Below, one piece after another: positions 1 through 64,000 of a stretch of 64,000 bases of DNA. Where the stretch lies: the NCBI RefSeq assembly GCF_900890425.1, contig NZ_CAAHFG010000001.1, positions 1,054,001 through 1,118,000 of the forward strand, read 5' to 3'. The notes below the pieces were generated by a model. The model did no database searches and was not told the DNA's origin. It saw only the letters and a program-made list of their open reading frames with translations. Both the position numbers and the translations under genes were made by a program. Every line of letters begins with the position of its first letter. Positions within the stretch are counted from its first letter, which is position 1. This DNA comes from Pontiella desulfatans (GTDB taxonomy: Bacteria > Verrucomicrobiota > Kiritimatiellia > Kiritimatiellales > Pontiellaceae).

Positions 1-130
1 AGCCTTCAGGTCAAGTGTGCACCCACGTTACAATGAAGTTGATGGGTATTTTGCCCCGGTGCATCAAATACGAAAAATACTCGCATTGAGGGAGCGGGGC
101 GGCTTACTCTTGTCCCGTTTATTCCATATT

Positions 131-643
131 ATGAAGACGATCCTATCCAATCTGGCCGAATTCCTCCGAAGCAAGGACAAGCTTTCCATGCAGTTCATCA
201 AATACCTGTTCTGCGGCGGGATCACCTTCGTGGTGGATGTGGCCGTGTTCTACCTGATGGCCTGGTTGTTGCTGCCGAGCCTGCGCGAGGGCGATCCGTT
301 CGGCATGGTGATCGGGGTGTTTGGTTGGAAAATCGGGGCGGTGCCGGAGGAGGTGCTGCTCCGAAACTTCGTGATCAACAAGGTGGTGGCCTTCCTCGCC
401 TCCAATACGGCGGCCTATGTGACCAACGCGATGTTCGTTTTCCAGGGCGGGCGCCACCAGCGCTTCAAGGAGGTTGGCCTCTTCTATCTGTTCTCGACGA
501 TCTCGTTCGTGGTTTTCACTTGGTTGAGCCGTCTGCTGATCAGCCAGTTCGGTTGGCAGGTTTCGTGGAGCTATTTTTTCGTGTTTGCGTGCGCCATGGT
601 GACCAACTTCACCATGCGAAAAAAGTTTGTCTTCAAGGGGTGA
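131..643 (+). CDS. GtrA-like family integral membrane protein
   Basis: A 170-residue polytopic membrane protein of the GtrA-like family (PF04138). Members are proposed to help move polyprenyl-phosphate-linked sugars across the inner membrane. Four hydrophobic segments are visible, beginning with KYLFCGGITFVVDVAVFYL and ending with the family-typical NFTMRKKFVFKG tail. I start at the ATG whose product begins MKTILSNL; an in-frame start 114 bases upstream would add a charged stretch with no homology-like character. It heads a plus-strand run with a GT-C enzyme, a GT2-flippase fusion and a YfhO-like protein, fitting lipid-linked sugar transfer. The substrate cannot be read from sequence. Confidence 0.85.
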   Translation: MKTILSNLAEFLRSKDKLSMQFIKYLFCGGITFVVDVAVFYLMAWLLLPSLREGDPFGMVIGVFGWKIGAVPEEVLLRNFVINKVVAFLASNTAAYVTNAMFVFQGGRHQRFKEVGLFYLFSTISFVVFTWLSRLLISQFGWQVSWSYFFVFACAMVTNFTMRKKFVFKG

Positions 644-647
644 TGGC

Positions 648-2168
648 TTGAACCGGAAGCTTATTCCAGCCATTGGGATTGCCGCCGCTGCCCTGGCCGT
701 GCTGCTGGCTGCGCTCAATATGCAACATGGCAACCTGAACCAGGACGAGGGGTGGTACCTCTATGCCGCCAAAATGGTGCGCGATGGCCACGCGCCCTAC
801 GCCGACTTCGCATTTACCCAGGGGCCGGTTCTTCCGCATGTCTACGCCATCTTTTATCCGGTGGTGGATGCGCTGGGCGTTGCCGGAGGACGTTTGGTCA
901 CAACTATTATGGGGCTGCTGGCCGCACTGTTCGCCGCTGCCACGGCGTGGCGACTCTCGGAAAAAAACAAAAGCGCGGCTGGTGTTGCGGTCTTCTTGCT
1001 GGTCGCCTGCAACGTCTACCAAAGCTATTTCACGACCGTGGTGAAAACCTATGGGCTCTGCGCCTTTTTCCTTTCGGTCGGCTTTTTTGCCCTTTCGTTC
1101 AAAAACCGGTGGGGGGCGCTGGTATGCGGTGCGTTGCTGGCGCTCGCCGCCGGAACACGGCTTTCGGCGGGGGTCGTGTTGCCGGTCGCCGGTGTTTGGC
1201 TGCTTTTCCAGCGCGAACGGCGGCTCGATTGGTTTTGGTTCGGTGTCGGCGGCGGACTGGTGTTGCTGGCCGTCTATCTTCCATTCTTCGTTTCCGCCTT
1301 CGAACAAACCAAATTTGGTTTGCTTGAATACCACGCCGGTCGCGATGGCGGCGGGCTAGGCAAACTGCTGGTGCTCAAAACCGGTTTTGTCTCCCGCTTT
1401 GTGCAGGCCTATTTCATCTTCACCCTCCTGGCGCTCGCCACATTCTGCTTTTCCCCCAGAGAGAGCTTCCGCAATCCGTTTGCCCTGCTGCTGTGGCTGT
1501 GCGGTGCGGGCATCAGCCTCGTCCACCTCTCCGCCAACTTTCCGTACGACGACTACCAAGCCATCGCCTATCCCATTCTGGCCACCGCCGTTGCAACAAG
1601 TTTGCTGCCGCAGCTCAAGGAAAAATGGATTGCCCCGGGGTTGGTGCTGCTGCTGCTATCCACCACCGCCGCCGCCTTTTCCTCGCCGGTCAACATGGAC
1701 TGGTTCGTGCGCGGCCGCGACCGCATCTGGTGGCAGTTCAAAGAGCAGAACGATCTGCAAACCCTGCGCGAGGCGGCGGGCGTTGTTCGCCAAAACATGC
1801 CTGAAAAGGACGTATTGTTGACACAGGACACCTATTTAGCCGTCGAGGCGGGGGTCTCGGTTCCATCCGGTATGGAGCTGGGCCCTTTTTGCTATTATCC
1901 GGACATGCCGCGCGAGCAGGCCGAACAGTTCCACCTGCTCAATCGCGAAATGCTCATCCAACTCCTAAATCAAACCGATGCCCCCCTGGCCGCCTTCAGC
2001 GGCTACGGCCTCGCCATCGAATGCCCGGCCGTCGCTCCCGTGGCGGAAAACGATGCCGCCGAGTTTGCCGAAATCGTTGAAGCCCGCTTTGAAAAGGTCG
2101 AGGAACTGGCTAGCTTCGGGCAAGCCCACACCACGCTTTCCATTTATAAACTGAAGGATTCCGAGTGA
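648..2168 (+). CDS. GT-C type membrane glycosyltransferase (ArnT/GT39-like)
   Basis: About 506 residues with roughly ten hydrophobic segments over the first 370 residues and a soluble C-terminal part. The first periplasmic loop carries an Asp-Glu pair in NLNQDEGWYLYAA, the hallmark position of GT-C enzymes using polyprenyl-phosphate sugars as donors. The best start is TTG just after AAGGGGTGATGGC, five bases past the upstream stop; another TTG lies 21 bases earlier, and the nearby ATG is out of frame. The stop overlaps the next gene's GTG. Likely role: transfer of a lipid-linked sugar to an envelope acceptor on the periplasmic side. Acceptor and sugar unknown. Confidence 0.7.
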   Translation: MNRKLIPAIGIAAAALAVLLAALNMQHGNLNQDEGWYLYAAKMVRDGHAPYADFAFTQGPVLPHVYAIFYPVVDALGVAGGRLVTTIMGLLAALFAAATAWRLSEKNKSAAGVAVFLLVACNVYQSYFTTVVKTYGLCAFFLSVGFFALSFKNRWGALVCGALLALAAGTRLSAGVVLPVAGVWLLFQRERRLDWFWFGVGGGLVLLAVYLPFFVSAFEQTKFGLLEYHAGRDGGGLGKLLVLKTGFVSRFVQAYFIFTLLALATFCFSPRESFRNPFALLLWLCGAGISLVHLSANFPYDDYQAIAYPILATAVATSLLPQLKEKWIAPGLVLLLLSTTAAAFSSPVNMDWFVRGRDRIWWQFKEQNDLQTLREAAGVVRQNMPEKDVLLTQDTYLAVEAGVSVPSGMELGPFCYYPDMPREQAEQFHLLNREMLIQLLNQTDAPLAAFSGYGLAIECPAVAPVAENDAAEFAEIVEARFEKVEELASFGQAHTTLSIYKLKDSE

Positions 2169-4162
2169 AGTTTTCCATCGTTATCCCCGCGCACAACGAA
2201 GAGCAGCGGCTGCCGCCGGTGCTCGATGCCTATGCGCAGTTCTTCGCCCATGAGCTGGGCGAAGAAGCCGAGATTATTCTTGTTGCCAACGGCTGCACCG
2301 ATGCCACCGCCGTGGTGGCCAAGGATATCGCCAGGAACCATTCCAACATCCGCGTCATCGACGAACCGAATCGTATTGGCAAGGGCGGGGCGGTCATTCT
2401 TGGCGCCAAGGCAGCGGTTGGGGATTATATCGGATTTGTGGATGCCGACGGCGCCACCTCGCCAGAGGAGTTTTTCCGGCTCTACACCATCGCCGCCGGC
2501 AAGGATGGCGTGATTGCCTCGCGCTGGATGAAAGGGGCCGATGTGGTTATTCCGCAACGGGCGATGCGTCTGCTTTCCTCCCGAACGTTCAATTGGATTA
2601 CCCGCATCCTGCTCGGCCTCAAATACAAAGACACCCAGTGCGGCGCCAAAATCTTCAAGGCCGAGGCCTGGAACGCGATCCTGCCGAACATCGGCACCAC
2701 CCGCTTCGCCTTCGACGTCGACATCCTCTACCAGCTCAAGCGCCACAATTACACCGTCGCCGAGGAACCCACCGTCTGGCGCGACATCGAAGGCTCGAAG
2801 GTCCGCTTCTTCAACTCCTCGCTCGATATGTTCCTGGCCATCGTACGCATGCGGTTGCTGTATTCGCCGCTGAAGTTCACCGTGCGGCTTTACGATCAGT
2901 TCCTTGCCCGCATCGTCGAATTCCTCCGGCGCGATTCCCTGTTCTGCCATGCCATGATGCTTTTCATGGCATCGATGGTGGCGAACGTGTGCAACGTGGC
3001 GTTCCAAATGGTGGTGGTGCGGGCGCTTTCCCCGGTCGACTATGCCTTGCTTGCAACCTTCCTTTCGCTGTTTGCAATCGTTTCGCGTCCGCTGGGGACG
3101 CTGGCGACGGCGACCACGCACTATACCAGCCTTCTGCTGAAGGAGGGACGTTCGGGGACGGTCAAACGCTTGGTGCGGAAATGGATGCTGATTGCGGGAG
3201 TTCCATCGATCCTCAGTGCGGCCGTCTGTATTTTGTTTGCCAGGCAGATTGCCGCATTGTTCGATTTGGAGCGCATTGCCCCGGTCGTCGTTTCGGCGGC
3301 GGCCTTGCCGGCCTTGTTCCTGACCCCGGTCGTTGGCGGGACGCTGCGCGGCATGCAGCAGTTCGGCTGGTCCGCGGTGGCCTCGGTTGCCGGGGCGATC
3401 GGGCGTGTCGCCATTGGTGCGGCCTTGGTGCTGCTGCTTTTCCCGGCCTGCGGCTGGGCGTTGGTCGGGCACGTGGGCGGCGCATACATCAACCTGCTGA
3501 TTACGATGGTGGTGCTCCTGCTCCTGGTTGTCCGCTTTCCGGCCGATAGCAAAAAGCTTCCGAGCTTCCGGCTCTACCTTTTCCAGTGTTTTTTCATCCA
3601 GTTCGGCATGGCGCTGCTGATGAACGGGGATGTGGTTTTCGTGAAACATTTCCTGCCGGCTGAAACCGATTTCGCCAAGGCGGCCACGCTTGGCCGCATG
3701 GTGGTGTTCCTGACCGCATCGGTCACGATGGCGATGTTTCCGAAAGTGTCCTCCTCCGGGGAGTTCACGAAGGAGCACCGGCGGATCTATCTGCGGGGGG
3801 TGGCCTACACCTCGTTTTTCCTGACCGGGTCGTTCCTTTTTTGCGTGTTTTTTCCGCGCTTCCTGCTGGGCTTCCTGTTCCGGGTGCTGGAGCCCAGTCC
3901 AGACTTGATTGCCCAGACGCGCTGGATGGCGGTCGTGATGGGCATTTCGGTCTTGCTCGGGATTAACTCCTCGCTACTGCTGGCGCAACGGCGCTTCAAG
4001 GCGGCGGCCATCGTGGTGGTTTCGGCACTGCTTTACTATGGCGGAGTGCAACTTTTCCACGGCAACTCCTTCGAGATCATTGCCGTTGCGGGGGGCGCCA
4101 ACATGTTGGGGCTGGTGGTTACGACCTGGTTTATTCTGAAACAAAAGACAGAGGACGGTTGA
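2165..4162 (+). CDS. Fusion of GT2 (polyprenyl-phosphate sugar synthase-like) and Wzx-like flippase
   Basis: One uninterrupted 665-residue frame with two normally separate activities. Residues 1 to about 250 are a GT-A family 2 domain: FSIVIPAHNEEQRLP at the N-terminus, IGKGGAV around residue 75, then a DAD metal site in GFVDADGATSPEEFF; the pattern is closest to dolichyl-phosphate beta-glucosyltransferases (ALG5 type). From about residue 260 a polytopic membrane region resembles polysaccharide biosynthesis/MATE-like flippases, with about a dozen hydrophobic segments. The start is GTG overlapping the upstream TGA by four bases. Inference: one polypeptide makes and perhaps flips a polyprenyl-phosphate sugar for the GT-C enzymes on either side. 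Confidence 0.8.
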   Translation: MKFSIVIPAHNEEQRLPPVLDAYAQFFAHELGEEAEIILVANGCTDATAVVAKDIARNHSNIRVIDEPNRIGKGGAVILGAKAAVGDYIGFVDADGATSPEEFFRLYTIAAGKDGVIASRWMKGADVVIPQRAMRLLSSRTFNWITRILLGLKYKDTQCGAKIFKAEAWNAILPNIGTTRFAFDVDILYQLKRHNYTVAEEPTVWRDIEGSKVRFFNSSLDMFLAIVRMRLLYSPLKFTVRLYDQFLARIVEFLRRDSLFCHAMMLFMASMVANVCNVAFQMVVVRALSPVDYALLATFLSLFAIVSRPLGTLATATTHYTSLLLKEGRSGTVKRLVRKWMLIAGVPSILSAAVCILFARQIAALFDLERIAPVVVSAAALPALFLTPVVGGTLRGMQQFGWSAVASVAGAIGRVAIGAALVLLLFPACGWALVGHVGGAYINLLITMVVLLLLVVRFPADSKKLPSFRLYLFQCFFIQFGMALLMNGDVVFVKHFLPAETDFAKAATLGRMVVFLTASVTMAMFPKVSSSGEFTKEHRRIYLRGVAYTSFFLTGSFLFCVFFPRFLLGFLFRVLEPSPDLIAQTRWMAVVMGISVLLGINSSLLLAQRRFKAAAIVVVSALLYYGGVQLFHGNSFEIIAVAGGANMLGLVVTTWFILKQKTEDG

Positions 4163-6550
4163 GTGAAGGAAAATGGGTTCATGAAAAAGGCGTGGGCGGG
4201 CTATGCCGCCGCACTGGTTCTGCTGGTTCTGCTGGCGGTAGTGGTCTTCCGCTGTGCGCTGGGGGCGGACAACGCCTTTGCCGCATCGGATGCAAACATA
4301 GGCCAGATCGCCGGTGGCCGGCCGGAGATGGGGGAAATGTTTGCGCCTAGCTATGGGGGCTTCATCCTGGGGGCCGTCCGCAACCCGCGCTTTTCTCCCT
4401 ATGGCTTCCTGCACGCCGCGCTGCCACCGTTCCTGTTTAACGATCTTTACGCACCGCTCACGCTAGTGGTGTCGTCGTTCCTGCTCTTGGTCTTCCTGCG
4501 GTTGCGGGAACGGAGCTGGGGGGCGTCGTTCTTCGGAGCGGTTTCGGCCTTCTGGCTAGGGTCGGCCACACTGGCCGCGGCCGGGCACTATGGCAAGCTC
4601 GGTGTTGCCTGCTTCTTTACCGCCTCCCTGGTGCTACTCGAAAAGAGCCTTGCCGCGCAGGGGCTGCGACGCCTTTGCTGGGCCGTGCTTTGCGGAACGG
4701 CGGTCGGGTTCATGCTGCTTTCGCAACAGGACATTGGTTTGCTGTTCGGCGTAGTCCTCGCTCCCTATGCCCTGTTCCGCCTTGTGCAAACCTCGCCGAA
4801 GAAGCCACTCGACTGGGCGTCCACGCTGCTACCCATTGCGTTGATCGGGCTGGTTCTTTCGGTCGGTACGGCCCTCTCTGCCTACAAGACCAGTGTGGTT
4901 CAGGCCTCTTCCGTCAACGAGTCGACGGACGGCACCTGGAATTTCATTACGCAATGGAGCCAGCCGCCCCAGGAGTTCCCGGATTTGCTCGCCCCCGGCT
5001 TCATGGGCTGGAAGAGCGGCGACCCGGATGCGCCCTACTGGGGCAAGACCGGCCAGTCGGCCGAGTGGCCGGGAACCAAGCAGGGCTTCCAGAATTTCCG
5101 GCTCGACAGTGTCTACCTCGGCCTCGTTCCATTCATCCTTGCCTTGGCCGCGCTCTTTTCGGTTGGTGGCCGCAAGGAAGGACGCGGGGAGCGGGCTACC
5201 TTGATCTTTTGGTGGATCATGGCGCTGGTGTTGCTGGTGCTGGCATTCGGCAAGTTCACGCCGTTGTACAAGCTGGTCATCAAGCTGCCGCTTTTCGGCA
5301 GCATCCGCGCACCAATCAAGTTCCTGCACAACCTCGGCATTGTGCTGGGCATTCTCTCCGCCTATGGGATCGATGCCATGCTGGAATCGGAAAAGGCCAG
5401 GAAGCGCGTCTGGATTTGCGCCGCGACCGTGGGGGGCTGTTTCCTGTTGAGCGGTTTGGCGCTCATGCTCGGGGCTTCGGGATTCGAGGGCAAACTGACT
5501 GCGTGGGGCGATTCCTCGCCGTTGATTTTGAAGCGTATGATGGCCAGCTCGTTCTATGCGGCCGTCGCCGCCGGCCTCTTCTCGCTGCTTGCCGCCAAGG
5601 GCGCCGGAAAAACCGCCGCCTTGTTCTGTGGGTTGGCCTGCCTGTTTCCTGTGGTTGATTCACTCTACCTTACAAAGCACTATTTCCACGCCGACGATCT
5701 TGCCGAAATGCGGCGGGGCAACCTTGTTATCAACTATCTGAAGGAAAACAACGGGCAGAACCGGGTCTTCACCTTCGACCGAAACGGCATTTACAACCGT
5801 TGGATTGGTGTCGATTTCCCCTTGCACGGAATCAAGGGCTTCTGGTTTTGGCAGGCGCCGCGCCTGAGTCAGGAATACAAGGACTACCTGGCCGGGGCTA
5901 ACCAAAACATCGTTGCCCTGTTGCAATCCACCTCGGTTAAATATGCCCTGGCGCCGGTCGGCGCGGTCAACCAGTTGCCAAAGGATGTCTTCAAGCCGGT
6001 CATGTTCTATCGCTTCGGCATGGGGGCGGACGGAAAACTGATCGTGCAATCCATGGCCAGGCCGGAACGTGCGCAGGACCAGGTGATCCTCGAGCTGCAG
6101 CAAACGCTGCCGCGCCTATCGCTATTCAGTGGTTGGAAGAAGGTCGCACCGGAGCAGATGATGGGCGAGCTCTTTTCAAAACAGAACAACTTGATGGAAC
6201 AGGTACTGGTCGATGCCGACCTTCCGGCGGCAACCGGAACCGGCTTTGTTGAACCCGTCTCCGTTGAATGGAAAACCAGCTCGGTCAAGGTGCAGGTGGA
6301 TGCCAAGCACGATTCCGTCCTGCTGTTCACCCAGCGCTTCCAGCCACAGTGGAAGGCCTACGTCGATGGCCAGGAAACACCGGTCTTCCGGAGCAACGCC
6401 CTTTCCATGGGCATCCACGTCCCCGCTGGAACAAAGGAAGTCGTCTTCAAATGCACGGCCAAGAAAATGGGTTCCGTCCTGCAATTGGCGGGGCTGGTGG
6501 CATCGGCTGTTTCAATTGGCATATTGGTGGTATGCAGGCGAGCCGGTTGA
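4163..6550 (+). CDS. YfhO-like polytopic membrane protein
   Basis: A 795-residue protein resembling the bacterial membrane protein YfhO family (PF09586), GT-C-fold proteins implicated in glycosylation of teichoic acids or other envelope polymers. About twelve hydrophobic segments fill residues 15 to 500, followed by a soluble domain with YfhO-like features (FQPQWKAYVDGQETPVFRSN, a pattern seen near the C-terminus of the family) and a final membrane anchor. The GTG directly abutting the upstream stop has GAGGA eight bases before it; an ATG 18 bases later (MKKAWAGY) is an alternative. It ends directly against the convergent methyltransferase gene with no intergenic base. Confidence 0.75.
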   Translation: MKENGFMKKAWAGYAAALVLLVLLAVVVFRCALGADNAFAASDANIGQIAGGRPEMGEMFAPSYGGFILGAVRNPRFSPYGFLHAALPPFLFNDLYAPLTLVVSSFLLLVFLRLRERSWGASFFGAVSAFWLGSATLAAAGHYGKLGVACFFTASLVLLEKSLAAQGLRRLCWAVLCGTAVGFMLLSQQDIGLLFGVVLAPYALFRLVQTSPKKPLDWASTLLPIALIGLVLSVGTALSAYKTSVVQASSVNESTDGTWNFITQWSQPPQEFPDLLAPGFMGWKSGDPDAPYWGKTGQSAEWPGTKQGFQNFRLDSVYLGLVPFILALAALFSVGGRKEGRGERATLIFWWIMALVLLVLAFGKFTPLYKLVIKLPLFGSIRAPIKFLHNLGIVLGILSAYGIDAMLESEKARKRVWICAATVGGCFLLSGLALMLGASGFEGKLTAWGDSSPLILKRMMASSFYAAVAAGLFSLLAAKGAGKTAALFCGLACLFPVVDSLYLTKHYFHADDLAEMRRGNLVINYLKENNGQNRVFTFDRNGIYNRWIGVDFPLHGIKGFWFWQAPRLSQEYKDYLAGANQNIVALLQSTSVKYALAPVGAVNQLPKDVFKPVMFYRFGMGADGKLIVQSMARPERAQDQVILELQQTLPRLSLFSGWKKVAPEQMMGELFSKQNNLMEQVLVDADLPAATGTGFVEPVSVEWKTSSVKVQVDAKHDSVLLFTQRFQPQWKAYVDGQETPVFRSNALSMGIHVPAGTKEVVFKCTAKKMGSVLQLAGLVASAVSIGILVVCRRAG

Positions 6551-7396
6551 TTATGCGGACGGGCTGTTGCAGATGAAGAGGGGGCGGCGGTAGAACTCGC
6601 TGAAGTTCGCCGTATTAGGGTCGAGTGCTTTGGATATTTCTGTTTGCGCTGCGTCAAGTTCACCTGAGTTCAGTGCTGTCAAAATGGATGCATCAAGCTT
6701 GTTCAGCTCCGCAGGGTAAGACTTCCCTACGCATTTCCTTGGCATCAGTACGCACTCGATTTTCCATCTAGCTTGCCGCATGAATTTAGCCGTGTAGAAA
6801 ACTTTTCCTGCATCATCGTCAAGTTCAATGACCGGATGCTGCTTGTTGCCGCCCCAGTTGTATCCCATCTGAAAAATCACCTGGTTACATTTTTTCGCGA
6901 GTTGCTCCATGTAGCACACACAGTAGTCGAAAAGGCCTTCCTCTGATCCCATATGATCCTGGTCAAAGTCCACACCCGCATGGTGAAGTACATTGAACAG
7001 CAGTAGTGTGTCGTATTTGCCAAGGGAGGGGAGCTCCGTCATCCCGAGGTATTGATGCAAAACATGCATGTTCGGTATTTCAAAGTAGTCGGCGATCGTT
7101 TCGATGTAGCGGGAGTGGTTTTCATTTCCCTCCAACGCGGTTACCTTGGCTTTCGGAGTGCCGTGGGCAATGCTTAACGCGAAGAAACCGGTATTCGCCC
7201 CGACATCTAGGACGGTTTTCCCCGAAAAATTCATATTCTTTCGTAGGTAGTCCCAACGGGCGGAGTCGCCGCGCCAGTTTTCATCGATGGTTTCGGTATA
7301 ACCAAGCTTTTCACGGATGAACTGAGGTGTGTTTTGATAGATGGAATGCTTGGATTCGTCGGCATATAGTGCCCGGAGTTTTTCAATGATGTCCAT
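6551..7396 (-). CDS. SAM-dependent methyltransferase
   Basis: A 281-residue class I methyltransferase. Motif I is clear at residues 62-73 (VLDVGANTGFFA), followed by an acidic ribose-binding residue in VTALEGNENHSRYIE and a motif IV-like LLFNVLHHAG. The fold and the N-terminal helical part resemble CmoB/DUF1698-type enzymes, but the substrate is not recognisable. It is the last gene of the minus-strand glycan run and its ATG overlaps the upstream TAA by one base (TAATG), so it is probably translated with the ATP-grasp gene. Likely modifies a sugar or small head group made by this cluster. Confidence 0.7.
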   Translation of the reverse strand: MDIIEKLRALYADESKHSIYQNTPQFIREKLGYTETIDENWRGDSARWDYLRKNMNFSGKTVLDVGANTGFFALSIAHGTPKAKVTALEGNENHSRYIETIADYFEIPNMHVLHQYLGMTELPSLGKYDTLLLFNVLHHAGVDFDQDHMGSEEGLFDYCVCYMEQLAKKCNQVIFQMGYNWGGNKQHPVIELDDDAGKVFYTAKFMRQARWKIECVLMPRKCVGKSYPAELNKLDASILTALNSGELDAAQTEISKALDPNTANFSEFYRRPLFICNSPSA

Positions 7397-8541
7397 TAAA
7401 CGACTTTCCTGATGTTGTTGCTGTTGATTGCGACATTGCCCGATTTAAAGGCCTTTGCTGTGTCGGAACGTCCATATATATCCTGCAAACTTTCCGATCG
7501 CAAGGTTTCAAGCACTTCCTTAATTTCCGCATGGGCGTCCAGTTTTTCCCCGCGTTCGATGACTTCCATTATGCCTCCTTGCCATGAATAGAGGTTATGC
7601 CCGCCCTCCCTTTGCCACGGGAATGAGGTGCCTGTGTAATCGTTGATGAAGCTGATGAAGAGGTTGCTGCCGGCATCGGCCATGAGCTGGGCGGGGCCCC
7701 ACATCCGGGGGTTGGCTTCAATCATATAGTATTTTCCCCCCTGTTCCTTGACCTCGATCATGGCCAGTCCCCGGTAGTCCAGGTTTTCCAAGAGTTCAAG
7801 GTAAGGTGTTATCCATGAAGTCAGATATAGGTCTGAACCCGTGGCCAGAACCATGGACTTCCCGTTGGGTTGTTGTAGCAGGTTGCGTTGAGAATACGTG
7901 TTTGTTTCGCCATTGGCATGACGGTAAATCAGGAAATAATACGATGCCCCTTTGATGTAGCGTTGGTAGAAATAAAAAGTTTCGTCACACGTTTCACGAA
8001 ATCGCCGAAGATCGGCTGCAGTTTCTAGAATTTCGGGAACGACGCGGATTCCCTCGTTGGTAATGTCACATATGGGTTTCGCCACTATCGGCAGGTTGTC
8101 CCCAATATTATTTCTGGGAATTTCCTCGGGAATTGGAATTCCGTTGGTTTGGCAAAGTGTGGCGAATGCTTGTTTGTCCGAGAGTTGTTTGTAGACGGCT
8201 CTTTCCGGAAGCGGAATTTCCAGTCCCATGGCCTCGAAATGCCTGCGGTTGTCCAACAGGAAGATGTTCAGGAATTCCGAGGACGGTGCAATGATATATT
8301 TTGTTGCGGGGATCGATTGCATCGCCTTCCTAAGGCATGCGTCAATTCCCGGAAGATCAAGCTGGGGATGTTGCCGATGGGTGGCAATGTTGCCAGCATA
8401 GTCCGTTTGGTAGATGGGATCGTTATTGGACAAGGCAATGATGCAAAAGGGAACCCCCAGTTCTTTCAGCGTTCTGCAAAGACAGATGACGGAACGTTCG
8501 TTGAATCCCGAAAAAACAATGAAGCATGTTTTGGATCGCAT
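7396..8541 (-). CDS. ATP-grasp domain protein (carboxylate-amine/thiol ligase-like)
   Basis: About 381 residues. The N-terminal part looks like a pre-ATP-grasp nucleotide-fold domain; the centre holds the ATP-binding lysines (IVAKPICD), and the C-terminal half has the Mg-binding acidic motif YYMIEANPRMWG. The arrangement matches carbamoyl-phosphate-synthase-like ATP-grasp ligases that form amide or peptide bonds. I start at the ATG giving MRSKTCF, preceded by AGGGACAGA; a start 15 bases upstream is equally open. The gene overlaps the end of the DegT aminotransferase gene. Inference: it may attach an amino acid to the amino-sugar produced by the neighbour. Confidence 0.7.
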   Translation of the reverse strand: MRSKTCFIVFSGFNERSVICLCRTLKELGVPFCIIALSNNDPIYQTDYAGNIATHRQHPQLDLPGIDACLRKAMQSIPATKYIIAPSSEFLNIFLLDNRRHFEAMGLEIPLPERAVYKQLSDKQAFATLCQTNGIPIPEEIPRNNIGDNLPIVAKPICDITNEGIRVVPEILETAADLRRFRETCDETFYFYQRYIKGASYYFLIYRHANGETNTYSQRNLLQQPNGKSMVLATGSDLYLTSWITPYLELLENLDYRGLAMIEVKEQGGKYYMIEANPRMWGPAQLMADAGSNLFISFINDYTGTSFPWQREGGHNLYSWQGGIMEVIERGEKLDAHAEIKEVLETLRSESLQDIYGRSDTAKAFKSGNVAINSNNIRKVV

Positions 8542-8548
8542 TCTGTCC

Positions 8549-9664
8549 CTACCCATTCGGGGTCACCAGTCGGCAGATATTCGAAACGGTTTCTTCGCTC
8601 ACGGCACTTCCGGTTGGAAGCACGAGAATGCGTTCGGCGACTTCCTCGGTGGCTGGGAGCATCATGCCGGCATTGGGTTGGAGGGATCGGTAGGGTTCCA
8701 TGCGGTGGCAACCCGGCCAAAAATAGCGGCGGGCGCGGATGTTTTGGGCATGCAGTTTTTCCATCAGTTCGTCTCGGGAGAGGGGGTATTCTTTCCCCAC
8801 CTCGACCACGATGTATTGCCGGTTGCATTTTTCGGCGTCGTTGAATTCGATGAGCTTGAGTCCGGGGATTCCGGCCAGTCCTTTGCGGTAGGCGGTGTAG
8901 TTGATTCGGTTGGTTTCGAGGAAGGTTCCGATTTCCTCTAGATTGACCAGTCCCATGGCGGCGCAGATTTCGCTCATCTTTCCGTTGGTTCCGATGTAAC
9001 CAACATTGTCCATGCCCTGGAACCCAAAGTTTTGCATGAGCCGGATCTTTTCGGCCAGTTCGTCGTTGTTGGTGGTGATGGCGCCGCCTTCAAAGGTGTT
9101 GAAAAACTTGGTGGCATGAAAGCTGAGCACTTCGCATTCGCCAAAGTTACCGATCATCCGGCCGTTATGCGAACAACCGAAGGCGTGGGCGGCATCGAAC
9201 AGAAGCTTGAGTCCGTTCTTGTCGGCGATGGATTGCAAGGCTTCGATATCACACGGGCGGCTGTAGAGGTGGACGCCCATGATGGCCGTGGTTTTCGGGG
9301 TGATGTGCTTTTCGATTTCCGCAGGATCGATGCAATAGGTATTTCTGTCGATGTCGCAAAATACGGGCGTGATTTCCTGCCACTGCAGCGCATGGGCGGT
9401 GGCGATGAAGGTGAGCGAGGGAATGATGACTTCGCCGGAGAGACCGAGCGCCCGGATCGCGATTTCCAGAGCCACGGTGCCGTTGCACATCGAGATGCAA
9501 TGCCTGACGCCCAGGTAGTCCGCCACCGCTTGCTCGAACTCCTGGACCAACTCGCCACGATTGGTTAGCCAGCGCCGGTCGAACATTTTGTTCGCCCTTT
9601 CAAAAAACCGCTCACGGCTCCCAATATTCGGGGCACCAACATGCAATGTCTGTTCTTCTTTCAT
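8549..9664 (-). CDS. DegT/DnrJ/EryC1/StrS-family PLP sugar aminotransferase
   Basis: 371 residues, the usual family length. The PLP-binding Asp lies at 158 (LLFDAAHAFG) and the Schiff-base lysine at 186 in SFHATKFFNTFEGG; NGTVALEIAIRAL and IPSLTFIATAHA are family signatures. These enzymes transaminate nucleotide-linked keto-sugars to amino-sugars for surface glycans. The start MKEEQTLHV overlaps the upstream stop by one base (TGATG); a long upstream extension of the frame is low-complexity and runs through the neighbouring gene. The next gene is an ATP-grasp ligase, suggesting N-acylation of the amino-sugar. No nucleotide-sugar dehydratase is in view. Confidence 0.88.
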   Translation of the reverse strand: MKEEQTLHVGAPNIGSRERFFERANKMFDRRWLTNRGELVQEFEQAVADYLGVRHCISMCNGTVALEIAIRALGLSGEVIIPSLTFIATAHALQWQEITPVFCDIDRNTYCIDPAEIEKHITPKTTAIMGVHLYSRPCDIEALQSIADKNGLKLLFDAAHAFGCSHNGRMIGNFGECEVLSFHATKFFNTFEGGAITTNNDELAEKIRLMQNFGFQGMDNVGYIGTNGKMSEICAAMGLVNLEEIGTFLETNRINYTAYRKGLAGIPGLKLIEFNDAEKCNRQYIVVEVGKEYPLSRDELMEKLHAQNIRARRYFWPGCHRMEPYRSLQPNAGMMLPATEEVAERILVLPTGSAVSEETVSNICRLVTPNG

Positions 9665-10644
9665 CAAGCCTTCTTCCGTTTCGGTGCGGAACCGAATAGA
9701 CCGCGCACCATGGCATACACTGTATCGAAACAACCCATCGAGCGCAACATGCCGCCAACGCCATGGTTCAGCAGCGAATATTGGAGGCGGTATAGTTTGC
9801 GATGGATCTTCCTGGAGGGTTCGAGGTTGCCCGGCAGTTGCACCGGTGCGTCGTTCAATAGCTGTTTGGGATAGGTCCATCCGAGACCGCAATGGGTGCC
9901 GGAACCATCCATCCCGCTGTTGATGCTCAAGGCCTTGTTCGGGTAGATCGCATATTTGTCCTCCAGAAACATATGGAGGTTGATGCGCGCATCGTTGTGC
10001 AGAACGCCTTCAAGATAGTTCTTGCGTGACGAGAGGATCGGGCGGTTGCGGCAATAGGCTTTCCACACGGTCGGGTCGTCCAGCCGCTTACGTTCCATTT
10101 CCGTGGCTTCGAGGAGATCCTCCCAGCGATCCTTCCACATCGCAAAGCCCCATGGGGAGAACGAGCGCCAGAGGAAAACATCGTGTGGATAGTTGGCCGG
10201 CGGCTTGTATTGCGGATGGGTGTGGGCGCAGATGCAGAACACCCGCTCGTCATTCCGGTAGGTTTGCAGCCCTTGGTTCAGGAACTCCAGGTAGTGCGGG
10301 GAGCAGACAATATCGTCCTCCATGCGGATAAGGCTGGCGTGTTCCGAGAAAACCCATGCAATGGCGTCCATGGCCGACGCCCGCATGCCCCAGTTTTCTT
10401 CGCGAAAGCGGGTGCGGACTTCCTTGAAGCCCTCGATGCCCAGGATGTATGTACGGATCTCCCTGATGATTCTCTTGCGGTCTTCATCCTTCGCACCGTC
10501 GGAAACGATATATAGCACGGTTTGGCTGGCTTCCTTGTTCAAAAGGAGAGCTTCGATGCAACGTTGCAGATGCTCCTTGCGGTCGTAGACCGAAATGAGG
10601 ATGGGCGCGATTCCGTTTGGGTTCATGGATGCGGCGGGGTTCAT
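9664..10644 (-). CDS. GT-A fold glycosyltransferase (GT2/GNT-I-like)
   Basis: 326 residues starting MNPAASMNPNGIAPILISVYDR. The N-terminal sheet (APILISVYDRKEHLQRCIEAL) and the acidic metal motif EDD at residues 109-111 (IRMEDDIVCSPHYLEF) mark a GT-A glycosyltransferase of the kind that includes GNT-I-like and family 2 enzymes. The C-terminal part has WGFAMWKDRWEDL, which resembles the acceptor-side region of GNT-I-like proteins. Its ATG overlaps the upstream stop (ATGA) and its stop overlaps the DegT start. It presumably adds one residue of the glycan built by this cluster; sugar specificity is unknown. Confidence 0.75.
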   Translation of the reverse strand: MNPAASMNPNGIAPILISVYDRKEHLQRCIEALLLNKEASQTVLYIVSDGAKDEDRKRIIREIRTYILGIEGFKEVRTRFREENWGMRASAMDAIAWVFSEHASLIRMEDDIVCSPHYLEFLNQGLQTYRNDERVFCICAHTHPQYKPPANYPHDVFLWRSFSPWGFAMWKDRWEDLLEATEMERKRLDDPTVWKAYCRNRPILSSRKNYLEGVLHNDARINLHMFLEDKYAIYPNKALSINSGMDGSGTHCGLGWTYPKQLLNDAPVQLPGNLEPSRKIHRKLYRLQYSLLNHGVGGMLRSMGCFDTVYAMVRGLFGSAPKRKKA

Positions 10645-11456
10645 GCTTTCCTGCAAACGGCTTCTACATTTTCCTTGAGACAGGGATGAAGGTTGTTGAA
10701 GAGGGAATAGAGTCGCTGGGCGGGTGAGTTGTAGTGGGCTGGAGGATAGGATGCTGTACGGAGTTTTATGCAGGAACCGCCGCAATGCGCAATCAGCATC
10801 GCAAGATCCGTGCGGGTATATTCCCTCCAGTGCGGCGAGACCTCGGCCCCCGGTTTTTCCCCGTCCACATCGATGAAGGACTGCATGGAGGGGTAGGGGT
10901 TCTGTCCCGCCATGGCAGCAAGCCGCCGATAGAGGCTTGCCGCGTTCGGTACTGTGACCAATAGGCGGCCCTGCGGCGAAAGCTGTTCGGAGAAGATTTG
11001 TCGGAAGACGGGGATCGGGCTGAAGTTCCAATGTTCGATGCATTGGCAACATTCGATCACCTCGAACGTCCCGTCGACAGGTAGGGGTTGTTCGGCGGCC
11101 TTGGCAAAGTCGAAGGCAACCGTTTCCAAGCCTTGGGCTTCATAAAAGCCGGCCATGGTTCCGGTCAGCAAGGCAGGATGGTCGAGCAGGGTCCCTTTGA
11201 TGCCCGTCAGCCGGTTGAGGATGACCAAGGCGATTCCCGGCCAACCACCCATCGAGAGCATTTTCCCTTCCCCAAAGCCTTCTTTCTCTATGATTCCGAG
11301 CTGGATGGCGATTTGCGATGAGATGCGTGCGCGGTGCTGGACAAGGTATTTGCGGATGTCGCTTTCGCCATAGTCCGACGCAAGGTGGGCGATATCCTTT
11401 AGGAACCGGTCGTATTCCCCGGCGACTTCTTTCAAATGTTGGCTTGTGGGCTTCAT
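10641..11456 (-). CDS. Methyltransferase-like protein of the glycan cluster
   Basis: 271 residues with a class I methyltransferase-like core: KMLSMGGWPG replaces the usual glycine-rich SAM motif, followed by FEVIECCQCIEHWNFSPIPVFRQI and LSPQGRLLVTVPNAASLYRR, which are typical late motifs of methyltransferase type 11/23 proteins. The altered motif I could mean a changed cofactor mode or a diverged enzyme. The gene sits 33 bases after the GT4 gene and its stop overlaps the start of the following glycosyltransferase. Likely modifies a glycan residue or the lipid-linked intermediate. Confidence 0.65.
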   Translation of the reverse strand: MKPTSQHLKEVAGEYDRFLKDIAHLASDYGESDIRKYLVQHRARISSQIAIQLGIIEKEGFGEGKMLSMGGWPGIALVILNRLTGIKGTLLDHPALLTGTMAGFYEAQGLETVAFDFAKAAEQPLPVDGTFEVIECCQCIEHWNFSPIPVFRQIFSEQLSPQGRLLVTVPNAASLYRRLAAMAGQNPYPSMQSFIDVDGEKPGAEVSPHWREYTRTDLAMLIAHCGGSCIKLRTASYPPAHYNSPAQRLYSLFNNLHPCLKENVEAVCRKA

Positions 11457-11489
11457 CCTACAGGGCTTTCTCCAAGCAATACATGATGG

Positions 11490-12662
11490 CTACGCCGGTG
11501 TGCCATGGCAACCGATTTTTTGGTCGGCGATTTCCCCATAGAGCATCATCCAGTGTTGCCCGAGACCTTCGAGGGTGAACAAGTCCATCCAATCCGTTGG
11601 GGCATCGCCGGTGCGCGGGTGCGCCGCGGAAAGGGCTTTTGCCCACGCCTCTTCATGGAGTTCGGCGGTGGTCAATAGTGCTGAGGGAATATATTCCGCT
11701 GCGCCGACATAGGGCGACAATATGCAATGCAGGCCGAAGCGGGCGGCCTCGATTACGGCCACGCTGAAGCTATCGTCGGTCGAGGGCAGCACAAAGACGT
11801 CCGAAGCGGAGAGCCACTTGCGCTTGGCTTCGTTGTCGGCGTAGCCCGGAAAGCGGATGCTCTCTTTGACCCCAAGGTCATCGACGAGATCGAAAAGCTT
11901 TTTTCCGTATTCGGGATCGTAGGGGCCGGCGATAACCAGCATGGAACCGTCGGTTTTTCGCGTTGAAGCCGCCCATGCATTGATCAGCATTTCCGGGGAC
12001 TTGTCCGGCGAAACCCGGGCGAGGTAGAGGTAGACCGGAACATCGATTGGAAGGTCGAGCTGCTTGCGGGCGTCACTCCTCTCAAGCATGGGAAGCAGTT
12101 TGGAGACATCGACCGCATTCGGTATTTTTTCAATGCGCTTGGCAAATTTCAGCGCCCGCATGGAATCGGTCTTTTCCCACTCGGAGCAGACATGCATCAG
12201 CGCGGCTCCTTTTATGTTCGGCATTTCCATGGTTGGGAACAGGATTTTCTTCAGGGGGCGCAGGTGTTCGAAGTCATATTTCCCCAGGTGCCCGCGAACG
12301 GTGATGACGTAGGGCACCTTGCGAATCTTGGCGATTGTTGCGCCGATGAAGGTGGTGAAGTTCCAATGGCCATTCAGGTGGATTACGTCGAACTCTCGGG
12401 CCCGTTTGAACAGCATGCCAAGGGCCTTCACGTTCAGGCCAAGCACACTCGGCCCCCAAAGGCGGGATGCCACGACCTCTATGCCATCCAAACCAAACTG
12501 TTCCGGTGTAAGCGGATATTTTTTGCTGAATCCGGCAAAGATCGTCACGCCGGTGCCCTGGCCATGCAATGCCTTGGCATGCACCGCCAGCGAGCGCGGC
12601 GCGCCGCCGGCATAGCCCGACAGCGATCCGCCCACCAATGCAATGTTCAGTCCCTTGCTCAT
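11490..12662 (-). CDS. Glycosyltransferase family 4 (GT-B fold)
   Basis: 390 residues with the GT-B/GT4 layout: N-terminal acceptor domain with the Gly-rich loop GGSLSGYAGGAPRSL, the linker at MRALKFAKRIEKIPNAVDVSKL, and a C-terminal nucleotide-sugar domain with YLARVSPDKSPEMLI and the EX7E-like DDSFSVAVIEAARFG. Retaining transferase using an NDP-sugar in the cytoplasm. Its start codon overlaps the upstream GT61 stop (TAATG). One of four transferases in the run; donor sugar not predictable here. Confidence 0.85.
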   Translation of the reverse strand: MSKGLNIALVGGSLSGYAGGAPRSLAVHAKALHGQGTGVTIFAGFSKKYPLTPEQFGLDGIEVVASRLWGPSVLGLNVKALGMLFKRAREFDVIHLNGHWNFTTFIGATIAKIRKVPYVITVRGHLGKYDFEHLRPLKKILFPTMEMPNIKGAALMHVCSEWEKTDSMRALKFAKRIEKIPNAVDVSKLLPMLERSDARKQLDLPIDVPVYLYLARVSPDKSPEMLINAWAASTRKTDGSMLVIAGPYDPEYGKKLFDLVDDLGVKESIRFPGYADNEAKRKWLSASDVFVLPSTDDSFSVAVIEAARFGLHCILSPYVGAAEYIPSALLTTAELHEEAWAKALSAAHPRTGDAPTDWMDLFTLEGLGQHWMMLYGEIADQKIGCHGTPA

Positions 12663-13810
12663 TAAAGTTCCGATAGTGCCTTATTCAGCGAAGCAACGTC
12701 CACCTTGATGTTCGCCCAAACGTGATGGGCGTCGATTTGCCTGTGCAACATGCGTTCGCCGCCCTGGCCGACGAGGGCGGTGTGGTGCAGGCCGCGGACG
12801 GCCGCGAGTTGCTTGAAGCAGGGGTTGAGGTAGTAGGGGGAGAACAGCTCGATCACCTTTGCTCCCGACGGGCAGAATGCGAGGTTGGTGAGTTCCGCGC
12901 CGTGGGGCGATACGATTACCGAAGCTGAAGCGAACAGCTTCATTTGCTCCGCTACGGTCAATTTTCCGGGATGCACGGTTTCGAAACCATATTTTTCCAG
13001 CAGGGGCAGGATTTCGTTTTCATTCAGGATCCGCCGGCGCCGGGCCCCGGAACGCGAAATGTAGAGTCGTCGCCCTTCGCCGGAGGTCGGCGGCATAAAG
13101 CTACGCACAAAGTCCAGGCCTTCTGGCGACGGGAGACCGGGGAGGCCTGCGAAGGATGGAACGAACAACTCCTTCGCCTCGATGTGGCATTCAGGGGAGG
13201 CCTCAACTATCTTTTCTTGAGGAATGCCCAGCATGCCGAGCCATTCGAGGTGGAAGCGGCTTTGGTTGTCGATGTAGTAGCCGTCGATTTCGTTCGCCAT
13301 TCCCTGCAGCAGGCTAAGGCGCGGGACGGAGTCGAGCGTCCAATGGAAGTAGTTGTCGCTACCCGGCGATGTAATCACGGCAAGTCGGCCTTCGAAGTGT
13401 TCGGGGTCCGGCACCCGGCGTTCGCTGAGCAGGTGGTGGTGTTCCTGTTTACGGTGGAAGTCGATGGTGGATTCCGAAAGGATCGCATTTTGCGGGGAGA
13501 TCACCGTGCCGTCACCCAGCACACGTCCATGGGGCAGGCGCAGTACGAAGGTTTCGGGAAACTCCACGCGTTTGTCCTTTCCGAGCAGGGGACGGGCATT
13601 CTCCGGCTCAACGATGGTTGGCGGAAGAGAGAACGCGATGGCCTCGGAGCGCTTTTGATACGATCCATGGCCATCGCGGCAGCTGATAATGGATGCTGGT
13701 GCGGGGTGGGAATGGCGAAAGCCGTTGCGCAATGCATTCCATTGCATCCGCCCTTCGGACAGGGTTCGAAAGAGCGTTGAGCCAACCTTGTATTTCCCAA
13801 GATAGCTCAT
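12662..13810 (-). CDS. GT61-family (DUF563) glycosyltransferase
   Basis: 382 residues matching the DUF563/GT61 pattern: RLYISRSGARRRRILNENE, then FETVHPGKLTVAEQMKLFASASVIVSPHGAELTNLAF with the family-typical SPHGAxLxN, followed by AKVIELFSPYY. Bacterial GT61 proteins act in capsule, LPS or exopolysaccharide assembly. I start at the ATG giving MSYLGKYKV, which overlaps the upstream stop (ATGA); the much longer open frame upstream is Arg/Pro-rich shadow of the GT4 gene. Stop overlaps the next start. Confidence 0.85.
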   Translation of the reverse strand: MSYLGKYKVGSTLFRTLSEGRMQWNALRNGFRHSHPAPASIISCRDGHGSYQKRSEAIAFSLPPTIVEPENARPLLGKDKRVEFPETFVLRLPHGRVLGDGTVISPQNAILSESTIDFHRKQEHHHLLSERRVPDPEHFEGRLAVITSPGSDNYFHWTLDSVPRLSLLQGMANEIDGYYIDNQSRFHLEWLGMLGIPQEKIVEASPECHIEAKELFVPSFAGLPGLPSPEGLDFVRSFMPPTSGEGRRLYISRSGARRRRILNENEILPLLEKYGFETVHPGKLTVAEQMKLFASASVIVSPHGAELTNLAFCPSGAKVIELFSPYYLNPCFKQLAAVRGLHHTALVGQGGERMLHRQIDAHHVWANIKVDVASLNKALSEL

Positions 13811-15030
13811 GCCCCTCCGGTTCCTTCCTGAACATGTCGCAAAATCGGGTCTATGGTTTTTTTTGCGCAGGTTTCGTAGTTGCAGATGCGCTTGCTGAGT
13901 TCCAAGGCTGCTGCTCCAAACTGCATGCGTTTGGCTGGAGATGCAGCGAGTTGCTTTAGCTTGTCGCAAAAGATCTCCGGTTGTTCCGGAGGGAAGAGAT
14001 AGCCGTTGGTTTGGTTGTCGATGAATTCGGCGATGCCTTCGAGCTGGACGGCGAGGATGGGTTTGCCGCAGGCCATTTCGTGGTTGAGGGTGTCGGTCAT
14101 GTGGAAATGGTCGGTTTCCTGCCCGATGCGCATGACCAGGCCGATGTCGGAGGAGGCGAGGGCTTGGTTGAGCGCCTTTTCCGAGGGGAGCCAACCGGTA
14201 AACACGATCCGGTCGGATAGGTGGAGCTGTTCGGCGAGTTTTTTGAGGTGGGCCATTTCGGGGCCGTCGCCGATCAGTAGATATTTCAGGTTGGGCAGAT
14301 CGTCTCTCAGTTCGGCCATCCGCCTCAGGATCCAATCGTTGCCTTTGTTGGGGTGCAGGATGCCGTGGTGGCTCAAAACGAGGTCGTCATCGCTGAAGCC
14401 AAACTTGTTGCGGGTGGTCTTCCGGGTTTCATCGTCGACCGGATGGAACTTCGAATGGTCGCAGGGATTGGGGACAACGTGGATACGGTCGGCCTGCACG
14501 CCGCGTTCAACCAAAAACTTTTTGGCGAATTCAACATGCGTATAGACCACGGGCAGCTTTTGCCAGCTCTTGCAGTCCATCCGCTCCACCCAGTTGCGTA
14601 GCCCGTGCAGGCCGGGCTTTCCCTCCGTATAAATCCGGGCGAAAAAGTCCATCACCATGACGCCGATGTTCGGGCCGTAGAATTTCCGGAGAATCATCGT
14701 GCCGAGCGGCAGGGTTTCCTCCCAATAGATAAAGTCGATGCCCATTTTCCTGCATCGCCGCCCGATGCCCGGGAGGGCGAGGTAGAAGCGGAGGGTTTTC
14801 GTCCACTTGTGCTTCGGGTTGGAGCGGTCGAACGTCCAGGGCAACAGATGCATGTGCAGTTTGCCCCGTAGCTTCTCGTTTTCGGGTTCCGACGATTCGG
14901 GGCCAATGAAGTGGACTTCGGCAACAGGCGAAAGCTGGTCCACCATGGCCGGAACGGCGTGGCCGCCGCAGCAGGTCCAGCCTTCCAGCCCATAGCGGTG
15001 GATGAAGGCGATTTTTTTCTCCTGCCTCAT
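13807..15030 (-). CDS. Glycosyltransferase family 4 (GT-B fold)
   Basis: 407 residues starting MRQEKKIAFIHRYGLEG. The C-terminal domain shows VVPNPCDHSKFHPVDDETR, LSHHGILHPNKGNDWILRR and LLIGDGPEMAHLKKLAEQL, then DIGLVMRIGQETDHFHMTDTLNHEMACGKPILA in the position of the GT4 donor site. The N-terminal domain has YGLEGWTCCGGHAVPAMVDQL. Its ATG overlaps the recO stop (ATGA), so translation of this glycan gene appears tied to a DNA repair gene. Specificity unknown. Confidence 0.82.
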   Translation of the reverse strand: MRQEKKIAFIHRYGLEGWTCCGGHAVPAMVDQLSPVAEVHFIGPESSEPENEKLRGKLHMHLLPWTFDRSNPKHKWTKTLRFYLALPGIGRRCRKMGIDFIYWEETLPLGTMILRKFYGPNIGVMVMDFFARIYTEGKPGLHGLRNWVERMDCKSWQKLPVVYTHVEFAKKFLVERGVQADRIHVVPNPCDHSKFHPVDDETRKTTRNKFGFSDDDLVLSHHGILHPNKGNDWILRRMAELRDDLPNLKYLLIGDGPEMAHLKKLAEQLHLSDRIVFTGWLPSEKALNQALASSDIGLVMRIGQETDHFHMTDTLNHEMACGKPILAVQLEGIAEFIDNQTNGYLFPPEQPEIFCDKLKQLAASPAKRMQFGAAALELSKRICNYETCAKKTIDPILRHVQEGTGGA

Positions 15031-15770
15031 GCGGCCAGCACCACGGCGTTGCGGTGTTCGGGGTTGAGATTGAAGTGGTACATCATGAAGGTGCCGGCAA
15101 TGGCGTTGAGCTGGGTGAGTTGCCGCCCGGCCAACTGGGTGTTGACAACGGCGTCCGGATGGGCGGCCCTTTGCCAGGCGCGCAGGATGGCGAGCACGTC
15201 GGGCGGGATTTCCAGGGTGGGGAGCTTGTGTTCCTTGGCGCACCGGGCGCAGGCCACGCCGCCTTGCGATGCACAGAAGCGCAACTCCTTATCCGAGGAG
15301 CAGAGCACGCAGTGGCCAAGGTTCGGGCTGTGCCCGTGGTGGGTGCAGAAGTGGAGTTCCGCCCACAGCAGGAACTGGGGCCGCCTACCGTAGGTTCCGG
15401 CTAGGTCGAGCAGCTCCTCGAAGAGTTCGAACTGTTCGGGGTGTGGCGCATCTTCCGGGGTGGAGCGGTTGAAGAGGGCGGAAAGATACGATGCCGTCTG
15501 CATGGCCCGCCAGTCGTTGCGGAAGGCTTCCCGGCGGTGGATCAGGGCGCATTCCTTTCCGGTGTGCAGGGAATGGGTGCGGTTGCCGTAATAGAGCAGT
15601 TCGCTGGTGCTGAACAATTCGTATTCCCCCAGGAACGGGCTCTTCGGGCGCAACGCCCCCTTCAGCAACGTCGATATTTTCCCGTGGTGGCGCGTTAGCC
15701 AGTGCACAATCCGCGAGGTGCTGGAGTAGGGGTAGATGGCGAGGGGGATGGCTGTTGCCCGGACGATCAT
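15027..15770 (-). CDS. recO: DNA repair protein RecO
   Basis: 247 residues, standard RecO length. The N-terminal OB-fold begins IVRATAIPLAIYPYSSTSRIVHWLTRHHGKISTLLKGALRPKS, and the C-terminal part carries two CxxC pairs (CVLC and CARC) forming the zinc site. RecO loads RecA with RecF/RecR on SSB-coated DNA. The gene directly abuts mgtE (its ATG touches the mgtE stop) and overlaps the downstream GT4 start, an unusual setting inside a glycan run. Confidence 0.92.
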   Translation of the reverse strand: MIVRATAIPLAIYPYSSTSRIVHWLTRHHGKISTLLKGALRPKSPFLGEYELFSTSELLYYGNRTHSLHTGKECALIHRREAFRNDWRAMQTASYLSALFNRSTPEDAPHPEQFELFEELLDLAGTYGRRPQFLLWAELHFCTHHGHSPNLGHCVLCSSDKELRFCASQGGVACARCAKEHKLPTLEIPPDVLAILRAWQRAAHPDAVVNTQLAGRQLTQLNAIAGTFMMYHFNLNPEHRNAVVLAA

Positions 15771-17144
15771 TCAACCTCCGAGCAGGTTTGAGCGCAACGC
15801 GATTAGGGTGACCGTTACGCCATAGTAAATCAGTAGGGCGAGAATATCGATCGATGCCGTCACGAAGGGGCCGGATGCAACGGCCGGGTCGGCGTTGGCG
15901 CGGTTGAGCAGCAAGGGCGCAAAGGCACCGAATACGGCGGCGAACATCATGGCGCTGAAGAGGGAAACGCCGACGGTGAAGGCGAGGAAGATGGCCGGAA
16001 TTTCACTGGAGCTTCCAACCATGAAATGCGACCAAACTCCGATGATCATCCCGCAAATCAATCCCATCAAGGCTCCTGTGGCCAGTTCCCTGCCGAGGAG
16101 TTTGAAGAGTTCCTGGTCGGAAAACGAACCAACCGCCAGGCCGCGAATGATCAGCGTGGAGGACTGGATCCCCGTATTGCCGCCCATGGCCATGATGATC
16201 GGGACAAAAAAACTGAGCGCCACAATATGGTGGTCGATGAAGCGCTTGAGAATGACGCTGCTGACGAACCCCGCAAAAAGGGTGATCATCAACCAGGGAA
16301 GACGGGTCTTGACGGCATGCAGCGGGGAGGAATAGTCGAGTTCCGAATCGTCGGAACCGGCCAGTTTGAAAATGTCTTCCGAGGCCTCTTCCTCGATGAC
16401 GTCCATGATGTCGTCCATCGTAATCCGGCCGACCAGCTTGTTTTGCCAATCAAGAACCGGCAACGAGCTGAGGTCGTATTTGGTGGCCAGGCGAGCCACT
16501 TCTTCCTGGTCGGCATCGGTATGGACGGAAATGGTTTCCTTGTCGGCCAGTACGTCCAGGGTCTGATTCCGGTTGGCTTGCTTGAGCAGCTCCCAGAGCT
16601 GGATCCAGCCCGTCAAGCGCCCCTCTGCGTCAACGACGTAGAGATAGTAGAACGGCTCATCCAGATCAAGTGAACCGATGTAGTCGATTGATTCGCCGGC
16701 GGTCATGTTGGCGCTCGCGGCGACAAAGTCGGGGGTCATGATACCGCCGGCGGTGTCTTCGTGGTATTGCAGGAGTTCGCGGACTTCTTCGGAATCCTCC
16801 GACTCCATCAGGTCAAGAATCTCTTTGCTGCGCTCTTCCAACTCACCCAAGACGTCGGCGGCATCGTCCGGTGCCATCTCTTCGACGATGTCCGAGATTT
16901 CCTCGTCGGAAAGATCTTCCAGGATGTCGGCTTCGGTCTGGTCATCCAGCTCGGCGAGTACGTCCGGCTTGATCTCGTCTTCGATTAACTCGAACAGCTT
17001 GGTGTGTACGCTGCCCGAGGCGTGGTTTATGATTTCCGCAATATCGGCCGGGTGCAATTCCTCGAAGAACTTTGGGATCTGTTCCCAAAGCTCGCCTTTG
17101 ATGCAGAAATTAATCCGCTCCTTGATCCGGTTGATGTCCGACAT
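15771..17144 (-). CDS. mgtE: Magnesium transporter MgtE
   Basis: 457 residues with the MgtE order: acidic N-domain of helical repeats (ELHPADIAEIINHAS, LADLDDQTEADILEDL-like), a CBS pair at about 130-255 (ASANMTAGESIDYIGSLD; LPVLDWQNKLVGRITMDDIMDVI), a plug helix, and five membrane segments from about 280. The pore segment PIIMAMGGNTGIQSSTLIIRG matches the MgtE signature. Cytoplasmic Mg normally gates the channel through the N and CBS domains. There is no leader long enough for a Mg riboswitch: only 19 bases separate it from the upstream isomerase gene. Confidence 0.95.
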   Translation of the reverse strand: MSDINRIKERINFCIKGELWEQIPKFFEELHPADIAEIINHASGSVHTKLFELIEDEIKPDVLAELDDQTEADILEDLSDEEISDIVEEMAPDDAADVLGELEERSKEILDLMESEDSEEVRELLQYHEDTAGGIMTPDFVAASANMTAGESIDYIGSLDLDEPFYYLYVVDAEGRLTGWIQLWELLKQANRNQTLDVLADKETISVHTDADQEEVARLATKYDLSSLPVLDWQNKLVGRITMDDIMDVIEEEASEDIFKLAGSDDSELDYSSPLHAVKTRLPWLMITLFAGFVSSVILKRFIDHHIVALSFFVPIIMAMGGNTGIQSSTLIIRGLAVGSFSDQELFKLLGRELATGALMGLICGMIIGVWSHFMVGSSSEIPAIFLAFTVGVSLFSAMMFAAVFGAFAPLLLNRANADPAVASGPFVTASIDILALLIYYGVTVTLIALRSNLLGG

Positions 17145-17163
17145 GGGGAATCCAATTACCTGG

Positions 17164-18183
17164 TTATTTCCCGGCGCTGACCAGTTCGACTTCGAAGATC
17201 AGCCAGGCGTTTGGCGGGATGACCCCGCCCGCGCCGCGCGCGCCGTAGCCGAGGTTCGGGGGAATCACGAGTGTGCGTTTTCCACCTTCCTTCATCAGCA
17301 TGATGCCTTCGTCCCAGCCCGGAATAACACGGCCCGCGCCAACGGGGAACTGGATGGGGTCGCCACGCTCCACGGAGCTATCGAACACCTCGCCGGTCAA
17401 GAGTTTGCCGGTGTAGTGGACGCTGACCGTGGTCCCTTTTTCCGGGGATGCCCCTTCGCCGGCTTTTTCGATGGTGTACATCAGGCCGGAAGCGGTCTTT
17501 TCGACGTTCGGGAACATTTCCTTGATCTTGGCTTCCTGTTCGGCGGCGGCCTTGGTGGCTTTTTCCTTTTTGATTTTTTCAAAATTGGCCAGCAGGTTGT
17601 CGAAGGTGGCCTGGTCGGATTTGAAGGCCATGGCTTTTTCACCCACACGGAGAATGGTCAGTTTCTTGATCTTGTCGCCTTTGGCGATGGCATCGACCAC
17701 ATCCTGTCCCTTGACCACGTGCCCGAAGACCGTGTGCTTGCCATCGAGCCAAGGTGTTTCCTTGTGGGTAATGAAAAACTGGCTGCCGTTGGTACCCGGG
17801 CCGGCGTTCGCCATGCTCAGGATGCCCGGGCCCGTGTGTTTCAGGGAGGAGTCGATCTCGTCCGGGAACTTGTAGCCGGGGCCACTGCGACCGCTGCCTT
17901 CGGGGCAACCGCCCTGGATCATGAAGTCGGGGATGACCCGGTGGAAAACGAGTCCGTCGTAGTACGGTTCCCCGGCGGCCTTTTTGTCGTTCTTCATTGT
18001 GCCTTCGGCCAAACCAACAAAGTTGGCGACGGTGAGCGGGGTCTTTTCGAATTCAAGCATGCAGAGGATTTCGCCTTTCGAAGTGTCGAACTTGGCGTAG
18101 AGGCCAGGCTGCTTGGGCGCGTTTTCTGCGCCGGCAAAGGATGCCGCGGCGATGGCGGTTGCGAGGATGAAAGATTTTTTCAT
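17164..18183 (-). CDS. Secreted cyclophilin-FKBP fusion peptidyl-prolyl isomerase
   Basis: 339 residues. A signal peptide ([18 protein letters not shown], cleavage about residue 19) is followed by a cyclophilin domain at about 28-175 ([40 protein letters not shown]), a Lys/Glu-rich helical linker at about 180-225, and an FKBP domain at about 240-337 ([41 protein letters not shown]). Both isomerase types in one exported chain should act on proteins in the periplasm. It is the probable first gene of the mgtE-recO-glycan run, 19 bases before mgtE. Confidence 0.9.
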
Positions 18184-18262
18184 GGTTACCTTCTTGGTTG
18201 AGTATGTGAAATTAGGGGAAACGTACTGTAATCAGCGTGCATGTTGAAGTCTGGAATTGCCT

Positions 18263-19213
18263 TTAGTAGTGCGGGTAGTTGGAGGGGTAGGTGTTTCCTT
18301 CGTAGCGCCGCCAGTGTTTGTATGACCACAGCCAGTATTCCGGGTATTTCCGGATTTGCTCCGACACGTTGTCCTCGATCAGCCGGGTCAGTTCAAGCGC
18401 CATGTTGTCTGGATCCTCCGCCTTGTCGAAGGGCGGGGGCTGAATGCAGCAGGCGATCTCGATAAGGTATTTCCCGCCGGGGCAGGGTCGGCAGAAACCC
18501 AGCATGATTTCCGTTCCGGTGCGGTAGGCCAGCGCCGCCGGAGCGGAAGAAACCATCATGGGCAACCCGAGGAAGTCGACCTTGATGCCTCCATTTTCCG
18601 GGGACGTGTTTTGATCCAAGACAAAGGCCGCCTTGCCGTTCTTGCGGAGCCGGGCAATCAACGCCCGCAACGCCCCTTTGCGCGGGATGATCGTTTGCCC
18701 GGTGCGTTCGCGCATTCCGATCAGGAGCCGATCCACCATTTTGTTTTTGATCGGGGCGGCAATACTGGCCAAATCCGCTCCCAGCAACGCACAGGTCTGC
18801 CCCATGAGTTCCCAGCTGCCCATATGGGCCGTGATGCAAATCAGCGGTCGGTCTTCCAGAAACCGATCCTTGAGCGGCCCGTTCTTGAACTCGACATATT
18901 CCCCGATGCGCTTTTCCGGGTTCACCGAAAACCAGAGCACGTCCAGCATGGTTTGGCTGAAGGTGGCAAACGAGGAGGCGAGAATCCTACGTTTTTCCCG
19001 AACCGACTTCGTGTTTCCGAAGACGGCATCCAGGTTCTTCATCCCGATGGATTTTTCACGGATCGGAAGCACCATGCCCAGATGGCCCAGAGCTTTCGCC
19101 AGACCGACGATTGCCCGGCGGGGCAGCAGGGGGACCAGTGCCTTGGTTGCCATGAACAGGCCCGTTTCGAACGGGCGCCGCAGCGTTCTTCTTGTTTGTT
19201 TCCAATTCGCCAT
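18263..19213 (-). CDS. LpxL/HtrB-family lysophospholipid acyltransferase
   Basis: 316 residues of the bacterial lipid A acyltransferase family. The HX4E catalytic dyad is H130/E135 in CITAHMGSWELMG; later motifs include IPRKGALRALIARLRKNGKAAFVLDQN and PEYWLWSYKHWRRY at the C-terminus, both family-typical. These inner-membrane enzymes add a secondary acyl chain to lipid A or a related lipid, so a Gram-negative style outer membrane is implied. I prefer the ATG giving MANWKQTRRT (GGAAAT upstream) over a TTG four codons earlier. Confidence 0.9.
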   Translation of the reverse strand: MANWKQTRRTLRRPFETGLFMATKALVPLLPRRAIVGLAKALGHLGMVLPIREKSIGMKNLDAVFGNTKSVREKRRILASSFATFSQTMLDVLWFSVNPEKRIGEYVEFKNGPLKDRFLEDRPLICITAHMGSWELMGQTCALLGADLASIAAPIKNKMVDRLLIGMRERTGQTIIPRKGALRALIARLRKNGKAAFVLDQNTSPENGGIKVDFLGLPMMVSSAPAALAYRTGTEIMLGFCRPCPGGKYLIEIACCIQPPPFDKAEDPDNMALELTRLIEDNVSEQIRKYPEYWLWSYKHWRRYEGNTYPSNYPHY

Positions 19214-19398
19214 GCCGATTTCCAAAAATGAACCTCAAACTTTATCGACAACCTCGGTGCAGACCAATATTTTTCTGCCATGTGTAAACGTAGGCCGGAG
19301 GGAATAGGTTTATGTATTTTGTGCTGATAACCCTGGTGCAACCCGGCACCTCCTGTGGAAGCGGTTGGCGAACAACGATAAAGAAAAGGTGAAAGACG

Positions 19399-19887
19399 AT
19401 GATCTTGATGAAAACGTCCAAAGGGGACATTAAAATCGAACTCGATTCGGAGAAGGCGCCCAAGACGGTTGCCAACTTCATGAGCTATGTTGCATCCGGC
19501 CACTATGGCGGAACCATCTTCCATCGCGTAATGGACGGTTTCATGATCCAGGGGGGAGGTTTCGACGAAGCCATGAACCAGAAACCGGCACCCGACACCG
19601 TTGAAAACGAAGCAGCCAACGGTCTTTCGAACAAGGTCGGCAGCATTGCCATGGCGCGCACATCCGATCCGCATAGCGCTGGCGCCCAATTCTTCATCAA
19701 CGTTAACGACAACAACTTCCTCGACCATCCCGGTCAGGATGGATGGGGCTACTGTGTTTTTGGCCAGGTTGTTGAAGGCATGGAGGTGGTCAACGACATC
19801 AAGGGCGTTGCCACCGGCAACGCCGGCCCTCATCAGAATGTGCCGACAGAGGCGGTTGTGATCAACGAGGTGGTCGTTGTCGATTAA
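19399..19887 (+). CDS. ppiB: Cytoplasmic cyclophilin-type peptidyl-prolyl isomerase
   Basis: 162 residues, typical of PpiB, without signal peptide. Signatures: [40 protein letters not shown] and [25 protein letters not shown] lies seven bases before the ATG. Assists protein folding in the cytosol. It leads a three-gene plus-strand run with a CinA-like and a NadD-like gene, six bases from the next start. Confidence 0.93.
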
Positions 19888-19893
19888 CGAACC

Positions 19894-20367
19894 ATGGACA
19901 AGGGGCGCGAAAGCTTGATCGAGGCCATACAGTCGAGTGGATTCCAATCCGTTTGGGCTGTGACGGGTGGCGGTGTCGGGGCCGTGCACGCCATGTTGGC
20001 CCACCCGGGAGCTTCCCGCTTCGTTCTCGACATCCGGATTCCCTACAGTCCGGATGCACTGGCCGGTTTCCTGGGCAAGACTCCGGCGTCATCGTGCTCG
20101 GAGGATGCCGCCCGGGCCATGGCCCAGGTTGCATTCGATCACGCCTCAAGTCTCACGCATCACGCCCTGGGCATTGCCTGCACCGCCGCCTTGCAAACGA
20201 AGCGGACGCGCCGGGGAGCCGATCGCGCCCACATCTGCATCCAGTCGGCCGGGCAAACCGTATGTGAAAAAGTGGATGTTGCCCCCGGATCCCGTTCGCA
20301 ACAGGATGCTTTCCTGAGCGGGGTGCTGCTGGACCGGATTGCGGAATTCGTTGGAGCGGATCAATGA
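19894..20367 (+). CDS. CinA C-terminal-like protein (putative NMN deamidase-like)
   Basis: 157 residues resembling the CinA C-terminal domain (PF02464): VWAVTGGGVGAVHAMLAHPGAS takes the place of the usual AESxTGG loop, followed by DIRIPYSP and, later, a conserved ALGIACTAALQT stretch. Classic CinA domains deamidate nicotinamide mononucleotide. Here the first serine/glutamate of AES is changed to AV-T, so activity is uncertain. The stop overlaps the start of a NadD/NMNAT-like gene (ATGA), which supports a shared pyridine-nucleotide role. Function inferred from fold resemblance and neighbour only. Confidence 0.55.
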   Translation: MDKGRESLIEAIQSSGFQSVWAVTGGGVGAVHAMLAHPGASRFVLDIRIPYSPDALAGFLGKTPASSCSEDAARAMAQVAFDHASSLTHHALGIACTAALQTKRTRRGADRAHICIQSAGQTVCEKVDVAPGSRSQQDAFLSGVLLDRIAEFVGADQ

Positions 20368-20930
20368 AGGATGCCCTGGACCGACTCATTGCCGGCGAGC
20401 TGCCCTTCATCCTTGTTGGGCGGGATGACTTTCCCGAAAAAGCCATTCTGCTCTCCGGTTCATTCAATCCACTGCACGCGGGGCACGAGGGCTTGTTGCT
20501 TGCGGCAGAAAAGGTGGCGGAACGCGAGGGGGTGCTCGAGCTGTCCGTGCTCAACGTCGACAAGCCTCCGCTCAACATCGTCGAGGTGGAGCGTCGCTTG
20601 CTTCAGTTGAAGGGGCGCTACACCGCCGTGTTGACCTGTGCGCCCACCTTTGCCGAAAAAGCAGACCTCTTGCCAGGCGTCTGGTTCGCCATGGGCTACG
20701 ACACCGCCATCCGGTTGCTCAGTCCCGAATACCACGACGATGTTCCCGCGATGCTCTCGCGCTTCCGTGAACTGGATGTCCGTTTCGCCGTGGCCGGCCG
20801 GTTGCACGGCGGGCGCTTCCAAGGGTTGGGCAACATCGAAATCCCCGCAGGCTTCGAAGACCTGTTCATCCCCATCCCGGAAGAGCTGTTCCGGGAGGAC
20901 ATCAGCTCCACTGCGCTGCGCTCCCAATAA
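20364..20930 (+). CDS. Nicotinate/NMN adenylyltransferase-like nucleotidyltransferase
   Basis: 188 residues of the HxGH nucleotidyltransferase superfamily. The motif GSFNPLHAGHEGLL (residues 32-45) supplies the HxGH-type site and the ISSTALR end (about 180-186) matches the second signature of this superfamily. It has an extra N-terminal 25 residues and differs from ordinary bacterial NadD. ATG overlaps the upstream CinA-like stop, so the two are probably co-translated. A bidirectional hairpin follows directly. Possible roles: NMN adenylation, or salvage/repair of nucleotide derivatives. Confidence 0.65.
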   Translation: MKDALDRLIAGELPFILVGRDDFPEKAILLSGSFNPLHAGHEGLLLAAEKVAEREGVLELSVLNVDKPPLNIVEVERRLLQLKGRYTAVLTCAPTFAEKADLLPGVWFAMGYDTAIRLLSPEYHDDVPAMLSRFRELDVRFAVAGRLHGGRFQGLGNIEIPAGFEDLFIPIPEELFREDISSTALRSQ

Positions 20931-20968
20931 AAAAGCACAAAGCCCGACGAACGGTCTTTGTGCTTTTT
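20930..20968. terminator. Bidirectional intrinsic terminator
   Basis: Perfect 13-bp arms AAAAAGCACAAAG / CTTTGTGCTTTTT around a 13-base loop, with A-run and T-run on the outer sides so it can stop transcription from both strands. It separates the convergent NadD-like gene and leuB. Confidence 0.85.
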
Positions 20969-20988
20969 GTGCCTCTTGATGCGATGGG

Positions 20989-22074
20989 TTACATTGCGGC
21001 CAGGGCCGCTTCTTTAACCAGGTCGCCGAGTTCGGTGGTCGAGGCGAGGGTGTTGCCTTCGCGCCACAGGTCGCCGGAGCGATAGCCATCGTTGAGCACT
21101 TTTTCAACACCGGCGCGGATCGCGTTGGCTGCGGCCTCTTCGCCGAGGGTGTCGAGCATCATGGCCGCGGAAAGGATCATCGCGATCGGGTTTGCCTTGC
21201 CCTGTCCGGCAATGTCCGGAGCGGAACCGTGAACCGGCTCGAAGATGCCAACCGGGCCGCCGACGGATGCCGACGGCAGCAGGCCGAGCGAGCCGCCGAG
21301 TGTTGCGGAGGCATCCGACAAAATGTCGCCGAAGATGTTTCCGGTCAGGATCACATCGAACTGGCGTGGATTAACCACCATCTGCATGGCGGCGTTGTCG
21401 ATGTAGAGGTGGTCGAGTTCCACGTCGGAATATTCGGCCTGGTGCAACTCGATGACGGTATCGCGCCAGAGGCGGGAAACTTCGAGGACGTTGGCTTTGT
21501 CGACGCTGGTCACTTTGTTGCGGCGCTTGCGGGCCCATTCGAAGGCCACACGGGCAACACGTTTGATTTCGCCGACGGAGTAGACCATCGTGTTCCAGGC
21601 TTTCTTGTCGTCGCCTTCGCCTTCGGTGCCGACAGGCTGGCCGAAGTAGATGCCGCCGGTCAGTTCGCGGACGGTGAAGAGGTCGAGGCCGGCTACGGTT
21701 TCGGGGCGCAGCGGCGAGTTTTCGGCCAGCGACGCAGGAACGGTGACCGGACGCAGGTTGGCAAACGCACCCAGTTCCTTGCGGATTTTAAGCAGGCCGC
21801 TTTCCGGGCGCATGGCGCCGGTGAGAGCATCCCATTTCGGGCCGCCAACGGCGCCGAGCAGCACGGCGTCGGACGCCTTGCAGGTTTCAACCACGGAATC
21901 GGGCATCGGGTCGTTATGGGCATCGATCGCCGCTCCGCCCGCATTCTGTTGCGTGTATTCGAGGGCAAAGCCGGCTTTTTCGGAGACGGCGTCGAGCACC
22001 TTGACGGACTCGGCGATCACTTCGGGGCCGATGCCGTCGCCCGGAAGCAGGGTGATTTTATAGGTTTTGGACAT
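20989..22074 (-). CDS. leuB: 3-isopropylmalate dehydrogenase
   Basis: 361 residues, full length for LeuB. N-terminal ITLLPGDGIGPEVIAESVKVLD, middle RKELGAFANLRPV and LTGGIYFGQ, and the C-terminal signature MQMVVNPRQFDVILTGNIFGDILSDASATLGGS with the Asp-rich metal site. Converts 3-isopropylmalate to 2-oxo-4-methylpentanoate in leucine biosynthesis with NAD+. No other leu gene is in the window. Confidence 0.96.
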   Translation of the reverse strand: MSKTYKITLLPGDGIGPEVIAESVKVLDAVSEKAGFALEYTQQNAGGAAIDAHNDPMPDSVVETCKASDAVLLGAVGGPKWDALTGAMRPESGLLKIRKELGAFANLRPVTVPASLAENSPLRPETVAGLDLFTVRELTGGIYFGQPVGTEGEGDDKKAWNTMVYSVGEIKRVARVAFEWARKRRNKVTSVDKANVLEVSRLWRDTVIELHQAEYSDVELDHLYIDNAAMQMVVNPRQFDVILTGNIFGDILSDASATLGGSLGLLPSASVGGPVGIFEPVHGSAPDIAGQGKANPIAMILSAAMMLDTLGEEAAANAIRAGVEKVLNDGYRSGDLWREGNTLASTTELGDLVKEAALAAM

Positions 22075-22144
22075 GATTCTTCCTTTGTTTTTTAAAATGA
22101 AGCGCGGATTTTGCCAGAGGTACGGGGGAATGCAACCGCAAAAA

Positions 22145-22170
22145 AACGGGTGCCTTTTCCGGCACCCGTT
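22145..22170 (-). terminator. Intrinsic terminator for the small exported protein gene
   Basis: Perfect 10-bp stem AACGGGTGCC/GGCACCCGTT with a 6-base loop; read on the minus strand it is followed by seven T residues. Lies 27 bases past the stop of the gene at 22198-22596. Confidence 0.85.
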
Positions 22171-22197
22171 GCCATTGATGGTATTGCGAAGTTGAGC

Positions 22198-22596
22198 CTA
22201 CTCCCCGGCGGCCTGCGTTGGCCACTGCTGCTCATCGCCGGTGGTCAGGATTTCGGAAAGTAGTTGTTCGGTCACGTTGTGTTTCTTGGCAATCTCGTTG
22301 CGGTATTGCTCCATCAATTTTCCCTCCGCCCGTTTGGCTTTTTTCCTGCGTTGTTCGCGCTGTGCCGGGGTCTGGTGTATTTTGATTGGGAAAATATTCA
22401 TCGCCTTCTTTTCCGCCGTGACCCGGGCGGCGCAGAGTTCCATATAGACCGCCTTTTGTTCGGCTTCGGGAAGGGCCGTTTTTACGACCTCCTTCTTTTC
22501 CGTTTTCCGTGCGGCCTTTTCCTCCTTGGAAAAGAATTGTCCGGAAGAAGACAGTGCGATGAAGGCAAACAGGAGTATCAATGCGGCTTTCTTCAT
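22198..22596 (-). CDS. Small exported protein, function unknown
   Basis: 132 residues. A signal peptide (MKKAALILLFAFIALSSSG) is followed by a highly charged Lys/Glu-rich helical chain with a single Cys. No family recognised. The start is fixed by AGAGG six bases before the ATG. A strong terminator follows the stop. Charge and helix content recall small periplasmic Spy-like chaperones, but I see no specific motif. Confidence 0.7.
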   Translation of the reverse strand: MKKAALILLFAFIALSSSGQFFSKEEKAARKTEKKEVVKTALPEAEQKAVYMELCAARVTAEKKAMNIFPIKIHQTPAQREQRRKKAKRAEGKLMEQYRNEIAKKHNVTEQLLSEILTTGDEQQWPTQAAGE

Positions 22597-22731
22597 TTCA
22601 TACCTCTGGGTTTCGGCTACGGGTGGACATCTCGCCACCTGCGAATAGCGTACTCGCGATATGAAAATGGGCAAGGAAGAAAAAGGGTGCCGTTGCAAAG
22701 GGTTAGGCTATCATGAACCTCTTTTCGCTCC

Positions 22732-23571
22732 TTAGCGTCCGCCTCCCCCGTCGCCGCCTCCGCCGCCACGGTTTCCTCCGCGTCCGCCACCGGAGCCGCC
22801 GCGCCCACCGGGCACTTGCAGGGAGGTGGCGGAAATAATGTCTTCGACATGGGCGGCGAATGCCTGTGCATCTTCGCCTTCATAGCCGAGGTCGGTTCCC
22901 AGTTGCTTGAACATGACCGTTCGCTCCTGGTCCATCAGGGGGCGGACATCCCGCATTTGCGTGAAGAGTTCACGCATGGCATCGCGGTCGGGGGCTGCTT
23001 CGGGATCCTGGAATTGTTCGGTCAGCGCCCAGACATTGGCCATTTTCGACACGAGCAGATCGTGGTTTGCCCGTTCCTCTTCGGTCATGGTTGAGGTGTC
23101 TAGATCCATGAAGGTTGCGGTTCGTTCGGCCAGGTTGTAGCGCATGCTTTGCTGGCGCTCCTCGCGCTCCTTGATCATTTTTGCATAGCCCTCGGGATCC
23201 TCGGCCTTCATCTTGGCCATGCGCTCCTCGAACGATTCGCGCTTCGGGCGTTCGTTTTCCTGCTCCTGTTCCTCCTTGGGCATCTGGTTGCGGGCCAGCT
23301 CGATGAGCAGGTTTTCGACCTCCGCATCCTTCTTGGCGAGCAGGGAGAGCAGTTCGGCGACATCGTTGGTGGCAAGTGGCGCCCCGCCCATGGCCGCGTC
23401 AATGTCCATGTCCGGGACAATCGCCTTCATCCGGGCAATTTGGGCGCGTAGTTCCATGGCGTCGTTTTCGGCTTTGCTGGCTTTTCCTAACGTCGAAACG
23501 GTCGCAGCAATGCATGCGACGGCAACAACGAGCGATGCCCCCGCAATGTATGAGGGAAGGTTTTTATTCAT
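22732..23571 (-). CDS. Membrane-anchored helical protein with Gly/Arg-rich tail, function unknown
   Basis: 279 residues: short cytoplasmic end, one membrane segment (YIAGASLVVAVACIAATVS), then a long charged helical region with probable coiled coil (about 40-150) and a second helical part, and a low-complexity tail after residue 255 of Gly and Arg with repeated RGG. The RGG tail suggests nucleic-acid or polymer contact but nothing confirms it. Start chosen at the ATG giving MNKNLPSY because GGAGA precedes it; an ATG four codons upstream overlaps that site. Next gene downstream is another exported small protein. Confidence 0.7.
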   Translation of the reverse strand: MNKNLPSYIAGASLVVAVACIAATVSTLGKASKAENDAMELRAQIARMKAIVPDMDIDAAMGGAPLATNDVAELLSLLAKKDAEVENLLIELARNQMPKEEQEQENERPKRESFEERMAKMKAEDPEGYAKMIKEREERQQSMRYNLAERTATFMDLDTSTMTEEERANHDLLVSKMANVWALTEQFQDPEAAPDRDAMRELFTQMRDVRPLMDQERTVMFKQLGTDLGYEGEDAQAFAAHVEDIISATSLQVPGGRGGSGGGRGGNRGGGGGDGGGGR

Positions 23572-23634
23572 GTTTTTCTCCATTCTTCAGCGAATAACGG
23601 CACGTTCCGTAAAATGTTGCATGTTTTTTGCCCA

Positions 23635-24417
23635 CTACTGGAAAATGTCGGTTTTGAGGCGCTGGTAGTCGTCGAACGCCACGGGCAGGCTGAGCAGGAT
23701 GTTGACCATGGCGGCAATCACCATGGCCGTGAAAATGCAGATCATGATGCCGATCTGGTATTTGATCGCGGCCATCGGCATGGCCCCGCCGAGGATTTGG
23801 CCGGTCATCATGCCGGGCAACGAAACGATGCCCATGGTGGCCATCGTGGAGATGGAGGGATTGACGCAACCCTTGATGGCGGTGCGCAGGTAGGGGAAGG
23901 TGGCCTCGCGCAGGGTGGCGCCCAGCATCAGGTAGGTCATGAATTCGTGTTCGTTCTTGCGAATGCCGCTATAGAACCGTTCCAGGCTTAGCACGTTGCT
24001 GCGCTGGCAGTTGCCGAGGATCATGCCGATGATCGGGATCATGTAGCGCGCGTCGTAGAACGGCTCGGGGCGGATGGCCACGAGGATGAACCAGCCGCTG
24101 ACGATCAACGTGCTGGCGGCCACGCCGGTGAGGGTGCGCCAGAAAAAGAACCGCCGCTTCAAACCGGACTTCCCGAGAATACTCATGTTGGCCGCCACCA
24201 TCATCAACACGACCCAGGCCAGGTTGACCCATCCATTGTTCAGCTGGAAAATATATTTCAGGTAGAGGCCAACCAGCACCAGCTGTACCGCCATCCGGAT
24301 GGCCGAAACGATGGTTTCGCGGACGACCCCGATGCGGAGATAGAGAAAGATGCCGATCGGGATGAGCAACAACGCGAACATCGACACCGTGGCGGGAATG
24401 GACATCTCGGCGATCAT
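23635..24417 (-). CDS. fetB: FetB-like ABC transporter permease (UPF0014)
   Basis: 260 residues with about seven hydrophobic segments and the UPF0014 signatures NMSILGKSGL-like loop, IGMILGNCQRSNVLSLERF and IVSLPGMMTGQILGGAMPMAAIKYQI. FetAB-type transporters export iron or relieve metal/oxidative stress. Its ATG overlaps the fetA-like stop (ATGA), so the pair is one unit. Confidence 0.85.
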   Translation of the reverse strand: MIAEMSIPATVSMFALLLIPIGIFLYLRIGVVRETIVSAIRMAVQLVLVGLYLKYIFQLNNGWVNLAWVVLMMVAANMSILGKSGLKRRFFFWRTLTGVAASTLIVSGWFILVAIRPEPFYDARYMIPIIGMILGNCQRSNVLSLERFYSGIRKNEHEFMTYLMLGATLREATFPYLRTAIKGCVNPSISTMATMGIVSLPGMMTGQILGGAMPMAAIKYQIGIMICIFTAMVIAAMVNILLSLPVAFDDYQRLKTDIFQ

Positions 24418-25055
24418 TTCGAGGTCTCCTCAAGCTGCCGGTTTTCAATGGCGATGATCCTGTTGCAGGCGGCAATCCAGTCGGGATCGTGCGATACCGA
24501 GAGCAATGTGATCCCGGGGCGGAACAGTTCCTCCATGACAGCCGCCTTGCTTTCCGGATCGAGTGCGGATGTAACTTCGTCCGCGAGGAATACGGTTTTC
24601 CCCAGCAGCAGGGCGCGGGCAATGGCAATGCGCTGTTTTTCGCCCCCGGAGATGCGCTTGGAGGGTTTGTCCAGTATATCGGTCGAGAGGTGCAACCGCC
24701 CAAGGGTCTCGATAATCTCCTTTTCCGGAGGTTGGTTTCCCCGGTGGGCCTTGAAATTGAACGGCAACAAAAGGGCATCGCGAACTTGATCCGCTCCAAG
24801 CGTGGGCTCCTGGCCAATGAAGGCAATCCGCGCCCGTATCTCGGCAACGGTGGCGGGCGATAATTCCAATGAATGGATCCGGATTGAACCCTGGCCCAGG
24901 GGAATTGCCCCGATGGCACTCTTCAGCAGCGAGCTTTTGCCGCAACCGGATGCCCCGCGAATCACAACCTTGTCGCCATCCGCAATCTGCAGGCTCACGC
25001 TCTCCAGCAGCGTCTGCCGGTGCACCTTTAATGTAATGTTTCTAAATTCAATCAT
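24414..25055 (-). CDS. fetA: FetA-like ABC transporter ATP-binding protein
   Basis: 213-residue ABC ATPase: Walker A GASGCGKSS at 34-42, Q-loop FIGQEPTL, signature ISGGEKQRIAIARALL, Walker B VFLADEVTSALD and switch His in LLSVSHDPDW. Pairs with the FetB-like permease that it overlaps. I start at MIEFRNITL; seven extra codons upstream are possible. Confidence 0.87.
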   Translation of the reverse strand: MIEFRNITLKVHRQTLLESVSLQIADGDKVVIRGASGCGKSSLLKSAIGAIPLGQGSIRIHSLELSPATVAEIRARIAFIGQEPTLGADQVRDALLLPFNFKAHRGNQPPEKEIIETLGRLHLSTDILDKPSKRISGGEKQRIAIARALLLGKTVFLADEVTSALDPESKAAVMEELFRPGITLLSVSHDPDWIAACNRIIAIENRQLEETSK

Positions 25056-25068
25056 GGATGTTTTTTTA

Positions 25069-25141
25069 AACCGCAAAGGAACGCAAGGATCGCAAAAGTA
25101 ATTGGGGTGGGATTTTGCGTTCTATGCGTTCTTTCGCGGTT
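25069..25141. repeat. Imperfect inverted repeat, ACCGC-AAAG type
   Basis: Two 29-base arms match at 24 of 29 positions around a 15-base loop. Words such as AACCGC, GAACGC and CGCAAAA recur. It lies between the fetA-like start and the end of the AEC transporter gene. Same style as the elements near 39.8 and 43.3 kb. Confidence 0.75.
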
Positions 25142-25150
25142 AATTTCATT

Positions 25151-26083
25151 TTAGAGTCCGATAGCGATGATGATAGGCAGGGTGATGGCGGAGAGCAAGG
25201 TGCTCAGTGCAATAATCCGGCTGGCCAGGGTGGCATCGTTGCCCATCACATCCGCCATCACATACGACATGCCGGCGGCGGGGCAGGCCAGGTAGAAAAT
25301 GGCAATCATTCGTTCCGTCGTCGATAGGTCGAACAGCCCCGCCAACAGGAAGCCGATGGCCGGCGTGACGACCACCTTGATCAACGAGGCAATTAGGGAC
25401 GGGGATGCCACTCCCTTCACGCGCTCAAAGGCGAGTCCCGATCCGATGCTCAGCAGAACCAGCGGAAGCGCCGTTTTGCCAAGGGCTTCCAGCGAACGAT
25501 GGAGAAAGAGGGGGAGTCGGATGCCTAGCACGTTGAGGGCAATGCCCACCACGCACGACATCAGCAACGGGTTTTTAACCATTTGGATGAAAAACGTCGC
25601 AATCGAGTCGCCCGCACTATGCTTGCCCTTGCCATAGTGGAGCAGCACCGTAACCCCGAGAACGTTGAACAACACGACCACCGGCGCCAGCACCACCGTA
25701 CCCAGGGCTTCTGCCGAAGCATCAAGGCCGGATAGCGTGTAGATGATGACGGGCAATCCAATAAAAGCGCCGTTGCCCCGGAACGATCCCTGAATGAACG
25801 AGCCGGTCGTCGGCGCTGGCAGCTTGAGGACTTTGGCAACACACCAGGCAAACAATAGGCTGAGCAAAGTGCCTGCGCTGAACAACAGAACAATCTTGTA
25901 GATGGTGTCGAGTTCCAGCGTGGCCTGGCTGATGTTGCCAATGAGCAAGGCCGGCAGCGCAAACCAAAAAACAAACTTGTTCAGTCCCTTGAAAAAGGCG
26001 TCCGGAAAAAAGCCGGTCTTCTGCAAAACCTTGCCCAAGGCGATCAGCAAAAAGATCGGCGCTATGCTGTTGATGATAAACAT
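25151..26083 (-). CDS. AEC-family (auxin efflux carrier-like) transporter
   Basis: 310 residues with ten hydrophobic segments in two halves, matching the AEC/malate permease family (PF03547): N-terminal INSIAPIFLLIALGKVLQKTGFF, TGSFIQGSFRGNGAFIGLPVI in the middle, and PLVLLSIGSGLAFERVKG. The family moves small carboxylates or related compounds across the inner membrane; substrate not predictable. Confidence 0.85.
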   Translation of the reverse strand: MFIINSIAPIFLLIALGKVLQKTGFFPDAFFKGLNKFVFWFALPALLIGNISQATLELDTIYKIVLLFSAGTLLSLLFAWCVAKVLKLPAPTTGSFIQGSFRGNGAFIGLPVIIYTLSGLDASAEALGTVVLAPVVVLFNVLGVTVLLHYGKGKHSAGDSIATFFIQMVKNPLLMSCVVGIALNVLGIRLPLFLHRSLEALGKTALPLVLLSIGSGLAFERVKGVASPSLIASLIKVVVTPAIGFLLAGLFDLSTTERMIAIFYLACPAAGMSYVMADVMGNDATLASRIIALSTLLSAITLPIIIAIGL

Positions 26084-26150
26084 GGCGCCGATGGTAGGGG
26101 TTCCGGGCTAGGGATACAAGGATGGGCCTTGCCTATGGGTAAACGTCGAA

Positions 26151-26639
26151 TTAAAGGAAATGGATGTTGCCGGGATAGTCCCAGGTTTTTCCTCCACTGG
26201 CCTTGACGGCGCCGATGATGGGATAGACGAAGGCGAGGATGCCGAGGATGATGAGCAAGGGGATGCCGATGACGAAAATGCTGAGCAGGGCGAAGATAAT
26301 GCCGTAGATGATTTCCGTGAGGATCCAGTTGATGACGATCCGTCCATGCCGGTCGATCACCGGCGAGTCGTTGCGCTTGATGAGCCAGAGGACGATCGGA
26401 ATAATCCATCCGCCAAGGGGAATCAGATAGCCGCCAAACTGCGACAGGTGGAGCAACACGCCCCAAAGTTCATCGTCGGAGGAGGCCATCCCGCGGCTTG
26501 GGCTTTGCGCGAAGCCCTGGTGTTGGGTCAGCAGCGCATGCTTTGCTTCGCGGAATTCAGCATCCGAGAGGGCACCGTTCCGGTGGAGGGCCTCGAGTTT
26601 TTCCAGTTCTTCAATCAGGTTCATCGTATCCATTCCCAT
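26151..26639 (-). CDS. SHOCT-like + DUF4870 membrane protein
   Basis: 162 residues. The first 45 form a short helical oligomerisation-like segment of SHOCT type (LEKLEALHRNGALSDAEFREAKHALL), followed by a DUF4870-type membrane part: LWGVLLHLSQFGGYLIPLGGWIIPIVLWLIKR, VINWILTEIIYGIIFALLSIFVIGIPLLII, with three to four segments. Widespread family of unknown function. Start uncertain among three in-frame ATGs near the N-terminus. Confidence 0.8.
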   Translation of the reverse strand: MGMDTMNLIEELEKLEALHRNGALSDAEFREAKHALLTQHQGFAQSPSRGMASSDDELWGVLLHLSQFGGYLIPLGGWIIPIVLWLIKRNDSPVIDRHGRIVINWILTEIIYGIIFALLSIFVIGIPLLIILGILAFVYPIIGAVKASGGKTWDYPGNIHFL

Positions 26640-26678
26640 TGGGCCGCTTTATCGGTACTGCCGTTCTACAAGGGTTTA

Positions 26679-26757
26679 AGCAAAATCATTTAATGCAAAA
26701 TGTTGGCTACGACAAGGCATGTTGAATGTTCCTCATTTTGCATTTAATGATTCTGCT
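26679..26757. repeat. Imperfect inverted repeat (AGCAAAATCATT type)
   Basis: 24-base arms matching at 22 positions, separated by about 31 bases, in the 276-base gap between the DUF4870 and Cys-rich genes. AT-rich, unlike the flanking coding DNA. No gene seen in the gap. Confidence 0.75.
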
Positions 26758-26866
26758 CAACTCCTCTGCCGCATGGACGCTTTATAGGGGATGCTTTTAT
26801 AAATCGTAGACTATAAAATCGAGCACGGATTGTAAAAGTCGGATGAGGTTGGATGACTTCAAAGGA

Positions 26867-26894
26867 AAACCCGCCCACGGTGGTGGACGGGCTT
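26867..26894 (-). terminator. Intrinsic terminator for the Cys-rich gene
   Basis: GC-rich hairpin whose arms are AAACCCGCCCAC and GTGGACGGGCTT, with G-T pairing; read on the minus strand it is followed by GGGTTTTCC. About 22 bases beyond the stop of the Cys-rich peptide gene. Confidence 0.7.
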
Positions 26895-26915
26895 TCTGTA
26901 TTCACGGAGTTGCCG

Positions 26916-27128
26916 TTATTTCTTTTCCGCTTCCGTTTGGCAGGTGCCGCAGCATTCCTTCTTGGCTTCTTCCTTGGCACAGGTGCACTTGCCTTCCGGG
27001 CATTCGCATTTGGCCTTTTCCTTGCAACATGCATCATCTTCGCCGCAGCATTTCTTCGCGCGGCCCATGGCCATGGTGGTGGATGCAAGCAGCAGCGCAA
27101 CGGCTGCAATGGATAGTACTCGTTTCAT
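26916..27128 (-). CDS. Small secreted Cys-rich (metallothionein-like) protein
   Basis: 70 residues. A signal peptide (KRVLSIAAVALLLASTTMAM) precedes about 48 residues with 11 cysteines arranged as CC, CC, CEC, CTC, CC and C between Lys/Glu runs. The spacing is metallothionein-like, but I cannot place it in a known family. Metal binding or a redox role in the periplasm is an inference. Start fixed by the signal peptide and GGAGGCACCC upstream. Confidence 0.75.
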   Translation of the reverse strand: MKRVLSIAAVALLLASTTMAMGRAKKCCGEDDACCKEKAKCECPEGKCTCAKEEAKKECCGTCQTEAEKK

Positions 27129-27334
27129 GGGTGCCTCCTGGTTCCGGACTCCGCACTGTGCGGTGCCTTTGAATTTGAAGAAGTTTATGCGCTTACCACT
27201 GAAAGTCGAGGGGTTTTGCAAAGGCATTGGAAATGGATTATTTAGATTCCATCCTGATTACTTGCCATTGGCTTTAGGCTCTGCCACACTAAAAAGCAAT
27301 CCATCAGGGTGCATCTGATTCTGAAAGGGCGTTT

Positions 27335-29050
27335 GTGGAAGCATTAAAACAAATCTTTGATTCAATTATGCATGCCGGGCACATGAGCCCGTTTCTGGTG
27401 GTTGGCATATTGATCCTGGCTGGGTTTGCCGGCGACTGGGTCGGTAAATTTTTCAAGTTGCCCCACGTAACAGGGAATATTCTCGGCGGGATTGTGGTCG
27501 GGCCCTACTGCCTTGGATTGATCGGCGGCCACGATCAATTGCATGATCTCCAGCCGATCGCCACATTCGCCATGAGCCTGGTTGCGGTGAGTATCGGCGG
27601 CCATCTGTCCTACCGCCGGATCCACAACTCCCTGCGCCGCATTATATCCATTTCGATGTTCGAGGTTTTCCTTTCCGTCATCACGGTGGTCGTTGCCTGC
27701 AAACTTTTCGGTATGGACTGGCCGACTACGTTGCTGTTGGGCGGGATCGCCGCGTCCACGGCTCCGGCCACCACCATTGCCCTCATCCGGGAATCTCGTG
27801 CAAAGGGGCCGTTTGTGAAAACGCTCATTTCCGCCGTAGCCCTGAACAATATCCTCTGCATCCTCATTTTCGTGATGATGCGCACCTTTGTGTCGGCCTA
27901 TTTTGAAAGTGGGGAGACCACCGGCAAGATCGACGACGCCCTATTGTTATCCGGCTATCATTTGCTGGGTGCCCTGATACTGGGGCTGGGCATGGGGTGG
28001 ATCACCAAAATTTTGGTTTCAAAGCCAAAGTTCCACGATTTCACGACCATCCTGCTGGCGATCATGCTGCTCGACGGATTGGCGGCCTACCTCACCCTGA
28101 GCCCATTGCTGGTGTGCCTCTTTTTCGGGGTTTATCTGGGCAACAGTTCCGAGGTGGCAGAAAAGCAACTCAACACACTAACGCCGTTGGAGCCGACCCT
28201 CTACGTCATCTTTTTCACGTTGGCCGGGGTTTCGCTCCACCTGGATGAACTCGCGGCGGTCGGGGTTGCCGCCACGGTGTATATCGGTGCCCGTGTTCTG
28301 GGTAAAACACTGGGTGCGGCGATGGGTGGTATGGTTGGAAAGTGTTCCAAACGGATGTGGCAAAACATGTCCTACGCCCTGTATCCCCAATCCGGCATTG
28401 CCATCGGTTTGGTGGTGTTGTTGAACGACGATGCATTTGTTCCGGGAGAGATCAAGAGTGCGGTTGGTGCCATTATTCTTGCCGGTGTAACCGTGGCGGA
28501 AATCATTGGCCCATTTGCCACCAAAGCCGCGTTGGCGCGTTCCGGCGAGGCCAACCGCGACCGGCAGCGCCTGGTGGAATTCCTAGCCGAGGAATTCATC
28601 GTGGTCGATCTCAAGGCGCTCGACAAGTGGGATGCCATCCGGCAACTCGTCACGTTTATGATGCGTACGCACCGGGTTGAGCATATCAGCCAGGACGAGC
28701 TGTATCAGTCCGTGGTGGATCGGGAAAAGGATATGTCGACCGCCATGGGGCGGGGCATTGCCATTCCGCATGGGCACATCGAAAAAGGCCCCGCCATTCA
28801 GGGCGTGATGGGCATTTGCCGGAATGGAATCGAATTCGATGCCCCCGACGGGGAGCCCGTGAAGCTGATCATGCTGATCGTTACGCCGAAGGATAAGAAG
28901 GACATGCACCTCAAGGTGCTCTCCAGCCTCTCCTCGATGGTTCGCAACGATGCCATTCGCACCCGCCTCATGGCCGCCATCAGTCCCGAAGACGCGATGG
29001 AAGTTATCGAAAGCGAAGAAGCCCGCGACTACAACTATTTTCTTGAATAG
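27335..29050 (+). CDS. Cation/proton antiporter (CPA2/KefB-like) with C-terminal PTS EIIA domain
   Basis: 571 residues. About 12 membrane segments span residues 15 to 390 with CPA2 features (GNILGGIVVGPYCLGLIGG, LLLGGIAASTAPATTIALIRE). From about 400 an EIIA-type domain (PTS_EIIA_2) follows, with the phospho-His region GIAIPHGHIEKGPAIQG near residue 475. Such fusions link ion exchange to PTS phosphorylation or act as a nitrogen-type regulatory sensor. GTG start with AAAGGG upstream. No PTS genes are nearby. Confidence 0.88.
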   Translation: MEALKQIFDSIMHAGHMSPFLVVGILILAGFAGDWVGKFFKLPHVTGNILGGIVVGPYCLGLIGGHDQLHDLQPIATFAMSLVAVSIGGHLSYRRIHNSLRRIISISMFEVFLSVITVVVACKLFGMDWPTTLLLGGIAASTAPATTIALIRESRAKGPFVKTLISAVALNNILCILIFVMMRTFVSAYFESGETTGKIDDALLLSGYHLLGALILGLGMGWITKILVSKPKFHDFTTILLAIMLLDGLAAYLTLSPLLVCLFFGVYLGNSSEVAEKQLNTLTPLEPTLYVIFFTLAGVSLHLDELAAVGVAATVYIGARVLGKTLGAAMGGMVGKCSKRMWQNMSYALYPQSGIAIGLVVLLNDDAFVPGEIKSAVGAIILAGVTVAEIIGPFATKAALARSGEANRDRQRLVEFLAEEFIVVDLKALDKWDAIRQLVTFMMRTHRVEHISQDELYQSVVDREKDMSTAMGRGIAIPHGHIEKGPAIQGVMGICRNGIEFDAPDGEPVKLIMLIVTPKDKKDMHLKVLSSLSSMVRNDAIRTRLMAAISPEDAMEVIESEEARDYNYFLE

Positions 29051-29059
29051 CCCGTGTTG

Positions 29060-29109
29060 CGGAGGGACGGCGGCCTCGCCGTCCGGGCATTGAGGCCAAT
29101 GCCCCTCCG
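29060..29109. repeat. Cloverleaf-like repeat: two hairpins inside an outer stem
   Basis: Outer arms CGGAGGG/CCCTCCG enclose two perfect inner hairpins, ACGGCG-GCCT-CGCCGT and GGGCATTG-AGGC-CAATGCCC. Sits just after the antiporter stop. Looks like a REP/mobile palindromic unit rather than a simple terminator. Confidence 0.7.
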
Positions 29110-29124
29110 ACTGGGCGCAAAAAA

Positions 29125-29165
29125 AAACGGCGCAAGGAAAAGAGGAGGAAAACCTTGCGCCGTTT
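29125..29165 (-). terminator. Strong intrinsic terminator
   Basis: Perfect 13-bp stem AAACGGCGCAAGG/CCTTGCGCCGTTT with a 15-base loop. On the minus strand it ends in a run of nine T residues, so it mainly serves the EF-hand gene, though it can form on both strands. Confidence 0.85.
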
Positions 29166-29191
29166 CTCATGTTCCCGCGGGAACATTCATA

Positions 29192-29215
29192 CCCACACGA
29201 CGCAGGTCGTGTGGG
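29192..29215 (+). terminator. Intrinsic terminator
   Basis: Perfect 10-bp stem CCCACACGAC/GTCGTGTGGG with a 4-base loop, then GTTTT on the plus strand. With the hairpins upstream it closes the antiporter transcript. Confidence 0.65.
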
Positions 29216-29228
29216 GTTTTGGACATCT

Positions 29229-30002
29229 TTATTCCTCGGATATGCCAGCTTCGGGGGTGGTCGGTTTCTGGGCAGGGTTGCCTTTGGGGCCTGAACGATG
29301 CTTTTTATAGGCTTCGCGGGCTTTTTGGCGCTCTTCCTCAGAGAGCTTTCCATCGCTATCCGCATCGAATTTTTCGATGATTTTTTGTTTTCGCTGCTGG
29401 AGCAGCTGCCCCTGCTGCGGTTTCTGCTGCCCTTGTCCTCGGCGGCCTTCGAACTGCTGGGACTGCGGTTGGTTGCCCTGGTTCTGCAACTGCTGCCTGC
29501 GTTGCCAGGCCTGCTTCCGCTGTTGCGGAGTCACTTGGCCTTGTACGTGGCCCAGGCGTTGGCGGCCCTGGAATTGCGGAGCCTGCGGGCGTTGCTGCTG
29601 GTTCTGGAACTGCTGCATCGCTTGTGGATGCCGGCGGCCCTGGAACTTCGGAGCCCGCGGACGCTGTTGCTGGTTCTGGAACTGCGGTCTTTGCTGCAGA
29701 GCCCGGCGACCTTGCTGCCGGCGGCCATGGAATTGCGGGACTTGCGGCTGCTGCTGGTTCTGGAACAGCGGTCTCTGCTGCGGTGCCCATGGACCTTGCC
29801 GACGGCCTTGGAATGGCTGCTGTGGGGCAAGCTGTTGCGGGGCATACTGGTGTTGCATCCATCCTTGGCGTTGATGGCCTTGGAACGGTTGCTGTGGAAT
29901 CTGTTGCTCGTTTTGCCACTCTGGGTGAGGGTGCGCTCCGGCAACGATGGCCGTTGCGATGGTTGCGGTGACGATGGCCGCTGTTTTTAATCCTGTCTTC
30001 AT
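29229..30002 (-). CDS. Exported Gln-rich repeat protein with one EF-hand
   Basis: 257 residues. Signal peptide (KTGLKTAAIVTATIATAIVAGA), then about 170 residues of Gln/Pro/Arg-rich sequence in at least three imperfect repeats built from FQNQQQRP and FQGRR blocks, 22-27 residues apart, then one canonical EF-hand loop DADSDGKLSEEE near residue 215 and a short tail. The loop should bind Ca2+. The rest is low complexity, probably disordered and basic. A cell-surface or biofilm matrix role is possible but unproven. GGAGGCACC-type ribosome site precedes the start. Confidence 0.75.
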   Translation of the reverse strand: MKTGLKTAAIVTATIATAIVAGAHPHPEWQNEQQIPQQPFQGHQRQGWMQHQYAPQQLAPQQPFQGRRQGPWAPQQRPLFQNQQQPQVPQFHGRRQQGRRALQQRPQFQNQQQRPRAPKFQGRRHPQAMQQFQNQQQRPQAPQFQGRQRLGHVQGQVTPQQRKQAWQRRQQLQNQGNQPQSQQFEGRRGQGQQKPQQGQLLQQRKQKIIEKFDADSDGKLSEEERQKAREAYKKHRSGPKGNPAQKPTTPEAGISEE

Positions 30003-30090
30003 TTTGGTGCCTCCTATCGGTTGCTTCCCCGGTTCGGTCGAATAACGGACAAGGAGGTTTTTTATTTTCCGGTGGGCCGAAGAAAGTCCG

Positions 30091-30462
30091 CTATGGACTG
30101 AACACATGGTGCCAGATGGAGGTTCCGTCGATCAGGAAGTCCAGCCGGTCGGAATCCCTGCTCCAGGCAATGTCGGCCTTCGCATTGGCAGGGGCGTTGG
30201 TGTGGGCGGGCAGATAGAGCAGGTTGAGCCAGGCCCGTTTCCCGGCCTCGCGGTAGTAGATTTTATAGGAGGGCTGGTTGTCGTAGTAATAAAACGTCTT
30301 TAGCCGCGCGGTCTTGCTGCCGTCGGGGGCTTTAAGCGGACCTGTTTCATTGCTCGGCGGTGTCAGGATCCGGTAGGCGATGAACACCACGAAAAAAACA
30401 AAAGCGATCTGCCCGATCTTGGAAAAATCTAACACCGTTCGCTTTTTGTAGCTACGTTTCAT
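30091..30462 (-). CDS. Small membrane-anchored protein, function unknown
   Basis: 123 residues: a basic N-terminus (KRSYKKRTVLDFSK), one membrane segment (IGQIAFVFFVVFIAYRIL) and an extracytoplasmic domain of about 85 residues rich in aromatic residues (FYYYDNQPSYKIYYREAGKRAWLN). No family recognised. It lies 88 bases before the EF-hand gene and may be co-transcribed with it. Upstream DNA carries short GAATATCGAA repeats. Confidence 0.65.
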   Translation of the reverse strand: MKRSYKKRTVLDFSKIGQIAFVFFVVFIAYRILTPPSNETGPLKAPDGSKTARLKTFYYYDNQPSYKIYYREAGKRAWLNLLYLPAHTNAPANAKADIAWSRDSDRLDFLIDGTSIWHHVFSP

Positions 30463-30690
30463 GGAAGCGAATATCGAATATCGAACCGGGAATGTCGAAT
30501 CCCGAAGGCAACTCCTTCCAAGGTCACCTTGTTTCTCATTTTTTTGTTGGTTTCATAAATGACTCGCAGAGGAGTGAAGGTGTTAAGAAACTAGTTAATT
30601 GATGATGAGTGGATGGGTTTGACAAAGCATGTTGTAATTAATAAAAGAGGGGAGCGAGTTTGAGTATTGGTTTGGGCGATGTGAAATAAT

Positions 30691-31767
30691 ATGCATTTTG
30701 ACAAACAATCGAAAGATGAGTGCTGCGGGTCTGGGGAGCCAGCAAACCGGCAAGGTTCCCCGGGCCTTTCCATACCTGCGATTCCGGTTGTGCCTGCTAC
30801 CCAAGCCATTGATCGGTCTTTGCTCCAAAAGCAATATCAGGATCTTGCATGCCAGCACCTTGGCGAGTTGCGCCAGAATCTCTTTTCCGAATTCACGGGG
30901 CTTCATTTTCATATTGCCTGGGCACCGCTACATCCGACATCCGAGGAGCCCTTGTCCTCCACGGCATGCAATGTCTGTAGCCAGCTATCAGGCACACCCC
31001 CTCCGCCGATATGCTCCGCTTGCAGTCGGCATCAACATGAGCTTGCCGGGCGCGCGGGCCAGAATGGCCACCGGTTCACGTGCGGGATGGGCGTAAGCAA
31101 CTATTGGTTTACGATCACGGTTCGGGATGTGGTGGTCGGAACCGCGTTCGTGCAGGCGCTCGACAAGGCCAACCACATTCTTCGCAATCAGCTCTTGAAG
31201 AACCCCGCGAGTGCCGAGGCCCGCTTCCTTAGCCGGTCTGAGTTCGACGACGCGGCGCGCCTACTGCAGTTCATTGCCCAAAGTGCGGAAACTTCCGTTC
31301 TGGCCGAGCTGAACCAGACGGATGTGGCACAGGCCCGACAGGCGATGGGCGCCCTGCAACAGGAACAGGATCGGTTGAAAGAGCACATCCATCGTCTAAT
31401 GCCGGAGGAACACCGGCAGTCTGAGCAGTTCCTTCCACCGCCACCTCTCGTGCAACGTTTGCTTGAGATGGTGCACCAGCATTATGCCGAACCGATCACG
31501 CTCCAGAAATGTGCCCGCGACTTGCGGCGAAACTCAGCATATCTATCCGATCTGTTCTCCCATACGGTAGGCTTGCCCTTCAAGGCCTACCTCACCGAGC
31601 TTCGCCTGGAAAAAGCCAAGGAGTTGCTTGGCCATCCGGACAAGAACGTGAACGAGATTGCGCAGGCAGTCGGCTATGCAAGCGCGCATCGCTTTCGCCT
31701 TGCCTTCAAGAAGCTGACCGGCTTGCCTCCCCGGGCTTGGAGCGAAGCCATGCGGCCTTCGAGATAG
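30691..31767 (+). CDS. AraC-family regulator with PocR-like sensor domain
   Basis: 358 residues. Residues about 45-195 resemble the PocR ligand domain (PF10114): Cys pairs CNVC and CSAC, then HRFTCGMGVSNYWFTITVRDVVVGTAFVQAL. A short helical linker leads to an AraC-type double helix-turn-helix at about 250-355 (ITLQKCARDLRRNSAYLSDLFS; NVNEIAQAVGYASAHRFRLAFKKLTG). PocR domains sense small diols/hydrocarbon derivatives in known regulators. Possible target: the lipoprotein gene 190 bases downstream. Confidence 0.88.
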   Translation: MHFDKQSKDECCGSGEPANRQGSPGLSIPAIPVVPATQAIDRSLLQKQYQDLACQHLGELRQNLFSEFTGLHFHIAWAPLHPTSEEPLSSTACNVCSQLSGTPPPPICSACSRHQHELAGRAGQNGHRFTCGMGVSNYWFTITVRDVVVGTAFVQALDKANHILRNQLLKNPASAEARFLSRSEFDDAARLLQFIAQSAETSVLAELNQTDVAQARQAMGALQQEQDRLKEHIHRLMPEEHRQSEQFLPPPPLVQRLLEMVHQHYAEPITLQKCARDLRRNSAYLSDLFSHTVGLPFKAYLTELRLEKAKELLGHPDKNVNEIAQAVGYASAHRFRLAFKKLTGLPPRAWSEAMRPSR

Positions 31768-31960
31768 GCACCTCGCAAGAAGTTCCCTCTTGAGGATCTA
31801 AACAAACGTCCTCTAAACCAAACTTATGCACCCTATGCTGAGTGGTGTCGGGCAGAGTATACTCATTCGACAGAAAGGGTTCGGGGGCAACGGTGCTCCC
31901 GGAGGTCGATGCGACGGGTGGTCGGGCCGCCATTCACAAGCAAACTACAAGGAGCCAACT

Positions 31961-32431
31961 ATGAAAACTAGAACAAAGTGGTCGAGCATATTAAAGCAAA
32001 CACTGATCGTGGCATTTGGTGTGGTCTGCATGGCCGGAATGATGGGGTGTGGTGGTGATGATGGCGGCGGCGATGAGGGGATAAATCTTGAAGGTACTTG
32101 GGAATATAAGCTAACAGCCGCAGGGATTAGTGCTACTGACACATATTTAGTCCCCTTTCCTGCTGAGCTGAGTAAAGTCGTGGATTTAAAAACGACTATT
32201 CCCTACGATGGAAATGTGTTTGAACTCGAAATTTACGGAGGAGGAAAGAAAATTCGTTTAGACATGGATCTAGCGGATGGTGATCGGGCGGAGCTAGACG
32301 GTGATATTCATAGTAGTACGTCCATGAGCGGTACCGGCACATATTACCCATCGGATGTTTCCTTTCCGCTTGATCAACAGGTTGCAGTGGAAATATCTAT
32401 CGCCTTTACCTGGAGTGCCAAAAAATTATAG
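31961..32431 (+). CDS. Putative lipoprotein, function unknown
   Basis: 156 residues. Signal sequence with a lipobox-like VVCMAGMMGC, cysteine at about residue 29, followed by a Gly/Asp linker (GGDDGGGDEG) and a beta-rich domain (LEGTWEYKLTAAGIS, FELEIYGGGKKIRLDMDL). This resembles lipocalin-like or DUF-type lipoproteins; no specific family. AAGGAGCC precedes the ATG. AT-richer than neighbours. A hairpin follows its stop. Confidence 0.75.
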   Translation: MKTRTKWSSILKQTLIVAFGVVCMAGMMGCGGDDGGGDEGINLEGTWEYKLTAAGISATDTYLVPFPAELSKVVDLKTTIPYDGNVFELEIYGGGKKIRLDMDLADGDRAELDGDIHSSTSMSGTGTYYPSDVSFPLDQQVAVEISIAFTWSAKKL

Positions 32432-32461
32432 AGTCTTGAGCTAGTGCACTGCAATTCCACG

Positions 32462-32486
32462 CGCACGTTTCCTTTCGGAACGTGCG
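32462..32486 (+). terminator. Intrinsic terminator after the lipoprotein gene
   Basis: CGCACGTTTCC/GGAACGTGCG arms with one bulged T and a TTTC loop, then TGTTTTGTG. Thirty bases past the lipoprotein stop. Confidence 0.7.
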
Positions 32487-32681
32487 TGTTTTGTGCGTCA
32501 GACATGATCAGTGACTGGGAGAAATGTTCCCAGCGGGCGGCGATGAAGCAGACCCGGATAGCATTGGTTTGGAGTACGAGGCCGCAATGCGCAGCAGTTA
32601 TCAATCCCATAGTCTCTGGGGAGGTTTGCATTACGCATTCTAGCAACTTGGCAGTATGGGGCGGTCGGCTCTTTGACTTGC

Positions 32682-32756
32682 TCCGCCGGGGCCTTCTTGA
32701 AGAAGCGGCTGACGTTCCAGTTGCGGTCGACGTCGCGCCAGGAGAGGAAGAGCATG
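32682..32756 (-). pseudogene. Duplicated 3' fragment of rseP
   Basis: These 75 bases match 33501-33575, inside the 3' end of the intact rseP, at 74 of 75 positions. Read on the minus strand it encodes MLFLSWRDVDRNW and onward through KKAPAEQV, then diverges. It has no start region of its own. The 337-base stretch from the lipoprotein stop to the nucleotidyltransferase holds this, the terminator, and nothing else recognisable. Confidence 0.85.
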
Positions 32757-32768
32757 TGGAGATGGGCG

Positions 32769-33224
32769 CTATTCGGCCTTGAGCTTTTTCAGCTCAATCA
32801 CATCGACGGCATCTTTGGGACGCCCTGTTGCGGATTTATTGGCAATGAGATCATCGAGTGAAAGAATTTTAAGAGGGATACCGTCGATCTCGCATGGTTT
32901 GCAATTTGCGGAAGCCGCCTTGAATGCCAAGCCCGTTGCTCCCGTAATGATGTCAATCCGGCAAGGGGCGATTCCTATTTGGAAAACCGTATCGTCTTTG
33001 CAGAGATCCTCGGCGGTCAGACCATGTAGCGGTGCCCCGAATCGGTTGAGCGCCCGCAACACGGCTAGGGCATTTGTTTCGGAGGGACACACCCAGAGAT
33101 CGATATCCATCGTGGCCCGAGGATATCCGTGTGCCGCCAAGGCGTAGGCACCGACCAGGATGAACTCAACCCGCTCGTCGTTTAACGCTTGTAATATGTC
33201 TCTGTAATCGTCGTTCAGGATCAT
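32769..33224 (-). CDS. Nucleotidyltransferase-fold protein (AbiEii/MNT-like)
   Basis: 151 residues. The nucleotidyltransferase core is visible: FILVGAYALAAHGYPRATMDIDLWVCPSETN with the Gly-Ala/Ser loop and the DxD pair, then RIDIITGATGLAFKAA supplying the third acid, and a helical C-terminus LDDLIANKSATGRPKDAVDVIEL typical of the DUF6036/MNT-like group. Such proteins are often solitary or part of toxin-antitoxin style pairs. It lies between direct repeats of the rseP 3' end, suggesting it arrived by insertion. Confidence 0.8.
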   Translation of the reverse strand: MILNDDYRDILQALNDERVEFILVGAYALAAHGYPRATMDIDLWVCPSETNALAVLRALNRFGAPLHGLTAEDLCKDDTVFQIGIAPCRIDIITGATGLAFKAASANCKPCEIDGIPLKILSLDDLIANKSATGRPKDAVDVIELKKLKAE

Positions 33225-33492
33225 GGGAGGGACTCAATGCGGCAACTTCACGGGTAAGAGGCCATACCAGGCCCAAGCGATAGCTCACCGAGCCTTCGAC
33301 ATAGTTGTCGTCTTCATGGTTGCCTAACCGGCCTTTAGAGGTGTGTTGCCTTTGCATGGAGGAATAATGCCATTCGATCAGTCCCGATGCAACATCCACA
33401 ACGTCTGAAATTGGCTGCCAACCCCGAAAACCTAAATGGATAAATCGCGAATGCTTTTTTCTGTTTCGGCTATTCCGTCGGTGCCGGTTCAT
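33166..33492 (-). CDS. Possible small protein upstream of the nucleotidyltransferase
   Basis: An open frame of 108 codons whose middle part (GWQPISDVVDVASGLIEWHYS and YVEGSVSYRLGLVWPLTREVA) reads like a real protein, unlike the basic first 13 residues, which overlap the rseP end. It overlaps the nucleotidyltransferase start by 59 bases. No clear ribosome site and no family recognised. It could be the partner of the nucleotidyltransferase, a remnant, or chance. Confidence 0.3.
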   Translation of the reverse strand: MNRHRRNSRNRKKHSRFIHLGFRGWQPISDVVDVASGLIEWHYSSMQRQHTSKGRLGNHEDDNYVEGSVSYRLGLVWPLTREVAALSPSHDPERRLQRHITSVKRRAG

Positions 33493-34843
33493 CGACCTGT
33501 TCCGCCGGGGCCTTCTTGAAGAAGCGGCTGACGTTCCAGTTGCGGTCGACATCGCGCCAGGAGAGGAAGAGCATGGCGGAGATGAGCAGGATGGCGAAAA
33601 TGTTCACCAGCGTGCCGACCACCTTGGGATGCACCTTGCGTTTGGTGATGCCTTCCCACAGCGCGAAGCAGATGTGGCCGCCGTCGAGCACGGGCAGCGG
33701 CAGCAGGTTGAGTACGGCCAGGTTGATGTTGATGAAGCGGATCAGGCCGATGGCGTAGGGGAGGCCGAGCTTCAGCGCGAACCAGATCATGGTGAAGATG
33801 GCTACGGGGCCACCGAGGCCGCCGGCGGCCTGCTTGGCTTCGCCCTTGGTGGTGAGCGCCTTGAGCAGGCGGAAAATCTTCATGGCGTCGCTCTTGATCT
33901 GCGTGATCGGGTTGCCGGACATCGACCATGGCAGGGCGTTCGGGTCGCCCGGGGTGACGCCGATCATCACCTTGTCGTATTCCTCGATATATTTGGGGGT
34001 GACGGTGAGCGTGAGGGTTTCGTCCTTGCGCAGCACGGTGAACTCCGTCGGTTGGTCGCGGCGGGCCTGGACGGCTTCGGGCAGCTCGTGCCAATAGTGG
34101 ATCGGTTTGCCGTCGATCTGTGTGACGAGGTCGCCGGTCTTGAGCCCGCCATCGCCTGCGGGTTCGCCGGAGCGAATGTCGGCCAGCAAGGGCCGCAGGG
34201 CCTGGCCCACGCCGCTGAAGCCGATGACTTCCTGGTCGATTTCCTCGCCAACAAGTTCAAGCTGGTTGGTGGTGCCGGCGGAGACATAGTCGATCGAAAT
34301 GCGCCCGGTATCCTGCAGTAGCATTTTTTCCACCATGATGTCGTACCAGCTGGTGACTTCGTTGCCGTTGATGGCAATGATTTCATCTCCGGCCTTGAGC
34401 CCTTTGGCATGGCAGACGCTGTTGGTTGAAACCCCGCCGACCACGGTGGTGTCGGGGGCCTTTTCGGCGGTGGATACAATCAGGGCCAGCGGGATGGCGA
34501 AGAGAATGTTGCAGAGGGGGCCGGCAACGGCGACGGCAATCTTTTTCCAGGGGGAGACCTCGGGCAGGGTTGCGCGGTCGTTCTCGTTGTCGCCCTGCAT
34601 CTTTTCCATGCCTTCCGGGTCGAGCTGGGGCAGGGAGACATAGCCGCCGATGGGGAAGGCGCCGATCTTGTAGACGATGCCGTCGACTTCCTTTTTCCAA
34701 AGGGCGGGGCCCATGCCGATCGAGAAGGCCTCGATCACCAGTCCGCATTTCTTGGCGACGATGAAATGACCGAATTCGTGGACGAAAATGGTGATGCCGA
34801 AAAGGAATAGCATCATGGCGATGAAGAAGAGTGTTTCGAGCAT
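33470..34843 (-). CDS. rseP: Site-2 intramembrane metalloprotease RseP
   Basis: 457 residues. Zinc site HEFGH at 22-26 in the first membrane segment; two PDZ domains around 120-300 (LKAGDEIIAINGNEVTSWYD, LKTGDLVTQIDGKPIHYWHEL); the second catalytic motif LPVLDGGHICFALWE in the C-terminal membrane part. Cleaves anti-sigma factors and leftover signal peptides. It follows cdsA by 21 bases, the common uppS-cdsA-rseP order, but dxr is missing from between. Its last 25 codons are duplicated 0.8 kb downstream. Confidence 0.95.
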   Translation of the reverse strand: MLETLFFIAMMLFLFGITIFVHEFGHFIVAKKCGLVIEAFSIGMGPALWKKEVDGIVYKIGAFPIGGYVSLPQLDPEGMEKMQGDNENDRATLPEVSPWKKIAVAVAGPLCNILFAIPLALIVSTAEKAPDTTVVGGVSTNSVCHAKGLKAGDEIIAINGNEVTSWYDIMVEKMLLQDTGRISIDYVSAGTTNQLELVGEEIDQEVIGFSGVGQALRPLLADIRSGEPAGDGGLKTGDLVTQIDGKPIHYWHELPEAVQARRDQPTEFTVLRKDETLTLTVTPKYIEEYDKVMIGVTPGDPNALPWSMSGNPITQIKSDAMKIFRLLKALTTKGEAKQAAGGLGGPVAIFTMIWFALKLGLPYAIGLIRFININLAVLNLLPLPVLDGGHICFALWEGITKRKVHPKVVGTLVNIFAILLISAMLFLSWRDVDRNWNVSRFFKKAPAEQVDEPAPTE

Positions 34844-34864
34844 GGGGAAAGCCTTGGTGGAGTT

Positions 34865-35710
34865 TTATTTGAGGAAGAGTTCGATGTAGATGTAGAGCAT
34901 GGGCGCGGCGAACAGGATGCTGTCGACCATGTCCAGGATGCCGCCGAGTCCGTAGACCATGGTGTTGGAATCCTTGACGTCGACTGCGCGTTTGAAGAGC
35001 GATTCAACGAGGTCGCCCAATGTTCCAACAATGGGGAACAGGACGCCGAGAACGAGGGCGTGGCCGATGGGCAGGGGGATGGTGCTGTTGAGCTTGCCTT
35101 TGGAGATGAACACCCAGAGCACGTTCACGGCAACGCAGAAAACAATGCCGCCCAGGAGGCCCTCCCAGCTTTTTTTCGGGGAGATGGTTGGGGCCAGTTT
35201 GTGTTTGCCAAAGCGCGTGCCGAAGAAATAGCCACCGGAGTCGGCCAGTTTCATGCAGAGGATCACATAGAAGGCCGCCCAGCCGGGTTTTGAAAGATCG
35301 CCGCAGAGGAAGAGGCGAACAACAAAGCTCCAGAGCAGGGGAACATAGACCACGCCGAGAATGGTTCCCATGCAGCTGTCGAGTCCCTTGCGCAGGTCGG
35401 TATAGGCCAGGATCCGGAAAAAGTTGGAAACGATCACCAGCAACAGGATGCACCAAAGCAGGCTGTTGGAAAGGTGGCCCGTCATGTGGAACCAGGTGGC
35501 GGCGACAAAGACCAGCCCGCTTCCGATGCCCCACTTGGTCGAGGTTTTCACGCCGCCGGCATTGAGCAAACCAAAGAACTCCCACGTGCCGACCCCTGCA
35601 AAAAGAAGCATTCCGACCAGCCCGATGGGCCAGCTGCAGGGCACCAGGCTGAAGGCGGGGATGAGAACCGCCGCGATGCTGAGGGCTATGAGGATCCGTT
35701 TTTTGTCCAT
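34865..35710 (-). CDS. cdsA: Phosphatidate cytidylyltransferase
   Basis: 281 residues with about eight membrane segments. The C-terminal signature is SLFKRAVDVKDSNTMVYGLGGILDMVDS, where the usual PGHGG...DR is YGLGG...DM, a variant of the CDP-synthase pattern; the Lys, Asp and Gly framework is kept. Makes CDP-diacylglycerol for phospholipid synthesis. Lies between uppS and rseP with 12 and 21-base gaps. Confidence 0.93.
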   Translation of the reverse strand: MDKKRILIALSIAAVLIPAFSLVPCSWPIGLVGMLLFAGVGTWEFFGLLNAGGVKTSTKWGIGSGLVFVAATWFHMTGHLSNSLLWCILLLVIVSNFFRILAYTDLRKGLDSCMGTILGVVYVPLLWSFVVRLFLCGDLSKPGWAAFYVILCMKLADSGGYFFGTRFGKHKLAPTISPKKSWEGLLGGIVFCVAVNVLWVFISKGKLNSTIPLPIGHALVLGVLFPIVGTLGDLVESLFKRAVDVKDSNTMVYGLGGILDMVDSILFAAPMLYIYIELFLK

Positions 35711-35722
35711 ACAGGGCTTTCG

Positions 35723-36445
35723 CTACTTTTGATTTACACCACCATACCGACGATTTCGCCCGTTGAAAGCTTCCAATGCTTGGAAAAACTGTTCTTCGCG
35801 GAAGTCCGGCCAGTAGGTGTCGGTGATGTGGAACTCGCAATAGGAGAGTTGCCAGAGCATGAAATTGCTCAGTCGTAGCTCGCCGCTGGTGCGGATCATG
35901 AGTTCCGGATCGGGGATGTCCGGAAGATAGAGGTGGTTGGCGACCGCCTGTTCATCGATATCCTTTATCCTCATTTCCCCGGCGACCACCTTTTCGGCGA
36001 GCTGCTTTGCCGCGTTGGCGATTTCGGTGCGCGAGCCATAGCTCAAGGCAATAATGAACGTGTGGTCGGCATAGTGCGCCGTCGCATCGATCGTCTTTTG
36101 CAGGCGCATGCGGACGGGCAGGGGAAGCCGTTCGAACTGGCCCATCACCCGCAGGCGGATGCGGTTTTCGTGCAGCTCCTGCTCATAGGCTTCGAGCGAG
36201 CTGACGAGCAGTTTCATCAAGCCGTCGATCTCCTGTGGCGGACGCTTCCAGTTTTCGGTGCTGAAGGCGTAGACGGTGATGAACTCGACCCCGGCCTGCG
36301 CGGCGGCGCGCAGGACGGCGCGAACCGATTGCGCCCCCTCCTTATGGCCTTCGATGCGCGAAAGACCGCGCTCCTGGGCCCACCGCCCGTTGCCGTCCAT
36401 GATCAGGGCAACGTGGCGAGGAACTTTGTCGAATGGCGGTGTCAT
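35723..36445 (-). CDS. uppS: Isoprenyl transferase (undecaprenyl diphosphate synthase)
   Basis: 240 residues. HVALIMDGNGRWAQERGL with catalytic Asp at 17, VYAFSTENWKRP, and the C-terminal PDPELMIRTSGELRLSNFMLWQLSYCE are the cis-prenyltransferase signatures. Supplies the lipid carrier used by peptidoglycan and by the glycan genes of this window. First gene of uppS-cdsA-rseP. Confidence 0.96.
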   Translation of the reverse strand: MTPPFDKVPRHVALIMDGNGRWAQERGLSRIEGHKEGAQSVRAVLRAAAQAGVEFITVYAFSTENWKRPPQEIDGLMKLLVSSLEAYEQELHENRIRLRVMGQFERLPLPVRMRLQKTIDATAHYADHTFIIALSYGSRTEIANAAKQLAEKVVAGEMRIKDIDEQAVANHLYLPDIPDPELMIRTSGELRLSNFMLWQLSYCEFHITDTYWPDFREEQFFQALEAFNGRNRRYGGVNQK

Positions 36446-36452
36446 TCGAAAA

Positions 36453-36580
36453 TCCCAATCTCTAAATTCGAAATTCTAAACACATTCCAATTGGAAAATC
36501 CCACGGTTCCAAATTGGCTGTTTTGACAGTTGTCCATTGTAGTTTTGAATTTGTTTAGAATTTCGATATTCGGATTTGGG
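36453..36580. repeat. Imperfect inverted repeat between purA and uppS
   Basis: Outer 34-base arms match at 27 positions and contain the word CGAAATTCTAAACA; a nested pair CCAATTGGAA/TTCCAAATTGG lies inside. AT-rich compared with its surroundings. Its right edge overlaps the region just before the purA stop. Confidence 0.7.
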
Positions 36581-36582
36581 AG

Positions 36583-37860
36583 TTACCTGTCAAGGAGCAT
36601 GGTGCTGGCGCGTTTCGGGCCAACGGAAAGAATGCTCACCTTGACGCCGGTGATTTTTTCGATGTATTCGACATACTTCTGCGCCTGCTCCGGTAGCTCT
36701 TCCCAGCAGGTGCATTCGGTGGTCGGGGTGTTCCAGCCTTTGAACTCTTCATAGATCGGCGTGCAGCGCGCCAGTTTGCTGATGGAGGCCGGAACATGGT
36801 CAATGCGTTCGCCGTCGCATTCGTAGGCCACGCAGACCTTGATGGTTTCGACCGCGTCGAGCACGTCGAGTTTCATCAGCGACCATTCGTTGATTCCGCC
36901 GACCATGGCGGAATATTTCGCGATCACCGCATCGAACCAGCCGCATCGGCGCGGCCGTCCGGTGGTGGCACCGAACTCGTGGCCGACTTTGGCAATATGC
37001 ATGCCCATGTCGTCGAACAGTTCCGTCGGGAAGGGGCCTTCGCCAACACGGGTGGTGTAGGCCTTGACGATGCCGACGCAACGGTCGATCGCATTCGGCG
37101 GAATGCCGGAACCGGCCGGGGCGCCGCCGGCGCCCGTGCTCGACGAGGTGACGAAGGGGTAGGTGCCGAAGTCGACGTCGAGCATCACGCCCTGTGCGCC
37201 TTCGAACAGGATTTCATCGTCGTCCTGAACGGCTTTGTGCAGGATTGGAATGGTGTCGCAGATGAACGGCTTCAAATAGTTGGCCGCTTCGGTCATGTCG
37301 GCAATCACTTCTTCCACGTCGAGGGCAGCGCCGCCCATGGCTTCGATGATCTTGTTTTTGTCTGCGGTCAGGGCGCGAACGCGATCGAAGAAATCGGATT
37401 CAAGGATGTCGCCCATGCGCAGGCCGATCCGGTCGGCTTTATCCATGTATGCCGGGCCAATGCCGCGCTTGGTGGTGCCGATCTTCTTGCCTTCTTCAAG
37501 GTTTCCTTCCTTGGTGCCGTCGAGGGCCTTGTGGTAGGGCAGGACAATGTGGGCGCGGTCGGAAATGAAGAGGCGGCCCTCCAGTTTGATCCCACGCTCA
37601 ACGAGCTCGGTCAGCTCGGTCATAAGGCCGTAGATGTCAACCACGAGGCCGTTGCCGATTACGCATTTGCACGCTTCGCGGAGAATGCCGGAGGGGGTGA
37701 GGTGGAGCACATATTTCTGGTCGCCGATTTCCACGGTGTGGCCGGCGTTGTTTCCGCCCTGGTAACGGACCACCCAGTCCGCATTGGCGGTTAGTACGTC
37801 AATGATCTTCCCTTTGCCTTCGTCGCCCCACTGCGACCCGATAAGTACTGTTTTCGACAT
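36583..37860 (-). CDS. purA: Adenylosuccinate synthetase
   Basis: 425 residues, family length. GSQWGDEGKGKIIDVL with the GDEGKGK loop at 12-18, NAGHTV, TTKRGIGPAYMDKADRIGLRM and GEGPFPTEL are diagnostic. Joins IMP and aspartate with GTP to give adenylosuccinate. Single gene; upstream DNA holds a possible regulatory region of 390 bases. Confidence 0.97.
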   Translation of the reverse strand: MSKTVLIGSQWGDEGKGKIIDVLTANADWVVRYQGGNNAGHTVEIGDQKYVLHLTPSGILREACKCVIGNGLVVDIYGLMTELTELVERGIKLEGRLFISDRAHIVLPYHKALDGTKEGNLEEGKKIGTTKRGIGPAYMDKADRIGLRMGDILESDFFDRVRALTADKNKIIEAMGGAALDVEEVIADMTEAANYLKPFICDTIPILHKAVQDDDEILFEGAQGVMLDVDFGTYPFVTSSSTGAGGAPAGSGIPPNAIDRCVGIVKAYTTRVGEGPFPTELFDDMGMHIAKVGHEFGATTGRPRRCGWFDAVIAKYSAMVGGINEWSLMKLDVLDAVETIKVCVAYECDGERIDHVPASISKLARCTPIYEEFKGWNTPTTECTCWEELPEQAQKYVEYIEKITGVKVSILSVGPKRASTMLLDR

Positions 37861-38251
37861 GTTGGTACACTCCTATTAGTAATTATCGGTTATCGGAAGA
37901 TCCGCACTTGTCCGCCTTTTTTCTGACAACCATTAAAAAAGCCCGCTTTCACAAGGGGGCTTATGAAGCGGGGAAATTAGGGAAACGCATTGCTCGCGTC
38001 AAGTATTCAGCCCCATGAATCGGGAGGCCGGGTTGCCTCAAATTAAATGGCACCGAACCGTGTCCGGCTTGCAGGTTTTGCCAATATCCCGCAAGTCATG
38101 GCGGTCCGGCATGGCCGCAAAGTATTGTGTTTTGGGGGTGGACATGGCGGGAATCCGCCTATATAAGACCCGCCCTTTGACGGATTCGCCCTTTTCTGGA
38201 ATGGAAAATTTCGGGGTGGATCCGGTTAAACAGACCAGTAAGGAGAAACCT
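37861..38251. other. Intergenic region between divergent purA and a small gene
   Basis: No gene is supported here. It contains an imperfect hairpin with arms CCCGCTTTCA/TGAAGCGGG, a short palindrome GGCGG-GAAT-CCGCC, a TATATAAG block and a TTGACG hexamer, any of which could belong to the divergent promoters. I cannot assign start sites. Confidence 0.4.
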
Positions 38252-38497
38252 ATGTTCCTCGAAGTATATGCAGTTAACCTCGAAAACTACACCAATGATA
38301 CCGCCGACTCCAAGAAACCGGAAAACCGTCGCTTGATCGAAATGACCGGCGTGCGCATTCGGACGTCCGAGCAATTCGACGATCGCGCGGAACTCGTTAT
38401 GCCCAATGGCGAAATCCTTTTGGCGGCCGGCAGCTACGATGATTTGGTCGGACGCCTGATGACGGCGGCAAAGTCAACGAAAATTGCCCGGATCTAG
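38252..38497 (+). CDS. Small conserved-looking cytoplasmic protein, function unknown
   Basis: 81 residues, acidic to neutral, no signal or membrane segment. FLEVYAVNLENYTNDTADSKKPE opens a small mixed alpha/beta fold ending GSYDDLVGRLMTAAKSTKIARI. No family recognised. AAGGAGAAACC six bases before the ATG fixes the start; the frame is open far upstream but without a ribosome site. A strong terminator follows, so it is a single-gene unit. Confidence 0.7.
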   Translation: MFLEVYAVNLENYTNDTADSKKPENRRLIEMTGVRIRTSEQFDDRAELVMPNGEILLAAGSYDDLVGRLMTAAKSTKIARI

Positions 38498-38518
38498 ATT
38501 CCCCGGTGGAAGCGTATG

Positions 38519-38543
38519 AAGGCCGGCCTACGGGGCTGGCCTT
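38519..38543 (+). terminator. Intrinsic terminator
   Basis: 10-bp stem AAGGCCGGCC/GGCTGGCCTT with one G-T pair, 5-base loop and eight T residues. Confidence 0.9.
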
Positions 38544-38621
38544 TTTTTTGTGCCCATAAATGCGTTGTTGCAACGCGATCTAAATAGTAGTGTTCTAACA
38601 ACTTCAACGAGAGGTGTTCCC

Positions 38622-39578
38622 ATGAATGGATCAAGGAGAGGTTTTGTTGCAACATCGGTGGGTGGCGGTTTGGCGGGGTTGGCGGCAACGGTCGCCGAAG
38701 CCAAGCCAAAGGAACAACAGGTGGATCGCAGGGTGCTGGGGAGAACCGGTGCCGAGGTCTCCATCTATGGACTCGGCCTGGGCAGTGCCTTTTTCAAGCC
38801 ATTCGCCGGGAAACCCGAGGAAGCGCATCGGATGCTGGAAAGGGCGCTCGACTATGGCATCAACTATTGGGATACCGCCCGTAGCTACGAAGGGAGCGAG
38901 GCTCTGATTGGCCCTGTGCTCGAAAAACGGCGCTCCGAGGTGTTCATGGTTTCCAAAAGCAACGCCAAGTCCTACGACGATTTCATGAAGGAACTCGATG
39001 CCAGTCTGAAAAACCTCCGCACCGACCATCTCGATCTCTACCACATGCATAATTGGCAACCGAAGCAAGGCGACACCTCGCCGAAGGCCCGCGAAGGCGC
39101 CTGCAAAGCTGCGCTCAAGGCACGCGAACAGGGCATGATCAAAGCCTTCGGCGTCACCGGCCATAGCGGCCCCGACATCCTGATGGAATGCATCAAGGCC
39201 TACGATCCCGATGCGCTCCTGTCGATTTTTCCGGCCAACCGTCCCGATAACGGGCGGTATGAAGACGAATTGCTGCCGCTGGCCCGGGAACGCAACATAG
39301 GCGTCATTGCCATGAAGACGGTGAAACACGTGAAGAATTCCGATGAACCACCGCGCGAGCTGGTCCGGTATGCGCTCAGCCTTCCGGGCATTTGCGTCGC
39401 CATTGTTGGAACCGGCGACATCGACCACCTTGAAAGCAACGCCAGGATGGCCACCAATTTTAAGCCGCTCAAAGGCAATGAACTCAGGAATTTTTCCGAC
39501 AAGGTCGCCATGGGGATTCCGGCCGGGCTTCCACAACCCTGGGATTTGCCGGGATATAGCGATGGAATTCCGGCGTAG
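38622..39578 (+). CDS. Aldo/keto reductase with twin-arginine-like signal
   Basis: 318 residues. The N-terminus SRRGFVATSVGGGLAGLAATVAEA is a Tat-type signal. The barrel carries the expected tetrad: D84 and Y89 in YWDTARSYEGS, K112 in FMVSKSNAK and a His in LYHMHN (141/143). C-terminal ICVAIVGTGDIDHLESNA matches the NADPH-binding end. Export through Tat implies folding with NADP in the cytosol before transport; natural substrate unknown. GAGGTGTTCCC precedes the ATG. Confidence 0.85.
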   Translation: MNGSRRGFVATSVGGGLAGLAATVAEAKPKEQQVDRRVLGRTGAEVSIYGLGLGSAFFKPFAGKPEEAHRMLERALDYGINYWDTARSYEGSEALIGPVLEKRRSEVFMVSKSNAKSYDDFMKELDASLKNLRTDHLDLYHMHNWQPKQGDTSPKAREGACKAALKAREQGMIKAFGVTGHSGPDILMECIKAYDPDALLSIFPANRPDNGRYEDELLPLARERNIGVIAMKTVKHVKNSDEPPRELVRYALSLPGICVAIVGTGDIDHLESNARMATNFKPLKGNELRNFSDKVAMGIPAGLPQPWDLPGYSDGIPA

Positions 39579-39623
39579 CGCTCCAAGGGACGGCGGGCCA
39601 TGTGACAGCTGAGGGCGGGGTAT

Positions 39624-39706
39624 TATCATACTTGCATAAGTATGATATTGCTGGATGTTCAGTTATAGTAGCGCGAATCGGATTATCATACTTATGCAAG
39701 TATGAT
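39624..39706. repeat. Pair of palindromic elements in opposite orientation
   Basis: Each unit is ATCATACTT, a 4-base loop, then AAGTATGAT. Loop is GCAT in the first and ATGC in the second, so the second is the exact reverse complement of the first; both are preceded by ATT or T. Centres are 60 bases apart. Confidence 0.85.
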
Positions 39707-39805
39707 GGGGATGCGTTAGGCAATTTCCGTGTTTCCGGGAGGGGCGCTAGTACACTGAATACATTAAAGCTTCAGACGGATGCAGCCGAAACTTAGACGA
39801 GTAAT

Positions 39806-39876
39806 GACCGCAAAGACACTAAGGCGCTAAGGTTTTCATCACTCTCGTTCCTTTGCGTCTTAGTGTCTTTGCGGTC
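39806..39876. repeat. Imperfect inverted repeat, ACCGC-AAAG type
   Basis: 27-base arms match at 25 positions around a 17-base loop, with words GACCGCAAAGACACTAAG and its complement. Close relative of the repeats near 25.1 and 43.3 kb. Could also act as a terminator for ribF and the reductase. Confidence 0.85.
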
Positions 39877-39906
39877 AAACCCCGAATATTAAGACGATAC
39901 AACGCA

Positions 39907-40833
39907 CTAGGAGAGTGTGCGGCGGATGGCTTCGATATCCCGTACGATCTGGTCTTTGAGCTTGTCGGCATCCTCGAAGACCTCGTCCCCACGGATGTAT
40001 TCGATGTAGCTGACTTCGACGTGTTGGCCGTAGAGGTCGATATCCGTTGTGTCGAGCAGGTAGACTTCGAGCACTTGGGGCTCGTTTTCGTGGAAGGTTC
40101 CCCGGTGGCCGATGTAGGCGGCGGCGGTATAGGTTTCCTGGCCAACGCGCAGCTTGGCGGCATAGATTCCGCGCGGGGGTAGCATATCGTTTTCAGGGGC
40201 GATATTGGCAGTCGGGTAGCCCAGCTTACGGCCAATCTTTTCGCCATGTTCGACGATGCCGATGGTGCTGATGGGGCGGCCGAGCATGCTGATGGCATCG
40301 TTCATGTGGCCCAGCTTGATGGCCTCGCGGATGCGGGTGCTTGAAACCCGTTCAGCTTGCCAGCAAACGGCTTCGTGGGCGTTGAACCACATGCCGCGTT
40401 CGTTGCAAAGTTTGGTCAACAATGCGGCGTTGCCCGCCCGGTTGCGGCCGAACGACCAGTCTTCGCCAACCGAGATGCCGGCCAGCTTCGGGATGCAGGT
40501 GCAGAGGTTGTCGAAAAAGTCCAGCGGCTCCTGCTTCATGAACTCAATCGTGAAGGGCTGGAGGATGCAGCCGTCCACGCCCATCTGCTGGAGCTGGCGC
40601 GACTGCTGTTCAGTCGTGAAAATCAGCGGCGGCGCGCGGTCGGGCATCAGTACCTTGGCAGGATGCGGGTCGAACGTGAACACCCATGCTTCACCGCCGA
40701 TGGCCCGGGCGCGGTCGATCGCTTTTTGGATAACGGCGGTGTGGCCGATATGCAAGCCATCGAAACAACCCGCCGCAAGAATGACGGGGGTCTTCGATTC
40801 GTGGAACTCTTCAAGTGCGTGAATGATTTTCAT
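39907..40833 (-). CDS. ribF: Bifunctional riboflavin kinase/FAD synthetase
   Basis: 308 residues. N-terminal FAD synthetase domain with HxGH-type motif in FDGLHIGHTAVIQ (28-31) and STRIREAIKLGHMNDA; C-terminal riboflavin kinase domain from about 185 with GRKLGYPTANIAPENDMLPPRGIYA and a C-terminal LKDQIVRDIEAIR helix. Makes FMN and FAD. Third gene of the rbfA-truB-ribF run, separated from truB by a repeat. Confidence 0.95.
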   Translation of the reverse strand: MKIIHALEEFHESKTPVILAAGCFDGLHIGHTAVIQKAIDRARAIGGEAWVFTFDPHPAKVLMPDRAPPLIFTTEQQSRQLQQMGVDGCILQPFTIEFMKQEPLDFFDNLCTCIPKLAGISVGEDWSFGRNRAGNAALLTKLCNERGMWFNAHEAVCWQAERVSSTRIREAIKLGHMNDAISMLGRPISTIGIVEHGEKIGRKLGYPTANIAPENDMLPPRGIYAAKLRVGQETYTAAAYIGHRGTFHENEPQVLEVYLLDTTDIDLYGQHVEVSYIEYIRGDEVFEDADKLKDQIVRDIEAIRRTLS

Positions 40834-40842
40834 GGCAACAAG

Positions 40843-40912
40843 TATTACGTACTGCGTACTCCGTATTGCTGGTTGTTCCGCATTCGCAATACGTAATACG
40901 CAGTACGAAATA
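40843..40912. repeat. Imperfect inverted repeat between truB and ribF
   Basis: 27-base arms match at 24 positions around 16 bases; rich in the words TACGTACTGCGTA and GTATTGC. Inserted inside what is usually a compact operon. Confidence 0.8.
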
Positions 40913-40920
40913 CGGAGACT

Positions 40921-41652
40921 TTAGTCTCTCATCATATCGGTCAACAGGATGGCTTTTTCCTGCAGCGTCTCCCGGTCGCATTCCAGAATCTCTTCCATGG
41001 TATGGGCCTTGTCGATCGACAGGGGGCCGGAGCCGGTGCGCCGCAGGGCGTCGAGGCTTCCGCCAACGCCGAGGATGTTGCCCAGGTCGTGGGCGAGGGT
41101 GCGGACATAGGTGCCCTTGGTACTCTTGACGCGGAATTTCACGAGCGGGTTTTCAAACTCCAGCACATCGAAATCGAAGATGGTGATCTTGCGCGGTTCG
41201 CGTTCGATTTCCTGCCCTTTGCGAGCCATCTTGTAAAGGGGCACGCCATTCTTCTTGATGGCCGAAACCATGGGGGGAATTTGCTCGATGTCGCCCATCA
41301 GGTTTTGGGCAATGGCCTCTTCGACCTGTTCGCGGGTGATGTGGGAGGCGTCCTTTTCCTCCAGCACTTCCCCGTCGGCATCCTGCGAGTTGGTTGTGAT
41401 GCCCAGATGGATGGTGCCCTCGTAGACCTTGTCGCCACCCATGATGCGGTCGGAAAGCTTGGTGCCTTTCCCGATGAGCACCACGAGGAGACCGGTCGCA
41501 AGCGGGTCGAGCGTGCCGCCATGGCCAACCTTGCTGAGTTTGAAATGGTTGCGGATCTTTGCAACCACATCGTGCGACGTCCATTCGGAGGGCTTATCAA
41601 CCAGCAGGATGCCGTCGAACGGGTCGGGTTCGCGGCGTCTACGATTTCTCAT
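40921..41652 (-). CDS. truB: tRNA pseudouridine-55 synthase TruB
   Basis: 243 residues. Catalytic Asp is D49 in GHGGTLDPLATGLLVV; DGILLVDKPSEWTSHDVV and PMVSAIKKNGVPLYKMARKG are family signatures. Modifies U55 in the T-loop of tRNAs. I start at MRNRRRREPDPFDG, 14 bases inside rbfA's end; longer open frame belongs to the rbfA shadow. Confidence 0.95.
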   Translation of the reverse strand: MRNRRRREPDPFDGILLVDKPSEWTSHDVVAKIRNHFKLSKVGHGGTLDPLATGLLVVLIGKGTKLSDRIMGGDKVYEGTIHLGITTNSQDADGEVLEEKDASHITREQVEEAIAQNLMGDIEQIPPMVSAIKKNGVPLYKMARKGQEIEREPRKITIFDFDVLEFENPLVKFRVKSTKGTYVRTLAHDLGNILGVGGSLDALRRTGSGPLSIDKAHTMEEILECDRETLQEKAILLTDMMRD

Positions 41653-42034
41653 CGGTCTTCCCATCGTCCTTGAACACCTCGGGGTTTTCGCGTTCCATTT
41701 CGGCGAGCATGGAGAGGATGTGGTCGCCGCCTTCAAGCGATTCATCGTGGACGAAGTGCAGGCGCGGCGTGTATTTCAGTTTCACGCGCTTCACCATCAG
41801 GCGGATGATCTCCTGCCGGTGGCGGTTGAGGTATGAAATCATGCCGTCGCGGTTGTCCTCGTGCCCGAAGATCGAGACAAAGACATTGGCATCGCGCAGG
41901 TCCGGCGCGCACTCGACGCGCGTAACCGTGATGGCCGCCGCATCGAAATCCGATCCGGCAAAGTTGCGGTAAAGGTCTTCCGCAATCTCGCGCTTCAATA
42001 ATTCGTTCACTCTAATTAAACGTGGTGTTCCCAT
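41639..42034 (-). CDS. rbfA: Ribosome-binding factor A
   Basis: 131 residues. RLIRVNELLKREIAEDLYRNF, then ITVTRVECAPDLRDANVFVSIFG and LKYTPRLHFVHDES are the KH-fold RbfA pattern. Helps 30S maturation and cold growth. Start MGTPRLIRV; upstream frame lacks homology. infB, the frequent neighbour, is not here: a divergent PIN gene follows instead. Confidence 0.92.
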   Translation of the reverse strand: MGTPRLIRVNELLKREIAEDLYRNFAGSDFDAAAITVTRVECAPDLRDANVFVSIFGHEDNRDGMISYLNRHRQEIIRLMVKRVKLKYTPRLHFVHDESLEGGDHILSMLAEMERENPEVFKDDGKTDEKS

Positions 42035-42159
42035 AAGAAATTCCTCAGAAAACGCGCTACTATAGGCCAGCCTCCAATAATTTCCGCAAAAAATTGAATA
42101 TAATTTCCCTTTGAGAATGAATGTTGTCATCCATGCGTTGGGCGGGTAACGTCACATAT

Positions 42160-42639
42160 ATGAAACAGAGGGTTTACATTGAGACCAGCGTTGTTAGCTA
42201 TTTGACCGCCCGTCCGGCCAAGAATATCATCGTGGCCGGTCACCAGATGGCTACCCGCGATTTTTGGGATGCTTTGGGGCGGTACGATGTGTATGTGTCT
42301 GAGCTTGTTTTACTTGAGGCAGCAAGCGGAGACGAAGATGCTTCCAAGAAGAGGGTTGATGCCTTGGCTGGATTTTCCTCCCTCGATATTACAATTGAAT
42401 GCAAGGAACTTGCAAAAAAGCTCGTTTTGGATGGAGCCATCCCCGATCCATTCCCTGAGGATGCATTGCATATCGCTTTGGCGGCTGTACACGGCATTGA
42501 TGTGATTGCCACTTGGAATTTCAAACATATCAACAACCCGGAAACGCGGGGGAAAATTAGGCGGGTGCTGGAAGCGAATGGATACGGGTGCCCGGAGATT
42601 TGCTCGCCCGATGAATTCTTAGGTGACGAAAATGAATGA
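42160..42639 (+). CDS. PIN-domain protein (VapC-like putative toxin)
   Basis: 159 residues. VYIETSVVSYLTARPAKNIIVAGHQ is typical of a PIN subfamily with Glu in place of the first Asp; a later acid pair lies in PDPFPEDALHIALAAVHGIDVIATWNFKHI. PIN domains are Mg-dependent RNases. Its stop overlaps the start of a 58-residue partner, giving toxin-first order, the reverse of usual vapBC. Confidence 0.82.
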   Translation: MKQRVYIETSVVSYLTARPAKNIIVAGHQMATRDFWDALGRYDVYVSELVLLEAASGDEDASKKRVDALAGFSSLDITIECKELAKKLVLDGAIPDPFPEDALHIALAAVHGIDVIATWNFKHINNPETRGKIRRVLEANGYGCPEICSPDEFLGDENE

Positions 42640-42808
42640 TCCGATTGTAGAGGAAGTCCGAAAATACCGCGATGAACATGCGCGGAAGTTCAATTATGAT
42701 CTTGATGCGATTGTTGAGGATTTGATCTCACGTCAGAAAGAGAACAAGCGCCAAGTGGTTGATTTATCAAAAGGTCGGTCGTCGCAACGGAAGCTGCCGG
42801 CCGCCTAG
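42632..42808 (+). CDS. Putative antitoxin partner of the PIN protein
   Basis: 58 residues, charged and helical: MNDPIVEEVRKYRDEHARKFNYDLDAIVEDLISRQ, then a basic tail. Family-like small antitoxins with the motif EEVRxxRDExAxxFxxDLxAI accompany this type of PIN gene. Overlaps the toxin stop by eight bases; AGGTGA precedes its ATG. Its TAG overlaps the convergent 3D-domain gene stop (CTAG). Confidence 0.72.
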   Translation: MNDPIVEEVRKYRDEHARKFNYDLDAIVEDLISRQKENKRQVVDLSKGRSSQRKLPAA

Positions 42809-43350
42809 TGCCTGTTCTTCTGCGGCGTCCAGATCTTGACCTGTTTCTGTTCGCGGCCCCATTTCAGCGCTTGGCGGTGGGAGGGGAAATAGAGGTCGAT
42901 GTGCATGCCCTTGATGGCGCCGCCGATATCCTCGACGCGCCCCCATCCATAGTCGGGGATAAACATGATGGTGCCGAAGGGATAGTAGCGGGTGTCGGCG
43001 GCGATGGTGCCCCAGTCGGCCTGCGTTCCGGCCGCGGTGACGCCGACCGCCTTGGGTGCGCCCTTGTTGGGGCCGTAGGCAACGACCGGTTGGAATTTCC
43101 AGTTTTTCTTCCACCCGCAGCACTTGCCGCATTTGCAGTATCCGGTGGTTTCCATGCTGACCACCTCCGGCTTTTGGTCGCGCGGCAAGCGGTAGCGTTT
43201 TCCGCTCCCCGTCACGCATCCACTTAAAGTGATCACACTCAACAACAGGAAGGAAATCCTCGCAGAGGCGCAGAGGACGCGGAGTATCAGGTTGATTTGC
43301 TCTGCGTCCTCTGCGCCTCTGCAAGGAAGAAATGGGATTAGGCAGTTCAT
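42805..43350 (-). CDS. 3D-domain lipoprotein, possible peptidoglycan-active protein
   Basis: 181 residues. A lipobox-like segment FLLLSVITLSGC ends near residue 45; the mature part starts VTGSGKRYRL and carries the 3D domain: ETTGYCKCGKCCGWKK, AAGTQADWGTIAADTRYYPFGTIMFIPDYGWGRVEDIGGAIKGMHIDLYF, with the three Asp of the MltA-like barrel. Four Cys (CKCGKCC) near its start may bind metal. The ATG overlaps the birA stop (ATGA), yet the first 35 residues come from an inverted repeat inserted into the 5' end, so the true signal peptide start is unclear. Confidence 0.8.
   Translation of the reverse strand: MNCLIPFLPCRGAEDAEQINLILRVLCASARISFLLLSVITLSGCVTGSGKRYRLPRDQKPEVVSMETTGYCKCGKCCGWKKNWKFQPVVAYGPNKGAPKAVGVTAAGTQADWGTIAADTRYYPFGTIMFIPDYGWGRVEDIGGAIKGMHIDLYFPSHRQALKWGREQKQVKIWTPQKNRH
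43261..43323. repeat. Imperfect inverted repeat inside the 3D-domain gene
   Basis: 24-base arms match at 22 positions around 15 bases, built on the words GCAGAGGCGCAGAGGACGC. It is in frame and encodes part of the N-terminal leader, including the residues GAEDAEQINLILRVL. Confidence 0.85.
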
Positions 43351-44072
43351 GAAACATCTCCCGACCAGATGGTTTCCAGTCCGTTTTCAGTGTTGAGTAA
43401 AAGTTCGCCATATTCCCCGAAGCCGGCGAGGGTGCCGCTCTTTCGAACATCTCCATCGTGTACGGAGAGCGGTTTTCCAATGGGGCCGGCCTTTTGCGTC
43501 CAGGTTTCGCGGATGGCGGCGAATCCGCCTTTTTCCCATTCGCCGATCCAGTGGTGGAGCAGGGGTAGGAGCTGTTCGAGCGTTTGTTGCAGGTTGTGGG
43601 CCTGGCCGCTTTCGATGAGCAGCGAGGTGGCGGGGCGGTCGATCGCCCCGGCCTCCCCGGACGACATGTTTATGTTGAACCCGATGCCGATAATTATTCC
43701 GGTTCGGTCCGGGCGGTTGACCCGTTCGGAGAGGATGCCGCAAATCTTTTTTTCGCCGACCAGCACATCGTTCGGCCATTTGGGCGCGGCGGGAATTCTT
43801 AACGAGTTGAGGTGGTCGGTCACCGCCAGGGCGGTTGCCATGGTGAGGGAGGGGACGGCCAGCAATTCGGCGTCCGTCTCCACATAGAGGGAAAAGCATA
43901 GGTTGGTATCCGGCCCCGAAAGCCATTTCCGCTCGGAGCGGCCCCGGCCCGCCGTTTGTTCGCGGGCCGCAACAATGTTTCCGTTCTCTATTCGGCTTCC
44001 ACTGAAAAAACAGTCCTTCATGTAGGCGTTTGTCGATCCGAGGCGATCATGCCACTCAATGTTGAAATGCAT
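43347..44072 (-). CDS. birA: Biotin-protein ligase (single domain)
   Basis: 241 residues: catalytic and C-terminal domains without the HTH repressor domain. Biotin-binding GRGRSERKWLSGPDTNLCFSLYVE and KWPNDVLVGEKKICGILSE are intact. It would biotinylate the OadA lysine encoded 1.5 kb away. It is divergent from the oad operon, so a shared 133-base promoter region links the two. Confidence 0.92.
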   Translation of the reverse strand: MHFNIEWHDRLGSTNAYMKDCFFSGSRIENGNIVAAREQTAGRGRSERKWLSGPDTNLCFSLYVETDAELLAVPSLTMATALAVTDHLNSLRIPAAPKWPNDVLVGEKKICGILSERVNRPDRTGIIIGIGFNINMSSGEAGAIDRPATSLLIESGQAHNLQQTLEQLLPLLHHWIGEWEKGGFAAIRETWTQKAGPIGKPLSVHDGDVRKSGTLAGFGEYGELLLNTENGLETIWSGDVS

Positions 44073-44205
44073 TCGATTTTTCCCTGCTGTTTAGACTCGA
44101 TTCAAATAGTAAAACGCTAATAAAAACGCCTTTTTACGCTAGGCATGCCATAACAAATTCCGTATACATGCCGCTCATTTTACCAAAATCAAGGAGATGG
44201 AAAAG

Positions 44206-44433
44206 ATGGAACTTCTGATGCAAGGCGTAACTCTGATGGTAATCGGTATGGCTACCGTATTTGCCTTCCTCGTTCTGCTGATCCTTGCCATGAACGGCTC
44301 GGCGGCATTTTTCAGTAAATTCGCGCACCTCTTCCCGGAAGAGCAAAAAGCGGCTCCCAAAGCTGCTCAGGCAACAGACCCCGTTGCGGATATCGCGGTT
44401 GCATTGGCGGCCATCAAGGCCAAGCGTGGATAA
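44206..44433 (+). CDS. oadG: Sodium pump decarboxylase gamma subunit (OadG-like)
   Basis: 75 residues. One membrane segment GVTLMVIGMATVFAFLVLLILAM with the OadG-typical GMxxVFxFL pattern and a charged/Ala-rich tail (AQATDPVADIAVALAAIKAKRG). It assembles the alpha and beta subunits. I start at the ATG after AAGGAG plus nine bases; an ATG three codons upstream overlaps that site. Confidence 0.85.
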   Translation: MELLMQGVTLMVIGMATVFAFLVLLILAMNGSAAFFSKFAHLFPEEQKAAPKAAQATDPVADIAVALAAIKAKRG

Positions 44434-44463
44434 TCATTTTATAAATTAACTAGGAGAATAATC

Positions 44464-46278
44464 GTGGCTAAAAAAACAATCCATATCATGAACACCGCGT
44501 TCCGCGACGGCTTCCAGTCCGTTTACGGCGCTCGCGTATTGACCGAAGATTTCCTGCCGGCCGTCAAGGCTTGCGTTGAAGCAGGCCAAACCCACTTCGA
44601 AGCCGGCGGCGGCGCACGCTTCCAGGCTCCCTTCTTCTACTGCAACGAGTCCGCATTCGACATGATGGACAAATTCCGCGAAGCGGCCGGCCCCGACGCC
44701 GACCTGCAGACCCTCGCCCGTGGCATCAACGTGGTGGGCCTCGATTCCCAGTCGCGCGACATGATCGACCTGCACGCGAAGATGTTCAAGAAGCACGGCA
44801 TCACCACCATTCGTAACTTCGATGCGTTGAACGACTTCAACAACTTGATCGACTCCGGCAAATCCATCACCAACCATGGCCTCAACCACGAAGTCTGCGT
44901 GACCATGATGGAACTTCCTCCCGGATGCGAAGGCGCACACACCGTCGAGTTCTACCAGAAGACCCTGCAGGACATTCTCGACGCGGGCATCCCGTTCACC
45001 AGCGTCTGCTTCAAGGATGCTTCCGGCACGTCCGCCCCGAAAAAGGTATACGAAACCATCGCCATGGCGCGCAAGCTCCTGCCGGGCGACTGCAAGATCG
45101 TCTTCCACTCCCATGAAACCGCCGGTGTCGGCACCGTGGGCTACCTCGCCGCCATCAAGGCCGGCGCCGACCAGGTCGACTGCTCCATGGCTCCGGCCTC
45201 CGGCGGCACCTGCCAGCCCGACGTCGCCACCCTCTGGCACGCGCTCCGCGGCGAAGACTATGAACTCGACATCGACATCGACAAGATGATGCACGCCGAG
45301 ACCGTCTTCAAGGACTGCATGGCCGACTACATGCTGCCTCCGGAAGCCAAGGCCGTTGAGCCGATGATCCCGTGGTCGCCGATGCCCGGCGGCGCGCTGA
45401 CCGCCAACACGCAGATGATGCGCGACAACAACATGATGGATAAATACGAAGACTGCATCCACGCCATGGGCGAAGTGGTTCGCCGCGGCGGCTTCGGCAC
45501 GTCCGTGACTCCCGTTTCCCAGTTCTACTTCCAGCAGGCGTTCAACAACGTCATCTTCGGACCGTGGGAAAAGATTGCCGAAGGTTACGGCAAGATGGTG
45601 CTCGGCTACTTCGGCAAGACCCCCGTCGCCCCCGATCCCGAAATCGTCAAGATCGCGGCCGAAAAGCTTGAGCTCGAGCCGACCACCGCGAATCCGGTCG
45701 ACCTCAACGATGCCGATCCCAAGAAGGGGATCGAGCCGGCGAAAGCCATGCTCAAGGAAAACAACCTTGAAGAAACCGAAGAAAACATCTTCATCGCCGG
45801 TGCCTGCAAACAGAAGGGCATCGACTTCCTGCTCGGCAAGATGGAAATCAACGGTGTTCGCAAGGGCGCGCTGACTCCGGCCGCTCCGGCTGCCGCAGCT
45901 TCCGCCGGTGGCGACGGTGGCTACACCGTAACCGTTAACGGCAAAAAGTTCGCCATCGACGTCAAGGGCGACAAGGCAACCGTCAACGGCAAGTCCTACG
46001 ACATCGGCGTTGAAGACGGCATCGAGACGTCCGGCACCGCAACGGTGGCCCACGAGTCCGCCGACTCGGTTGAAGTGGCTGCCCCGATGAACGCCAAGGT
46101 CATCAAGGTGCTCGTCAATGTGGGCGACCACGTCAACGAAGGCGACGTGCTCTTCATCGTTGAAGCCATGAAGATGGAAGTCGAAGTGAAAGCCGCCGCA
46201 GGCGGAACCATTTCCTCCATCGCGGCCGAAGCCGGCGCGCAGGTTACCGCCGGCGAAGCCATGGCATCCATCAACTAA
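44464..46278 (+). CDS. oadA: Biotin-dependent decarboxylase alpha subunit (oxaloacetate decarboxylase type)
   Basis: 604 residues. Carboxyltransferase TIM barrel with AFRDGFQSVYGARV, KDASGTSAPKKVYE, and VFHSHETAGVGTVGYLAAIKAGADQVDCSMAP; middle PYC_OADA domain; Ala/Pro hinge near 478; biotinyl domain with the target lysine K570 in EAMKMEV. Its first residues of the barrel differ from classic RDxHQS. GTG start after TAGGAGAATAATC. Decarboxylates oxaloacetate or a related acid and hands CO2 to biotin, energising Na+ export. Confidence 0.92.
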   Translation: MAKKTIHIMNTAFRDGFQSVYGARVLTEDFLPAVKACVEAGQTHFEAGGGARFQAPFFYCNESAFDMMDKFREAAGPDADLQTLARGINVVGLDSQSRDMIDLHAKMFKKHGITTIRNFDALNDFNNLIDSGKSITNHGLNHEVCVTMMELPPGCEGAHTVEFYQKTLQDILDAGIPFTSVCFKDASGTSAPKKVYETIAMARKLLPGDCKIVFHSHETAGVGTVGYLAAIKAGADQVDCSMAPASGGTCQPDVATLWHALRGEDYELDIDIDKMMHAETVFKDCMADYMLPPEAKAVEPMIPWSPMPGGALTANTQMMRDNNMMDKYEDCIHAMGEVVRRGGFGTSVTPVSQFYFQQAFNNVIFGPWEKIAEGYGKMVLGYFGKTPVAPDPEIVKIAAEKLELEPTTANPVDLNDADPKKGIEPAKAMLKENNLEETEENIFIAGACKQKGIDFLLGKMEINGVRKGALTPAAPAAAASAGGDGGYTVTVNGKKFAIDVKGDKATVNGKSYDIGVEDGIETSGTATVAHESADSVEVAAPMNAKVIKVLVNVGDHVNEGDVLFIVEAMKMEVEVKAAAGGTISSIAAEAGAQVTAGEAMASIN

Positions 46279-46308
46279 GAGCGCAATCGCGAACGGAGAA
46301 TTTAAACA

Positions 46309-47781
46309 ATGAAGAAATTCATAACCATGGGACTTCTCGCTGCCGCCGTGATCGGCGGAGCCGTCCAGGTGCAGGCCGAAGAAGCCTGCTGCCCGGCGGA
46401 TGGCGCGAAGGCCGAGAGTCATATTTCCATTGCCAAGGGCTTCCAGAAGCTGGGCAAGGAAACCGGTATCTACCGCTTCTTCAACCCGCAGACGCAGGAA
46501 GAAAAAGCCGCGGCCTATGAAGCCGCGTTGGTGAAGACCGTCGAGGCGGAAATTTCCGCCGGTCATTTCCACGGCGCAATGGATCAGATCCACAAGGCGC
46601 ACGGCATCGACCAGGCGTTGCGGGACCAGCTGACGCACCAGGTGGAAGAAGCAGAGGCCGCTGGCTATGAGCCGCCGCTGTCCCTGCCGCCGGGGTTGGG
46701 TCAGTTCGTGATGATCCTTGTCGGTCTGCTACTGATCTTCCTGGCCATCAAGAAAGGCTTCGAGCCTTTGCTGCTGCTGCCGATCGGTTTCGGCGCCATC
46801 CTGACCAACATCCCCATGGCGGGCATTTCCGCCGGGCCGATGCCGGGGCAGCCGGCCGGTTTCCTCTATTATTTCTACACCGTGGGTGTTGAGTCGGGCG
46901 TGTTCCCGTTGCTCATCTTCATGGGTGTGGGGGCCATGACCGACTTCGGTCCGCTGCTGGCCAACCCGAAGACCGCACTGCTCGGCGCCGCCGCCCAGTT
47001 CGGTATCTTCATCGCCCTGCTGGGTGCAACGTTCATGGGTGGCCTGTTCACGCTTGAAGACGCCGCCGCCATCGGCATCATCGGTGGGGCCGACGGACCG
47101 ACCGCCATCTTCCTGGCGTCGCGGCTATCGCCAAACCTCTTGGGGGCAATCGCCGTTGCGGCCTACTCCTACATGGCGTTGGTTCCGATCATTCAGCCGC
47201 CGATCATGCGTCTGCTGACCACCAAGGAAGAACGCGCCATCGAAATGAAGCAGCTACGCCACGTTTCCAAGACCGAGAAGATTGTCTTCCCGTTGCTCGT
47301 GCTCGTGCTCTGCCTGCTGCTGCTGCCTTCGGCCACCCCGCTGATCGGTATGCTCATGCTCGGTAACCTGATGAAGGAATCCACCGTGGTGGATCGCCTG
47401 TCCGACACCGCGCAGAACGCCCTCATCAACATCGTAACCATCATGCTCGGCCTGGCCGTTGGCTCCAAGCTGGCCGCCGACAAATTCCTGAACGTCCAGA
47501 CGCTCGGGATTCTGGCTCTCGGCCTCGGCGCCTTCGTGATCGGTACCGCTGCCGGCGTGCTGCTGGCCAAGCTGATGAACAAACTGAGCAAGGACCAGAT
47601 CAACCCGTTGATCGGTTCCGCCGGGGTTTCCGCGGTTCCGATGGCCGCCCGCGTTTCCAACAAGGTCGGTCTCGAAGCCAACCCGCAGAACTTCCTGCTC
47701 ATGCATGCCATGGGCCCGAACGTGGCTGGCGTGATCGGCTCCGCTGTTGCGGCCGGTGTGCTCCTCGCACTCGTTGGCTAG
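46309..47781 (+). CDS. oadB: Na+-translocating decarboxylase beta subunit with exported N-terminal extension
   Basis: 490 residues. From about residue 128 it is a standard Oad[91 protein letters not shown]. Before that are a signal peptide ([22 protein letters not shown]), a vicinal Cys pair (EEACCPADG) and a charged helical region of about 90 residues, not part of typical OadB. Na+ crosses the membrane through the core. Third gene of oadGAB. Confidence 0.9.
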
Positions 47782-47789
47782 GAAAACAG

Positions 47790-47839
47790 GTGGGGCAGGC
47801 TTTCCTGCCTGCCCGGGCTGACAGGAATGTCTGCCCCGC
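47790..47839. repeat. Imperfect inverted repeat after oadB
   Basis: 21-base arms match at 16 positions (GGGGCAG...TTCCTG type) around a short loop. Directly followed by the operon terminator. This GGGGCAGGCTTTCCTGCC style resembles a short word family seen between genes in many PVC genomes. Confidence 0.6.
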
Positions 47840-47844
47840 GTGAC

Positions 47845-47874
47845 AAGGCCGTGCCCCCGGGCGCGGCCTTTTTT
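47845..47874 (+). terminator. Intrinsic terminator of the oad operon
   Basis: 12-bp stem AAGGCCGTGCCC/GGGCGCGGCCTT with one G-T pair, CC loop and a T run. Confidence 0.88.
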
Positions 47875-47942
47875 GTTGTTGTGCTTCCAATGGGCTGAAA
47901 TATCCGTAGAATTCGCGACTTAATTTCAACGTGGGAACGCCA

Positions 47943-48749
47943 ATGAAAAAGACCAGAATCGATCGCAAGTTTGCCGATTTGAAAAAGCAGGGAAAGAAGG
48001 GCTTCATTGCCTATCTCTCCGCCGGGGATCCAAACCTTGAAGATACCGTGGATATCGTATTACGCCTTGAAGAAGCCGGGGTTGATCTGATTGAACTCGG
48101 CCTGCCGTTTTCCGATCCGCTGGCCGATGGCCGCGTCAACCAGGAAGCGGCCACCCGGGCGCTTGATGCCGGGTCTACGTTTGACGGTGTGATGGCGTGT
48201 GTTGCCAAGATCCGCGAGCAGTCCGAAATCCCCATGATTTTCTACGCCTACATGAATCCGCTGCTCTCCCGCGGGTATGAGGCATCGATTCGCGCGGCCG
48301 CCGAGGCGGGCATCGATGGTTTCCTGTTGCTGGATTTGCCGTTGGAGGAAGAGGCTCCATATCGCAAGGCGCTCAGCGATAATGGACTCAACTCCATTAA
48401 ACTCATTACTCCAACAACACCCGACGAGCGCATTGAAAAGATCGTCAAGCGCGCCAACGGGTTTATCTATTGCGTGTCGCGCGAAGGGGTGACCGGGGTT
48501 CAGGACGAGATTGCCGAAGGAGCCGGGGCACTCGTTCAGCGTATCAAGGATCATTCGGCCCAAACCGTGGCCCTTGGCTTCGGCATCGGTACGCCGGATC
48601 AGGCACGCGACGCCGCCGGGCTGTCCGACGCCGTTGTGGTGGGCAGCGCCATTGTAAACGCGTTCCACAACAATCCGCACACCGCCGAAGGCCGCGCCAC
48701 CGCCGCAGCGTTCGTGAAACAGATGGTGGATGCGGTGAAGGCCGTTTAG
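47943..48749 (+). CDS. trpA: Tryptophan synthase alpha subunit
   Basis: 268 residues. FIAYLSAGDPNLEDTVD, LIELGLPFSDPLADGRVNQEA and YCVSREGVTGVQDE are the TrpA signatures with catalytic Glu and Asp. Releases indole from indole-3-glycerol phosphate. No trpB or other trp genes are within view, so it is separated from its usual partner. Confidence 0.95.
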   Translation: MKKTRIDRKFADLKKQGKKGFIAYLSAGDPNLEDTVDIVLRLEEAGVDLIELGLPFSDPLADGRVNQEAATRALDAGSTFDGVMACVAKIREQSEIPMIFYAYMNPLLSRGYEASIRAAAEAGIDGFLLLDLPLEEEAPYRKALSDNGLNSIKLITPTTPDERIEKIVKRANGFIYCVSREGVTGVQDEIAEGAGALVQRIKDHSAQTVALGFGIGTPDQARDAAGLSDAVVVGSAIVNAFHNNPHTAEGRATAAAFVKQMVDAVKAV

Positions 48750-48810
48750 ACACACTATTTTTTGCGACAGAATAATTCAGTCCCTGAAACCGAAGCAATA
48801 GGAGAATCTG

Positions 48811-49893
48811 ATGGCAGGACGTTACGCAGTAATCATGGCGGGTGGAAAAGGGGAGCGCTTCTGGCCGCTCAGCACTTCAAAGCATCCCAAGCAGCTGCTC
48901 GCTCTCGTTGGCGATAAGCCACTCATTGCCCAGGCCGTTGATCGCCTCGAAGGCCTCGTTCCTCCGGAAAATGTTTTCGTGGTCACCAACGCCGACTTGG
49001 TCGAAGCCACGCGCGAAGCCGCGCCACTGCTCCCGCCGGAAAACATTGTCGGCGAACCGATCGGGCGCGATACCGCCGCCGCCGTTGCTTGCGGCGGGGC
49101 CTTGGTTAAGGCCAAGGATGAAAACGGCGTATTCGCCGTGCTGACCGCCGACCAGGTGATGGGCGACCTCGATGTCTTTTCCGCCACGCTCAGGGGCGGC
49201 ATGGAGCTCGCCGGGCAAAACGATATCCTCGTGACCATCGGCATCGAACCCACCTTTCCTTCAACCGGCTTTGGCTACATAGAATCCGGCGACAAGTTTG
49301 CAGACGCTGAAAACATCGAATTCCGCAAGGCCGTGCGCTTTGTCGAAAAACCCGACGAAGACACCGCAACCGAATATCTCTCCACCGGCAGGTTTTATTG
49401 GAACTCCGGCATGTTTATCTGGTCGGTCGCCGTGCTCGAAAAAGCCTTTGGCGCCCATTGCCCCGAAATGCTCGAACTGATGGACACGCTGACCGGCTAC
49501 GCCAAGGACGGGAAAATCATCGAAGGCATGGACGCCACCTATCCAAACCTCGGAAAGATTTCCGTGGACTATGCCCTCATGGAAAAGGCCGACAACATTG
49601 TCATGGCCTGCGGCACCTTCCACTGGGACGACGTTGGTGCATGGCCGGCCCTCGAAAGCCACTTCGAGCAGGACGAAAGCGGCAACACGCCAATTGGACA
49701 GGTCGAAACCCTCGATGCCTCCGGCAACATTATTCTCTCCAAGGATCACCTCACCGCCGTGATCGGCGTCAGGGATCTCATTGTGGTGCAGGCTGAAGGT
49801 GTGACGCTGGTCTGCCCCAAGGAGCGCGCGCAGGATATCAAGAAGATGGTCGTCGCCCTTCGCGAAAAAGGCTCCTACGACGAACTCCTATAG
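48811..49893 (+). CDS. manC: Mannose-1-phosphate guanylyltransferase
   Basis: 360 residues: the nucleotidyltransferase domain only, lacking the isomerase half of bifunctional ManC. VIMAGGKGERFWPLSTSKHPKQLLAL is the nucleotide loop; TADQVMGDL and FVEKPDEDTATEYLSTGRFYWNSGMFIW hold further signatures. Makes GDP-mannose, the parent of GDP-fucose and other sugars for surface glycans. Follows trpA by 61 bases. GGAGAATCTG precedes the ATG. Confidence 0.9.
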   Translation: MAGRYAVIMAGGKGERFWPLSTSKHPKQLLALVGDKPLIAQAVDRLEGLVPPENVFVVTNADLVEATREAAPLLPPENIVGEPIGRDTAAAVACGGALVKAKDENGVFAVLTADQVMGDLDVFSATLRGGMELAGQNDILVTIGIEPTFPSTGFGYIESGDKFADAENIEFRKAVRFVEKPDEDTATEYLSTGRFYWNSGMFIWSVAVLEKAFGAHCPEMLELMDTLTGYAKDGKIIEGMDATYPNLGKISVDYALMEKADNIVMACGTFHWDDVGAWPALESHFEQDESGNTPIGQVETLDASGNIILSKDHLTAVIGVRDLIVVQAEGVTLVCPKERAQDIKKMVVALREKGSYDELL

Positions 49894-49972
49894 AAACGAC
49901 AAGACCACGGTTCCAGCCTTGGTGTCATTTAATTTGAGGCAACTCGCAAATAAATTCTGCTTTCAAAAGCTA

Positions 49973-50000
49973 TTGCTAAACCTGAAGGTTTTGGTATCTT
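49973..50000 (+). promoter_or_regulatory. Candidate sigma70-like promoter for tRNA-Leu
   Basis: TTGCTA and TATCTT separated by 16 bases, ending 19 bases before the tRNA. Plausible but not distinctive. Confidence 0.45.
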
Positions 50001-50019
50001 CCTTGGCTTTCCACCCCAT

Positions 50020-50104
50020 GCCGGAGTGGCGAAATCGGTAGACGCACGGGATTCAAAATCCCGCGGAGAAATCTGTGTGGGTTCGAGTCCCACCTCCGGC
50101 ACCA
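50020..50104 (+). tRNA. tRNA-Leu (anticodon CAA)
   Basis: Acceptor arms GCCGGAG/CTCCGGC, a D-loop GAAATCGGTAGACGC, anticodon stem CGGGA/TCCCG with loop TTCAAAA giving CAA, a long type II variable arm and a T-loop with GGTTCGAGTCC, followed by encoded CCA. Leu tRNAs have the long variable arm. Its 3' end is a common integration site, but no matching repeat is seen downstream in the window. Confidence 0.95.
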
Positions 50105-50557
50105 TTACCTTTCGTGCTGTTATCGTTGGGTGGTATCCTGATTCGATGTTGTAAATAGATCACTTCTGTTTCTAACAGATCAAACTGTCAAACCTCCTGA
50201 AGTACATCTGAAATACATCAATATATTTCGAGGACGCTAAGTCCTGTTCGGCTTTGGTAGTGCAAGAGATCGAAAACCTCTTCTACAATATCCATTTCGC
50301 CGAAACGAATTTAGCGAAAACCCCATAGAAACTGCGGTTAAATAGCGGTTTTGTCTATATTTCAGGTGAAGGCCGTGAAACGAACTGTTGCAAACAGTTT
50401 ACTTCTGAAAGAATTGTCATTGGCCATAATAAGCTCACCATTGGCACACCCTAGAAGAGGCTTGTGCGTTGAGTGGGGTGGTGGGAGATGGATTTCAATG
50501 CTCTGGAATTTTGTTGTTCTAAATCTCTCTAGCGCGGCCAGTACCATGATAATTCAA
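50105..50557. other. Intergenic region between tRNA-Leu and the insertion sequence
   Basis: 453 bases with no supported gene. A short plus-strand frame of 74 codons (from 50351) runs into the insertion sequence; it lacks family signs and a good ribosome site. AT-richer than the rest. Possibly the remains of an older insert next to the tRNA. Confidence 0.4.
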
Positions 50558-50585
50558 GGCTCTTCGCTACTTTGAATGGATAGGC
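50558..50585. repeat. Left inverted repeat of the insertion sequence
   Basis: 28 bases, reverse complement of the right end with no mismatch. Preceded by TAATTCAA. Confidence 0.95.
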
Positions 50586-50602
50586 ATGCTATCCTCTGAG
50601 GC

Positions 50603-51877
50603 ATGAATACTCCTGAGAAACTGTTCCATACGCTGTTGGGGCTTGGTGATGACTGGGAAATCACCGAACTCGAATTCGATAAAGACTCTGGCGAAGTACG
50701 GTTGCGGATCCATGAACTCCCATGCCTTCTACCGCAACAACGTTGCCCTGACGATGATGGTGAAACCGATCTGTATGACCATGGCCGCGAGCGGGAGTGG
50801 CGGCATTTGAATGTCTTTGAGCACAAGTGCTACATCCAATCACGGCTGCCGAGAATGCGCTGTAAATCATGCGGGAAGATTTTTCAGGCGAAAGCCCCAT
50901 GGGAAGGGTTGAACCTTCACTTTACGGCTGCATTCGAATCCATGAGCTTGTTGCTGATGCGCGAAATGCCGGTTAAAAAGGCGGCGGAGTTTATCCAGGA
51001 AACAGACACGCGGCTGTGGCGCATCCTGGCTCGGCATGTTGCGGTGGCCTACAGGCAACTCGACTTCAGCGAAACGACGTGTGTCGGGGTGGATGAACTC
51101 GCCTGCCGCAAGGGCCATAACTATGTGACCATCTTTGCCGATTTGGTAGCCAAGCGGGTGCTGTATTCCGTCCCGGGGAAGGACTCCTCTACCTGGAAGG
51201 CCTTCGTCAAAGAGCTGGAGAAACACTCCGCAAAAGCAGAACAAATAGAGTGTGTGAGCATGGATATGTCGGTGGCATTCAAAAAAGGCGTTGCCGAAAC
51301 CTGCCCACAAGCCGAAGTGGTATTCGACAAGTATCATCTCATCGCCAAGACGAACAAGGCCGTCGGGGATATTCGACGCGCAGAGATCCGCCGGGGCGGT
51401 TGCTACAACGATTTGAAGCTCACCCGCTGGATCTGGCTGAAGAATCCGGAAAACCTTACCGAGCAACAAGCCGATCGCCTGAAACGGATCGACCAGGAAA
51501 ACTTAATCACGGCGCAGGCTTATCAAATGCGTCTATGCCTGCAAGACATCTACCAGCTCCCCCGTGTAGAACGCGCAGAAAGCCGTCTTCTGGCCTGGTG
51601 CCGATGGGTTCGGCAGAAAGCGAAGCATGCCCGCTACGGTCTTTTATCGATTATGGTCAAGGTAGCTATGTGCATTGAAAAGCATCTTGCGGGAATCCTG
51701 AAACACTGGGAACACCGAATTACCAATGCTTATATGGAAGGGATCAACAATATGTTCCAGATGGTCAAGCGCCGTGCGCGCGGATATCGAAACGATGAGA
51801 ACTTCATTATGATGATTTACTTCGTCGGCAGTAAGCTGAAACTACCTGCTGTGGATGAGCCTATCCATTCAAAGTAG
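50603..51877 (+). CDS. ISL3-family transposase
   Basis: 424 residues. N-terminal zinc-binding part with spaced Cys (C76, C87, C90: MRCKSCGKIF), a helical DNA-binding segment, then the DDE catalytic core: GVDELACRKGHNYVT (D164), CVSMDMSVAF (D221), FDKYHLIAKTN (D242) and a C-terminal Glu in YMEGINNMFQMVKRRARGYRN. Full length with no frameshift, so it is probably active. Confidence 0.95.
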   Translation: MNTPEKLFHTLLGLGDDWEITELEFDKDSGEVRLRIHELPCLLPQQRCPDDDGETDLYDHGREREWRHLNVFEHKCYIQSRLPRMRCKSCGKIFQAKAPWEGLNLHFTAAFESMSLLLMREMPVKKAAEFIQETDTRLWRILARHVAVAYRQLDFSETTCVGVDELACRKGHNYVTIFADLVAKRVLYSVPGKDSSTWKAFVKELEKHSAKAEQIECVSMDMSVAFKKGVAETCPQAEVVFDKYHLIAKTNKAVGDIRRAEIRRGGCYNDLKLTRWIWLKNPENLTEQQADRLKRIDQENLITAQAYQMRLCLQDIYQLPRVERAESRLLAWCRWVRQKAKHARYGLLSIMVKVAMCIEKHLAGILKHWEHRITNAYMEGINNMFQMVKRRARGYRNDENFIMMIYFVGSKLKLPAVDEPIHSK

Positions 51878-51886
51878 CGAAGAGCC
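51859..51886. repeat. Right inverted repeat of the insertion sequence
   Basis: 28 bases, exact reverse complement of the left end; the transposase stop lies inside it. Followed by TAATTCAA. Confidence 0.95.
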
Positions 51887-51912
51887 TAATTCAAATCATT
51901 GATCGGTTCCTT

Positions 51913-53406
51913 TTAAAGGGCGGGTGTGCTGCGGCCTTCGCTCTTGTATTTCTTGATCAGCACCTTCAATCGCTCGACGACTTCGGGATGTTGATCTTGT
52001 AAATTGGTGGTTTCCCCGGGGTCGACTTCGAGGTTGTAGAGTTGGACGTTTGGCAGATCCTTCCATAACTCCTTCTCCTTCTGGCGGGGGCTGGACCATC
52101 CGCCGGAATGTGGGGCGGCAATGAATTTCCACTTGCCTTGACGGATGGCGAACGTGCCGTCGATGGAATGGTGGACGGTGGCTTCTCGCACCGGTTTTTT
52201 CGCTGTCCCCAGGAGGTTGGGTAGCATGCTGGTAGAATCTTCGCCAGCGTTGGTGGGAAGCTTGGTGCCGGCGATCTCGGCGCAGGTGGCCATGAGGTCG
52301 GTCAGGCATGTGGTGTCGGCGCAAACCGACCCGGCCTTCACCTTGGCCGGCCAGCGGACAATGAAGGGCACGCGGTGGCCGCCTTCGAAGATGTCGGCCT
52401 TGGAGCCCCGGTAGATGTGGCTGGGGTTGTGCCCCTGCGTGAGCAGCTCTTCAAAGTCGGCCTGCGGCGAGCATCCGTTATCGCTGGTGACGATGATCAG
52501 CGTGTTGTCGGATACCCCGGCCTTTTCAACGGCTTTCATCACTTGGCCGATGCAGTTGTCAGTCATCAGGGTGAAGTCGGCATAGATGCTGTCGATGCCG
52601 CTCTTCCCCACGAATTCCTTTGTGGGCAAAACCGGGGTGTGCGGCGAGGGCAGAGGGAGGTAGAGGAAAAACGGCGCATCGGTTTTTGCCTGCTCCTCGA
52701 CATACTTGACTGCGCGGCGGGTAAAGTTGGGCAGCACGTCCCAATGGTCGAAGTCGGGAGAGGTAGGGCCTTTGCGCCACCAGCCGTTTTTCGATTCTTC
52801 CCGCGTGACCACCGTGTCCTTTTCGGGAATGGCAGTGGGCATGCCGTTTTCAACATAGACGTAAGGCGGCATGTCGAGCGAGCCGCAGTGGCCGTAGGAA
52901 TAGATGAATCCATTTTCCTTGGGGCCGTTTTTGACCGGCTTGGAATAATCGACGGGCGGATTAGTCTCGTAGCTAATGGAGCGGACGTCGAATCCTTTGG
53001 GCAGGCTCCAGTCCCACCCCATGTGCCACTTGCCAATAAAGGCGGTATGGTAGCCTTGGTCTTTGAGCAGGGAGGCGACCGTTGTGCGGCCTTCCTCGAT
53101 CAGGTGCTTCGAGTAGCCCTTTAGCACGCTTCGCTTGAGGCGCGAGCGCCAGCAGTAGCGACCCGTCAGCACGCCGTAGCGGGTGGGCGTGCAGACCGCG
53201 GAGCCGGAGTGGGCGTCGGTGAAGACCATGCCTTCGTGGCCAAGGCGATCCATGTACGGCGTGGAAATCTTTCCGTCGGGGTTGCAGATGCCGACGTCAC
53301 CATAGCCGAGGTCGTCGCAGAGGATGTAGATAATGTTGGGGTTGGAGGCGCTGGCAAGGGTTGTTGCCGCAAGGGCGATGCAGGCTAGTACAGTTCTATG
53401 GTTCAT
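51913..53406 (-). CDS. Exported S1-family sulfatase (Cys type)
   Basis: 497 residues. Signal peptide (NHRTVLACIALAATTLASA); metal site DD at 31-32 in YILCDDLGYGDVG; the formylglycine motif is C72-T-P-T-R76 in SAVCTPTRYGVLTG, so a formylglycine-generating enzyme or anSME encoded elsewhere is needed; GKWHMGWDW and TSDNGCSPQADFEEL complete the active site. Removes sulfate esters from a carbohydrate in the periplasm or outside. Last gene of the four-gene operon, nine bases after the fucosidase. Confidence 0.93.
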   Translation of the reverse strand: MNHRTVLACIALAATTLASASNPNIIYILCDDLGYGDVGICNPDGKISTPYMDRLGHEGMVFTDAHSGSAVCTPTRYGVLTGRYCWRSRLKRSVLKGYSKHLIEEGRTTVASLLKDQGYHTAFIGKWHMGWDWSLPKGFDVRSISYETNPPVDYSKPVKNGPKENGFIYSYGHCGSLDMPPYVYVENGMPTAIPEKDTVVTREESKNGWWRKGPTSPDFDHWDVLPNFTRRAVKYVEEQAKTDAPFFLYLPLPSPHTPVLPTKEFVGKSGIDSIYADFTLMTDNCIGQVMKAVEKAGVSDNTLIIVTSDNGCSPQADFEELLTQGHNPSHIYRGSKADIFEGGHRVPFIVRWPAKVKAGSVCADTTCLTDLMATCAEIAGTKLPTNAGEDSTSMLPNLLGTAKKPVREATVHHSIDGTFAIRQGKWKFIAAPHSGGWSSPRQKEKELWKDLPNVQLYNLEVDPGETTNLQDQHPEVVERLKVLIKKYKSEGRSTPAL

Positions 53407-53415
53407 CGTTGTCTC

Positions 53416-54852
53416 CTATTTCCTGGGTATGAGGATGAGCGGCTCTTCGTAGTGCTTGAAATGGTATTTGCCGTTCGCACCGGGCGAGACCGTGGCAGTC
53501 TGCTCTTCGATTTCCACGCGGATCACATCAATCAACTGTCCTTTCTTGACCGGTGCCATGTCGACGGCAAAGCTGTTTTCTCCGGTGTCTATCCAGAGGT
53601 TCAATGCCGCGTCGCCCACCAGCGATGCCTTCAAGGGTTTGCTCTGCAAGCCCGTCACTTCGATACGTCCGTTGGCGGGTCTGTTCATGACGTGGAGATA
53701 GAGTGTGTTGTCGCGCGTAGTGATGGTTCCCCAGTGGAAGTCCCAGTTGAAGGGGGAGGCCTTGGTGCCATGGAACGCTTCTCCATTGCGCCGCATCCAC
53801 TTGCCAAGGCTTTCCAGGCCATGGATCTCTTCGTCGGTCCATTCCCCGTCCGGGCGGGGCCCCACGTTGAGAATCATGTTGGCACCGCGCGCCGCGGTGA
53901 GGACGAACATGTCGAGCAGCATCTTGGGGGATTTCCAGTTTTCGTCGTTGCGGTCATAGCCCCAGTTCAGCCGTATGGTCATGCAGGTTTCGGCATAGCC
54001 CTTGAGGCTGCGGGGCGGAATCCGGCGGTCGCCCAGGCTCAGGTAGTCGCCAAGGATGTCGCCGTTGGCTTTGCCGATGCGTCCGGCCACGATGCAGTCC
54101 GGCGCATGTTGACGCACAATCTCGACATAGTCGCGATTCTGGGGTTCGTCTTTACCAAGGTCGAACCAGAGGATTTCGATTTCCGGATATTTAGTCAACA
54201 GCTCGGTCAGTTGTCTCTTGGTGAAGTCAATGTATTCCGGCGAGGCCTTGGGCATCTTGCTGCGGGTTTCCCAGGTCGTTGGCCGGCGTTTCCAGTCGAT
54301 GCGGTGGGAATAGTAGACCCCAAATCGCAGTCCCTGTTTTTTGCATTCCTGCGCAAGCTCCTTGATGGGATCGCGCGTAAACGGGGTGGCGTCGATGATG
54401 TCGTATTCCGTGTGCTCCGAGCCGTACATGCTGAATCCGTCATGGTGCTTGGCGGTGATGACCATATACTTCATTCCCGCTCCAAGCGCGTGGGACACCC
54501 ATTTTGCGGCATCGAACTCAACGGGGTTGAACTGCGGGGCAAGGGCGCTCCCATATGTTTCCGCGTCAAGGTTCGCCTGGAGCATCACCCACTCAGCACT
54601 GGCTTTCCCATGTTCCTTCCCGTGGTCGACACCCTGCCACTCGCCCCCGGCGACGGCGTAGAGTCCCCAGTGGATGAAGAGTCCGAAGCGGGCGTCGTCC
54701 CACCACTGCATGCGGGCGTGGTAGGCATCTTCGCTTTCGGCATTTTCCGCTACCCGTTGCGAGGCTCTCATGGGGCCGTGGCCGGTAACTTTTCCGCAGG
54801 CACCTGACGACCAGGCCAATGCCAGGCCTAGGATGAGGTGTTTGTTCATCAT
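53416..54852 (-). CDS. Exported GH29 alpha-L-fucosidase
   Basis: 478 residues. Signal sequence with a possible lipobox near WSSGAC; then the GH29 barrel: WWDDARFGLFIHWGLYAVAGGEW, KYMVITAKHHDGFSMY, and the nucleophile region EIEILWFDLG with Asp at about 231. A beta-sandwich domain fills the C-terminus (TTRDNTLYLHVMNRPANGRIEVTGL). Releases alpha-L-fucose by retention. Start taken at the second in-frame ATG cluster, with GGAGAATCGAGC upstream. Next to a sulfatase and two beta-helix giants, hence a fucan or similar substrate. Confidence 0.92.
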   Translation of the reverse strand: MMNKHLILGLALAWSSGACGKVTGHGPMRASQRVAENAESEDAYHARMQWWDDARFGLFIHWGLYAVAGGEWQGVDHGKEHGKASAEWVMLQANLDAETYGSALAPQFNPVEFDAAKWVSHALGAGMKYMVITAKHHDGFSMYGSEHTEYDIIDATPFTRDPIKELAQECKKQGLRFGVYYSHRIDWKRRPTTWETRSKMPKASPEYIDFTKRQLTELLTKYPEIEILWFDLGKDEPQNRDYVEIVRQHAPDCIVAGRIGKANGDILGDYLSLGDRRIPPRSLKGYAETCMTIRLNWGYDRNDENWKSPKMLLDMFVLTAARGANMILNVGPRPDGEWTDEEIHGLESLGKWMRRNGEAFHGTKASPFNWDFHWGTITTRDNTLYLHVMNRPANGRIEVTGLQSKPLKASLVGDAALNLWIDTGENSFAVDMAPVKKGQLIDVIRVEIEEQTATVSPGANGKYHFKHYEEPLILIPRK

Positions 54853-54865
54853 GCTCGATTCTCCA

Positions 54866-57800
54866 TTATTCATTCCAATCTATATTCGAAACCATGATCC
54901 GGAAGAACCGGTGGCTTTCCGGCAGGGTGCCCTCGAAATAGTGGATGGTTGATCCGGTTCCGGGTTTGGACACAAATTCGGAATCGCCGACATCGCTCCA
55001 TGGCCCGGCGGGCGACTCCGCCGATTGCACGGTGTAGCAGCGCCCGGCAAGGGAGTTCCATGAAATGCTAAGGCCTGCAACGGAAGCTGTATCGGCGATT
55101 TTAAAGATGCTCGCGGAGTCGGCCGGGTCGGTGCCGGCAATCCATTCCTTCCAGGCAGGTTCGCCGTCGCCGTCGCGGTCGGCGAGGTCGAACAGCTCGA
55201 AGTCGGCGGCGGTCCAGCCGGTGGTGTCGTGGTGCTCTTCCAACCAGGCGCGCGGCGTGCCGCTGCTGGTGGATAGGCCGGCGGGGGCGTCGCCTTCAAC
55301 CTGGATATAGTCGATGTCGAACGAGCCGGCACCGCTGTCGAGCAAGATTCGCTCGATGGAGCCAACGCGCTTGGCCAAGCCGCCGATCTTGTTTTGCATA
55401 AAGAGGGCGTCGCCCATGGCGAGGTTTCCGTCGATCCAGAGGCTGTAGACCTGCTTGACGACGTTTGCTTCGATGCGGATCGTGCACCAGGTGTTGGACG
55501 TGTAGTTTTTGAAGTCGGCTGCGTTGTCCGAACGGTAGTAGTAGCGGAGCTTCCCGTTCGCTGCGAAGCCGACCTTGCAAGCGTCGCGGCCGTTGCCGTC
55601 GAAGAGTTGGATGTAGAAGCTGTTGGAGACCTGGTTCGGTTTTACCCGGAACTCGCACGCCACGCTGCCTGCCTGGGGTGCGAAGGTCGCTTCCACTACG
55701 CTTCCGGTGACGGACGTGTTGTTGAAAAGCACGGCCAGCGGCTGGCTTTCGGAGCCCTCGTAGAGTTCGCCGGGCATCAGGCCGCGGCCGATGGCGCCGC
55801 CTTGGTGGAAGTTTTTGATGTCGCGGTAGCCGGGGCGGATTCCGGAATCGTCCTTGGTGGTTTGGCTCTGCCCGCCGTTGTCGATTTGCACGACGTAGAC
55901 GCCGGACTTGGTGCGGATGTCGTGCGACTCGCAGTTCATGAACACGTTGTCTTGGAGGGTGTAGTTTTCGGTGTTGTCGTCGAGGTGTGCGCCGTTGACC
56001 GTGCGGGAGGGGCCTGTTGCCCACCAGTTCACGGTGTTCATGTTGTAGATCCAGTTTTTGTAGATGATGCCGCCGCTGGAGTCGCTCTTGGTATGGATGC
56101 CGCCGCTGTCGCGGCACCACACCGCCGCGTCGTGGATGCGGTTGTATGAGATGTTGGGCGCCTTGAGGGCGGTTGCCGCGGACTCGGCTCCCCATCCGAT
56201 GTTTATTCCAAGTCCGCCGGTGTAGGCAATTTCGTTGTGGACGATTTGGATCGAATCCGGCCAGAAGGCGAACATGGCTCCGCCGCCGGAATAGATGGCG
56301 CCCATGTGGAAGAAATAGTTGGAGTCGAAGGTGTCGTTCTTGCTGAGGTTGTTGGGGTTTTGGGTCTTGCTCCTGGCTTCGTCGATGTCGTATCCGATGG
56401 CGGTGTCGGCGATCTCGGAAAACACATTTCCGACGATCATGTTGTCCTGGGTTCCGGTGTCGAAGTTGATCCCGTTGCCGCCCATCTGGCGGAAGATGCA
56501 GCGCTCGATCCGCACGTTGCGGATTTTCTTGAAGTAGAGCGCCGCCGGATTGATCGTGTCTTTGTCTGCGGGGGTGATGTGCAGTCCCGCCTGCCGCTGC
56601 ACCATGCCTTCGGTTTGCGGAGCGTTCCATGAGCTATGCTGGAAGGTAAGCCCGAACAGGGTCGTGTTGGTGGTCTTCACCATGGAAAGCAGCCGTTCGG
56701 TTTTTGGCGCCACGGCCTGCATTACGGAAAGATCTTCGCCGGGGCGGGGCATGTAGTACACGGTGTCGGCATCCACATCGAGGAACCATTCGCCGGGGGT
56801 GTCGAGGAACGAGAAGTGGTTTTCGAAGTAGAACGACGGCTTGCCGCTGATGGAGCTTGAAGGCTTGTCCTGAACGTCGAAATGGTTGGTGCGGTCGGGC
56901 TCCATCGGCGTCACATTGGCATAGGTGCCGCTGGTGCTGATGCTGGCGATCCGGACGCGCGAAAGGGTGAAGGAACGGGCCAGCACCAACTGGACGCGGC
57001 TCAGGTTGGACAGGTTGCGGACGCCGTCCACATAGGCGTGTTCAATCTGGATCTTGTCGGTCGTGTTGTTGTTGGCCTCGATTCGGTTTTCCTGCCCGGC
57101 TTCGGGATAGCGGGCGCGCTGGGCCGGCTTGTTGTTGACGTAGAGCTGGATGAATTCAAAGCCGCCGACACCGGCCTGCCAGATGCCGTTGCTCAGCGGC
57201 GTCCATCCGATGATGGGTTCGCCGCCTTCGAGCACCGGGGCTTCGTTGGGATAGTTGCGGTAGACCACGTTGAAATAGTTGGTTCCGGAATCGCGCTCGT
57301 CGAATTCGATGGTTTGCTCGATCGGATAGGTGCCGCCGCGAAGGTAGACAACGATGTCGTTGGTCATGGCGCCGTTGATCAGCCGCACGGCGTCGCGCGC
57401 CGCTTCGATGGTACGGAAGGGCGCGGCTTCGGTGCCGGGATTGGCGTCGTCGCCGACGGCAGGATCAATGAAGAATTCCGCCTGCGGGTTGTAGGGCCCT
57501 GGTATGATGAGATACCCTTCGCGGTCGAGGGCGATCTCGCCGCTGCCGTTGAGGGTGATGCCTTCCAGTTGCTCTTCCGTCAGTCCGTTTTCATCGGTGC
57601 CGAACCGGATGGAGTCGCTGCTTTCGGTAAAGTTGGCAATGGCCAAGTTGGGCGCAGTCCACGCCGTGCCGGAAAGGTTGGGGAAGGAGAGCTGGCTTGA
57701 ACTCATGTTTTGGAAATCAATGATGACGGAGCCGTTGACTTCCAACGATTGGAAACCGCCGTCACATCCGCCGGTCTCCAAGATCGTTCCATCATTGAAA

Positions 57801-59419
57801 ACCAGAGGCGAGTTGGCGTCGATTGCATTGTTGGTTGCCAGCCGGAGGGTTCCCGCATCGATGGTCGTGGCGCCTTGCCATCCATTTTCGCCGCCAAGGA
57901 TCAATAGGCCCTCTCCGGTTTTCCGGATGCTGGCGGTAGTGGTGCCGGCGCCTGATTTAATGTCGACGGTGCGCAAGGGGCCGACATCGATGGTGAGGTT
58001 TATATTGGATGCCAAGCCGAACCAGCCGGTGTCGATCGTCAGGTCGCCGCTGCCGGTAATGTTCCATCGGGGATCCGCGGCGTGGCCGGATTGCTGCATG
58101 AATGCGCCTTCTCCAGCCAAGACCAGGTTTCGCGAAGCCGCCTCCATTTGGATTGAATCATGCGAACCTTCCGTATTGTGGGCCAGGCTCAAGGTTGCGT
58201 TGGAGTCCACCGAAACCGCGACATCCTGCCCTGGATCCACAACCCGAAGCTCGGCGATGAAAGCATCTGCTGTGACCGTTGGTTGAAAGTTGTTCGACGC
58301 GAAGCTGGACTGGAAGGCCGCAACCTCGTTGCTGCCCGCAACGGTGTTGCCTGCCCAGTTTGCGGCGGTGAACCATAGGGGGTCGGCATCGCCCTGCCAG
58401 CTGCGCTCTGTGCCGGTCGGGGTGCTTGCTTCGGCAATCAGATAGCCGCTGCTGTTGAGGCTGGCGTTGGTTGCGCCGTTCAAGGAGATTGCCGCCAGCT
58501 GGGCGGCGGCCAGTCCATTGCCGTCGGTGCCGAACCGGATAAGGTCGCTCCCCTCGGTGAAGTTGGTGATGGCCAGGCTTGCGTTGGTCCAGAGGATGCC
58601 CGAGGAGTCGGAAAAAGAGAGCTGGCTTGTGCCAAGGTTTTCGAAATCGAAGGTCGTCGCGCCCGCGATTTCCAGCGTGGAGAAATCGCCGCCATAGCCG
58701 CCCGTCTTGAGGGAGGTTCCATGGTTGAAAGCCATGGGAGAGAGCGAAGAAACGGGCTGGTCCACTGCTAGCTGGAGGGTGCCTTTTTCGATAACGGTTT
58801 CACCGGCCCATTCGTTCGCTGCCCTGAGGATCAAGAGGCCGTCGCCGGTTTTTGTGACGCTCTTGGTTGTTGGGATCACTCCGCACCGCAGATCGATGGT
58901 GTTGCTGTCCGCATCGGCGTGAAGGATCATGTGGGGATCGAACCGGATGCTTGCGGAATCGACGATCAAGGTGCTGTTCGAACCCGTGACTTTCCACATT
59001 ACGGTGTTTGAGGAAGTGCCGGGATTAATGTCGTTGTCCTGCCATAGCTGTCCGCCGTTGCCGAGCCAGAGCCGTTTCCCGCTTTGTTGGAGAATGCCGA
59101 TGCCTTCGAGCGAGCGGATGCGGAATTGCCACTGGGTTCCGCCGCTCATTGTGATGTTTTTGGAGAGGTTTGCGCTGGCCTTGACCTGTTCGACCAAGAA
59201 GCTTTTGTTCATGTGCGGCTGCTTGTTGCCGGTGAAATATTTATTGAACACCATAACGTCGCCCGCTCCGGGCGGCTGGCCGGTGGTCCAGTTTGCAACC
59301 TGGGTCATGTTGCCGTTGATCTGGTTGCCCTTCCATGAACGGTAGGCTCCGTAGGCTGCTGGTTCCGCAAGCAGGAATGCTATCAGGGCCAAGCCTAGCC
59401 ATCTCATGGTGTATTTCAT
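54866..59419 (-). CDS. Giant exported PATR + GH141-like beta-helix protein (paralogue 1)
   Basis: 1,517 residues. Signal peptide (RWLGLALIAFLLAEPAAYG). Two N-terminal modules of about 300 residues each contain autotransporter-type beta-strand repeats (GDGLLILRAANEWAGETVIEKG-like and GEGLLILGGENGWQGATTID). From about 645 a right-handed parallel beta-helix opens with FFIDPAVGDDANPGTEAAPFRTIEAARDAVRL and VVYLRGGTYPIEQTIEFDERDSGT, as in GH141 fucosidases/xylanases. From about 1,235 a LamG-like domain, then an EF/TSP3-like Asp-rich segment (LADRDGDGEPAWKEW), then a conserved C-terminal beta domain ending HRFFRIMVS. No autotransporter barrel is present. It is 13 bases before the fucosidase. GH141 activity is inferred from layout only. 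Confidence 0.8.
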   Translation of the reverse strand: MKYTMRWLGLALIAFLLAEPAAYGAYRSWKGNQINGNMTQVANWTTGQPPGAGDVMVFNKYFTGNKQPHMNKSFLVEQVKASANLSKNITMSGGTQWQFRIRSLEGIGILQQSGKRLWLGNGGQLWQDNDINPGTSSNTVMWKVTGSNSTLIVDSASIRFDPHMILHADADSNTIDLRCGVIPTTKSVTKTGDGLLILRAANEWAGETVIEKGTLQLAVDQPVSSLSPMAFNHGTSLKTGGYGGDFSTLEIAGATTFDFENLGTSQLSFSDSSGILWTNASLAITNFTEGSDLIRFGTDGNGLAAAQLAAISLNGATNASLNSSGYLIAEASTPTGTERSWQGDADPLWFTAANWAGNTVAGSNEVAAFQSSFASNNFQPTVTADAFIAELRVVDPGQDVAVSVDSNATLSLAHNTEGSHDSIQMEAASRNLVLAGEGAFMQQSGHAADPRWNITGSGDLTIDTGWFGLASNINLTIDVGPLRTVDIKSGAGTTTASIRKTGEGLLILGGENGWQGATTIDAGTLRLATNNAIDANSPLVFNDGTILETGGCDGGFQSLEVNGSVIIDFQNMSSSQLSFPNLSGTAWTAPNLAIANFTESSDSIRFGTDENGLTEEQLEGITLNGSGEIALDREGYLIIPGPYNPQAEFFIDPAVGDDANPGTEAAPFRTIEAARDAVRLINGAMTNDIVVYLRGGTYPIEQTIEFDERDSGTNYFNVVYRNYPNEAPVLEGGEPIIGWTPLSNGIWQAGVGGFEFIQLYVNNKPAQRARYPEAGQENRIEANNNTTDKIQIEHAYVDGVRNLSNLSRVQLVLARSFTLSRVRIASISTSGTYANVTPMEPDRTNHFDVQDKPSSSISGKPSFYFENHFSFLDTPGEWFLDVDADTVYYMPRPGEDLSVMQAVAPKTERLLSMVKTTNTTLFGLTFQHSSWNAPQTEGMVQRQAGLHITPADKDTINPAALYFKKIRNVRIERCIFRQMGGNGINFDTGTQDNMIVGNVFSEIADTAIGYDIDEARSKTQNPNNLSKNDTFDSNYFFHMGAIYSGGGAMFAFWPDSIQIVHNEIAYTGGLGINIGWGAESAATALKAPNISYNRIHDAAVWCRDSGGIHTKSDSSGGIIYKNWIYNMNTVNWWATGPSRTVNGAHLDDNTENYTLQDNVFMNCESHDIRTKSGVYVVQIDNGGQSQTTKDDSGIRPGYRDIKNFHQGGAIGRGLMPGELYEGSESQPLAVLFNNTSVTGSVVEATFAPQAGSVACEFRVKPNQVSNSFYIQLFDGNGRDACKVGFAANGKLRYYYRSDNAADFKNYTSNTWCTIRIEANVVKQVYSLWIDGNLAMGDALFMQNKIGGLAKRVGSIERILLDSGAGSFDIDYIQVEGDAPAGLSTSSGTPRAWLEEHHDTTGWTAADFELFDLADRDGDGEPAWKEWIAGTDPADSASIFKIADTASVAGLSISWNSLAGRCYTVQSAESPAGPWSDVGDSEFVSKPGTGSTIHYFEGTLPESHRFFRIMVSNIDWNE

Positions 59420-59425
59420 AGTCGA

Positions 59426-62400
59426 TTACTCGGTAGGTGAAGCCACAATCCGGAAGAAGCGGTGGTTGTCGGGCAGGGTGCCTTCGAAATAGTGAATGGT
59501 CGAGCCGGTACCCGGCTTGTTGACATATGCGGCATCGGCAACATTGTTCCACGGACCGTCCGGGTTTTCGGCGGATTGCACCGTGTAGTAACGCCCGGCA
59601 ACGGAGTTCCAGGAAAGGCTGAGTCCCGAATTTGCCGCTGTGTCGGAGATCTTGAAAATGCTGCCGCTGTTGTTGGGGTCGGTGCCGGCGGTCCACTCTT
59701 CCCAGCCTTTCTTCCCATCGCCATCAACGTCGGCGAAGTCGAACAATTCAAAGTCGGCGGCAGTCCATCCGGAGGTGTCATGATGCGTGTCGAGCCAGCT
59801 CCGGGGCGTGCCCTGTTCCGTGGAGAGGCCGTAGGGGGCGTCGCCTTCGACCCGAATGTAATCGATGTCGAAATGTCCGGTGCCGTAGCTGTTGTACAGA
59901 TTGACGGCATCAATCGATTCAACGCGTTCGGCAAGGTTTCCGGTGCGCTGGTCGTTCATGAAAAGGGCGTCGCCCATGGCGAGGTTGCCGTTGACCCAGA
60001 CGCTGTAGAGCTGTTGTTCCACATCGGCCTCGACCCGGATCGTGTACCAGGTGTCGGTGGAATAGCCTCCCAGGTTTTCGTAGTTGTCGGTGCGGTAGTA
60101 GTAGCGGAGCAGGGCGCTTGCACTAAAGCCAACTTGGCAGGCTTCGCGGTCTTCGGCATCGCGGAAGGAGAAGAAAAGGTTGTTGCCGGTCTGCCCCGGC
60201 TTGACCCGAAACTCGCAGGAAACCCGCTCGCTTTGCGGAATGAAGGATTTGGATATATCAACGCCGACGTCGCCGCTGTTGCCATCGTCCATGCGCAGGC
60301 TGCGGTTTCCGCCGCCAGGAACATCGCTGATGCTTGCGGTGCAGCCGGAGGCCGTTGCTACGGAATATCCGGCCGGTGCGGCGCCCGTGGCCTCGCTGTC
60401 GAAGAGATCCTCGAAAAGGAGGGAGAGCGGGGCGGATGGTGCGCCAGTGTAGAGTTCGCCGGGCATCAGGTCGCGGCCGATGGCGCCGCCTTGGTGGAAG
60501 TTTTTGATGTCGCGGTAGCCCATGCGCAGCCCCGATTCGTCCTTGGTGGCCTGGCTCTGCCCGCCGTTGTTGAGCATGGTGATGTCGTTGACGCCCTCTT
60601 TCGTGCGGATGTCGTAGGACTCGCAGTTCATGAAGACATTGTCCTGGATGGTGTAGTTTTCGGTGTTGTCGTCGAGGTGGATGCCGTTGATGGTGCGGCT
60701 TGGGCCGGTCTTCCACCAGTCCACGGTGTTGACGTTGTAGATCCAGTTTTTGTAGATGACGCCGCCGCTGGAGTCGCTCTTGGTGTGGATGGCGCCGCTG
60801 TCGCGGCACCATACGGCGGCATCGTGGATGCGGTTGTAGGCCACGTAGGGCGCCTGGAAGCAGGTGGTTGCGTGGGTGGCGCCCCAGCCGAGGTTGAGGC
60901 CCAGCCCGCCGGTATAGGCGATTTCGTTGTGGACGATGCTGATCGAGTCCGGCCAGAAGGTGAACATGGCGCCGCCGCCATAGTAGATGTTGCCCATGTG
61001 GAAGAAATAGTTGGAGTCGAAGGTGTCGTCGAGGCTGAGATCCGCTCCGCTTTGGCCGCGCTTGTTGTCGATGTCGTAGACGATGCCGGTGTCGGCGATT
61101 TCTGAAAACACATTGCCGACCATCACGTTGTCGCGGGTGCCGACATCGAAGTTGACGGCATTGACGCCCATTTGGCGGAAGATGCAGCGTTCGACGCGCA
61201 CGTCGTTTATTCGCTTGAAGTAGACGGCCGAGGGGTTGACGGTGAATTTGCTGGCTAGCGTGATGCGCATGCCGGCCTGCCGCTGGGCCATGCCCTCGGT
61301 CGCCGGGGCGTTCCAGGCGCTGTGCTGGAAGGTGAGGCCGAAGAGGGTGATGTTTTCCGCATTCTCGATGGAGAGCAGCCGTTCGGTGGCCGGGGCAATC
61401 GCTTCCATTACGGAAAGGTCTTCGCCGGGGCGCGGCATGTAGTAGACGGTGCCGGTGTCGACATCGAGGAACCACTCGCCGGGGGTGTCGAGGAAGGAGA
61501 AGTGGTTTTCGTAGTAGAACGAGGGCGATCCGTCGAGCGGGCCGTCGGCGTTGAAGAAGTTGGTGCGCTCGGGCTCCATGGGGATCACCTTGTCGAAGGT
61601 GGCGTATTCCTCGATGGAGTCGATGCGCAGGCGGGCGAGGGTGAAGGAACGGCCGATAACCATCTGGACGCGGTTGAGGTTCGACCAGTTGCTGATTTGC
61701 CCCTTGTTGATTTTGACCTTCTTGTTGATTTTGTCGTTATTGAGGATTTCGTTTTCCTGTCCAGACTCCGGGAAGCGGGCGCGCTGGGCCAGCCTGTTGT
61801 TGACATAGAGCTGGAGAAATTCGAAATCGCCGACGCCGGCCTGCCAGATTCCGTTGCTGAGCGGCGTCCATCCAGTGATTGGAACTCCGCCTTCGAGAAT
61901 CGGCGCTTCGTTGGGATAGTTGCGGTAGATGATGTTGAACCCGTTGGTGCCGGAGTCGCGTTCGTCCAGTTCGATGGTTTGTTCAACCGCATAGGTGCCA
62001 CCGCGCAGGTAGACGACAATATCCTTGGTCATGGCGCCGTTAATCAGACGCACGGCATCGCGCGCCTGTTCAATGGTGCGGAAGGGTTCGGTCTCGGTGC
62101 CCGGATGGGTCTCGTCCCCGAGGGCGGGGTCGATGTAGTATTCCTGAATGGGCTCGGGCTGTTCCACCACAAGATAACCGTCGGCGTCGAGGGTGAGCTG
62201 GTCGGTGCCGAAGCGGATGGAATCGGTGCCCTGTGTAAAGTTGGTGATGGTCAGGGTCGGGAGCGACCAGGTTTCGGCGGAGCTATCCAAGAAGGCCAGT
62301 TGGGAGGTGCCGGCGTTGCCGAAGTCGAGGGTGGCCGGGCCGTTGACTTCCAGTGTGGAAAAAGTGCCGCCATGTCCGCCGGTTTCAAGGATCGAACCGG

Positions 62401-64000
62401 CATTGAGGATGAGTGCGGAGGAGGCATCCAGCGGTTGGTGGGTCGCGAACCGGAGCGTGCCGGCATCGACGGTGGTCTTACCCTGCCATTGGTTTTGTCC
62501 GCTCAGAATGAGCCGGCCGGCGCCGGTTTTTCGGACACTGGCCAAGGTGGGATTGCAGGCGGTATTGATGCCGACGGTTCGTTCTGCTCCCGTGTTGATG
62601 GTGAGGGCAACGTTGTTGGAAATGCTGAACTGCGCGGGGCTGATGGTCAGGTCGCCCGCTCCGGTAATGTTCCAAAGGGGATCGGCATATTCACCGCAAC
62701 CTTGTGCCAGGTGCCCTTGTCCCAGAATAGTGAGGGCCCGGGTTGCGGATGCCATCTCGATGGCGTGGTGGTTGCCTTCGGTGTTGTGGCCGATGTTGAA
62801 CAGGGTGTTGGAGACGATTGTGAGAACGACATCCTTTTCAGGAGCGAGCACCCGTAGCTCATCCACGCCGGTGCCTGCATGGATCGTCGGCTGTGCGTTC
62901 GGTGCCGAAAAGGGGGTGTCGAACAGCGCAACGGCATTGTCGGGGGGCACCGCGTTGCTGATCCAGTTCGAGGCGGTCTCCCATGCATGGCCCGAATCGC
63001 CGTCCCAGTGGTATTCGCCGACCGTTGCAAAGTCCGGGGCGAAGGCAAGGTAGCCGCTGGAGAGCAGGGCGAGGTTGGAGCTGCCGTTGAGGGTGATGCC
63101 CGCCAATTGGGCGGGCGAAAGTCCGCCGGCGGTAGTGCCGAAACGGATGGAGTCGGTGCCGGGCGTGAAGTTGGTAATGATCAGGTTCGGTGTAGTCCAG
63201 GCAATGCTGGAAGAGTCGGCGAATGCGAGATGGCTTGCGCCGGTGCTTTCAAAATCGAAGACTACGTGGCTGTTGACCGCCAGGGTGGAAAACTGGCCGT
63301 CGTGCCCGCCGGGTTCGAGCACGGCATTGTTGTTGAAGACCACGGGGGAGGAGCTGGAGACGGCCTGGTTGGTGCCGAATTCCAGCGTGCCGTTTGAAAT
63401 GGTGGTTGGCCCGCTCCATTGATTCTGCCCGTGCAGGATCAGCCGGCCGGAGCCGGTCTTCTTGATGCCGGCGGTGGTGGGGGATACGGCGGGGACAATG
63501 TTGACGGTGCGCGCCGAGCCGGCACTGATGGTGAGGGTCTGGCTTTCGATCTCCAGTGCGGCGGTTTCAATGGTTAGATCGCCAATGGGCTGCCCGCTGG
63601 TAATCAGCCAGGTCGAATCGCCATTGGCGTTGCGCTGGACGAAAGTGCCGTCGCCGATGATGGTCAGGTTTTTCCGCGCGGCGTTCATGGAGATGGATCG
63701 TCCATCCAGTCCCGTGTTGTTGTCCACGCTGAGCGAGGTTCCGGCGGGAATGGTGATGGTCACGTCTTTGGCGGGCTGGATGATTCGAATTTCGTCGATG
63801 ATGTCGGCGGCGGTCACGGTCGGTTGACTGTTTCCTGAAGTGAAATCGGTGGTGAAAATGGCCACGACATCTTCGCTTGGCACCCCCACCGACCAGTTCG
63901 ATCCGGTGAACCAATTGGCACTGGTGTCGCCCTGCCATTTGGTGGTCGAAATCGTGACGGCATGCGCACCGGAGCAAGCAAACGCAAGGAGCAGGGTTGG
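59426..64000 (-). CDS. Giant exported PATR + GH141-like beta-helix protein (paralogue 2), 5' end beyond the window
   Basis: Frame open to the right edge: beyond the first in-frame GTG it continues upstream through a signal-peptide core (PTLLLAFACSGAHA), then TKWQGDTSANWFTGSNW, so the start lies only a few codons outside. About 1,524 residues are visible. Same layout as its neighbour: two PATR modules (GSGRLILHGQNQWSG, GAGRLILSGQNQWQGKTTVD), beta-helix from about 615 (YYIDPALGDETHPGTETEPF), LamG-like region, DVDGDGKKGWEEW and C-terminal beta domain HRFFRIVAS. Its stop is six bases from the neighbour's start. Tandem duplication followed by divergence is clear. Confidence 0.8.
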   Translation of the reverse strand, partial: PTLLLAFACSGAHAVTISTTKWQGDTSANWFTGSNWSVGVPSEDVVAIFTTDFTSGNSQPTVTAADIIDEIRIIQPAKDVTITIPAGTSLSVDNNTGLDGRSISMNAARKNLTIIGDGTFVQRNANGDSTWLITSGQPIGDLTIETAALEIESQTLTISAGSARTVNIVPAVSPTTAGIKKTGSGRLILHGQNQWSGPTTISNGTLEFGTNQAVSSSSPVVFNNNAVLEPGGHDGQFSTLAVNSHVVFDFESTGASHLAFADSSSIAWTTPNLIITNFTPGTDSIRFGTTAGGLSPAQLAGITLNGSSNLALLSSGYLAFAPDFATVGEYHWDGDSGHAWETASNWISNAVPPDNAVALFDTPFSAPNAQPTIHAGTGVDELRVLAPEKDVVLTIVSNTLFNIGHNTEGNHHAIEMASATRALTILGQGHLAQGCGEYADPLWNITGAGDLTISPAQFSISNNVALTINTGAERTVGINTACNPTLASVRKTGAGRLILSGQNQWQGKTTVDAGTLRFATHQPLDASSALILNAGSILETGGHGGTFSTLEVNGPATLDFGNAGTSQLAFLDSSAETWSLPTLTITNFTQGTDSIRFGTDQLTLDADGYLVVEQPEPIQEYYIDPALGDETHPGTETEPFRTIEQARDAVRLINGAMTKDIVVYLRGGTYAVEQTIELDERDSGTNGFNIIYRNYPNEAPILEGGVPITGWTPLSNGIWQAGVGDFEFLQLYVNNRLAQRARFPESGQENEILNNDKINKKVKINKGQISNWSNLNRVQMVIGRSFTLARLRIDSIEEYATFDKVIPMEPERTNFFNADGPLDGSPSFYYENHFSFLDTPGEWFLDVDTGTVYYMPRPGEDLSVMEAIAPATERLLSIENAENITLFGLTFQHSAWNAPATEGMAQRQAGMRITLASKFTVNPSAVYFKRINDVRVERCIFRQMGVNAVNFDVGTRDNVMVGNVFSEIADTGIVYDIDNKRGQSGADLSLDDTFDSNYFFHMGNIYYGGGAMFTFWPDSISIVHNEIAYTGGLGLNLGWGATHATTCFQAPYVAYNRIHDAAVWCRDSGAIHTKSDSSGGVIYKNWIYNVNTVDWWKTGPSRTINGIHLDDNTENYTIQDNVFMNCESYDIRTKEGVNDITMLNNGGQSQATKDESGLRMGYRDIKNFHQGGAIGRDLMPGELYTGAPSAPLSLLFEDLFDSEATGAAPAGYSVATASGCTASISDVPGGGNRSLRMDDGNSGDVGVDISKSFIPQSERVSCEFRVKPGQTGNNLFFSFRDAEDREACQVGFSASALLRYYYRTDNYENLGGYSTDTWYTIRVEADVEQQLYSVWVNGNLAMGDALFMNDQRTGNLAERVESIDAVNLYNSYGTGHFDIDYIRVEGDAPYGLSTEQGTPRSWLDTHHDTSGWTAADFELFDFADVDGDGKKGWEEWTAGTDPNNSGSIFKISDTAANSGLSLSWNSVAGRYYTVQSAENPDGPWNNVADAAYVNKPGTGSTIHYFEGTLPDNHRFFRIVASPTE

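Follow-up and report, generated by a model that had tools for sequence, protein, structure and literature searches.

How did a second 3' end of rseP come to lie behind the intact gene in Pontiella desulfatans, with a nucleotidyltransferase gene between the two? We addressed this question in a window of 64,000 nucleotides, the whole stretch of DNA that was analysed, whose first letter is position 1. The original prediction had reported a direct repeat of the rseP 3' end, identical at 74 of 75 positions (32682-32756 versus 33501-33575), with copies 819 bases apart; recomputation returned the same identity and spacing, and the ungapped repeat grows to 91 nt (32666-32756 and 33485-33575, both on the minus strand; 85/91 identical). 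Allowing one gap extends it to 103 nt at 91.3% identity (E ~2e-36), the copy within the intact gene then reaching 33587. Since the next-best ungapped 91-nt match on either strand of the 64-kb window is 44/91, and since this is the sole pair found there at the settings of our repeat survey (35-300 nt, at least 78% identity, copies 250-3500 nt apart), the repeat is not due to chance. The gene itself (33470-34843, minus strand) is an intact rseP encoding a RIP metalloprotease, with 242 bits against the TIGR00054 equivalog (cut-off 147.55) and a match to Peptidase_M50. Read along the minus strand, rseP with its complete end (repeat copy 33485-33575) is followed by a 63-aa ORF (33166-33357), by the overlapping gene of a 151-aa nucleotidyltransferase (32769-33224) and by the second rseP end (32666-32756), which begins almost at the nucleotidyltransferase stop codon and reads on beyond the position of the rseP stop. 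Elsewhere, the window holds a PIN-domain gene (42121-42639), an ISL3-family transposase (50603-51877) and, at 54866-63889, adjacent ORFs of 1517 and 1487 aa that are diverged tandem copies, ~70-83% identical in blocks with a spacing of 4.6 kb.

The nucleotidyltransferase predicted between the two rseP ends was confirmed by a profile match to DUF6036 (PF19502; 27.4 bits, above the curated cut-off of 23.6), while the conserved 63-aa ORF overlapping its start had been overlooked. The AbiEii profile of Pfam scores 18.4 bits, below its cut-off of 22.5, and the AbiEii match in PADLOC has an E value of 0.0038. Residues D40, D42 and D91, which we take to be the catalytic residues of the nucleotidyltransferase fold, are invariant in 24 aligned sequences, and the predicted structure (pLDDT 87.5) has as its nearest PDB neighbour the MenT1 toxin (8an5_B; TM 0.67 by query length, E 3.3e-4). 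Homologues of the 63-aa partner occur in 45 of the 288 genomes searched in the class, and a nucleotidyltransferase match, in some cases interrupted, lies on the same locus in 28 of 30 loci fetched; the partner has no family match among the Pfam and NCBIfam profiles. Based on the predicted fold, the conserved pairing and the overlap, the two genes probably form a toxin-antitoxin-like pair. The cassette shares with the MenT and AbiEii toxins a MenT1-like predicted fold and a small partner gene, but it differs from them in its sub-cut-off AbiEii score and in a partner without family match; its toxin is putative. No carrier of the cassette was found among phages; viruses gave one distant locus, and plasmid matches are below 60% identity.

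Comparison with other members of the genus, which the original prediction had proposed, revealed the empty site. The usual neighbour of rseP in the genus encodes a 123-aa protein (30091-30462, minus strand in the window), and 24 genomes of the genus carry both genes on one contig; four others were left out, having them on separate contigs or lacking a match to the neighbour. In 21 of these 24, the gap between the matched stretches, taken from match coordinates, is 12-96 bp; relatives that all lack an empty site, named beforehand as the contrary case, were thus not encountered. The cassette next to rseP is a real insertion; the end of the intact gene is complete, and what lies displaced beyond the cassette is a leftover. 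Three genomes deviate: that of the window with 3010 bp, G021 with 567 bp and G024 with ~3.6 kb. The insert of G024 consists of three ordinary genes with no copy of rseP, and it was rejected as a case of the same kind, the absence of the repeat marking it as an ordinary insertion. G021, Pontiella sulfatireligans F21, has its own insert at the rseP site: a HigA gene (TIGR02607) in opposite orientation, truncated by the first 28 model positions at its junction with a displaced copy of the rseP end (63 nt, 92%). Some 90 bp separate this copy from the usual neighbour, as expected of the native end, and the insertion is independent of that of the window cassette. The window also contains extra DNA from the displaced rseP end to the usual neighbour (30463-32665), with an AraC/PocR-type regulator (30691-31767, plus strand) and an ORF that may encode a lipoprotein (31826-32431, plus strand). 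The 21 congeners with an empty site have no room for it between rseP and the neighbour, and it is apparently a gain separate from the cassette.

The same scar recurs around other cassettes of this family. When genome contigs were scanned, 80 loci emerged, 68 of them usable with a 400-nt flank on each side. A direct repeat (E up to 1e-5) flanks the cassette in 12 of the 68; of 380 pseudo-cassettes set at other positions in these loci as controls, 4 have one (p 7e-8). Leaving out L134, which holds two of the four control matches, gives p 3e-8. In five of the 12, the repeat is the edge of an intact neighbouring gene: a diaminopimelate-decarboxylase-like lysA (L126; 288.1 bits with the NCBIfam lysA profile, just below the cut-off of 297.9), a flavodoxin/ODP flavoprotein gene (L170), a short-chain dehydrogenase (SDR) gene in Desulfatibacillum alkenivorans DSM 16219 (L158), mnmA in genome G035 (L136), and the promoter and 5' end of ssrA, with the intact ssrA downstream (L123). 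The repeats of L134, L135 and L155 are intergenic or palindromic, and L147, L149 and L154 are the remaining three of the repeat-bearing cassettes. L120 was not counted as an intact-gene case, both of its copies being fragments of a PIN-like reading frame of which neither is complete. The window's own genome has two paralogous cassettes with displaced gene ends, one decayed (L002, ~80%) and one carrying the end of a DUF2752 gene (L006; 43 nt, 91%). The flanking repeat is absent at 56 of the 68 cassettes, as it is at those of G006, G012, G021 and G011. REP-type palindromes, in which we presume the GTAG beside the palindrome to be the REP motif, stand beside several inserts (L002, 1430-1480 and 2262-2335; L080, 2110-2155; L195).

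Displaced gene edges also accompany other cargo. In a neighbouring genus, three different inserts follow mnmA, each then followed by a displaced mnmA end: the nucleotidyltransferase pair in G035, a PNPOx-like gene in G030 (repeat of 45 nt, 96%) and a SOUL gene in G029 (70 nt, 89%), while only ~60 bp separate mnmA from the next gene where the site is empty, as in the relatives G040 and G036. The pheA gene of P. sulfatireligans is followed by a ParE cassette and a displaced pheA end of 38 nt. Duplicated 5' edges are found as well: in G030, a ParE-like gene precedes an amidohydrolase gene whose 5' end is duplicated (39 nt, 90%), and another gene precedes a second duplicated 5' region (62 nt, 95%). 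We scanned for displaced edges within 1.5 kb at purA, pheA, the amidohydrolase gene and rseP (30 loci each) and at mnmA (13 loci), one case each at pheA, the amidohydrolase gene, rseP and mnmA being known beforehand. Among usable loci, a displaced 3' end was found in 0/29 for purA, 1/29 for pheA, 2/29 for rseP, 3/12 for mnmA and 0/28 for the amidohydrolase gene, whose 5' end was displaced in 1/30; excluding the previously known cases, mnmA has 2/11 versus 0/85 control 3' ends (p 0.012). A weak 5' match of 23 nt was seen at pheA in L380. The junction of mnmA with an acyltransferase gene is a general hot spot for inserts; extra DNA without a displaced mnmA end was observed there in G037, G042, G038 and G033 (L432, L434, L435, L436).

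For other gene families the numbers are small. Repeats flank two of 19 usable ParE loci of the genus (30 fetched), one of the two being palindromic, and none of 23 usable response regulator loci (of 30). Of 24 HEPN loci read by hand, four have the gene pair flanked on either side by a direct repeat (L238, L246, L249, L251). The repeat survey listed several further repeat-flanked inserts in Kiritimatiellales genomes, mostly intergenic and likewise read by hand. Specificity for toxin-antitoxin genes was rejected as a general rule, because the PNPOx-like and SOUL genes bear the same scar at mnmA. Three arrangements were noticed alongside. In L249 and L256 (G014:C133), two MNT-HEPN type pairs and one ParE-like gene, identified by eye, form a row of toxin-antitoxin-like modules, with direct repeats of 50-53 nt between and around them. 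L304 (G021:C2 147802-152430) has adjacent repeat-flanked islets (61 nt, 93%; 123 nt, 90%), one with a PIN-like gene by eye, which suggests repeated gains at one spot. L278 (G000:C1 2027245-2029365) has a near-identical intergenic repeat of 121 nt, and by eye its adjoining ORF resembles a REP-associated Y1 transposase.

The differences between the two copies bear on their origin. At the window's rseP ends, one of 75 core positions differs versus five of 16 in the tail (Fisher p 5e-4); both tails still read as rseP tails (AEQVDEP and AEQVKEP), and the RseP tail is variable among relatives. As a single change in the core ill fits five in adjacent tails that remain recognisable, the two ends look like two alleles, and on the strength of these sequences we read them as alleles of different lineages rather than as a fresh copy that later decayed. 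The rseP tails of G021 (VDVTPPAEAPAPTEPPSGE and TDTPAE) and the mnmA copies of G029, where seven of eight differing sites are third codon positions, suggest that these pairs may likewise consist of two alleles. Differences pooled over the first, second and third codon positions number 15, 14 and 44 (p 2e-6 against an expectation of one third, 0.05 against one half). An excess at third positions was dropped as proof of two alleles, since one half could arise if a single copy decayed while the other stayed constrained, and at p 0.05 against that value the pooled test is not decisive. The PPC-like, pheA and lysA cases have no clear codon-position bias.

Our preferred explanation, to which we assign a probability of roughly 0.48, is an integrase-free capture of foreign DNA with a homologous anchor at a gene edge and a non-homologous join inside the same edge. 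Incoming DNA from another lineage, bearing its own allele of the gene end, would pair with the resident gene at the conserved edge, and its far end would be joined without extended homology slightly inside that same edge. The newcomer would supply the gene end, so that the gene stays whole, and the resident edge with the old neighbouring sequence would be left stranded beyond the cassette; no integrase would be required. The donor origin of the intact end, the one-sidedness of the homology and the joining step are what we infer from the insertions, displaced edges, recurrence and varied cargo observed above. Capture at a gene edge is favoured by the empty site in 21 of 24 congeners, the independent insert of G021, the two-allele-like ends, the repeats at 12/68 cassettes versus 4/380 controls and the diversity of targets and inserts. 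Against it, no donor was found: rseP, cdsA and the usual neighbour are absent near all 114 other cassette loci that were checked. The pooled codon positions, which decay of one copy might also yield, the three cases without clear bias and the 56 of 68 cassettes lacking a repeat count against it as well.

A doubtful but substantial alternative is that the cassette transposes within the genome, copying 40-170 nt of its target, and that the two copies diverge later. Such insertion with long target duplication has been published for restriction-modification genes (Nobusato et al. 2000, as cited in the parts consulted of PMC1643837, PMC3031569 and PMC4978471), and this precedent has the same architecture as our cases, with different targets at 5' and 3' edges here: a small gene set against an empty site, long flanking direct repeats of the target and, as described in those parts, no need for an integrase or transposase. 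The intergenic cases L251 and L246, with copies 96-100% identical over most of their length, also suit such duplication. As far as those descriptions go, our cases differ in cargo, which there is restriction-modification and here comprises the nucleotidyltransferase pair, ParE, HEPN-MNT, a HigA remnant and non-toxin genes, and in copies that often differ like two alleles. Simple duplication accounts poorly for the window's rseP tails, which differ far beyond the core, and for the in-frame three-base gap between the mnmA copies of G035 (L136, gapped alignment). Moreover, no conserved element termini were seen at the cassettes, the distances from repeat to gene vary and cassette similarity barely passes the genes.

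Integrative elements often enter gene 3' ends, rebuild them and leave a displaced copy, and the original prediction took the locus for such an att-like footprint. It is supported as to the insertion, the complete gene end and the displaced copy, but not as to an integrase attachment site. If an integrase supplied in trans had brought a non-autonomous element into the gene end, this anatomy, a rebuilt end with the native end displaced, would result; recurrent sites (mnmA 3/12 in one genus, rseP 2/29) and displaced mnmA copies that start close together, at positions 88, 91 and 67 of the last 150 nt, would agree with it. Nevertheless, this reading is weak because the targets differ, 5' ends are used too (ssrA, the amidohydrolase gene) and an integrase is not seen: as predicted, a scan of window proteins around the site, which are part of the window's ORFs, recognised no integrase domain. 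In other genomes, proposed as a place to look for the same segment with an integrase, one cassette family adjoins many unrelated genes, and neither phages nor closely similar plasmids carry it. At 13 rseP and mnmA sites with 2-20 kb fetched, no displaced end lies farther out besides the known one of G029. Compared with 3'-end integrative elements, our cases have the rebuilt end and displaced copy in common, but no recognised integrase, an insert of ~0.8 kb, unrelated targets and 5' edges as well. We consider an integrase footprint an unlikely explanation here and unlikely as a general cause, while the landing of inserts at mnmA keeps alive the idea of a specialised mechanism that is supplied in trans and uses certain sites repeatedly.

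It is quite improbable that the repeats were spread rather than created, by a repeat-flanked cassette excising as a circle through homologous recombination and re-entering the same gene elsewhere by a single crossover. Direct repeats do allow such excision, and it would account for two-allele copies and for the repeated use of one gene end; it leaves the first origin of the repeats without account, however, and ill fits different inserts at one site (HigA versus the nucleotidyltransferase at rseP; the nucleotidyltransferase, PNPOx-like and SOUL genes at mnmA), and no circle was observed. Coincidence through dispersed repeats, paralogues or assembly error is hardly credible: L134, with its two of four control matches, L135, L155 and L195 are by eye palindromic or dispersed intergenic repeats, but differing copies make a collapsed or duplicated assembly unlikely, the scar is present in the isolates P. 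sulfatireligans F21 and D. alkenivorans DSM 16219, and 200 kb of E. coli MG1655 yielded no pair among those listed at survey settings.

The capture we favour is reminiscent of homology-facilitated illegitimate recombination (de Vries and Wackernagel 2002), as described in the parts consulted of PMC4437187 and PMC11751169, in which the second end is joined via microhomology (PMC4437187). Common to both, as far as these descriptions reach, would be a homologous anchor on one side, a non-homologous join on the other and a foreign gene at a 3' end; our cases additionally retain a brief duplicated piece of the anchor edge, and a preference for such short duplications would be an extrapolation beyond the published process. 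That integrase-free capture of single genes at gene edges is general across phyla, with toxin-antitoxin-like cassettes as its most visible cargo and mnmA and rseP as recurrent sites, is a tentative proposal that we hold to be possible rather than probable.

Among the entries listed for our searches of an open library, outside which most subscription papers fall, we saw none reporting toxin-antitoxin or nucleotidyltransferase cassettes bordered by displaced edges of neighbouring genes. According to the part consulted of one review (PMC2654758), toxin-antitoxin cassettes are highly mobile and it is not understood how acquired ones become fixed. The question touched here is how cassettes of one or two genes, toxin-antitoxin or other, move without a recombinase of their own. 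Displaced gene edges can be searched for as scars of such gains; if this scar is general, it would provide a genome-wide finder of recent single-gene acquisitions that also shows the foreign gene end and tests one-sided homology.
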